A program made the translations under genes and the position numbers. Under the pieces are notes generated by a model that saw only the letters and a list, made by a program, of their open reading frames with translations, was not told where the DNA came from and did not search any database. Below, in pieces: positions 1-34,756 of a DNA stretch of 34,756 nucleotides; the first letter of the stretch is position 1, and every line of letters begins with the position of its first letter. The stretch comes from an uncultured Alphaproteobacteria bacterium (GTDB taxonomy: Bacteria; Pseudomonadota; Alphaproteobacteria; SP197), in contig CALIUG010000270.1 of NCBI GenBank assembly GCA_938048755.1, positions 1 to 34,756 of the forward strand, in the 5' to 3' direction.

Positions 1-1821
1 CGGTTGGCCGCAGGTATTGCCGAGAAGATTGCCGTCATGACGGGCGACCTGGGCGGTCCCGGCGAACTGCTCGAATCACGCGGCAACACGATCAGGGCCG
101 GTGACATCCTGATTCTGGTGCGCAAGCGCAGCGAACTGGTTCCCGCGATCGTACGGGAACTGCGTCGGGTCGGCGTTGCTGTCGCCGGGGTCGATCGCAT
201 GGACCTGACAGGCGAGATTGTCGTGCGGGACCTGCTGGCACTGGGCCGCTTCTGTCTCCTGCCCGAGGACGACGTCGCGCTGGCATCGGTCCTGAAAGGA
301 CCGCTGGTCGGGTTCGATGATGAGACTCTGTTCGATCTGGCCTGCAACCGGACAGCCAATGACGAAGGGAAGCCGGTACCTCTCTGGCAGGCCCTGCGCG
401 AACGAAAGTCGGACCATCCGGCATTTTCACGCGCGGCAGGCTGGCTGGGCGAACTGCTGAGGCGGACCGACTATTCGGCTCCGTTTGAATTCTATGATCA
501 GGTACTGACTCAGCCAGGCGCCGGCGCCACCGGTTTCAGTGGTCGCAAGGCACTGATCCATCGTCTTGGCCTTGAGGCCCAGGATCCGCTGGACGAGTTC
601 ATGAACCTGGCACTCGCCTTTGAAACCGATCACACGCCTTCCCTGCAGGGGTTTGTGTGGTGGATCGCCAGCGGCACGGCCGAGGTCAAGCGCGAGGCAG
701 AAGCTGCCGGTGATGCTGTCCGCATCATGACCGTGCATGGCGCCAAGGGACTTCAGGCGCCCGTTGTCTTCCTGATCGACGAGATGGGCCGCGGGCCAAG
801 AGGCTCATCGATCCTATGGGATGCGAACCTTCTGCCGCTCTGGACGGCAAGTGCGGCCGAACAGGACAGTTGGAGCCAGGCACTGTTCGAGCAGCGCGCG
901 CAGCGTGAGGCCGATGAGGAACGGCGCCTGCTTTATGTCGCCATGACGCGCGCCAGCGACCGCCTGTATGTGTGCGGCAGTGCGGGCGTGTCGACCCGTG
1001 TGGAAGGAACCTGGCACGACATGATCGAGGTCGCCATGCGTGGTCTGGAAAACACCGAGACGCTGGCCTTTGCCGGTGATGCGGCCTGGGACGGCGAGGT
1101 GTTGCGGCGCCATTCACCGCAGTCGCGTGAGGTCGCACCAATGGGCCAGGAGACCGACGCAAGCGATGTCCCCGAAGGGCTCGGCGACGCATGGATGAGA
1201 CCGCTAGCCGCTGAGCGACCGATCGACCGCCCCATCAGTCCATCACAGCTTGGCGGAGCGGAGGCACCCGCACGCTCACCTGTCCAGTCGAACAACGACA
1301 GTGAAGCCCTGCGGCGTGGCAGATTGGTCCACAGACTGCTGGAGTTGTTGCCCACGATTCCTTCTGGGAACCGCAAGACTGCCGCAGTGCGCCTGCTGTC
1401 GCGAAGTGAGCCCGGTATGACATCGGACGAACGTGATTCCCTGGCCACTGCCGTCATCGGCATCATTGAGGAACCAATCTTTGCAGCCCTGTTCGGACCC
1501 GGCAGTGTTGCCGAGGTCTCCGTGGCGGGTGCACTGGGAGACACGGTTGTTGCCGGCCAGATCGACCGGCTTGTCGTCACCCCGGAAGCCGTGCTGATTG
1601 TCGATTACAAGACGGGCCGCATGGCATCAGCCAACGTCAACGAGACACCGGTCGCCTATGTGCGCCAGCTCGCTGCCTATCGCGATGTGCTTTCGGAGAT
1701 TTACCCTGACCGACCGATCTCTTGTGCCCTTCTTTGGACCGATATACCATATCTTTTAGAACTGCCGCGGATGCTCCTTGATACCCACAGCCCAGCCATG
1801 CATGGCAATCACGCGGCTTGA
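1..1821 (+). CDS. addA: AddA helicase-nuclease, C-terminal part (5' end outside window)
   Basis: This is the 3' part of the AddA subunit of the AddAB helicase-nuclease, which processes double-strand ends for RecA-dependent recombination. The frame is open from the first base, so the N-terminal Walker A region lies outside the window. Counting from codon 2 at base 4, UvrD-type helicase motif V (TVHGAKGLQ) is near residue 242 and motif VI (LLYVAMTRASDR) near 309. The RecB-type nuclease domain is C-terminal: GRLVHRLLE, then the catalytic DYK near residue 532, then the QLAAYR motif. All nuclease signatures look intact. The neighbour downstream is trxA, an arrangement often seen in Alphaproteobacteria, where addB normally precedes addA. 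Confidence 0.95.
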   Translation, partial: RLAAGIAEKIAVMTGDLGGPGELLESRGNTIRAGDILILVRKRSELVPAIVRELRRVGVAVAGVDRMDLTGEIVVRDLLALGRFCLLPEDDVALASVLKGPLVGFDDETLFDLACNRTANDEGKPVPLWQALRERKSDHPAFSRAAGWLGELLRRTDYSAPFEFYDQVLTQPGAGATGFSGRKALIHRLGLEAQDPLDEFMNLALAFETDHTPSLQGFVWWIASGTAEVKREAEAAGDAVRIMTVHGAKGLQAPVVFLIDEMGRGPRGSSILWDANLLPLWTASAAEQDSWSQALFEQRAQREADEERRLLYVAMTRASDRLYVCGSAGVSTRVEGTWHDMIEVAMRGLENTETLAFAGDAAWDGEVLRRHSPQSREVAPMGQETDASDVPEGLGDAWMRPLAAERPIDRPISPSQLGGAEAPARSPVQSNNDSEALRRGRLVHRLLELLPTIPSGNRKTAAVRLLSRSEPGMTSDERDSLATAVIGIIEEPIFAALFGPGSVAEVSVAGALGDTVVAGQIDRLVVTPEAVLIVDYKTGRMASANVNETPVAYVRQLAAYRDVLSEIYPDRPISCALLWTDIPYLLELPRMLLDTHSPAMHGNHAA

Positions 1822-1911
1822 CGGGTTCGGGTGGCCTTCCTACATACGTGCTTCATCGGCGGGCAAAGACCCAGATTTATGCCGGAAACCAGTTTCGGGA
1901 GAGACAGCATT

Positions 1912-2232
1912 ATGGACATTCAACACGTAACAGATGCGTCGTTTGATCAGGATGTACTGAAGTCCGAAGTTCCGGTCGTGGTCGACTTCTGGGCAGAGTG
2001 GTGCGGCCCCTGCAAGCAGATTGCGCCGGCACTGGAAGATCTTGCCAAGGAGTATGGCGACAAGGTTCAGGTCGTGAAGGTCGATATCGACTCCAACCCG
2101 TCAACACCTTCCAAATACGGTGTGCGCGGCATTCCCACGATCATGATGTTCAAGGGTGGCGAAGTTGCCGCCGTGAAGGTTGGCGCCATGCCCAAGAGCA
2201 AGCTGTACGAGTGGGTCGACGGCTCGATCTGA
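1912..2232 (+). CDS. trxA: Thioredoxin
   Basis: A 106-residue cytosolic thioredoxin that reduces protein disulfides using electrons from thioredoxin reductase. The active site WCGPC has cysteines at 31 and 34, the buried Asp is D25, and the cis-proline is in GIPT (P75). Length matches the family. The ATG at 1912 is chosen because GGGAGAG at 1897-1903 is a good ribosome binding site and because translation from there gives the standard thioredoxin N-terminus. The frame stays open upstream to 1831, but that extension is not thioredoxin-like. It follows addA by 90 bp and may share its transcript. Confidence 0.97.
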
Positions 2233-2243
2233 TCCACAGCGCG

Positions 2244-2261
2244 CCTGCTTCACGAAGCAGG
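2244..2261 (+). terminator. Possible weak terminator after trxA
   Basis: Inverted repeat CCTGCTT-CACG-AAGCAGG, 11 nt past the trxA stop. The stem is perfect (7 bp, 4-nt loop), but only a short broken T stretch follows, so it may be just a transcript-end hairpin. Confidence 0.35.
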
Positions 2262-2327
2262 AACATTTCCATCGCGACATTGTGACGGTTGCGCGACCAT
2301 CGGTGCCTTGGCGGGGATAACGCCGAG

Positions 2328-2340
2328 GCAGAGACTCTGC
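2328..2340. promoter_or_regulatory. 13-bp palindrome directly upstream of the HTH-GS start codon
   Basis: GCAGAGACTCTGC is a perfect palindrome around a central A and ends 2 nt before the ATG at 2343. It overlaps the only purine-rich ribosome-binding candidate (GAGG, 2325-2328). It could be an operator for the gene's own HTH domain or an RNA hairpin that masks the ribosome site. Both are inferences. Confidence 0.3.
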
Positions 2341-2342
2341 TT

Positions 2343-3956
2343 ATGAAATTGGGCAGCTTTCTCTCTGAATCGGGTTTTTCTGTACGCGACTTTGCCAAAA
2401 CGGTAAACGTAACCGAAGCGGCGATGAGCCGGTATGTCTCCGGAAAACGCCTACCGCGGACCGAGATCATGCAGCGCATCGTCGATGCGTCACATGGTAA
2501 AGTGCAGCCCAATGATTTCTTCGAGCGCGAACACGTGCCTGACCCGGCACCACAGAACGGCCATCGCGCGATGACGGAAACTCCATCGCGGCCCGACCTG
2601 CCGGAAAACGAAGCAGCCGACTTTCTCTCCCGACATCCCGAGACCCGCTGGGTCGATGCGATGATTCCCGATATCTGTGGCATCCCCCGCGGGAAACGCA
2701 TGGATGTTTCAGCCCTGGACAAGCTCTACACCACGGGACTGGGCCTTCCGGGGTCGACCTATGCGCTTGATATGCTGGGCAACAATGTTGAAAGCACGGG
2801 GATGGGTCCGGGAGACGGAGACCCCGATTACATCTGCCATGCAGTACCCGGCACGCTGACAGGCGTTCCCTGGGTCGGCCCGGATCACGCTCAGGTCCTG
2901 CTCTCCATGAGCAACGATGAAGGCGAGCCTTGGTGGCTTGATCCGCGTCACATCGTGCGCCGGATTGCCGATCAGATCGTTGCCCTGGGTTATCAGCCGA
3001 TCGTTGCCATCGAGCTTGAATTCTATCTGGTCGAGAACGACCTGGGGTCGGATGGGCTCCCGGTTCTTGCCCGATCACCGGTGACGGGCAAGAGGCCTGC
3101 CGACACACAGGTCTATCTGATGGACGAACTGGACGCCTATTCTCCGGTTCTCAACGATATCGTGCGCATCTGCCGAGAGCAGAACATCCCCACGGATGTC
3201 GCGACCATCGAATACGCACCCGGTCAGTTCGAGATCAACCTCAACCACACCGATGACCCCGTTGCGGCTTGTGATCACGCGCTGCTGATGAAACGCGCCA
3301 TCAAGGGCGTTGCATCCAAACACGGCATGACCGCGACGTTCATGGCCCGCCCATTCCGCGAGCTTTCGACCAGCGGCACCCATGTGCACATGTCCCTGCT
3401 GGATTCCCAGGGACGGAACGTGTTCGACGACGGCAGCGCGCGGGGCAGCAAGTTGCTGCGTCATGCGATTGGCGGGCTGGCGGCAACCATGGGCGAGGCG
3501 ATGCCGATCTTTGCGCCCAACGCGAATTCGTTCCGACGCATCACGCCGACGGGCTGGGTGCCGCTGGCACCCACGTGGGGCTACAACAACCGCACGGTCG
3601 CCCTTCGTGTGCCCAGCGGGCCCAACAAGGCACGGCGTCTGGAACATCGTCCTGCCGGAGCCGATTCCAACCCCTATCTGGTGCTGGCAGCCGTTCTGGC
3701 CGGCGTCCATCACGGCCTCAAGAACAAGATCGACCCGGGCGACCCGATCGAGGGCAATGCGTCTGAACAGGTCGATGCGAGCCTGCCCGCCATCTGGGTC
3801 GATGCCCTGCGGGCCTTTGACGCAGCCAAGGTCTTGCCCGGCTACTTCGGCGGCGCCTATTGGGATGTCTACAGCAAGTTGAAGTGGTCGGAGTTTCACG
3901 AATTCAACGACCATGTCACAGGCCTTGAATACCAGCGTTTGCTGACCCTGGTCTGA
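2343..3956 (+). CDS. Glutamine-synthetase-family ligase with N-terminal helix-turn-helix domain
   Basis: A 537-residue protein with two parts in one frame. Residues 1-60 resemble a small Cro/YdaS-type helix-turn-helix protein (VRDFAKTVNVTEAAMSRY, then an RMP-like turn and NDFF). From about Met77 (base 2571) comes a full-length glutamine-synthetase fold of about 461 residues. It has metal/ATP motifs IELEFYL, EYAPGQFEINL and GTHVHMS, the substrate arginine regions NSFRRI and NNRTVALRVP, and the C-terminal EHRPAGADSNPY. It looks closer to the PuuA/gamma-glutamylamine-synthetase branch than to ammonia-assimilating GlnA, so the amine substrate is unknown. No good ribosome site precedes Met77, which favours a true fusion; an internal start remains possible. 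It converges on folC with no gap between the two stop codons. Confidence 0.8.
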   Translation: MKLGSFLSESGFSVRDFAKTVNVTEAAMSRYVSGKRLPRTEIMQRIVDASHGKVQPNDFFEREHVPDPAPQNGHRAMTETPSRPDLPENEAADFLSRHPETRWVDAMIPDICGIPRGKRMDVSALDKLYTTGLGLPGSTYALDMLGNNVESTGMGPGDGDPDYICHAVPGTLTGVPWVGPDHAQVLLSMSNDEGEPWWLDPRHIVRRIADQIVALGYQPIVAIELEFYLVENDLGSDGLPVLARSPVTGKRPADTQVYLMDELDAYSPVLNDIVRICREQNIPTDVATIEYAPGQFEINLNHTDDPVAACDHALLMKRAIKGVASKHGMTATFMARPFRELSTSGTHVHMSLLDSQGRNVFDDGSARGSKLLRHAIGGLAATMGEAMPIFAPNANSFRRITPTGWVPLAPTWGYNNRTVALRVPSGPNKARRLEHRPAGADSNPYLVLAAVLAGVHHGLKNKIDPGDPIEGNASEQVDASLPAIWVDALRAFDAAKVLPGYFGGAYWDVYSKLKWSEFHEFNDHVTGLEYQRLLTLV

Positions 3957-5246
3957 TCAGCCGTTGGCTTCGAGTACGCGACCGGCAAGATAGAGCGAGC
4001 CGCATATCAGAACACGTGACGGCCCCTGCTCGGCAGCAAGCTGCTGCAAGGCGACCTCCACGTCCGAAGCGCTTGAGGCCTCAAGACCTGCATCCTTGAG
4101 AACACGCAACGTGTCTTCTGCCGCCAGCGTGTTTTTCTCGCCGGGGATCTCCACGGCAATGGCGCGCCGCACAAAGGGTGCCAGGGGTTTGATGAAACCC
4201 GTCGGATCCTTGGTGTTCATCATGCCGACAACAAGATCAAGCGGACGATCCGCCCAGAATTGCGCCATGTCTGCCAGCACCAGACCTGCTGCGGGATTGT
4301 GCCCGCCATCCAGCCAAAGCTCAGTATCGGGACCCAGCATTTCCTTGAGACGCCCCTTGTGGAGCTGCTGCATCCGCGCTGGCCATCGGGCAGTTGTGAG
4401 TCCCCGGGCCAGAGCCCCCCCGGAAAGATCAAAGCTCTCGAGTCGCCGAAGCGCAGCGATAGCCGTTGCTGCGTTAAGCGGCTGATGCGGGCCCCACAGA
4501 CAGGGCATGGGCATGGCCAGGCGTTCGTCACCATCGACCATCACAAAGCCATCGGTGGATTGCTCGACCACGTCAAAGTCCGTGCCCGAGACGAATGCGG
4601 GCGAGTCCAGGGCAGCAGCGCGCGCAACCATGACCTCACGTGCTTCTGATACCTGGGGGCCAATGATGACCGGCACACCGGGTTTGATGATTCCGGCCTT
4701 CTCGCCGGCGATCTTGGCAATCGTATCGCCCAGGAACTGCTGATGATCGAGCGAGACCGGTGTGATCACCGTGGCCAGAGGCCGGTCCACGACATTGGTT
4801 GCATCGAGACGGCCACCAAGACCCGTTTCAAGCAGCAAAATGTCAGCCAGCACACGTGAGAACGCAAGAAAGGCCGCAGCCGTGGTGACTTCGAAATAGG
4901 TAATAGGCTCGCCGCCGTTGATCTGTTCACACTCATCAAGCAGTTCGGCGAGATTGGCCTCGCTGATGATCTCTCCATCAAGCTCTACGCGCTCGTGAAA
5001 TCGGACAAGGTGGGGCGACGTGTAGACATGAACCCGATATCCCGCAGCAATCAGAACCGCGCGCATGTATGCAATTGCGCTGCCTTTGCCGTTGGTGCCC
5101 GCAACATGCACGACAGGCGGAAGACTGTGGTGGGGGTTCCCGAGTTTGGCGAGGATGTCGTACATCCGGTCCAGCGACAGATCGATCAGCTTGGGATGAA
5201 GCTGCATCAACCGTTCAAGCAGGACGTCACTCGATGCAGTGCTCAC
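3957..5246 (-). CDS. folC: Dihydrofolate synthase / folylpolyglutamate synthase
   Basis: A 429-residue Mur-ligase-family enzyme that adds glutamate to dihydropteroate and to folates using ATP. The ATP loop HVAGTNGKGSA spans about residues 47-57, and the folC-typical YTSPHL, LLETGLGGRLDATNV and LDGGHNPAA motifs follow in order. The start is a GTG at 5244-5246 overlapping the accD stop by 4 nt, so translation is probably coupled. It is the last gene of the long minus-strand run. Its stop abuts the stop of the glutamine-synthetase gene, the two forming the palindrome TGATCA. Confidence 0.95.
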   Translation of the reverse strand: MSTASSDVLLERLMQLHPKLIDLSLDRMYDILAKLGNPHHSLPPVVHVAGTNGKGSAIAYMRAVLIAAGYRVHVYTSPHLVRFHERVELDGEIISEANLAELLDECEQINGGEPITYFEVTTAAAFLAFSRVLADILLLETGLGGRLDATNVVDRPLATVITPVSLDHQQFLGDTIAKIAGEKAGIIKPGVPVIIGPQVSEAREVMVARAAALDSPAFVSGTDFDVVEQSTDGFVMVDGDERLAMPMPCLWGPHQPLNAATAIAALRRLESFDLSGGALARGLTTARWPARMQQLHKGRLKEMLGPDTELWLDGGHNPAAGLVLADMAQFWADRPLDLVVGMMNTKDPTGFIKPLAPFVRRAIAVEIPGEKNTLAAEDTLRVLKDAGLEASSASDVEVALQQLAAEQGPSRVLICGSLYLAGRVLEANG

Positions 5247-6154
5247 GCAGGTGACACACTTTCAGAATCGTTGGCCGGCACCGGCAGGAGTTCGCCTTCC
5301 TGCGGTCGCGAGCCCATCAGGTGACCCAACAGCGAAGCGAGACGGTCTCGCATCTCCGTGCGCGGCACAACCATGTCGAGCATGCCGTGATCCAGCAGAT
5401 ACTCGGCGCGCTGGAATCCCTCAGGCAACTTTTCACGAATGGTTTCTTCGATCACGCGCGCGCCAGCAAATCCGATGATGGCGCCAGGTTCAGCAATCGA
5501 GATATCACCCAACATGGCAAAAGATGCCGTCACGCCACCTGTTGTGGGATTCGTCATGACGCAGATATAGGGCAGTCCCGCTTCCTTCAGTTCCGTGATG
5601 GCAGCGGTTGTCCGGGCCATCTGCATGAGGGAGAGGATACCCTCCTGCATACGCGCACCACCCGATGCCGAGAAGATGATCAGGGCGCGATCCTGCAGGA
5701 TGGCAAGCTTCGCTGCGGTGACGATTGCCTCACCGACAGCAACGCCCATAGAACCACCCATGAAATCAAAGTTGAAGATCGCGCAGACCACACCTTTCGA
5801 CCCGATGGTGCCGTGCGCCACGACCATCGCGTCGCACTCACCGGTCTTGCTCTGGTTTTCCTTCAGGCGGTCGGCGTACTTCTTGCGGTCCCGGAACCGG
5901 AGAGGATCGACCGGTGCCCTGGGCAGTTCGATCGTGGTGTAGTCGCCATCATCAAACAGAGTGTTCATGCGTACGGCAGGTGAGATGCGCATGTGAAACC
6001 CGCAATGGGTACACACATTCATCGCGGCTTCGAGATCGCGATGAAAGATCATCTGTTCGCAGGACGGACACTTGTCCCAGAGATTGTCCTGTGATTGCGG
6101 TTTACGAACCAGATCACGGATTTTCGGGAGGGACAGATTTGTAAGCCAGCTCAT
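5243..6154 (-). CDS. accD: Acetyl-CoA carboxylase carboxyltransferase subunit beta
   Basis: A 303-residue beta subunit of the acetyl-CoA carboxylase transferase, which with AccA moves the carboxyl group from biotin to acetyl-CoA to make malonyl-CoA. The N-terminal zinc ribbon is complete (C29, C32, C48, C51), and the crotonase-like core contains [11 protein letters not shown] and the glycine-rich segment [15 protein letters not shown]. Length is normal. It overlaps trpA upstream by 4 nt (ATGA) and folC downstream by 4 nt. The trpFBA-accD-folC order is common in Alphaproteobacteria and ties tryptophan, fatty-acid and folate genes to one transcript. Confidence 0.97.
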
Positions 6155-6981
6155 GACCGGGCATTCCTCACACCGTGGGCGAGATCACGCGCGAGGCTGA
6201 GCACGCTATCTACACAAGCCTGCGTGCCGTTACCGTCCGCGTCCAGATTGTCTTCAACCGCCTTGCAGAAGACCGTGCCGACAACCGCCGCATCCGCGAC
6301 ACGCGCAATATCAGCAGCCTGGTCGGGCGTGCGGATGCCGAAACCGACCGCAATGGGTAGGTCCGTTCTGGCCTTCAGGCGTTGCACGGCTTCCCCGACC
6401 GCCCTGGGATCGGCTGAGCCTGCACCCGTGATGCCGGTGATCGACACGTAATAGACAAACCCCGAAGCGTTCCCCAGAACAGCGGGAAGGCGTTTGGCAT
6501 CCGTGGTCGGTGTTGCCAGGCGAATCCAGTTCAGACCCGCATCCAGCGCCGGCACGCAAAGCTCGCTGTCTTCCTCGCTGGGGAGGTCGACGATGATCAG
6601 GCCGTCCACGCCCGCTTCGCGGGCATCCCTCAGAAAGGCATCGTTCCCGTAGGAATAGATCGGATTGTAGTAACCCATCAGCACGACCGGCGTGTCGCTG
6701 TCGCTTTGACGCAGATGACGCACCAGATCAAGCGTCTTGCGCAGGGTCATACCCTTTCGGAGAGCACGCTGGGACGCGACCTGAATGGTCGGGCCATCCG
6801 CCATGGGGTCTGTGAACGGCATGCCGATCTCGATGACATCAACTCCGGCACCCGGCAGGCCATCGACGATCTGACAAGACAGATCAAAGTCGGGGTCACC
6901 GCCGGTCACAAAAGCAACGAGCCCGGCCCGCCCTTCTTCGCGAAGCGCCGCAAAACGGCGATCGATCCTGGTATCGCTCAC
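6151..6981 (-). CDS. trpA: Tryptophan synthase alpha chain
   Basis: A 276-residue TIM-barrel subunit that cleaves indole-3-glycerol phosphate to indole and glyceraldehyde 3-phosphate. Catalytic E51 (VIEIGMPF) and D62 (DPMADGP) are present, as are the phosphate-binding segments FGIRTPDQA and VVGTVF. It works as the alpha-beta complex with TrpB, encoded immediately upstream with a 4-nt overlap, so equal expression through coupled translation is likely. Confidence 0.97.
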
Positions 6982-8189
6982 AGCTTCACTCCCAGCGCTT
7001 CGGCAACGGCAAAGACATCCTTGTCACCGCGTCCGCACATGTTCATGCAGATGAGATGATCCCTGGGCAGGTCCGGCGCAATCTTCATGACATGAGCCAA
7101 GGCATGGGCCGGCTCGAGTGCGGGAATGATTCCCTCCAAGCGCGTGCACAGCTGAAAGGCCTCAAGTGCCTCATCATCGGTGGCAGCGACGTAGTTCACG
7201 CGACCGACATCGGCCAGCCAGGCGTGTTCCGGGCCGATGCCGGGATAATCGAGGCCTGCGGAGATCGAATGTGGTTCGATGATCTGACCGTCATCGTCCT
7301 GGAGCAGATAGGTCCGCATCCCGTGCAGAACACCCGGACGGCCGCCAGCAATCGAGGCGGCGTGTTTGTCGGTATCAACGCCAAAACCCGCAGCCTCGAC
7401 GCCATAGATGTTGACGTCCTTGTCGTCCAGGAACGGATGGAACAGGCCCATCGCGTTCGACCCGCCACCAATGCAGGCCACCAGTGTGTCGGGAAGGCGC
7501 CCTTCGGCTTCCAGCATCTGTTCCTTGGCCTCACGACCAATCACAGACTGGAACACACGTACCAGTTCCGGATAGGGGTGCGGACCACCCACGGTGCCGA
7601 TGATGTAGAAGGTCGATTCGACGTTGGTCACCCAATCACGCAGCGCCTCGTTCATGGCGTCCTTGAGGGTGTGGGAGCCGGACGTCACCGGCACCACCTC
7701 GGCACCCAGAAGCTTCATGCGGAAGACATTTGGCGCCTGTCGCTCGATATCCTTGGCGCCCATGTAGATGATGCATGGCAGACCAACTTTGGCGCAGACC
7801 GTCGCGGTCGCAACGCCATGCTGGCCGGCACCGGTTTCCGCGATGATGCGCTTCTTGCCCATGCGCTTGGCCAGAAGGATCTGGCCGACAGTGTTGTTGA
7901 TCTTGTGCGCACCGGTGTGATTCAGCTCATCACGCTTGAAGTAGACCTTTGCGCCGCCCAGATGCTCGGTCATCCGTTCGGCGTAGTAGAGCGGGCTGGG
8001 GCGACCGATATAGTGCTTCGCCCAATGATCGATTTCGGCCTGGAAAGAAGGGTCATTCTTGGCGTCTTTCCAGGCCTGTTCCAGGTCCAGAATGATCGGC
8101 ATCAAGGTTTCGGCGACGTAACGTCCGCCGAACATGCCAAAGTGGCCCTCTTCATCAGGACCAGCGCGATAGGTGTTGACCGATTCCAT
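6978..8189 (-). CDS. trpB: Tryptophan synthase beta chain
   Basis: A 403-residue PLP enzyme that condenses indole with serine to give tryptophan. The PLP lysine is K96 in [10 protein letters not shown], the catalytic glutamate is E118 in AETGAGQHG, and the phosphate loop GGGSNAMG and C-terminal GRGDKD are intact. The N-terminal [11 protein letters not shown] is standard for TrpB1. It starts with ATG at 8187-8189 behind purine-rich GGACAGGGA. It overlaps trpA by 4 nt and follows trpF after an 86-nt gap in which no regulatory element was recognised. Confidence 0.97.
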
Positions 8190-8275
8190 TCCCTGTCCGT
8201 TTCAAAATTTGAGGCCGGACCATGCCCTTTTCAGCCTTGGTCCGCAATCTCTGCTGTTACGTGTTTGGAGGCAGG

Positions 8276-8917
8276 TCAGATGCGTCCGACCTCTTCCAGA
8301 AACTCCCGAATCAGGGATGGATCCTTCGCTCCTGTCGCGTTTTCGACGCCAGACGCGACATCGACAAATCTGGCTCCGGTCATCTCGACCGCCTGACGTA
8401 CGTTTTTCGCATCCAGGCCACCTGACAGCAACCAGGGCCGTTTCCAGCTCTTGCCTGCCAGGATGCGCCAATCGAACGCCACGGCATTGCCCCCTGGGCG
8501 CGTTGCCCCCTTGGGTGGTTTCGCATCGAACATCAGCAGGTCGGCGACCGGTTCAAACGCTGAAACCTGTTCAAGATCGGAAGGCTCGGAAATGCGAATC
8601 ACCTTCATGACCTTCACACCGAACCGGTCACGCACATTGGCGACACGCTGCGCGTCTTCGGAACCGTGCAACTGCACAACCGAGAGATTGCCAGCCGAAA
8701 TGGCCTGACCCAGAAAATCGTCATCCGGGTCGACCATGACGCCGAAACGCTCGACACCAGGAGATACCCTGGCGCTCAGCGACGTAGCCTGATCCCAGGT
8801 AACAAATCGCGGGCTGTTGGCGAAGAAATTGAAGCCGACCATGGTCGCGCCGTACCGAAGTGCGGCATCCAGTCCCTCATGGGTGCTCAGGCCACAGATC
8901 TTGGATTCAACCTTCAT
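8276..8917 (-). CDS. trpF: Phosphoribosylanthranilate isomerase
   Basis: A 213-residue TIM-barrel isomerase of the tryptophan pathway (Amadori rearrangement of phosphoribosylanthranilate). Catalytic C8 (KICGL) and D131 (MFDAKP) are present, and the phosphate site LSGGLDAKNV is intact. The frame extends further upstream, but the ATG at 8915-8917 gives the canonical MKVESKICG start and sits one base after the pyrF stop, with GGCGGGA as ribosome site. The proximity suggests co-translation with pyrF. Confidence 0.96.
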   Translation of the reverse strand: MKVESKICGLSTHEGLDAALRYGATMVGFNFFANSPRFVTWDQATSLSARVSPGVERFGVMVDPDDDFLGQAISAGNLSVVQLHGSEDAQRVANVRDRFGVKVMKVIRISEPSDLEQVSAFEPVADLLMFDAKPPKGATRPGGNAVAFDWRILAGKSWKRPWLLSGGLDAKNVRQAVEMTGARFVDVASGVENATGAKDPSLIREFLEEVGRI

Positions 8918-8918
8918 G

Positions 8919-9629
8919 TCATCCCGCCATGTCTTCGACAATACGGTCGGCCGCATCAGCGGGATCATCAGCACGGGTAATCGGCCTGCCGACGACAAGG
9001 TAACTGGCGCCGGCCGCAATCGCCTCACCGGGTGTCATGATGCGTTTCTGATCGTCGGTGGATGCCCAGGACGGACGGACACCAGGCACCACCAGCAGGA
9101 AGTCATCGCCACACTGTTTGCGCAGGCGCTTGGCCTCATGGGCGGAACACACGACGCCATCGACGCCGCTGTTCTGCGCAAGTTCGGCAAGCCGCAGGAC
9201 CTGATCACCGACCGGCGTCTGCATGCCGACGGATTGAAGATCCGCGTCGTCCATGCTGGTCAACATGGTCACTGCGACCACCTTGGGGCGGTCTTTTCCG
9301 AGGGGTGTCACCGCATCCATGGCCGCGCGCATCATCGCGGCACCGCCGGAAGCATGAATGGTGGTCAGAAACGGCTTCATCTGTGCGGCCCCGTGAAGGC
9401 CGCCAGCGACGGTATTGGGAATATCGTGGAGTTTCAGATCGAGGAACAGACCATGTTTCGCGCCCACAACGGCCTGCACACCGCTGGGTCCGTGTGCGCA
9501 AAAGAACTCCAGACCCAGCTTGAGTCCGCCAACATGGCCATCCAGCTGCTGGGCCAGCGCCTTTGCCCCTGTCAGGTCCGTCGTATCGACCGCGCACAAC
9601 AAGCGCGCCGCTGCCTGGCTGCGATCCAT
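8919..9629 (-). CDS. pyrF: Orotidine-5'-phosphate decarboxylase
   Basis: A 236-residue enzyme that decarboxylates OMP to UMP in the last step of pyrimidine synthesis. The charged active-site tetrad region LDLKLHDIPNT holds D64, K66 and D69, and the C-terminal phosphate-binding part (VPGVRP, then DQKRIMTPGEAIAAGA and VVGRPI) is complete. It is followed at once by trpF. In many alphaproteobacteria the lapA-pyrF-trpF order is kept, but here an ornithine-cyclodeaminase-like gene sits between lapA and pyrF. Confidence 0.97.
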   Translation of the reverse strand: MDRSQAAARLLCAVDTTDLTGAKALAQQLDGHVGGLKLGLEFFCAHGPSGVQAVVGAKHGLFLDLKLHDIPNTVAGGLHGAAQMKPFLTTIHASGGAAMMRAAMDAVTPLGKDRPKVVAVTMLTSMDDADLQSVGMQTPVGDQVLRLAELAQNSGVDGVVCSAHEAKRLRKQCGDDFLLVVPGVRPSWASTDDQKRIMTPGEAIAAGASYLVVGRPITRADDPADAADRIVEDMAG

Positions 9630-9701
9630 GATTCGATCCGTTTTCTGTCTGCGGCGGGCTTATAACAGATGGCAGGACCCTGCGTCAGCAGAAGTTCGTC
9701 C

Positions 9702-10655
9702 TCAGGAGGCGTCGAGCCGCTCCAGAAGGAATCTGGCCGTTCCCAGATCAAGGTGACCCCCGCCAGCGTTCTTGTAGAACGTGATCTCCTCAGCGCTGTG
9801 GCGGCCCGGACATGTGCCCCGCGAAAGGTCATAAAGGTCGCCCACGATATCGTCCTCGGCCAGGATCCCGGCATCCATGGGTTGCGAGATATCCCCGACA
9901 TTGCCAAGCGTGAACATGCGCGAATCAACGTAAACCCGGGCCACCCTGATGCAGTCATCATCCGATTCACGCATATGGGTCTGATAACCGCCCACCAGAT
10001 CAAGATGCGCACCGGGTTTCAGCCATGCGCCCTTGATGAGGGGTTCCGTTGCCATCGTCGCGCAGGAAATCACGTCAGCCTCACGCACCGCGGCTTCCAG
10101 GTCCTCGACAGCAGAAATCGTCAATCCATCAAGTTTGAGGTCGTCGGCGAGCCTGCGGGCCCGCTCCACGTTTCGGTTCCAGATCATGACGTTGCTGATT
10201 GAGGGCCTGATTTTCGTATGTGCCATGATGAGATGGGGTGCCATGGCCCCTGCTCCCACCATGACCATGGTCCGGGCGTCATCACGGGCAAGGAAACTGG
10301 CGCCGGTTGCCGAATCCCCGGCTGTCTTGCGCAGCGTAAGCGCAATGCCATCGACAATCGCCTGAGGTGCGCCATTGCGACCATCAAAGAGTGCATAGAT
10401 GCCGTGAACGGAAGGCAAGCCGGTTCCCGTGCTTTCGTTGTCGGGAAACACCGTGATCAATTTGACACCAATGGCCTGGTCGCGCTGCCAAGCCGGCAAA
10501 GCCAGGAAGACATTCTCGCTTCCCGTCGATGCCGGCTGTGCCAGAAGCAATTCTTCTGCTGCGTCCAGATCCTGAAGATGAAACTGCTTCAGCCCTTCGA
10601 CCAGCGAGGGATAGTCGAGCAGACGATGGACGTCCTCAGCAGACACCATGCGCAT
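9702..10655 (-). CDS. Ornithine cyclodeaminase / mu-crystallin family protein
   Basis: A 317-residue NAD(P)-dependent protein of the ornithine cyclodeaminase/mu-crystallin family, whose members include ornithine cyclodeaminase, ketimine reductases and alanine dehydrogenase. Seen in it are the substrate-side VKLITVFPDN, TLRKTAGDSATGASFLA, the Rossmann loop MVGAGAMAPHL, and VGGYQTHMRE near the usual catalytic aspartate region. The precise substrate cannot be assigned; delta-1-pyrroline-2-carboxylate reductase is one option. The ATG at 10653-10655 is preferred because GGGAGAG lies 6 nt upstream; a GTG one codon earlier is possible. It looks inserted into the conserved lapA-pyrF block. Confidence 0.85.
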   Translation of the reverse strand: MRMVSAEDVHRLLDYPSLVEGLKQFHLQDLDAAEELLLAQPASTGSENVFLALPAWQRDQAIGVKLITVFPDNESTGTGLPSVHGIYALFDGRNGAPQAIVDGIALTLRKTAGDSATGASFLARDDARTMVMVGAGAMAPHLIMAHTKIRPSISNVMIWNRNVERARRLADDLKLDGLTISAVEDLEAAVREADVISCATMATEPLIKGAWLKPGAHLDLVGGYQTHMRESDDDCIRVARVYVDSRMFTLGNVGDISQPMDAGILAEDDIVGDLYDLSRGTCPGRHSAEEITFYKNAGGGHLDLGTARFLLERLDAS

Positions 10656-10688
10656 CACGAACTCTCCCGATCTTCGGTCTGGAAATCT

Positions 10689-11063
10689 TCAGGCAGCACT
10701 CTGGTCTTCGACCATGGCAACGGAGCGTTGGGCGGCAAGCTGCTTGCGTGCCTTACTTTCGAGCGCACCGATCCGGTCCTGGCTTGCGGCAAGCTCCTTC
10801 TCAAGCTCCTTGATGCGCCGTTTGCGCTGCCTTGAGATCGTGCGGCTCTTGTGTGCGCTGGCCCAGACAAACAATCCCCCCAGGATGGCACCCAAGGCAA
10901 AGAACACCAGAATCACCAGCCAGAGCGGGTGCGGATTGGTTTCCCAAGGCAACGGTGAGAACGAAATCTGCACCGCTTCCCTGTTCACCAGAACAAACGC
11001 GATGATGATCAGGGCGACAAGAAGTGCCAGAAAGCCGATCACGAGTTTGACGGGTTTGCGCAT
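10689..11063 (-). CDS. LapA-domain (DUF1049) inner-membrane protein
   Basis: A 124-residue protein with two membrane segments (about residues 6-27 and 46-68), then a basic, coiled-coil-prone cytosolic tail (KRRIKELEKELAASQDRI). This is the LapA/DUF1049 architecture. Enterobacterial LapA works with LapB in controlling lipopolysaccharide synthesis, but many alphaproteobacterial relatives have no tested role. It begins 8 nt after the ihfB stop, with GAGGAGGG near that stop, so it is co-transcribed and perhaps coupled with ihfB. Confidence 0.85.
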   Translation of the reverse strand: MRKPVKLVIGFLALLVALIIIAFVLVNREAVQISFSPLPWETNPHPLWLVILVFFALGAILGGLFVWASAHKSRTISRQRKRRIKELEKELAASQDRIGALESKARKQLAAQRSVAMVEDQSAA

Positions 11064-11071
11064 GGGCCGTG

Positions 11072-11365
11072 TCAGCCCTCCTCGTCATCAGCATTGAGCC
11101 GTTCACGCAGCTCCTTGCCGGTCTTGAAGAACGGCAGGAACTTCTCTTCCACGTTGACCGTGGCACCGGTGCGAGGATTGCGGCCGACGCGCGCATTGCG
11201 GCGACGTACCGAGAACGAGCCAAATCCGCGCAGTTCAACACGATCACCATCAGCCAGTGCAGCCGTGATCTCATCGAATACCGTATTGACGATACGTTCG
11301 ACATCGCGCTGATAGAGATGCGGATAACGCTCCGACAAGCGGGCAATCAGTTCCGACTTTGTCAT
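11072..11365 (-). CDS. ihfB: Integration host factor subunit beta
   Basis: A 97-residue DNA-bending protein of the HU/IHF family. The beta-ribbon arm signature [12 protein letters not shown] and the N-terminal [10 protein letters not shown] are typical, and the [11 protein letters not shown] strand is present. As IHF it pairs with the alpha subunit (not in this window) to bend DNA at specific sites in promoters and recombination sites. The rpsA-sppA-ihfB-lapA order is conserved in many Proteobacteria, which supports the beta assignment over HU. Confidence 0.94.
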
Positions 11366-11421
11366 ATCGGCAATCCCGGTAAAGGCACCGTCATCGGATC
11401 AAATGACCCGGAACTAGCGCC

Positions 11422-12333
11422 CTAGTTGAATTCAGGTTGCCAGAGCGCCAGAAGGCCGTCAAGGGTAAGTGGTTCTGGTAGAACGCTTTTTCCGGTCTCA
11501 CGCACCATTTCCAGGTACCATGGAAGCTCTTCTTCCACCTCGACATTGCGAACCGGTAGACCCTCACAGATCTCGTGTTGCGCCAGCAACCAGGCACGTG
11601 CTTCGCGTTCACCACCCAATTCATCAATCAGGCCGTTTTCCAGTGCCTGTGTGCCGGTGTAGATTCTGCCGTCTGCGAGAAGTTCGATTGCCGCGCGATC
11701 AAGGTCCGGGCGTCCGTCATCGACGATACCGACAAACACCTTCTGCATGTCGTCCACAACGATCTGGGCCCACTCTCTGGCCTCCGGCAAGGTACGCTCG
11801 AAGGGCGACGGATTGGCCTTGAGGGGGTCGCTCTTGATGTTCTCGAACGTGATGCCGAGGTTGTCGAAGAAATCAACGACATCTGTGGTCGGGAAGATAA
11901 CGCCGATCGAGCCGGTAATGGTGCCGCGGCGCGCAATGATGTGTTCGCCAGCCATGGCAATCATGTAGCCGGCAGATGCGGCAACATCGTCCATCACAAC
12001 AACAACAGGCTTCTCTTCGGCAACCCGTTGCAGCGCAATGAAGAGCGCCTCACCACCGACAAATGTGCCGCCGGGACTGTTGATACGCAGGATCAGCGCC
12101 TTGGCATTGCCGTCCTGTGCCACATCTTCGATCGCCTCGTCGCGAACACGGTCCGACTCAATCACGCCGTTGACATCAAGCAGAGCAACATAGGCACCTG
12201 ATGCCTCCCCCTGAACCCGGCCGAAAGCGAGGATGCCCACAACAATGAGGGCCACGACAAAGAGAATGCGCCAAAAAAGAAGGCGGCGCCGCAACTTCTG
12301 ACGCTCAACCAGGGTTTCCGCGTCATGGGTCAT
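11422..12333 (-). CDS. sppA: Signal peptide peptidase SppA (S49 family)
   Basis: A 303-residue single-domain membrane-anchored serine protease that degrades cleaved signal peptides. One N-terminal membrane helix spans about residues 19-38. The nucleophile is S120 in VAASAGYM and the probable general-base lysine is K172 in SDPLKANPS; LRINSPGGT provides the usual oxyanion-side motif. The start is the ATG at 12331-12333, with AGGAGG 8 nt upstream at 12342-12347. A GTG two codons earlier would be too close to that site. It lies between rpsA and ihfB on the same strand, as in many alphaproteobacteria. Confidence 0.94.
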   Translation of the reverse strand: MTHDAETLVERQKLRRRLLFWRILFVVALIVVGILAFGRVQGEASGAYVALLDVNGVIESDRVRDEAIEDVAQDGNAKALILRINSPGGTFVGGEALFIALQRVAEEKPVVVVMDDVAASAGYMIAMAGEHIIARRGTITGSIGVIFPTTDVVDFFDNLGITFENIKSDPLKANPSPFERTLPEAREWAQIVVDDMQKVFVGIVDDGRPDLDRAAIELLADGRIYTGTQALENGLIDELGGEREARAWLLAQHEICEGLPVRNVEVEEELPWYLEMVRETGKSVLPEPLTLDGLLALWQPEFN

Positions 12334-12366
12334 CAGCACCGCCTCCTTTGTCAGCCAAGTCTTTTC

Positions 12367-14193
12367 TTAAGACTTCTTTTCGTCTTCCTCAGCAGCTGTC
12401 TCCTCTGCTGCTTCAGCCTCGGGGGCAGCCTCTTCGGCAACCTCCTCGACTTCGGCCTCAGGCTCCTCACCTGCATCGTCGTCTTCATCGGTTCCCTTGG
12501 CCGCCATCGCCGCACCCAGGATATCGCCCAGAGTGGCACCGCTGTCGGCAGAACCGTATGTCTTCATCGCCTTCTTCTCTTCCTCGATCTCAAGCGACTT
12601 GATGGAGAGGGAGAGACGACGGGTACCCTTGTCGATCGCGGTCACCTTGGCATCCAGGCGGTCGCCTTCGGCAAACCGGTCGGGACGCTGGTCACCACGC
12701 TCACGGGCAAGCTCGGCCTTGCGGATGAAACCAGGCAGGGTGTCATCGACCAGGACTTCGATACCGTTGTCCATGATCTTGGTCACCTGACAGGTCACCA
12801 CCGAACCACGCTGCACGCCGTCCATGGCGCCGGCAAGCGGATCGGCCTCGAGCTGCTTCACGCCCAGGCTGATGCGCTCTTTCTCGATATCGACATCGAG
12901 CACCTTTGCCTTGACCTGATCGCCCTTCTTGTAGTCCAGGATGGCTTCTTCGCCGGTCTTGTCCCAGCTGAGGTCCGACATGTGGACCATGCCGTCGAGA
13001 TCGTTGCCGAGATCGATGAACAGACCGAATTCGGTGATGTTCTTGATCTCGCCTTCGACCTGACTGTCGGCAGGATGCTGACCGATGAAGATGTCCCAGG
13101 GATTTTCCTGGGTCTGCTTGATGCCCAGACTGATGCGGCGCTTGTCGGCGTCGACATCGAGGACTTCGACATCCACTTCCTGGCTGGTCGAGACGATCTT
13201 GCCGGGATGTACGTTCTTGCGCGTCCAGCTCATCTCGGACACGTGGACGAGACCCTCGATCCCCGGCTCCAGCTCCACAAAGGCGCCGTAGTCGGTGATG
13301 TTGGTGACGCGGCCCTTGAAGCGTGCGCCCATGGGATACTTGGCGGCGACGCCTTCCCAGGGATCGGCTTCCAGCTGCTTCATGCCAAGGCTGATGCGCT
13401 GGGTTTCCGGGTTGAAGCGGATGACCTGCACACGAACCGTCTGGCCGATGCTGAGCGCCTCGGTGGGATGGTTGATGCGACGCCAGGAAATGTCCGTGAC
13501 ATGGAGCAGACCGTCGAGGCCGCCCAGATCCACGAACGCACCGTAATCGGTGATGTTCTTGACGACACCGTCGAGCACCTGGCCTTCGGTCAGGCCGGCA
13601 ATCAGGTCGGCGCGCTGATCCGCACGCTCGTCTTCCAGCACGGAACGGCGCGAAACCACGATGTTGCCGCGGCGGCGATCCATTTTCAGGATGCGGAATT
13701 CGTGCTCATCGCCCATCAGCGGTGTGACATCGCGCACGGGGCGGATATCCACCTGGCTGCCCGGCAGGAAGGCCAGTGCGCCATTCATGTTGACGGTGAA
13801 ACCGCCCTTCACACGCTGAACGATATAACCCTTGACCCGGTCGTTCGTCTCGAACGCCTTCTCAAGCTGGTTCCAGACCTCTTCACGCTGTGCCTTCTCG
13901 CGCGACAGGACGATCTCGCCATTGCGGTTTTCCAACCGCTCGACAAAAACCTCGACCACGTCGCCAACACCCACGCTTGCCTTGCCACCCGGAGGAACAA
14001 ACTCACGCAGGGCCACGCGACCCTCGGCCTTGAGGCCGACATCAATCAGGATCGCATCGCCCTGAACGGACACGACGGTGCCGTTGACGACTGCGCCTTC
14101 GATGATATCGACGCGGCCAATAAACTCGTTGAAAAGGTCTTCAAAATTCTCTTCGGACGCAGATGCATCCTGCGCCACGCTTGTGTCGGTCAT
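12367..14193 (-). CDS. rpsA: 30S ribosomal protein S1
   Basis: A 608-residue ribosomal S1 protein that binds mRNA and helps 30S initiation. It shows the six-repeat layout: two degenerate N-terminal S1 domains, then repeats with the recurrent ITDYGAFVDL / ITEFGLFIDL and VHVSEMSW / LHVTDISW motifs. The C-terminus adds an unusually acidic tail rich in Glu and Ala (roughly the last 50 residues), common in alphaproteobacterial S1 but absent from the E. coli protein. The ATG at 14191-14193 is chosen for the AGGAGA site at 14198-14203 and the usual S1 N-terminus. The frame continues upstream only through the leader hairpins. Confidence 0.97.
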   Translation of the reverse strand: MTDTSVAQDASASEENFEDLFNEFIGRVDIIEGAVVNGTVVSVQGDAILIDVGLKAEGRVALREFVPPGGKASVGVGDVVEVFVERLENRNGEIVLSREKAQREEVWNQLEKAFETNDRVKGYIVQRVKGGFTVNMNGALAFLPGSQVDIRPVRDVTPLMGDEHEFRILKMDRRRGNIVVSRRSVLEDERADQRADLIAGLTEGQVLDGVVKNITDYGAFVDLGGLDGLLHVTDISWRRINHPTEALSIGQTVRVQVIRFNPETQRISLGMKQLEADPWEGVAAKYPMGARFKGRVTNITDYGAFVELEPGIEGLVHVSEMSWTRKNVHPGKIVSTSQEVDVEVLDVDADKRRISLGIKQTQENPWDIFIGQHPADSQVEGEIKNITEFGLFIDLGNDLDGMVHMSDLSWDKTGEEAILDYKKGDQVKAKVLDVDIEKERISLGVKQLEADPLAGAMDGVQRGSVVTCQVTKIMDNGIEVLVDDTLPGFIRKAELARERGDQRPDRFAEGDRLDAKVTAIDKGTRRLSLSIKSLEIEEEKKAMKTYGSADSGATLGDILGAAMAAKGTDEDDDAGEEPEAEVEEVAEEAAPEAEAAEETAAEEDEKKS

Positions 14194-14212
14194 GTTGTCT
14201 CCTGGATTCCTT

Positions 14213-14318
14213 GGGAAGCGTTTTTCGCTTCCTCCCCGTGCCCGTTGGGATTTCACGCCGATCAGCGTGAGACAGACACAGGACTGGCCTTTCTGGCCAA
14301 ACGCCAGCCTTTCGGCTG
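14213..14318 (-). promoter_or_regulatory. Structured rpsA 5' leader with four hairpins
   Basis: Read on the minus strand, four stem-loops follow each other between the promoter and the ribosome site: CAGCC-GAAA-GGCTG (14318-14305), TGGCC-AGAAA-GGCCA (14299-14285), TCACGC-TGATCG-GCGTGA (14270-14253) and GGAAGCG-AAAAA-CGCTTCC (14232-14214). S1 is known to repress its own translation in enterobacteria through mRNA structure. A similar role here is inferred from the hairpins alone. Confidence 0.5.
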
Positions 14319-14327
14319 AGCGCGCGA

Positions 14328-14984
14328 CTATATAGAGGTCTTGGCCCTGGCGTTCAACTGCTTAACAACGATTTCAACGGCCTTCTCAAAGGCTGCATCG
14401 GCATCAAGTTCAGAGGTATCGACTAGCACCGCATCGTCTGCCTGTCGAAGGGGCGCAACTGCGCGTTCCATGTCGCGTCGGTCCCGTTCGGCAATTTCGT
14501 TGGTGATGTCATCCAGATTCGCTGTTTCCCCGCGCGAAACGAGTTCTTCGAACCGACGAGTCGCGCGCTCCTCCAGACCTGCCGTGACATAGAGCTTCAC
14601 ATCGGCATCAGGGCAAACGACCGTTCCGATATCGCGGCCATCGATCACTGCGCCGGGCTCCTCAGCCGCAAAGGCGCGCTGAAACGCCAGCAGAGCATCC
14701 CGTACGGGCTGCAGCGCCGCAATCCGCGATGCTGCACCGCCGATTTCCTGATCCCGCAAGTTGGGTCGTGCAAGATCTTCAGCCGTCAGGGCCAATGCGG
14801 CTTTCTCTGCTGCCACGCCGTCCTCGGGATTGCCCCCGGAAGACAGAAGCCTTGCCGCAGTTGCCCTGTAGATCATGCCGCTATCGAGATGGCGCAACCC
14901 CAGATGCGCCGCCAGACGCCGGGCCAGCGTTCCCTTTCCCGCGGCGACCGGACCATCAATCGCAACCACAAGAGCCTTGCTCAT
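14328..14984 (-). CDS. cmk: Cytidylate kinase
   Basis: A 218-residue (d)CMP kinase making CDP/dCDP from ATP. The phosphate loop is GPVAAGKGT at residues 11-19, a variant of GPAGAGKST that still keeps the Lys. The LDSGMIYRA and [20 protein letters not shown] segments, which bind CMP and the phosphates, are present, followed by the [20 protein letters not shown] lid region. The ATG overlaps the aroA stop by 4 nt. The aroA-cmk-rpsA order is widespread in Proteobacteria. Confidence 0.96.
14329..14357 (-). promoter_or_regulatory. Probable sigma-70-type promoter for rpsA
   Basis: On the minus strand TTGAAC (14357-14352) and TATATA (14334-14329) are separated by exactly 17 nt. The element lies over the last codons of cmk and would start a transcript just ahead of the four-hairpin leader, so rpsA can be expressed apart from aroA-cmk. 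Confidence 0.55.
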
Positions 14985-16339
14985 GATCGAAATCCGGCAC
15001 CCAGACCCGTCATCAGGTCGACAAAGCCCGGAAAGCTGGTCGCGATGGGTGCGTCGTCATCGATGCTGACACCATTCCTGGAAACCAGGCCCAAGACCAG
15101 AAATGCCATGGCGATCCGGTGATCAAGCTGGCTTGCGACCAGGCCACCACCAGCCGGTCGGTCTCCGCTGCCCGTGACAATGAGACCGTCTTCAAGTTCT
15201 TCGACCGACACACCGTTATCGGTCAGCCCTTTCGCGACGGCAGCAAGGCGGTCACTCTCCTTGACTCGCAATTCGGCCAGGCCGCGCATGACGGTTTGAC
15301 CCGTCGCACATGCCGCCGCGACGGCCAGGACCGGGTACTCATCGATCATCGAGGGCGCACGCTCGGGCGGCACCTCGACACCCTTGAGTGCACTGCCCTC
15401 GACAAGGACATCGGCCACCGGTTCCCCACCTTCCTCGCGCTCGTTCTCGAACCGGATCGCGGCCCCCATCTCGCGCAGGGTGTCGAACAGGCCAATGCGC
15501 ATGGGATTGATGCCCAGACCCTCGACACACACACGCGACCCCGGAAGGCAGGCAGCAGCGACAACCGGGAACGCTGCAGATGAAGGGTCACCAGGGACAT
15601 GAATGGTCGTTGGCCGCAGTTCCTGATGGCCGACCAATGAAATGACCGTCCGCCCGGCATCGTCCAGCTCGACCGAAACTACGGCGCCGAAACCACGCAA
15701 CATGCGTTCGGTATGATCCCGCGTGGGCACCGTCTCGATCACGGTCGTCATGCCAGGCGCATGCAGGCCTGCCAGAAGAATCGCCGACTTGACCTGTGCC
15801 GAGGGCACAGGAAGTTCGTAAACCATGGGAAGAAGCGGCGAGCCACCGGTCACCGCAAGTGGCAGCCGGTTTTCGCTGCGCGTCAGGAAACGCGCGCCCA
15901 TGCTTTCAAGAGGTTTGCTGACCCTACCCATGGGCCTGCGGCACAACGAGGCATCCCCGGTCAGGAACGTCGTGAACGGATATCCCGCTGCAACACCCAT
16001 GAGAAGACGAACGCCGGTACCCGCGTTGCCCATATCGAGAACCCCGGCAGGTTCCGCCAGACCGCCGACGCCGCAACCATGAATATTCCAGGTTCCATCC
16101 GGGCTTCTCTGAAGTTCAGCGCCCAGTGCCCGCATGGCATCTGCCGTCGCCAGTACGTCTTCGCCCTCAAGCAGGCCATGCACGACCGTTTCGCCCACGG
16201 TCAGAGCGCCCAGAATGAGCGCCCGGTGGGAGATGGATTTGTCGCCCGGTACATGAATCCTGCCCTGCAACCGATCCACGGGCGTGGCGGTCAGAGAGGC
16301 GGCATGCGCGCGGATTGCAGATAGGTCCGTTGTGTTCAT
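14981..16339 (-). CDS. aroA: 3-phosphoshikimate 1-carboxyvinyltransferase (EPSP synthase)
   Basis: A 452-residue enzyme that transfers enolpyruvate from PEP to shikimate 3-phosphate. Motifs in order are GDKSISHRA (K34, S35, R39), [39 protein letters not shown], and [11 protein letters not shown] followed by [10 protein letters not shown]. The [11 protein letters not shown] form together with the overall pattern resembles the class II (less glyphosate-sensitive) group, but that needs an alignment. The start at 16337-16339 (MNTTDL) gives the expected N-terminus although no strong ribosome site is visible. The frame stays open to 16420 without homology. It is divergent from the TIGR02300 gene. 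Confidence 0.95.
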
Positions 16340-16460
16340 GAAGCGGTTTCTATCATGGCCGAAGCCGGGGGACGAAGCGGGAAACGCAGGACCACGCACA
16401 CTCTTCTTGCATGGTGGCAAATTTCTTCCCGTAACAGATCACAATCGCGCGGTTTTCCTT

Positions 16461-16489
16461 TTGACAGACGGCTGGCGAAACGATATTCG
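16461..16489 (+). promoter_or_regulatory. Probable promoter for the TIGR02300-family gene
   Basis: A perfect -35 hexamer TTGACA (16461-16466) and TATTCG (16484-16489) are 17 nt apart. This places a start roughly 40 nt ahead of the TTG codon at 16536. The -10 is poor but the -35 and spacing are good. Confidence 0.5.
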
Positions 16490-16535
16490 CGCGGCCCAAC
16501 TGTTCATCAAGAGATCTCCACCGGAGGATCAAGCG

Positions 16536-16886
16536 TTGCCAAAGGCCGATCTGGGCGACAAGCATCTTTGTGAAGGGTGTGGTGCCAAGTTTTACGACAT
16601 GAAAAAGACGCCGCCGACCTGCCCGGCTTGTGGCGCGGTGGTCGAGCTGGAGACCAAACGCAAATCCCGCGCGGCCCCTGCAGCGCCTGCCGCCAAGAAG
16701 AAGCCTTTGGTCGCCAAGCCCAAGGACGACGTTGATGACGACGATATCGTTGTCGATGATGTCGAAGACATCGAAGACGATGATGATGATGCCGCTGATC
16801 TGCTGCCCGATGACGACGAGGATGACGATGACCTCGAGGATGTCGGCGTGAAGAAGCCCAGCGGTGATGACGACGACGACAGTTGA
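16536..16886 (+). CDS. TIGR02300-family acidic zinc-ribbon protein
   Basis: A 116-residue protein with an N-terminal zinc ribbon (C12, C15, C29, C32, containing GAKFYDMKKTPPTCP), a basic Ala/Lys linker, and a tail made almost wholly of Asp, Glu and Val (roughly residues 62-116). This is the FYDLN-acid family restricted largely to Alphaproteobacteria; its function is not known to me. The start is a TTG, chosen because GGAGGA at 16523-16528 is 7 nt upstream and the product then begins PKADLGDKHLC like its relatives. The Asp tail is encoded by a GAT/GAC-rich repeat-like run. Confidence 0.88.
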   Translation: MPKADLGDKHLCEGCGAKFYDMKKTPPTCPACGAVVELETKRKSRAAPAAPAAKKKPLVAKPKDDVDDDDIVVDDVEDIEDDDDDAADLLPDDDEDDDDLEDVGVKKPSGDDDDDS

Positions 16887-16925
16887 GGGCTGACCCTGGT
16901 TCGCGACGCGGATGCAACATCCCTC

Positions 16926-16954
16926 TTGCGTCCGGCCACATCGAAGCCTAGTTT
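16926..16954 (+). promoter_or_regulatory. Possible promoter for tRNA-Ala
   Basis: TTGCGT (16926-16931) and TAGTTT (16949-16954) are separated by 17 nt, with the tRNA beginning about 40 nt later. Both hexamers match the consensus only partly. Confidence 0.3.
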
Positions 16955-16996
16955 CCCGCCCGCGCGAATACCCAAGATCGTGCGCAAGACAATTTC

Positions 16997-17072
<76 letters not shown>

Positions 17073-17081
17073 GACTTCATC

Positions 17082-17116
17082 AAAGGCTCTGCTGTTGGTT
17101 CAGCAGAGCCTTTCTT
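17082..17116. terminator. Bidirectional terminator between tRNA-Ala and the lyase-like gene
   Basis: A 13-bp perfect stem AAAGGCTCTGCTG / CAGCAGAGCCTTT with a 6-nt loop. The A/T ends of the stem give a short U tract on both strands, so it can serve tRNA-Ala (plus) and the gene ending at 17129 (minus). Confidence 0.8.
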
Positions 17117-17128
17117 GATTCTGCCATC

Positions 17129-18037
17129 CTATTGTGACGGATCGACCGCCTCATAACTTCCACCGCGCCGGAAATTATCCAGGTAGGCAACGGCTGAGTC
17201 GGGAAGCACGTTCCGGTAGATGCCGAACTTGAAGTACTGATCCGGTCCACCGGCATCGTCATAGCCGATCGAGCCTGTCGCCCGCACAATGAAGCGGCCA
17301 TTGGCCCAGACTTCGATCAATCCGGTTCCGTCGCGCCCGCCGACAACATGGTAGATCATGTCCACCCAGGCCTCACCGGGATCAGGCAGAAGAGGATCGG
17401 GTCCCCATTCCAGCATGACATCGCTTGCGCAAGGCGTCCCAGCACCAACTTCGATGGCTTCGGGAGGCCTCGCCGGTCCGGCTTCGTCCATCCAGGCCAT
17501 GCCATCGGGATTCCCACTGGCTGACGCAATTGTCAGCCGACAGCCCCCATCCTGAACGGCAATGTGAAAAACGTGGTTGTCATAACGTTGCGCCAGAAAC
17601 GGACTGCGACCGTTATCCTGTTTCCACTGGCCCATCACCCATCGAACACTGTCAATCGGCTCGCCTTGGCTTTCGACGCGGAAACTGAAGCCGTACCAGG
17701 CATCGGTACCAAACGGCAGACGCATCTGATCAGCGATTCGAATCTCATTGCGCTGGCAGTTTGCACCGCAGGCCCGGTTTAGAGAATCCATGCTGATCGC
17801 CAGCGCACCTTCGCCCCGGCGCACAACATCCTCCTCCAACCAGTACTCGCCTTCATGCAGTTGACCTGTCCACCACTGCCCCAGGTCACCCGTTTCGAAA
17901 CCATCGAAGAACGCAACTGGCGTCTCGTCACCTGACGTCGATGATGCTGCAACGACGGTCAAGGCCATCACACCTACACAGAGCAACACGGAAGGCTGAA
18001 ATGATCCGGTCAGGCGAATGCAAGGCCACCACCCCAT
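17129..18037 (-). CDS. Secreted polysaccharide-lyase-like protein (heparin lyase I-type fold)
   Basis: A 302-residue protein with an N-terminal hydrophobic signal segment (about residues 14-34), then a jelly-roll-like domain of the polysaccharide lyase family that includes heparin lyase I. Recognised parts are FFDGFETGDLGQWW, QRNEIR, WYGFSFRVE, VMGQWKQ, DMIYHVVGGRDGTGLIEVWANG and the C-terminal YFKFGIYR with YLDNFRRG. That family matches uncharacterised secreted proteins as often as true lyases, so the substrate is unknown. Cysteine pairs suggest a periplasmic or extracellular location. It starts 7 nt after the PhyH gene's stop, so the two are probably co-transcribed. Confidence 0.7.
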   Translation of the reverse strand: MGWWPCIRLTGSFQPSVLLCVGVMALTVVAASSTSGDETPVAFFDGFETGDLGQWWTGQLHEGEYWLEEDVVRRGEGALAISMDSLNRACGANCQRNEIRIADQMRLPFGTDAWYGFSFRVESQGEPIDSVRWVMGQWKQDNGRSPFLAQRYDNHVFHIAVQDGGCRLTIASASGNPDGMAWMDEAGPARPPEAIEVGAGTPCASDVMLEWGPDPLLPDPGEAWVDMIYHVVGGRDGTGLIEVWANGRFIVRATGSIGYDDAGGPDQYFKFGIYRNVLPDSAVAYLDNFRRGGSYEAVDPSQ

Positions 18038-18043
18038 TGCCGG

Positions 18044-18847
18044 TCAGTGCCCGACCTCGAAGTCGTTCTTCCCTGTCCTGTCCTGTCCACGCAGCAGGAA
18101 CAAGGGTCGGCGTGAATAGTCATGACTGGGATTTTCGCTGGCACCGCCCTTGGCGTGATTGTAGTGGCTGGTGCCAGGCATGATGCGGAACACCAGCCCG
18201 GCACGGCGTTCGCTTGACCGGTTGGCTTCAGATCCGTGCACGAGATAGACGTCATGAATGGAAATCTGACCAGGCTCCAGGACGATGTCACGGGCGCGGT
18301 CCTGCGGCGCGAACTCCGCATCAATCTCCTGATAGAGCGTAAAGTCTGGGCGTTCGTTCCAGTGATGCGGAAACAGCCGCCGTTCCTTGTGTGAACCCGC
18401 GATGTAACGCATGCAGCCGTTTTCCGGACGTGCGTGATCCAGGGAAACCCATACGGTCGTCGTCTCGAGCGGCTCGATGGGATAATAGTCGCCATCCTGA
18501 TGCCAGGGCGTTGCCTTGCCGATCCCCGCCGGTTTGCCAAAGACTGTCGTGCCCCAGAGAATCAGATCAGGGCCCGCCACCTGTTCGACCATGTCGAGGA
18601 TCTCCGGCAGGCGAATGACTTCCAGCAGGTCAGGCACACCACGCACGCCCATGGCGTTCCTGTTGGCGACATGCGCGCCAACCATGAAGTCTTCGCTGGC
18701 GCCCTCTACCCCGCGATTGGCCTCCAGAAGGCGGTCATAGTTGTCGCGCAGGCGTGCCAGAACGTCATCGGGCAGGCGCCAGTCGGGGATGACCAGACCG
18801 TCCTCGTGATACTGCGCAACCTGTTGTTCGGTCAGTCGTGCTGCCAT
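18044..18847 (-). CDS. Phytanoyl-CoA dioxygenase (PhyH) family protein
   Basis: A 267-residue Fe(II)/2-oxoglutarate-dependent oxygenase. The iron triad is visible: H116 and D118 in WHQDGDYYP, and H204 in DVYLVHGSEANRS, with an arginine a few residues later for 2-oxoglutarate. The segment ENGCMRYIAGSHK between them is typical of PhyH. Such enzymes hydroxylate many small molecules, and the substrate cannot be read from sequence. The ATG at 18845-18847 follows GAGG and lies 8 nt past the amidohydrolase stop, suggesting one transcript from the amidohydrolase through this gene to the lyase-like gene. Confidence 0.9.
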   Translation of the reverse strand: MAARLTEQQVAQYHEDGLVIPDWRLPDDVLARLRDNYDRLLEANRGVEGASEDFMVGAHVANRNAMGVRGVPDLLEVIRLPEILDMVEQVAGPDLILWGTTVFGKPAGIGKATPWHQDGDYYPIEPLETTTVWVSLDHARPENGCMRYIAGSHKERRLFPHHWNERPDFTLYQEIDAEFAPQDRARDIVLEPGQISIHDVYLVHGSEANRSSERRAGLVFRIMPGTSHYNHAKGGASENPSHDYSRRPLFLLRGQDRTGKNDFEVGH

Positions 18848-18854
18848 CACTGCC

Positions 18855-20066
18855 TCATCCGTTCAGGTCGTTGCGCATAGACTCGCCGCCCTTGATGACC
18901 AGTGCGACATCACGAATGGCATGGATATCGGCCAACGGATCAGCCGCGAAGCCGACGACATCCCCGAACTTGCCGGCATCGAGCGAACCCAGGTCATCCT
19001 CCCTGCGCAACAGGCGCGCACCGCCCATGGTCGCCGATTCGATGGCCTGACGCGGCGTCAGTCCGGCACCCGTCACCATGCGCTCGATCTCCTGCATGTT
19101 GTCACCATGATGGTTACCCGGCGTCCCGGCATCGGTGCCCATGGCAATCGACACGCCGACGTCCTGGGCCAACTTGGTGTTTTTGAGGTGAATGTCCTCA
19201 CACTCGATGTATCGCTGACGAATATGCGGCAGAAGGTTGTCGAAGGCGGTCTGATCGGCCGTCAGTGCCGAATGCACGCACACCGTCGGCACCAGAAAGG
19301 TGCCCTTCTCGGCCATCAGGGCATAGGTATCTTCATCGCCGAAGCTACCGTGTTCCACGCTTCGGCAGCCACCCAGGGCAGCATTGCGAATGCCCTCGCA
19401 GGCATGGGCGTGGGCGGCGCAGTGTTTGTAGTTTTCTTCGGCAATCGCGACCGCGGCCTTGACCTCATCCAGCTGGAACTGGATGGCGCGCGCATCCTCG
19501 TACTCCGTGCTGGTGAGTGCGCCGGTGCCCATGATCTTGATGAGGTCGGCACCCATGGCAAGCTGCTTGCGGGCCATGGCACGCACTTCATCGACGCCAT
19601 TGGTGGTGTCGTACATGCCGGGATAGTAGGCCGTGGTCGAGGTCGTGATGGAAAGCAGCTTGCCGGCACAGAACAGTCGCGGCCCTTTCAGCTTGCCGCG
19701 GTTGATCAGGTTGCGAACGGCAATCTCGTTGTAATCCCAGCCACCCACATCGCGCGCCGTGGTCACGCCCCCCATCAGCGTGCGTTCAGCGGCCTGTGCG
19801 GCATAGATCGCGGTTTCGCCCGGGAGTTTGCCCATCCAAGGGTTGTCGGGATTGCCGTCTTCGGTGGGCATGCACAAGTGAACGTGACAATCGATGAAGC
19901 CTGGAAAGAGGTAAGCGCCGGCAACATCCACAACGGTATCGTCGCCCGCCGGCGAACCGGCAGATCCTCGCGAGACGATGCGGTCATTCTCGATCTGAAT
20001 ATCGGCACTTCGATACTCACCGCCATGCACGTCATAGACCTGTCCGCCACGAATCCACGTTGCCAT
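18855..20066 (-). CDS. Amidohydrolase (imidazolonepropionase/prolidase-like)
   Basis: A 403-residue metal-dependent amidohydrolase with all expected ligands: H61 and H63 (DCHVHL), probable carboxylated K177 (DLIKIMGTG), H219 region (CAAHAHA), H239 (VEHGS) and D312 (MGTDAG). This pattern fits the subgroup that contains imidazolonepropionase-like enzymes and Xaa-Arg/Xaa-Pro dipeptidases; the amide or peptide substrate is not clear. The ATG at 20064-20066 follows GGGAGGT. It is the first gene of a three-gene minus-strand unit and is divergent from the small membrane protein, with a palindrome between them. Confidence 0.9.
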   Translation of the reverse strand: MATWIRGGQVYDVHGGEYRSADIQIENDRIVSRGSAGSPAGDDTVVDVAGAYLFPGFIDCHVHLCMPTEDGNPDNPWMGKLPGETAIYAAQAAERTLMGGVTTARDVGGWDYNEIAVRNLINRGKLKGPRLFCAGKLLSITTSTTAYYPGMYDTTNGVDEVRAMARKQLAMGADLIKIMGTGALTSTEYEDARAIQFQLDEVKAAVAIAEENYKHCAAHAHACEGIRNAALGGCRSVEHGSFGDEDTYALMAEKGTFLVPTVCVHSALTADQTAFDNLLPHIRQRYIECEDIHLKNTKLAQDVGVSIAMGTDAGTPGNHHGDNMQEIERMVTGAGLTPRQAIESATMGGARLLRREDDLGSLDAGKFGDVVGFAADPLADIHAIRDVALVIKGGESMRNDLNG

Positions 20067-20123
20067 CAAGACCTCCCTTGTTGGCCTGACCTTAACGCGA
20101 TCATGGCGTTATGGTCACTGTCT

Positions 20124-20139
20124 GGTGATCACGATCACC
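20124..20139. promoter_or_regulatory. Perfect inverted repeat, candidate operator
   Basis: GGTGATC-AC-GATCACC (7-bp arms, 2-nt spacer) lies in the 260-nt region between the divergent amidohydrolase and the small membrane protein. Its size and symmetry fit a dimeric repressor site. No regulator gene is adjacent. TATGAT at 20199-20204 may be a -10 for the plus strand, without a convincing -35. Confidence 0.4.
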
Positions 20140-20326
20140 GAACACGCCTGATCGGGGGCGCTGCATCCAAAAACTGTGTCTTCCGTCACTGGAATTGCTA
20201 TGATTCGCCCTGATCTTACACGCAACGGGACACGGATCCCCGAAACGGCAAACCGGCGGCGACGTCGGGACGCAAAACCACCGGCCTCCAGGAGGAGGCA
20301 GCGGGGTCACCGAAGGGAAAGAGACA

Positions 20327-20605
20327 ATGGCGCAGACCGCAGCAATCGAGCTCACCGCCTGGAACAACCCCATGTTCAAGCAAATCCGCAAGACCTTCGC
20401 CATCGCCACCCTGATCATGGGCAGCGCCGTGATTGCCATGCTGCTGTTCGGCAACGAACGCGACGGTGGCAGCCTGGCCGGCAGCGCCGCGCGGGCCATG
20501 CGCAACATCAGCAGCCTTTTCGGCGGTGTTGACCCCATCATCGTCGGCGTGGGTTTCGGCATTGCCTTGTTGGTCGGCGTCGCTTTCTGGGTGCGTGGCC
20601 GCTAA
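20327..20605 (+). CDS. Small membrane protein with two helices, unknown function
   Basis: A 92-residue protein with two predicted membrane segments (about residues 24-41, IATLIMGSAVIAMLLF, and 70-88, VGVGFGIALLVGVAFW), joined by a Ser/Ala-rich loop and ending WVRGR. I do not recognise a family. The purine-rich GGAAAGAGAC precedes the ATG. It is flanked by genes on the opposite strand on both sides, so it is a single-gene unit. The second segment has closely spaced glycines, which suggests helix packing or oligomerisation. Confidence 0.7.
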   Translation: MAQTAAIELTAWNNPMFKQIRKTFAIATLIMGSAVIAMLLFGNERDGGSLAGSAARAMRNISSLFGGVDPIIVGVGFGIALLVGVAFWVRGR

Positions 20606-20636
20606 GACCAGTCACCTGAGACAACGCCCTGGGTTT

Positions 20637-21878
20637 CTATTCCAGGACGTTCAGCGCATACGACACATCAGGCGTTGCAAAACTGGCTTTGTCTTCTTCG
20701 AACAGCAAGGATTCGATCATGAAGAACTGGCCGACATGCCGCGGCATGAACACCTGAATCTCATGATTCACGGCTGTTCCGGGTTCAAAGACCCGATCAG
20801 CGTTCTTCTCGGACAAGGGATCATAGACAAAGTTCCCGACCCAATCTGACGGGAATGAAATGCCCATTTCGTATCCGCCGATCCAGCCACGGCTGGTCCA
20901 CAGATCTTCCTTGTCATAGTGCGCCTTCACCTTCTCGTTCAACTCACGAATGGGAAGGTTGGGCCGCAAGCAATCGCGCACGATATCCATGACGGCTGAC
21001 GCACGGTCCGTGACATCCTTCACATCAGCGGCGGGCTCACCCAGGCTGAAGGTGCGCGCGGCATTGATGTGGTAACGCTTGAAGACACCGCAGACGTCAA
21101 TAGCCACGGTTTCACCAGCCTGCATCTTGCGTCGTGTCGCCATGGCATGGGTCGCAAGTGATTTCTTGCCCGACAGGACAGGCATCAACTGCGCCTGCAT
21201 CTCACCGCCTTCACGGGCCATGGCGCAGGTCACTTCTCCCTGGACTTCAAGCTCGGTGACGCCGGGCCGCAGGACTTCGGCGGCACGTTTCAGACCAACC
21301 GTGGCGATGCGTGCACTCTCCTTGAGGCATTCCATCTCGGCTGGCGACTTCACCCAGCGGACTTCGCGCAGAATCATGCTTCCGTCGATCACAGTTGCGC
21401 CGGCCGCTTCAAAGGCTGCCTGGAAGCGGTCGGAGACGGCCCGGTTGGGTCGCATGGCGTGCATCTCGAGACCAAGATTCCCCTTCAGCCAGCCCTCGGC
21501 CTTGAGTTCATCGGCAACAAAGCCGATGCCGTCGCGGTAGCTTGTCTTGGGGAAGTAACGCGTGTCTTTCGAACAGGAAAACGTTCGCGTCAGCACCGCT
21601 TCGCGTTCGGTCTCGAAATGGATGAAGCGGTCGTGGTCCACATGAACGGCAATGCCGTTGGTTGCTGACCATTCGATCGGGCTTTCAGTGTGGTACCACA
21701 TGCACACATAACCGGCGACGTAGTACATGCTCTCGGGCGAAGACAGGAACAGGCAGTCGATCCCGGCTTCGGCCATGGCCTTGCGGATGCGGGTCAACCG
21801 GTTGGCGAACTCCTCATCCGTGAATGGCTGCTCCCGGTCGGGCTGCGCCTCAAAATAGACCTCGTCGCGGTATTCCAT
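20637..21878 (-). CDS. M24-family hydrolase, creatinase/ectoine-hydrolase-like
   Basis: A 413-residue pita-bread-fold protein. Several segments resemble ectoine hydrolase (DoeA) as I remember it: VFKRYH in the first metal-site strand, GYEMGISFPSDW in the loop that normally holds the metal histidine, and FMP close to the first glutamate. Compared with metallo-aminopeptidase P, the second Asp is Asn (HINAARTF) and the His is replaced by Tyr/Glu, while both glutamates remain (NHEIQ, MIESLL). It is thus likely not a two-metal peptidase but a creatinase/DoeA-type C-N hydrolase. The ATG at 21876-21878 has GGGGAG 7 nt upstream. Confidence 0.8.
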   Translation of the reverse strand: MEYRDEVYFEAQPDREQPFTDEEFANRLTRIRKAMAEAGIDCLFLSSPESMYYVAGYVCMWYHTESPIEWSATNGIAVHVDHDRFIHFETEREAVLTRTFSCSKDTRYFPKTSYRDGIGFVADELKAEGWLKGNLGLEMHAMRPNRAVSDRFQAAFEAAGATVIDGSMILREVRWVKSPAEMECLKESARIATVGLKRAAEVLRPGVTELEVQGEVTCAMAREGGEMQAQLMPVLSGKKSLATHAMATRRKMQAGETVAIDVCGVFKRYHINAARTFSLGEPAADVKDVTDRASAVMDIVRDCLRPNLPIRELNEKVKAHYDKEDLWTSRGWIGGYEMGISFPSDWVGNFVYDPLSEKNADRVFEPGTAVNHEIQVFMPRHVGQFFMIESLLFEEDKASFATPDVSYALNVLE

Positions 21879-21967
21879 GGATATGCTCCCCTTTTCTGGC
21901 GGGATGCTAGCGCGGAACACCGCCGCCACGCCAATGGCAAGAACTCAAAAATTTCTGACAAGATGGA

Positions 21968-22855
21968 TCAGGCAACCTTTCTGACCTCGCCGATATGTTC
22001 CGGCCAGATGCCACAGCAACCACCCACGACATTGATGCCGCGATCCAGCCAACCGCGTGCAGCGACGGCATAGTCTTCCGGCGTGATGATCCCGTCGAAG
22101 ACCCAGTTGCCGTCGACCATGTCGCCAGTATGGGCATAAACGCCAACCAGACCGTTCCAGTTCTGGTCCACGACATCAAGGCAGGCATTCACGTCGCGCA
22201 CTTCGGTGTGCATCACGTTCACCAGCGGAACCCCCTTGCCTTCCAGAGCCGCCAGGGCGTCCTTGAGCGGTTCATCGCTGTAGAGGCACATGGTGCCATC
22301 ATCCGCCGCCTTCATGGAAAATCCGACCCAGACCGGCAGCCCGGTCGCCTGCGCAGCTTCCAGCAGGACCAGCATGCGGTCGATATCGACCATCATTTCG
22401 AGCATCAGAAGATCCGCGCCCGCGTCGGCCATGATGGCGGCCTGCTCGGTCGCGTCTTTCAGCAGGTCTTCCAGCGGAGGATGTCGGTCGATGAAAGACC
22501 AGTAAGACATTCCGCCGGCGACCAGCACGTCGGGTTTGTTCATCAGCGTGCGCGCCTCGATGCAGAGTTCCACGGCGCGGCGATTGAATTCTTCAAACTG
22601 ATCTTCGACGCCGGCATCGCGCAGGCAATGACGGTGGGTCGGGAAGGTGTTCGAAATGACGATCTCCGCACCATGGCGAATGTAATCCTGGTGGATCTCG
22701 CGCACGATTTCGGGGTGGCTGAGCGTTCCACCGCCATTCCAGGCATTCTCGATTTTCGGTACGCCCCGGCGATCCACTTCGGTTCCGGTGGCGCCATCGA
22801 TGACGATGCGCTCACCGGCCTGGATTCGCGCCATCAGTTTTTCATAACCGTTCAT
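21968..22855 (-). CDS. Homocysteine S-methyltransferase family protein
   Basis: A 295-residue barrel of the Hcy-binding domain family. DGATGTEVDRRG at the N-terminus and VVGGCCGIWPEHI at the C-terminus (C280, C281) are diagnostic. In the classic enzymes a third zinc cysteine sits in a GxNC motif. Here the matching strand reads VNVMHTEV, with no Cys but an adjacent His, so the zinc site is altered or incomplete. The methyl donor may be a betaine, a sulfonium compound or something else. GAGGGG precedes the ATG. It is upstream of and co-directional with the M24 gene (89-nt gap) and divergent from the acyl-CoA dehydrogenase. Confidence 0.85.
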   Translation of the reverse strand: MNGYEKLMARIQAGERIVIDGATGTEVDRRGVPKIENAWNGGGTLSHPEIVREIHQDYIRHGAEIVISNTFPTHRHCLRDAGVEDQFEEFNRRAVELCIEARTLMNKPDVLVAGGMSYWSFIDRHPPLEDLLKDATEQAAIMADAGADLLMLEMMVDIDRMLVLLEAAQATGLPVWVGFSMKAADDGTMCLYSDEPLKDALAALEGKGVPLVNVMHTEVRDVNACLDVVDQNWNGLVGVYAHTGDMVDGNWVFDGIITPEDYAVAARGWLDRGINVVGGCCGIWPEHIGEVRKVA

Positions 22856-22963
22856 GTCTGAGCCCCTCTTTCCTTGCTTTATGCACGCCAGAACCTACCC
22901 TCAATTGCAGGCTCATCGCTATTGCGTGCAAGATCAACACAACAGACCTGACCAGAGGCCAGA

Positions 22964-24361
22964 ATGAATCACCAGAAGATGTGGGGCAAGGAACCCTATT
23001 TTGGCCTGGGGTATGAATTCGATCCCCAATGGTACCTGAGTGATCGACAGAAAGATCTGCAGGAAAGGCTGGTCGGCGTTTGCCACGACGTGATCCGGCC
23101 CGAGGCGATCCGATGCGACGAGACCGGTGAGTATCCCTGGAAGAGTATCGAAGCGCTTGCAGAATTGGGGCTTCTGGGCTGCATCGTGCCCGAAAAATGG
23201 GGCGGAAAGGGCGAGAATCACGTGGGTCTGGCGATGATTGCCGAGACCATCACCCGGTATGGCTGCGCCTCGACCGGCGTCATCTACATGATGCATATGG
23301 CCGGCCTGGCAGCCCTGCTGTTCCGCGCCTCGGGCAATGCAGAGATTCTCGACCTGCTGGGCCGCCTTGATTCGGATGTCATGATCGGCTCGGCTTCGTT
23401 CACCGATCCTGAGACCGGCGGCCATTTCTGGTATCCCAAGATCTCGTCGGTCAGGAAAACCGACAAGGGCTGGCACGTAAAAAAGAACGCGTCGTTCACC
23501 ACGTCATGCGGGCATGCCAAATGGGTTGTTGCCCAGACCACCAGCCCGAACTTCGAGTGGGACTACTCCGACATTTCCGACTTCCTGATCTATGCCGACG
23601 AGATTACCGCCCATCCCGGCCAGTGGGACGTCATGGGTATGCGCGCGACGGTTTCAGGCCCGGTCGAGATCGACACGGAACTGCCCGACGAACGCATGAT
23701 CGGGGGACCAGGGGACGGCGCGGCATCGAACGACGAGGCGGTCAACGCTGTGGCCATGATCCTTTATGGCGCGCTTTACAGCGGCATTGCGATGGGTGCC
23801 CTTGATGTAACCCGTCGTTTCACGACGCGACGCCGGCACGCTCAGTATGGCCAGAGCGTCGCCGATTACACCACCACCCACGACGTCTATGGCCGCTGCC
23901 TGACCGACACCCAGGCTTCCAGGCTCATGCTGTATGCGCTGTGCCAGGAACTCGACAGGGCCACGAACGATGGTGATTGGACGATTTATGAAACCGATCC
24001 TGATGCGAGGGTGCGCACACCCTTCATCTGCTGGGGTATCGAACTCAAGGAAAAGTCCTGTCGGGTGGCAAGCGAGGTCGCCGACAGCATGTTCCATCTC
24101 TTTGGCGGTGCCGCCTACAGCCGCCGGAACGAGATCGAGCGGATTCTGCGCGATTCCAAGGCTGGCTGGATCATGGGGCCGACCAACGAGATTGCGCGTG
24201 GCATTGTCGGGCGCTGGGGTCTGCTGGGTTATGAAGCCGTCGACTGGTGGAATCAGCGTGTCAACGAAGGCCAGCTGAACGCAGAACTCGGCAAGCTGGA
24301 TGCCGAGGGAAAACGTGCCATCATTGATCGCTTGGAACAGGAACTGGCCGACGAGGCCTGA
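22964..24361 (+). CDS. Acyl-CoA dehydrogenase family protein
   Basis: A 465-residue FAD enzyme of the acyl-CoA dehydrogenase superfamily. The helical N-terminal domain has LAELGLLGCIVPEKWGG, the middle beta-domain has GSASFTDPETGG where many family members have the T/S-E-P-x-x-G flavin loop, and the C-terminal helical domain has SMFHLFGGAAYSRRNEIERILRDSKAGWIMGPTNEIARGIVG. The last part matches the FAD/dimer motif seen across the family. The longer Trp- and Asp-rich insert (about 325-355) is unusual. Its acyl or amino substrate is unknown. GAGG lies ahead of the ATG, and the cupin gene follows with a 72-nt gap. Confidence 0.88.
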   Translation: MNHQKMWGKEPYFGLGYEFDPQWYLSDRQKDLQERLVGVCHDVIRPEAIRCDETGEYPWKSIEALAELGLLGCIVPEKWGGKGENHVGLAMIAETITRYGCASTGVIYMMHMAGLAALLFRASGNAEILDLLGRLDSDVMIGSASFTDPETGGHFWYPKISSVRKTDKGWHVKKNASFTTSCGHAKWVVAQTTSPNFEWDYSDISDFLIYADEITAHPGQWDVMGMRATVSGPVEIDTELPDERMIGGPGDGAASNDEAVNAVAMILYGALYSGIAMGALDVTRRFTTRRRHAQYGQSVADYTTTHDVYGRCLTDTQASRLMLYALCQELDRATNDGDWTIYETDPDARVRTPFICWGIELKEKSCRVASEVADSMFHLFGGAAYSRRNEIERILRDSKAGWIMGPTNEIARGIVGRWGLLGYEAVDWWNQRVNEGQLNAELGKLDAEGKRAIIDRLEQELADEA

Positions 24362-24433
24362 CCAACCCGCTTCCAGCGACCGGGAACCATGTGTTCCGAT
24401 CGCTGGGTGCACAAACATGAGGGAGAATTCGTG

Positions 24434-24961
24434 ATGGATGCGCCAGTGGTAGACCCGAACAAGTTTCTTGGTTTCGATGCGCCGGTCCTTGCCCATCTGG
24501 GCCAGAAACCAGAGATGGTGGTCTATGCGACCGACGACCCCCGGCTTTGGGTCGAGCTTGAACCCAATGTGTTCTCCAGGCCGTTGTTCTTCGACATGGT
24601 GACCGGCGCCCATTGCGAGATGTTGCGCGTTCTGGGTGGCGGCAGCCTGGGCCGACACAAACACAGCTCACCGGTGCACGGTTATGTCGTCAAGGGAAGA
24701 TGGCGCTACCTGGAACACACCTGGGAGGCGACGGAGGGATCGTACCTCTTTGAAGCGCCAGGCGAGGTGCACACGCTGGTCGTCGACAAGGATGTCGAAG
24801 AGATGATCACTTTCTTTTATGTCGGAGGGTCACTGACCTACATGGACGATGACGACAACATCATCTCGGTCGAGGACAACCTTTCCCTGATCGAGAAGTG
24901 CCGCGAGCATTTCGAGAAGGTCGGGCTGGGCGGCGACTTCGTGCACAACTTCATTCGGTAA
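24434..24961 (+). CDS. Cupin protein, 2,4'-dihydroxyacetophenone-dioxygenase-like
   Basis: A 175-residue single-domain cupin. Metal ligands are apparent as H75, H77 and possibly H82 (GRHKHSSPVHGYVVKG) and H113 (APGEVHTLVV), the pattern found in the ChrR-like/2,4'-dihydroxyacetophenone dioxygenase group. The true substrate is uncertain. The ATG at 24434 is chosen over one at 24389 because GAGGGAGA sits just upstream and translation then gives a family-like start. It is probably co-transcribed with the acyl-CoA dehydrogenase. Confidence 0.82.
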   Translation: MDAPVVDPNKFLGFDAPVLAHLGQKPEMVVYATDDPRLWVELEPNVFSRPLFFDMVTGAHCEMLRVLGGGSLGRHKHSSPVHGYVVKGRWRYLEHTWEATEGSYLFEAPGEVHTLVVDKDVEEMITFFYVGGSLTYMDDDDNIISVEDNLSLIEKCREHFEKVGLGGDFVHNFIR

Positions 24962-25024
24962 AGTGCAGTATCGCCGCGTGCGCTCATCTGACGATGTTGC
25001 GAATCCTGTGAGATCCGGGCTGGA

Positions 25025-26257
25025 TCAGACGTCTTCTTCCAGCTTCTCAGGCGCCACGATTTCGGGCGTGTCATCGACGACTGCAGGCTTGGGGAAGATC
25101 ATGAACCGAACGATCTGATCTTCGATGTTGATGCGAAAATCATCGAGATCGTGAACGGTGACGTCTTCCCGAACCGCCCATTCATGGGACCCGTCAATCC
25201 CGTCAATGAACTGGATGTTGATGCGTATCTTGTCGCCCACCAGTCTGAAACTGCCCTCGATCAGGTAGTCAACATCAAGGATCTTGGCGATCTGGGTGAT
25301 CTCGTAGTCTTCGTCCTCGAACTTGAACGCGGATCGTCGCGAAATCACGGTGAAGTCGGCGCTTTGCGCCAGGTCGGTTGTCAGGTCCTCGACAAACCCG
25401 TCTGCGTGACCATCCAGCTCATCTTCATCGGATTTTCCAAAGACCTCCAGCGGCAGGATGACCAGAGCGCGCGCATCGCCGGCATCCGTCGCAGCAACTG
25501 AGACCGTCTTTTTGGTTGTTGTCAGAACCGGTTTGACAACGCTGATCTCTGGCTCACTCCTGGTCTCGATGACATCCACGACCTTGGCCAACGATGCCAC
25601 CAGAGATACCGCCACGGCGAGATTCATGACCAGACGTCTGGTGCGCCGCGGCATCTTCCAGGCCGGCATGCGCTCGCTGCCGGTCTCCTTGGTCAGGGAC
25701 CAGACCGACAGGGTCGCCTGAATATTCTTGAGATCCTTGGCACCCAGATTCGTGTAACGCCAGCCGGGCACCTGGGTGATGTGGCGATAGATATCTTCGG
25801 ACAGACAGATACCGTCGGGCGGCGAGAGCGATTCGAGCCGGGCGGCGATGTTCACTCCGTTGCCGAAGATGTCGTCGGCACGCGAAATGATGTCGCCCAG
25901 GTGAAGGCCGATGCGAATGCGCAGGGGGTTTTCGTGCCCCTCGGTTTCACGCCATTGTGCCATCGCATCTTGCCAGTCGACGGCACAGGCTACGGCAACC
26001 ACCGCACTGGGAAACTCGACAAGGAAACCATCGCCCATGCGTTTGACGATGCGGCCGCCATGTCTGGCGACAACAGGTACCACGAGAGACTCGTCCCATT
26101 CCTGCATCCGGGCATGCGTCCCCGTCTCGTCCAGTTCCATGAGTTTGGAATAGCCGACGACGTCCGCCGCAAGGAACGCTGCGAGTCTTCGTTCCACGAT
26201 ATCCGCTCTGTGAATTTTCGCTCGAGCCCTATCATAGCTGAATGGAACGCCTGCCAC
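25025..26257 (-). CDS. Class III adenylate/guanylate cyclase with membrane helix and TolB-like domain
   Basis: Up to 410 residues. The cytosolic class III cyclase domain comes first: metal-binding D32 ([11 protein letters not shown]) and D76 ([11 protein letters not shown]), then [13 protein letters not shown] with the transition-state N136 and R140. One membrane helix follows at about 209-225. The outer part (265-380) contains VILPLEVFG and a [36 protein letters not shown] pattern typical of the TolB N-terminal/FlgO-like domain attached to many such cyclases in Alphaproteobacteria. It likely makes cAMP in response to an unknown signal. The start is uncertain: GTG at 26257, or GTG at 26195-26197, which gives the common [12 protein letters not shown] beginning. 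Confidence 0.88.
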
Positions 26258-26350
26258 TACCGCGGCAGAGCCGAAACAACAATTCGTTCCAATCTGCCTT
26301 GGGTCGGCGCTTCCAGGCGCAGCCTGGTGACCGTCAATCCGGGGAAAAGC

Positions 26351-26427
<77 letters not shown>

Positions 26428-26554
26428 GCGGAGCGGCGCGGACCATACGGCGGAACGCATCGTTGAACAAGCAGGACGAAGGTCCGTTGAACCATGGACA
26501 GGTCGGACAGGATCGCCGATCTTTCCCGACAGCCTAGGAACAAAGGACGCAGCA

Positions 26555-26926
26555 ATGTCTCCACGTGAAGCCCATCGCGCCCGTTACATCGAAGGTTGGG
26601 ATTTCGCGGATCCAGAAAAACTGATGGCATCAATCGCTCCGGGTTTCCGGTTCGATGATCCCGTGGACCCCGCGCCGATTACCGCCGACATGCTGGTGGC
26701 CTATATGCCGGTCTGGCCCGCCCGAGCGGCAGCGCTGGGTGGAAGCTTTGATTTCGAAATGACCGATCGCACCGTCCAGGACAAAGACGGGATTCTGACC
26801 GAGTGGTACTGGTGGGTCCTGAAGGGAACCCCTGCCGAGGGTGCGGCGCTGATCAAGACGAGCGATGACGGGGTAATGTTCGAAGGGCTGACCTACTTCC
26901 GGTCACCCTGGCCGTTGTTGCGCTAG
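26555..26926 (+). CDS. NTF2/SnoaL-like protein
   Basis: A 123-residue protein with the look of the NTF2/SnoaL fold: an N-terminal helix (REAHRARYIEGWDFADPEKLMASIAP), then FRFDDPVDPAPI, and a Trp-rich strand EWYWWVLKGTPAEGAALIKTSDDGVMFEGLTYF. Such proteins are small hydrolases, isomerases or binding proteins; none can be named here. AAAGGA precedes the ATG at a normal distance. It converges with the radical SAM operon and shares the hairpin that follows, although the U tract favours the other strand. Confidence 0.7.
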   Translation: MSPREAHRARYIEGWDFADPEKLMASIAPGFRFDDPVDPAPITADMLVAYMPVWPARAAALGGSFDFEMTDRTVQDKDGILTEWYWWVLKGTPAEGAALIKTSDDGVMFEGLTYFRSPWPLLR

Positions 26927-26930
26927 AATC

Positions 26931-26969
26931 AAAAAAAATCCCGGCAGGCGCATGACGCTCTGCCGGGAT
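26931..26969 (-). terminator. Terminator of the radical SAM maturase
   Basis: A 10-bp perfect stem ATCCCGGCAG / CTGCCGGGAT (26938-26947 with 26960-26969). On the minus strand it is followed by eight T (the A run at 26931-26938), a classic intrinsic terminator 18 nt after the maturase stop. Confidence 0.88.
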
Positions 26970-26986
26970 CTTGTCGTCGAATTTGA

Positions 26987-28237
26987 TTAGCGTGTCTTGC
27001 CGAGTTCCACCGCGGCGGCTGAAGCCTGGGGCATCAGGGCCGGATGATCGTCGACAATGGGATCAAGGCCCATTTCGTCACGCAGGATGGTCACGGTCTC
27101 CTTGACGCGATAATCGCAGAACAGCGTTTCCGTGCCGGCCATCGTGCCAAGTTCGAACTGCTTGTTGCCCGGCGAGCCGCCGGCACAGACATCGAAAAAG
27201 GCGCATGATTTCTTGCACGCGCTGTAGCCCTCGATGATCTCGTTCATGTAGCGCGCGAACATCGGGTTGGCGAAGGCATCGAGATAGGCATTTTCGTGCA
27301 CGTTGCCGAAGACGAACGGCTCACCGTTCATCTCCATGGCATGCAGTTCGGGCGAAAACGATGAGAAGTCACCGTCATGTCCGACCGTGATGATGCGGAA
27401 CGGCACGGTCTGCTGTGTCTTCATCAAACGCGGCTTGCCGGCATTGGAGACGAACTTCTCGTACTCGCGAACCTCACGAATGTTGAGCCGCCCCGCAGCG
27501 TGCCGCTTGTAGCACTCGCGCGTGAACTCTCGGAAGAGATGGCGCGTGCCGGTGTTGTGGTCGAGCGAGGTATCTTCGTGATTGCCTTCGAACTCCTCGA
27601 CGTTGAAGCCGACACTGGTCATGCCGACCTCTTCGAAGAAGTCGAGTGCGGTTTCGTAGTCCTGAAGGAAGTCCTTGGTCACCACGGCGATGACATGGAA
27701 GGGAATGTCATTTCTGTGCAGCGTTTCGATGCCCTTCATGACCGACTTGTGCGTGCCCTTGCCGGACCGCGTCTTGCGATAGGCGTCATGAATGTGCTGT
27801 GGCCCATCGATGCTGACACCCATGCGGGTATTCATGGACTTGAACAGGTCACACCAGGAATCGGTCACCAGAACCGCATTGGACTGGAAATTGTGGGTGA
27901 CCTCGACGTCCTTGCAATGTTTCTGCACCAGCTTGTCGGCTTCCCGGTACCAGTCCTTTTCCATCACCAGCGGCTCGCCGGCATGCCAGACGATGGAGAA
28001 CTTCTTGGCCACCAGGCCCGATTCCATGGCCCGCACAATCGCCTTTTCGGCGGTTTCCAGCGGCATGCGGTCCTTCTTCGTGCGCCCGGGCAGATAACAG
28101 TAAGCGCAATCAAGGTTGCAGAACGGTGTCGGCTGCAGGACCAGGAGATTCAGCGGACCCACACTGTGGGGTGGCATACGCTTCCGCTTGGGCTTTGGTG
28201 CAGATGCAGCCTGCGGCTCTGATGCAACTTGTATCAT
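26987..28237 (-). CDS. Radical SAM/SPASM peptide maturase, GrrM/OscB-like (probable cyclophane former)
   Basis: A 416-residue radical SAM protein. The S-adenosylmethionine cluster motif CNLDCAYC supplies C40, C44 and C47, within LVLQPTPFCNLDCAYCYLP. GEPL and the SIDGP segment follow in their usual places. The C-terminal SPASM-type domain has C341, C345, C351 and C374 in SACKKSCAFFDVC-AGGSPGNKQFE-TETLFC. From memory these blocks resemble the GrrM/OscB maturases that make cyclophane crosslinks in glycine-rich peptides; anaerobic sulfatase maturases are distant kin. No peptide-binding RRE domain was noticed. The ATG at 28235-28237 is preferred (GGAG at 28248-28251). A GTG at 28265-28267 would put the start inside an inverted repeat. 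It lies directly downstream of the Trp-x-Asp precursor, its likely substrate. Confidence 0.88.
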   Translation of the reverse strand: MIQVASEPQAASAPKPKRKRMPPHSVGPLNLLVLQPTPFCNLDCAYCYLPGRTKKDRMPLETAEKAIVRAMESGLVAKKFSIVWHAGEPLVMEKDWYREADKLVQKHCKDVEVTHNFQSNAVLVTDSWCDLFKSMNTRMGVSIDGPQHIHDAYRKTRSGKGTHKSVMKGIETLHRNDIPFHVIAVVTKDFLQDYETALDFFEEVGMTSVGFNVEEFEGNHEDTSLDHNTGTRHLFREFTRECYKRHAAGRLNIREVREYEKFVSNAGKPRLMKTQQTVPFRIITVGHDGDFSSFSPELHAMEMNGEPFVFGNVHENAYLDAFANPMFARYMNEIIEGYSACKKSCAFFDVCAGGSPGNKQFELGTMAGTETLFCDYRVKETVTILRDEMGLDPIVDDHPALMPQASAAAVELGKTR

Positions 28238-28266
28238 GGCATAGTTTCTCCGTGCGAGTATGCGCA

Positions 28267-28300
28267 CCGGAACGGTTCAACGGTTATCAAACCGTTCCGG
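28267..28300 (-). promoter_or_regulatory. Long inverted repeat between precursor and maturase genes
   Basis: An 11-bp perfect inverted repeat (28267-28277 with 28290-28300) with a 12-nt loop. The motif AACGGTT occurs twice in tandem on the plus strand and either copy can pair with the same AACCGTT, so two hairpins compete. No U tract follows on the minus strand, so it is not a standard terminator. It may limit or regulate transcription into the maturase, or bind a protein. Confidence 0.5.
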
Positions 28301-28396
28301 CTGCATATCGTCTTTTCATCTTCGACCGCCAATCAGGCAGTCGTCTTACTTGCTAAGGCCGGATCAGATCCGGTCAGGCGTTCGCGGGGTGCGCGA

Positions 28397-28630
28397 TCAG
28401 TTCCACCAATCGCCCCAGTCACCCCAATCGCCCCAGTCGACCCAGTCACCCCAGTCGGCCCAGTCGTACCAGTCACCCCAATCGCCCCAGTCATCCCAGT
28501 TTGACCAATCGTCCCAGTCATACCAGTCGTACCAGTCACCCCAATCGCCCCAGTCACCCCAGTCACCCCAGTCCGCCCAATCGTACCAGTCGCCCCAGTC
28601 ACCCCAATCGACCCAGTCACCCCAGTCGTA
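28397..28630 (-). repeat. 9-bp tandem coding repeat (Trp-x-Asp tract)
   Basis: Twenty-six 9-bp units of the form TGG-NNN-GAY/AAY. Third positions of the Gly and Asp codons vary freely between units while Trp and Asp/Asn stay fixed, which points to selection on the peptide. A longer block is repeated: about 30 nt including GTACCAGTCACCCC recurs near 28465 and 28528 on the plus strand, showing growth by internal duplication. Confidence 0.85.
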
Positions 28631-28912
28631 CCACTGGGCAAGATCGGTTTCGGTGCCGGTTACGCCACTGTCGTGCACGATGCTGGCAATATCGCCAGCC
28701 TCATGGGCCGTGACAATGTTGGCAAGTGCGGACATGGTCGCTGTCTTGCTGTCACCGGTCGAGGCTTCCGCCTTGGCCACCAGGCCGATGGCGGCCGTGG
28801 CCAGACCGAGCGAAATACCCAGATAGGCGCACTGCTTCAGATAGGCCGGAACGGAGAGTTTCTTCTCCTTCACCAGGCCTGAGAGGTTTGTAACGATGCT
28901 TTTCTCAATCAT
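28397..28912 (-). CDS. RiPP-like precursor with 26 tandem Trp-x-Asp/Asn units
   Basis: A 171-residue protein. Residues 1-93 are a leader: a Lys-rich start, the block [10 protein letters not shown] (23-32), a hydrophobic stretch (about 29-45) ending AKAEA-S, which fits signal peptidase cleavage after A50, then a polar linker ending TETDLAQ. Residues 94-171 are 26 consecutive triplets of the form W-x-D or W-x-N with no spacer, running to the stop. x is Gly in most, otherwise Tyr, Ala, Val, Asp, Ser or Trp, and the last unit is WWN. Such aromatic-x-Asp/Asn triplets match the motif crosslinked by cyclophane-forming radical SAM enzymes, one of which is encoded just downstream. ATG 28910-28912 is chosen by the match to the second precursor and by GGGG upstream; the frame is open further to 28999. 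An unrelated repeat or structural protein is the alternative. Confidence 0.85.
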
Positions 28913-29240
28913 CTTAATCCCCGTGGTTCCAAGTCTTATGACCCAGACGTTGGTTGTTGATCTACGGCGTGATCCGAAAAATTCCGCATCGCCATCCACA
29001 TTCCGTTAATGCCCCCGATAGCGGACTTCCGACTATCAGTCATTGAACAGTATGGTTCATTTTGGAGCCCAAGACGACCCGCAATCTGCATCGAAAGTGA
29101 AACCGGATAGAAACGTGACCGGATCGCAAACTCTCGTGCGGTTAGTCGAACCATGATTTTCCCCTCAATCCCCCGGAACAAGCCGTTTCCAGCGAGCCCC
29201 ACTTGTTTTGCGTTACGTGTTCTCTTCACGCCCGGAGCCG
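28913..29240 (-). other. Region between the two precursor units: leader or promoter of precursor 1
   Basis: This 328-bp stretch separates the terminator of precursor 2 from precursor 1 and must hold the promoter of the latter. It contains an imperfect inverted repeat at 29017-29037 (arms GATAG-CGGA / TCCG-CTATC with one bulged base) and a possible small ORF (28936-29153). No -35/-10 pair was convincing to me. Confidence 0.4.
28936..29153 (-). CDS. Possible small ORF of unknown function between the precursors
   Basis: A 72-codon ORF starting MVRLTAREF. Its main support is GAGGGG 7 nt before the ATG at 29151-29153 and its place on the coding strand of the cluster. It matches no family I recognise and has no sequence likeness to the precursor leaders or the maturase. 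Composition (Arg, Ser and Met rich, no clear hydrophobic pattern) is not strongly protein-like, so a chance ORF in a long 5' leader is about as likely. Confidence 0.25.
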
Positions 29241-29280
29241 GAAAAACCTACGCCCGCGGCACATTCGGCGCCGCGGGCGT
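29241..29280 (-). terminator. Terminator of the second precursor unit
   Basis: An 11-bp perfect GC-rich stem ACGCCCGCGGC / GCCGCGGGCGT (29250-29260 with 29270-29280), 9-nt loop, followed on the minus strand by AGGTTTTT. It lies about 50 nt past the TGA that closes the repeat tract of the second precursor. Confidence 0.82.
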
Positions 29281-29332
29281 GATGGTCGTCACAATTTTCA
29301 GGTGTCAGAAACCTGACATCACCAGGTCGGGA

Positions 29333-29689
29333 TCAGTTCCACCAGTCACCACAGTCGCCCCAGTCGTCCCAGTTATACCAGTCGCCCCAATCACCCCAGT
29401 CGACCCAGTCACCCCAATCGTACCACTGGGCGAGGTCGGTTTCCGCACCCGTCGTTGCGGTTTAACCAAGCTGCCGGATTTCAAGGGCTGCGGACGCAGG
29501 AACAATCCGTTCCAGTGTGTCGAGGGCCGTATCGGTTGAAGCTTGCGCTGGCGCCGTCACACCGATCGCAACCAGTGCAGCAGAAATCGAAACACCCAGA
29601 TAGGCACATTGGCGCAAATAGGCTTCGATCGTCAGTTTTTTGGCGTTGACCAGGCTTGCAAGCCCGCCAACCACGTCATTCTCGATCAT
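29333..29689 (-). pseudogene. Second Trp-x-Asp precursor, split by an in-frame stop
   Basis: This paralogue has a leader that aligns with precursor 1 without gaps over the first 50 residues: conserved KKL, AYLRQCAYLG, and AQA-S cleavage-like site after A50. Translation stops at TAA (29462-29464) after 75 residues. The same frame then continues with TTGAETDLAQ and ten triplets ending WWN and TGA at 29333-29335. The first five triplets are identical to those of precursor 1. One unit has Cys in place of Trp (CGD). The single in-frame stop, with no frameshift, suggests a recent nonsense mutation; stop readthrough or production of leader alone is possible. It has its own ribosome site (GGGA before ATG 29687-29689) and terminator. 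Confidence 0.75.
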
Positions 29690-29766
29690 GATAATTCCCG
29701 AGAAGGTTTAGGAAGCCCCCTCCAGGCTCTCGCAAAACCATACCAAAGGAGAAGTCGGAGAAAAGC

Positions 29767-29799
29767 AAAAAAAACGGCAGACTTGTGCGCACTACTGCC
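29767..29799 (-). terminator. Terminator of the ABC-ogt unit
   Basis: Minus-strand stem GGCAG / CTGCC (29795-29799 with 29776-29780), with the self-complementary GTGCGCAC inside the loop, then G and eight T. It ends the ABC ATPase-ogt transcript 12 nt after the ogt stop and separates it from the precursor cluster. Confidence 0.75.
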
Positions 29800-29810
29800 A
29801 TCCAATCGCG

Positions 29811-30317
29811 CTAGGCGTGGAAAGCGCCTTCATGCTGAAGCAACCATTTCTTGCGAAAAAGGCCACCCCCATAACCTGTGAGCGACCCATCGGATCCAAT
29901 CACGCGATGGCAGGGAACAACGATCGAAACCGGGTTCTGACCATTGGCCGCACCGGCTGCGCGAACAGCCCTGGGCCGACCGGCCCGGGCGGCAAGTTCC
30001 CGATAGGTGATGGTCTCTCCGTGAGGGATCGTGCGCAGAGTCTGCCAGACATCTTGCTGAAACGCTGTTCCCCTGGGCGCCACGGCAAGCGCTTCGATGG
30101 CTGTCAGATCCCCTTCAAAGTATGCCGCCATGCTGGCAGCAATCCCCGTATCGTCCCTGCCTTCGGGCGGCAGCCCATCAGGGTAGTGACGCGCCATGAA
30201 GGCATCGAGACGCGTGCTGTCATCGTCAGCAAAGTCCAGTAGTTCAAGAGCCCCATCGGCAATCACCATCCAGACATCGCCGATCGGGCTCGAGATGGCG
30301 GTGCGGAACCGTTCCAT
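29811..30317 (-). CDS. Methylated-DNA--[protein]-cysteine S-methyltransferase
   Basis: A 168-residue suicide repair protein that takes alkyl groups from O6-alkylguanine or O4-alkylthymine. The acceptor cysteine is C136 in IVVPCHRVIG. The helix-turn-helix part (GTAFQQDVWQTLRTIPHGETITYRELA, then RPRAVRAAGAANGQNP with the arginine finger) is intact. The N-terminal domain is short and Ada/Ogt-like with no Ada regulatory part. The ATG at 30315-30317 overlaps the ABC ATPase stop as TGATG, so translation is likely coupled; a GTG one codon earlier is possible. Confidence 0.94.
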   Translation of the reverse strand: MERFRTAISSPIGDVWMVIADGALELLDFADDDSTRLDAFMARHYPDGLPPEGRDDTGIAASMAAYFEGDLTAIEALAVAPRGTAFQQDVWQTLRTIPHGETITYRELAARAGRPRAVRAAGAANGQNPVSIVVPCHRVIGSDGSLTGYGGGLFRKKWLLQHEGAFHA

Positions 30318-31267
30318 CACTCGGCGGCGTCAGCCGGCGTGGTATCGCCGGTCAGCGCGACAAAGACGTCTTCGAGGTCGCCTTCGGTCGTCGAAAGGTC
30401 GGCAATCGTCAATCCGGCCTGGTGAACCTGGGCCAGTACCGAATCGAGATCGGCCTCGCTGGAGCGATAACGCACCTGCAGCCGGCCATGCTGGGTCAAC
30501 CTGCAGTCAAGATTTGCGAAAGATTCAGGGATGGCATCCAGGCGCTGATCGAATCGAATGGTCAGGGTCTTGCGATCAAGGCGTCGTTTCAGGCCTTCCG
30601 TCGTATCCCGCGCGACCAGCTCGCCATGATCGATAATGGCAATCTCGTCACAGAATCGTTCCGCCTCCTCGAGATAATGGGTCGTCAGCATGATCGTGAC
30701 GCCCTGCTCGTTGAGGCCGCGAATGTAGGTCCAGAACGTGCGGCGCAACTCGACATCGACGCCTGCGGTGGGTTCATCGAGCACAATCACCGGGGGATTG
30801 TGGACCATTGCCTTGGCGACCAGAAGCCGGCGGCGCATGCCGCCCGAGAGGCTGCGCGCATAACTGTCCGCCTGCTCGGTCAGCCCGACAGCCTCGAGAA
30901 TCTCATCGGTGCGCCGTGCCTTTTTCGGCACCCCGTAAAGACCGGCCTGCAGTTCGAGCGCTTCGCGCGGGGAGAAAAACGGGTCGATGTTGAGCTCCTG
31001 TGGCACCACACCGATGGCCCGCTTGGCCTCGCGCGGATTGCGCGCGATATCCCAACCCCAGATTTCAGCCTCACCGGCTGTCTTGACGACAAGACCCGCC
31101 AGAATATTGATCATGGTCGACTTGCCGGCCCCATTTGGACCCAAAAGGCCAAAGAAAGACCCTCGGCGCACGTCCAGATCCACGCCCTTCAGCGCTTCCT
31201 TGGCATTGGGTCCCTTGCCGTAGACCTTCTTGAGGCCACGGATATCGATGGCGAGTTCAGGATTCAT
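30317..31267 (-). CDS. ABC transporter ATP-binding protein (ABC-2 type)
   Basis: A 316-residue nucleotide-binding protein of the DrrA/CcmA type. Walker A GPNGAGKST is at 43-51, the Q-loop at VPQE, the signature LSGGM at 140-144, Walker B VIVLDEPTAGVD at 160-171, and the switch His in TTHYLEEAE. A C-terminal regulatory part of about 80 residues follows. Its membrane partner is not in the window, which is odd for this type; the next gene is ogt. Start MNPELAIDI at 31265-31267 has no ribosome site but has TATAAA 7 nt upstream, suggesting a leaderless message. Confidence 0.9.
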   Translation of the reverse strand: MNPELAIDIRGLKKVYGKGPNAKEALKGVDLDVRRGSFFGLLGPNGAGKSTMINILAGLVVKTAGEAEIWGWDIARNPREAKRAIGVVPQELNIDPFFSPREALELQAGLYGVPKKARRTDEILEAVGLTEQADSYARSLSGGMRRRLLVAKAMVHNPPVIVLDEPTAGVDVELRRTFWTYIRGLNEQGVTIMLTTHYLEEAERFCDEIAIIDHGELVARDTTEGLKRRLDRKTLTIRFDQRLDAIPESFANLDCRLTQHGRLQVRYRSSEADLDSVLAQVHQAGLTIADLSTTEGDLEDVFVALTGDTTPADAAE

Positions 31268-31279
31268 GGCGCGATTTAT
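31268..31279 (-). promoter_or_regulatory. Possible -10 element for a leaderless ABC ATPase mRNA
   Basis: On the minus strand TGTATAAAT, an extended -10, lies so that its last A of TATAAA is 7 nt before the ATG at 31267. Transcription would then begin at or next to the start codon. The -35 is poor. Confidence 0.4.
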
Positions 31280-31383
31280 ACACGAGCCGTCCGACGACAA
31301 CAGCGCCAACACGACCCTGGCCTGCAAAGTTCGTTGCATGCCGCGTTGCTATTCGTATGATCCCGCCAACAGGAGACGAAGCC

Positions 31384-31569
31384 ATGCCCATTGATCCGCC
31401 CGAGGTCATCGAAACCCAAGACGCCAAGGTCCATTGTGACGGTGGCGGCGGCGCATTGGGACATCCGCGCGTCTACTACGATCTCCATGCCCATGGCGCT
31501 GTCGATTGCGGCTATTGCGACCGTCGCTTCGTCTGGACCGGCTTCAAGGGCGAGACCTCGGCAGCCTGA
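31384..31569 (+). CDS. CHCC-type zinc-finger protein
   Basis: A 61-residue protein of the zf-CHCC family, related to the zinc-binding end of the mitochondrial complex I subunit NDUFS6. Ligands are C18, H27, C42 and C45 ([31 protein letters not shown]). Many alphaproteobacteria carry this small gene; in the respiratory context it is thought to bind complex I, but that is family knowledge, not shown here. The ATG at 31384 follows GGAGA at a standard distance. It precedes polA by 56 nt on the same strand. Confidence 0.9.
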   Translation: [61 protein letters not shown]

Positions 31570-31625
31570 GAATTCAGGCAGAACTTTCGGTGCAGCCACG
31601 GCACAATTTGCTCTAGGCTGACGCC

Positions 31626-34361
31626 ATGGCCGAAACACCAAAACATGTCTATCTGATCGACGGGTCCGGGTTCATCTTCCGGGCCTTTCATGCCTTGCCG
31701 CCCATGACCCGGTCCGATGGGACCCCGGTCAATGCGGTCATGGGCTTCTGCAACATGATCATCAAGCTGCTCGATGGCACCGATGCCGATCACATTGCCT
31801 GTGTCTTCGACTACAGTTCCAAGACCTTCCGCAACGAGCTCTATGATCAGTACAAGGCCCAAAGGCCCGATCCGCCTGAAGAACTGGTGCCGCAGTTCCC
31901 ACTGATTCGCGAAGCCGCACATGCCTTCAACCTGCCCGTTGTCGAGATGGAGGGTTATGAGGCCGACGACATCATCGCCACGTACACGCGCCTTGCCCGC
32001 GAAGCCGGTGCAGAGGTCACGATCGTCTCATCCGACAAGGACCTGATGCAGCTGATCGGCGAGGGCGTGATGATGCTCGATGGCCTCAAGACCAAGGAAA
32101 TCCGGGAACCGGAGGTCTTCGAGAAATTCGGTGTGACGCCCGACAAGGTGGTCGAAGTCCAGGCCCTGGCCGGCGACTCGGTCGACAATATTCCAGGTGT
32201 ACCGGGGATCGGCGTGAAGACCGCCGCACAGCTCATCCATGAGTACGGCGATCTGGAAACCCTGCTGGAGCGCGCGGGCGAGATCAAACAGCCAAAACGG
32301 CGCGAGAAATTGCTGGCCCACGCCGACGATGCACGCATGTCGCTGAAGCTCGTGACCCTGGAGCAGCATGTTCCTCTGGAACAAGGCCTCGAATCCCTGT
32401 TGCGTCAGCCACCTGAGGCCGAATCCCTGCTGGGTTTCCTGCAATCCCAGGAATTTCGAACCGTCACGGCCCGTGTGGAAGCCTGGCTTGGTGAGAAGGC
32501 TAGCGCTCCGGAAGGCGACCAGACCGGCGCACCCGCGCTGCAATCGGAAGGTTACGAACTGGTCCAGGATATGGCGGACCTGGAACGCTGGATCACAGAT
32601 GCCACAAGAATTGGCGTTGTGGCTGTCGACACCGAGACGACCGGTGTTGATGAAATGACCGCAGAACTTGTCGGCATCTCGCTTTCAACGGCACCGGGAA
32701 ACGGCTGCTACATCCCGTTGGCCCACAAGGCACCGGACGCCTTTTCGGAGGGGCCTAAACAAATCCCCATGACCGAGGCTCTGGAAGCCTTGCGTCCACT
32801 TCTGGCGGATCCGGCAGTTCTCAAGGTCGGCCACAACATCAAATACGACATGGTAATTCTGCAACGTGTGGGGGTGCCGGTCAGCCCCGTTGATGACACC
32901 ATGCTGCTATCCCATTGCCTTGAGGGCGGCCAGCACGACCAGAAGATGGATACGCTGGCGCAACTGTTCCTGGGCCACACGACCATTCCCTTCAAAGACG
33001 TTGCCGGCAGTGGCAAGTCCCAGATCACCTTCGACTACGTCCCGCTGGATCGTGCACGCGACTATGCCGCCGAGGACGCCGACATCACGCTGCGTCTCTG
33101 GCATGAACTCAAGCCCAGGCTGTCACCGGAACGGGTGACCCGAATCTACCAGTCGATCGAGCGACCGTTGATTCCCGTCATCGCTGAAATGGAACAGGTC
33201 GGCGTAAAGGTGGATCGCGTCGAACTGGAACGCATGTCGGGTGAATTCGGCCATCGCATGCAGGATCTCGAGAAAGAGATTCACGAACTGGCCGGTCATC
33301 CGTTCAAGATCGGATCCCCCAAGCAGCTGGGCGAAGTGCTCTTTGACGAGCTGGGTCTGGAAGGCGGCAAGAAGGGTAAGTCAGGTGCCTATGCAACCGG
33401 GGCCGACATCCTGGAAGGCCTTGCCGTGCAGGGTCATGCTCTTCCCCAGAAGGTCCTGGACTGGCGCCAGCTCTCCAAACTCAAGAGCACCTATACCGAT
33501 ACGCTGGTGCAGCAGATCAACCCCGAAACCGGGCGCGTCCACACGTCCTTTGCCATGGCTGCGGCATCAACCGGCAGGCTGGCGTCCTCCGACCCCAACC
33601 TGCAGAACATTCCGATTCGAACCGCCGAAGGCCGTCGTATCCGCGATGCCTTTGTTGCCGAACCGGGCCATGTCCTCCTCTCTGCGGACTATTCGCAGAT
33701 CGAGCTGCGGCTTCTGGCGCATGTTGCCGATATCGACACCTTGAAACAGGCGTTCATGGACGGCCTCGACATTCACGCGATGACGGCAAGCCAGGTGTTC
33801 TCGGTTCCTCTGGAAGACATGGACGCAGAAACCAGGCGCAAGGCCAAGGCCATCAACTTCGGCATCATCTATGGCATCAGCGCATTCGGCCTGGCACGCC
33901 AGCTTGGTATCGGACGCGACGAATCAAAGGCCTATATCGACGCCTATTTCGAGCGGTATCCAGGCATCCGTGACTACATGGAACGCACCAAGAAGGAAGC
34001 CAAGGAACTTGGTTACGTCACCACGCTCTATGGCCGCAAATGCCATGTCCCCGGGATCAACGACCGCAATCCCTCGACACGTGGCTTCTATGAGCGTGCC
34101 GCGATCAACGCACCCCTTCAGGGTTCTGCCGCTGACATCATCAAACGTGCCATGATTCGTGTGCCCGGGGCGCTGAAAGACGCCGGCCTTGGCGCGAAAA
34201 TGCTGTTGCAGGTTCACGATGAACTGCTGTTTGAAGTAGCCGATTCAGAGGCCGAAGCCACGGCTGCATGCGTGAAGGACGTCATGGAAGGCGCCGCCCA
34301 ACTCTCGGTTCCTTTGACTGTCGAAACCGGTGCAGGGAACAACTGGAACGAAGCGCACTGA
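31626..34361 (+). CDS. polA: DNA polymerase I
   Basis: A 911-residue repair and Okazaki-fragment polymerase with all three domains. The 5'-3' nuclease is at about 5-290 (LIDGSGFIFRAFHALPP, EGYEADDIIAT, GDSVDNIPGVPGIGVKTA). The 3'-5' exonuclease is intact, with D335 and E337 (VDTETTG), HNIKYDM and the final YAAEDADIT. The polymerase has motif A SADYSQIELRLLAH (D688), motif B RRKAKAINFGIIYG and motif C LLQVHDELLFEV (D865). The residue after NFG in motif B is Ile and the YG follows, as in standard Pol I. The start at ATG 31626 gives the usual N-terminus with only a weak ribosome site. Confidence 0.98.
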   Translation: MAETPKHVYLIDGSGFIFRAFHALPPMTRSDGTPVNAVMGFCNMIIKLLDGTDADHIACVFDYSSKTFRNELYDQYKAQRPDPPEELVPQFPLIREAAHAFNLPVVEMEGYEADDIIATYTRLAREAGAEVTIVSSDKDLMQLIGEGVMMLDGLKTKEIREPEVFEKFGVTPDKVVEVQALAGDSVDNIPGVPGIGVKTAAQLIHEYGDLETLLERAGEIKQPKRREKLLAHADDARMSLKLVTLEQHVPLEQGLESLLRQPPEAESLLGFLQSQEFRTVTARVEAWLGEKASAPEGDQTGAPALQSEGYELVQDMADLERWITDATRIGVVAVDTETTGVDEMTAELVGISLSTAPGNGCYIPLAHKAPDAFSEGPKQIPMTEALEALRPLLADPAVLKVGHNIKYDMVILQRVGVPVSPVDDTMLLSHCLEGGQHDQKMDTLAQLFLGHTTIPFKDVAGSGKSQITFDYVPLDRARDYAAEDADITLRLWHELKPRLSPERVTRIYQSIERPLIPVIAEMEQVGVKVDRVELERMSGEFGHRMQDLEKEIHELAGHPFKIGSPKQLGEVLFDELGLEGGKKGKSGAYATGADILEGLAVQGHALPQKVLDWRQLSKLKSTYTDTLVQQINPETGRVHTSFAMAAASTGRLASSDPNLQNIPIRTAEGRRIRDAFVAEPGHVLLSADYSQIELRLLAHVADIDTLKQAFMDGLDIHAMTASQVFSVPLEDMDAETRRKAKAINFGIIYGISAFGLARQLGIGRDESKAYIDAYFERYPGIRDYMERTKKEAKELGYVTTLYGRKCHVPGINDRNPSTRGFYERAAINAPLQGSAADIIKRAMIRVPGALKDAGLGAKMLLQVHDELLFEVADSEAEATAACVKDVMEGAAQLSVPLTVETGAGNNWNEAH

Positions 34362-34408
34362 TCCGCCTGCTCTGAATTCGACTCGATTTTTCTGGATTCT
34401 GACTGGGT

Positions 34409-34437
34409 TCCGTCCCACATTCTAATTATCGGACGGA
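34409..34437 (+). promoter_or_regulatory. Hairpin in the polA-csp intergenic region
   Basis: Inverted repeat TCCGTCC / GGACGGA with an AT-rich 15-nt loop that contains TCTAATTAT. It lies 140 nt ahead of the cold-shock ORF and could belong to a long cold-shock leader or end the polA transcript. No U tract follows it. Confidence 0.3.
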
Positions 34438-34579
34438 CAATCAGGTCTGTCGTTACGAGCAGCTGAGAGCGCACATGCGCCCTGGCCGGGTTCGCACCGG
34501 CAGCCCTTTTTCCAAATCCGATTTTTATCACCGACCCGTGGCGCACCTGCGTCATGGTCTCAAGGAGACTCTCTTTCCC

Positions 34580-34756
34580 ATGCAGACGGGTACTATCAAG
34601 TGGTTCAATGCCACCAAAGGCTACGGCTTTATCGCTCCCGACCAGGGCGACAAAGACGTGTTCGTTCACATCAGTGCGCTCGAAAAGGCTGGTCTTTCCA
34701 GCCTTGAAGAAGGCCAGAAGGTCGAATTCGACACCGTGCCCGGCCGCGACGGCCGC
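34580..34756 (+). CDS. CspA-family cold-shock protein (3' end outside window)
   Basis: The first 59 codons of a cold-shock-domain protein, an RNA/DNA chaperone. Both nucleic-acid-binding motifs are present: KGYGFI (RNP1) and VFVHIS (RNP2), after [20 protein letters not shown] lies about 12 nt before the ATG at 34580. Window end cuts the gene a few codons before the usual length of about 68-70. The 218-nt upstream region is long, as is usual for csp genes, which are often controlled through their 5' leader. Confidence 0.95.

Follow-up and report, generated by a model that had tools for sequence, protein, structure and literature searches.

A candidate GrrM/OscB-type triceptide locus with a contiguous Trp-x-Asp repeat precursor in an uncultured alphaproteobacterium

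Organization of the locus

The window analyzed here is a 34,756-nucleotide stretch of DNA from an uncultured Alphaproteobacteria bacterium (contig CALIUG010000270.1), and the genes of interest lie on its minus strand together with three hairpins, as follows.

26935-26972, minus strand: terminator-like hairpin with a T run behind the maturase gene (fold z −5.6)
26987-28237, minus strand: radical SAM/SPASM maturase of the GrrM/OscB type, 416 aa from ATG (TIGR04261 match and cysteines)
28264-28304, minus strand: strong hairpin between precursor 1 and the maturase gene, with no T run (fold of 28262-28396, z −4.6)
28397-28912, minus strand: precursor 1, intact, 171 aa (open reading frame; relatives in genomes G002, G005, and G009)
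28400-28633, minus strand: core of precursor 1, 26 contiguous triplets (triplet count, codon-phase test, and substitutions)
28634-28912, minus strand: leader of precursor 1, 93 aa (alignment of six leaders and profile search)
28763-28771, minus strand: A-x-A of this leader (six-leader alignment)
28817-28846, minus strand: 10-residue block of this leader (six-leader alignment)
29250-29280, minus strand: terminator-like hairpin behind precursor 2 (consensus scan and fold)
29333-29689, minus strand: precursor 2, an interrupted paralogue, with an in-frame TAA at 29462-29464
29336-29425, minus strand: tract of precursor 2 behind the stop, 10 units, one of which reads CGD

The open reading frame of the maturase extends to a GTG (26987-28267, minus strand), but the ATG at 28237 is the likely start, judging from the sequence and from the start of the homologue at locus L019. 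The protein scored 368.9 bits against TIGR04261, the NCBI model for GrrM/OscB (cut-off, 310), and it contains the CNLDCAYC motif and SPASM-region cysteines that a preliminary description of this DNA had pointed out; in the alignment, the three radical SAM cysteines (CX3CX2C) and five more cysteines were invariant in all 41 rows. The closest solved structures by sequence were those of anaerobic sulfatase-maturating enzymes (E value, 3e-17), and a structure prediction made from three close sequences had a mean pLDDT of 32 and a pTM of 0.27.

Directly upstream of the maturase gene, precursor 1 consists of a hydrophobic, signal-peptide-like leader, an A-x-A that is invariant across the six aligned leaders, and then an uninterrupted tract of 24 W-x-D and 2 W-x-N triplets (one WSN and the final WWN). 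The aromatic-x-residue motif that characterizes triceptide cores is therefore present 26 times, and the ladder behind a leader that had been described for this gene is borne out. The same description had assigned a leader and a tract to each of two precursors, which is correct for precursor 1, whereas precursor 2 is interrupted by its TAA at codon 76, between leader and tract, so that the remaining open frame encodes the 75-aa leader only. Both relatives having precursor 2 also carry an in-frame TAG in it, at codon 70 in G002 (L018) and at about codon 5 in G005 (L019), a later start in the latter giving a 92-aa frame with five triplets. The consensus scan returned three terminator-like sites in the region versus 3.4 expected, and the hairpin at 26935-26972 was not in its list. 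No protease or transporter that is clearly part of the cluster was found.

Linkage of maturase and W-x-D genes in other genomes, which the preliminary description had proposed as a check, was seen in 3 of the 3 genomes found to have the maturase: the W-x-D gene lies directly upstream on the same strand, with gaps of 129 to 153 bases. The precursor is complete in two related genomes with the maturase (29 and 37 triplets) and is cut by the contig end in a third related genome, so the copy number across the three complete versions is 26, 29, and 37. In a search of plasmids, run with the BLAST low-complexity filter on, GrrM was found in six records and precursor 1 in none.

Coding frame of the W-x-D tract

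Since collagen-like genes can also give rise to W-x-D arrays when read off-frame, the reading frame of the tract was tested. Such off-frame arrays were present in collagen-like genes of 109 viral stretches, 48 of them with at least 6 units, and an off-frame Gly-X-Thr open reading frame lies inside the tract (28333-28641), as would be expected if the true product were a collagen-like protein and W-x-D its shadow. Two of the three bases that should then vary freely are fixed or nearly so, however: variation at the third positions of the Gly-X-Thr frame was 0, 18, and 5% in 105 units (T in 105/105, G in 100/105, and the remaining position 18% variable), versus 53, 62, and 67% in 70 viral arrays. 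NGG at bases 2 and 3 was the criterion for selecting these controls, and the search behind them demanded five consecutive units with T at base 1, so they were biased towards resembling the W-x-D tract, and they were still 53% variable at that base.

The substitution pattern agreed with the codon phase. TGG was constant in 105/105 units while the Asp codon varied mainly at its synonymous base, a comparison of the first 10 units with G002 gave nine synonymous and no nonsynonymous differences, and the Trp and Asp positions were kept in all units of intact genes; the conserved leader, too, is in the W-x-D frame. These data indicated that the W-x-D frame is the coding frame, and we regard a collagen-like product as having practically no probability. 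A collagen-like Gly-X-Thr repeat protein was rejected on codon phase, and a chance repeat was ruled out by the selection on the units.

A 39-base pattern for five W at a spacing of three with D/N between them matched 2 of 385 genomes of the class, namely, the window's genome, at 26 overlapping places, and one other with an unrelated run of 4 units, and an Asp-only pattern matched 2 of 393 genomes of the phylum, the window's genome and a WHD array. A backwards control pattern matched 1/385 and 4/393, respectively. Thus, such repeat DNA per se is not rarer than the control, and it is the frame that matters. Two candidates for the same system were rejected on their 3-kb loci, L026 (WSN WGN WGN WGN), in which no radical SAM open reading frame was seen, and L082 (a WHD array), which had no maturase relative. 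Likewise, no maturase relative was found beside the viral W-x-D arrays in the 109 fetched stretches, the three maturase matches in that comparison (L085-L087) all coming from the genome of the window itself. Searches of an open-access literature collection returned no paper describing precursors with W-x-D repeats.

Comparison with other GrrM loci

Outside the window's genus, 49 places exceeded the GrrM cut-off, 38 of which were examined as loci (11 had no locus); these 38 are not independent, since 30 come from one genus of one family, 6 from a second family, and 2 from a third. A W/F-x-Asn triplet neighbor on the same strand was present at 34/38, all in other alphaproteobacterial families and with a longest unbroken run of 8. 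This count was made with the enzyme trimmed; other scripts gave 36/38 (either strand) and 27/38 (long enzyme starts masked some), and no triplet chain was detected at L057 by any of the three. All chain scripts admit only Asn or Asp as the third residue, and within this limit Asn occupied that position in 288 of 290 triplets.

The W-x-D system resembles the GrrM/OscB and GrrA/OscA1 triceptide systems in its enzyme family (model and cysteines), in a small precursor directly upstream with a hydrophobic leader, and in C-terminal aromatic-x-Asn/Asp triplets. It differs in third-position Asp (87/92 versus 2/290 in triplets beside the other GrrM genes), in unbroken runs of 26 to 37 triplets versus at most 8, and in lacking Gly spacers. 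With TIGR04260, the GrrA/OscA1 model, no match was obtained at an E value of 1 for precursor 1, its leader, the leader frame of precursor 2, or the L018 and L019 precursors, while three precursors of L042/L043 scored above its 31-bit cut-off and that of L041 below it. An hhalign comparison of the precursor 1-type leader with GrrA leaders gave a probability of 1.2% over 12 columns, the query profile being shallow (Neff, 1.6). At the sequence level, the W-x-D lineage uses Asp for Asn, without spacers and with a leader for which this shallow profile revealed no GrrA kinship, and "new precursor class" can be accepted as a description of the leader and of the Asp ladder.

The earlier statement that known precursors are spaced and do not form a ladder is mostly right, although three contiguous W-x-N units occur at L037 and L081, and a GrrM locus from a different family (L040/L044 of genome G295) has a run of eight contiguous F-x-N units. 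The G295 precursor (L044, 5897-6181) is, like precursor 1, an uninterrupted ladder beside an over-cut-off GrrM that TIGR04260 misses, but it has Phe and Asn, eight units, and another leader. The current precursor model thus overlooks ladder-type GrrM substrates.

The maturase was only 33 to 40% identical to the 38 other GrrM examined, and the W-x-D maturases were consistently set apart from these at 11 positions, among them position 284 (426-aa numbering), which is Thr in 3/3 W-x-D maturases and Asn in 38/38 others. In a tree of 21 rows, including the outgroup, the W-x-D maturases formed one clade with a support of 100, the placement of which is unsure because of its long branches. This divergence would suit an enzyme that carries out a different radical reaction on the tract, such as formation of another kind of ring, epimerization, or oxidation, instead of making Trp-Asp cyclophanes; we consider this improbable, because the curated GrrM/OscB cut-off is exceeded and the three-residue period fits cyclophane chemistry.

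Proposed product

Taken with the TIGR04261 match, the W-x-D precursor directly upstream in 3/3 genomes and the W/F-x-Asn neighbors of other GrrM support the RiPP reading that was originally put forward for this locus. By analogy with OscB, we consider it likely that one maturase and one intact precursor form a GrrM/OscB-type triceptide pathway that introduces Trp-Asp/Asn crosslinks. OscB is reported to connect C7 of Trp with the beta carbon of either Asn or Asp (PMC11002830), and the chemistry is probably a known one, given this activity and the W/F-x-Asn precursors beside other GrrM. Asp acceptance by a maturase of 33 to 40% identity is an extrapolation, since Asn predominates so strongly elsewhere.

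In the proposed pathway, precursor 1 would be made with its leader, and the maturase would cleave SAM and abstract a hydrogen at the Asp (or Asn) beta carbon, which would then bond to the indole of the Trp located two positions earlier, yielding one ring per triplet. As no residue belongs to two triplets, the tract could in principle carry as many as 26 rings, or 37 in a relative, and the product would be a stiff, strongly acidic chain. Crosslink, ring number, and reaction order are all inferred here. The hydrophobic leader and A-x-A would probably lead the product through the Sec pathway. The signal-peptide-like leader would also suit an unmodified, secreted acidic repeat protein, the maturase acting elsewhere; this is very unlikely in view of the linkage in all three genomes found with the maturase and because aromatic-x-Asn/Asp triplets in the same phase accompany other GrrM genes.

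For the triceptide pathway itself, the extent of modification may be pictured in two ways. A tandem-motif core modified by a radical SAM enzyme is also described for TvgA/TvgB of Halomonas, which differs in its TVGG motif, in forming cyclopropylglycine and not a cyclophane, and in its partner genes; TvgB is reported to have modified several repeats of the core, to have been non-processive under the assay conditions, and to have left repeat modification incomplete in vitro (PMC9062424). Complete modification of 26 sites is therefore not a given. Crosslinking might be confined to some triplets, such as alternate ones or those close to one end, the remainder serving as scaffold or spacer and tract length reflecting slippage more than function. 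The TvgB behavior and the varying copy number are consistent with this, whereas retention of Trp and Asp in every unit of intact genes does not suggest idle units; we hold partial crosslinking to be a real possibility, at somewhat less than an even chance. Equally tentative is the fullest version, in which every triplet is crosslinked and the product is an exported covalent rod of 26 to 37 Trp-Asp cyclophanes, a ribosomally encoded polyanionic aromatic polymer with its length set by copy number. In this version, the enzyme group responsible would have moved from Asn to Asp, and the polymer would serve at the surface, for structure or metal binding, and not as a small antibiotic. A role as surface or metal-binding material is speculative.

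Full crosslinking would make the product a rigid, acidic, encoded polymer of a new type. Every unit of this natural ladder agrees with a crosslinking rule that has been reported, the ladder occurs in complete form at three lengths, and groups within a single enzyme family are separated by an Asn-to-Asp switch. The handling of dozens of adjacent sites by a radical SAM enzyme, and the residues that choose Asn or Asp, become testable. The computed monoisotopic mass of unmodified full-length precursor 1 is 19,623.7 Da.

Maturase and cluster organization

The radical SAM/SPASM enzyme had been described as GrrM/OscB-like, and this held, as it scored 368.9 bits with NCBI's GrrM/OscB model TIGR04261 (cut-off, 310) and carries the expected cysteines, while scoring under each model's own cut-off with AmcB, DynA, YhhB, and XyeB. 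The alignment comprised the window enzyme, its counterparts at L018 and L019 (loci of the same-genus genomes G002 and G005), and 38 other GrrM proteins, and 3 radical SAM cysteines plus 5 further cysteines were conserved in 41/41 rows. Model score and cysteines both place the enzyme in the GrrM/OscB family, and its genome (G000) yielded no second GrrM over the cut-off. It is 95% identical to the L018 enzyme, 81% to that of L019, and 33 to 40% to the other 38, with dN/dS values of 0.050 (versus G002) and 0.120 (versus G005). At 11 positions, the three W-x-D enzymes, which all belong to one clade so that specificity and descent are inseparable there, have one residue and 37 or 38 of the 38 others have another; among them, Asn→Thr at 284, Leu→His at 309, and Asp→Thr at 393 could be candidate positions for the choice between Asn and Asp.

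Features of the cluster in reading order
29689–29333, minus strand, precursor 2 (interrupted paralogue), first in reading order
29280–29250, minus strand, terminator-like hairpin between precursor 2 and precursor 1
28912–28397, minus strand, precursor 1 (intact ladder gene)
28304–28264, minus strand, strong hairpin between precursor 1 and the radical SAM gene
28237/28267–26987 (two candidate starts), minus strand, radical SAM gene
26972–26935, minus strand, terminator-like hairpin with a T run behind the radical SAM gene

From the hairpin positions, precursor 1 and the enzyme are likely co-transcribed, with precursor 2 on a separate transcript. Consensus scans revealed 3 terminator-like sites (3.4 expected) and 1 promoter-like site (1.2 expected). 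Around it lie genes for a methylguanine methyltransferase and an ABC ATPase, a gene weakly similar to SnoaL, a tRNA-Arg, and a cyclase-domain gene, and no protease or transporter among the neighbouring genes was clearly part of the cluster. The cyclase-domain gene (Guanylate_cyc; 25025–26257, minus strand), a kind also present at L018, scored 23 bits with the "putative peptide modification system cyclase" model, far under its cut-off of 400. Elsewhere in the window, a 664-aa ORF (12325–14319, plus strand) gave zero Pfam matches at E 1e-5.

Precursors and the reading frame of the ladder

Precursor 1 consists of 171 aa, a 93-residue leader followed by 26 contiguous aromatic-x-Asp/Asn triplets (24 W-x-D, one WSN, and WWN last), and its core holds 27 Trp, 26 acidic, and 0 basic residues. 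The leader dN/dS was 0.071 (G002) and 0.207 (G005). Matches to precursor 1 occurred in 4/16 genomes of the family, all of one genus, and a leader-profile search of 133 genomes recovered the identical 4. The order precursor 2, precursor 1, enzyme is preserved in G002 and G005, where precursor 1 has 29 and 37 triplets, respectively. In the related genome G009, precursor 1 is cut by the contig end after 13 complete units and a search of the assembly gave no GrrM match, so that linkage is not judgeable. Over-cut-off GrrM was found in 3/61 genomes searched (G000, G002, and G005), with a W-x-D gene just upstream in 3/3, which bears out the linkage in other genomes that the preliminary description had asked for.

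The same description had proposed two precursors, each with a leader and a tract; this was only half right, as it applies to precursor 1, while in precursor 2 a TAA at codon 76 precedes the 10-unit tract, one unit of which has Cys replacing Trp. An in-frame stop interrupts precursor 2 in 3/3 genomes having it, at three different places (window 29333–29689; L018 from 4555; L019 about 4620–4944), and recent independent losses would be the simplest reading; in G005, a later start still gives an open frame. A leader-only peptide or read-through is a possible alternative. Despite the stops, the dN/dS of precursor 2 between G000 and G002 is low (0.095, not above that of the cluster's working genes).

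Off-frame W-x-D arrays occur in collagen-like genes, as a viral contig scan yielded 109 such stretches, 48 of them with 6 or more units. Base variation per position was therefore compared between 105 units from four genomes of the lineage and 70 viral arrays (at least 10 units each, pure microsatellites excluded); units within one array are not independent, and the frame test carries no probability value. All TGG bases and base 2 of the third codon were invariant in the 105 units, base 1 of that codon was G in 100/105, and the remaining variation fell in the x codon and at the wobble base of the Asp codon (77 C, 28 T). Third positions of the Gly-X-Thr frame varied in 0, 18, and 5% of lineage units versus 53, 62, and 67% of viral units, and we rejected the ladder as an off-frame shadow of a Gly-X-Thr gene. 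Comparison of the window genome with G002 gave 9 synonymous and 0 non-synonymous differences in the first ten units. For the complete gapped tract, in which synonymous sites are saturated, the values were 22.5 and 12.5. These data indicated that selection acts on the ladder as a protein feature; it is real and selected, and the maturase to which it is linked belongs to a known family. Two viral stretches, L109 and L182, contain 59 and 53 identical WYD units in a single frame, a 9-base microsatellite rather than gene evidence.

Leaders and relation to OscB chemistry

According to a review (PMC11002830), OscB forms a bond between Trp C7 and the Asn or Asp beta carbon, and Phe C4 is linked to the Asn beta carbon by XncB or OscB; W-x-D thus falls within the motifs that a characterized family member accepts. 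The window lineage is unusual in using Asp almost throughout, in having no spacers, and in its length. If fully crosslinked, the ladder would be of high interest. The precursor is not a member of the GrrA/OscA1 family by model (TIGR04260), and leader homology to GrrA leaders was undetectable by a weak test. The precursor seems to work the way a GrrA precursor does, but it should not be classified as one. A hydrophobic stretch and an invariant A-x-A are common to the six leaders of the lineage, and GrrA leaders resemble them by eye. Sec export is a reasonable inference; any role at the surface or in metal binding would be speculative.

Other GrrM loci

Over-cut-off GrrM occurred in 5/385 genomes of the class, in 2/398 of the phylum (two genomes that the class set also contains), and in 6/119, 41/75, and 2/15 genomes of three other families having GrrM. 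Among the 38 loci examined of the 49 family matches, 34 have a same-strand neighbour with a W/F-x-N/D chain near its C terminus, comprising 279 W-x-N, 9 F-x-N, and 2 W-x-D triplets, with a longest unbroken run of 8 (genome G295). The W-x-D lineage has 87 W-x-D and 5 W-x-N triplets in runs of 26, 29, and 37, and its ladder is the extreme among the GrrM substrates examined here. This aromatic-x-Asn/Asp rule over otherwise unlike sequences is the best indirect evidence for the triplets as substrate.

At the G295 locus (L044), a 94-aa gene (5897–6181, plus strand) encodes eight contiguous F-x-N units (FPN FPN FNN FPN ...), and an over-cut-off GrrM follows directly (6188–7387). By its sequence, this gene is a second ladder-type precursor; it too went unmatched by the GrrA model, which is therefore narrow.

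On named plasmids, the neighbour rule holds in part. The gene just upstream of grrM on the Streptomyces sp. ADI95-16 plasmid (L199) showed no aromatic-x-Asn chain; grrM there is flanked by lantibiotic dehydratase, LanC-like, and thiopeptide-type genes. A Nostoc plasmid has a 68-aa gene upstream of grrM with WDN, WND, and WGN. On Phaeobacter piscinae pP18_a, the upstream gene has a W-x-N-rich end with contiguous WSN WNN WSN. This plasmid is conjugative, comes from a culturable strain, and has grrM and the W-x-N precursor together (L198, 3633–5176), which makes it a practical partner for enzyme-swap tests.
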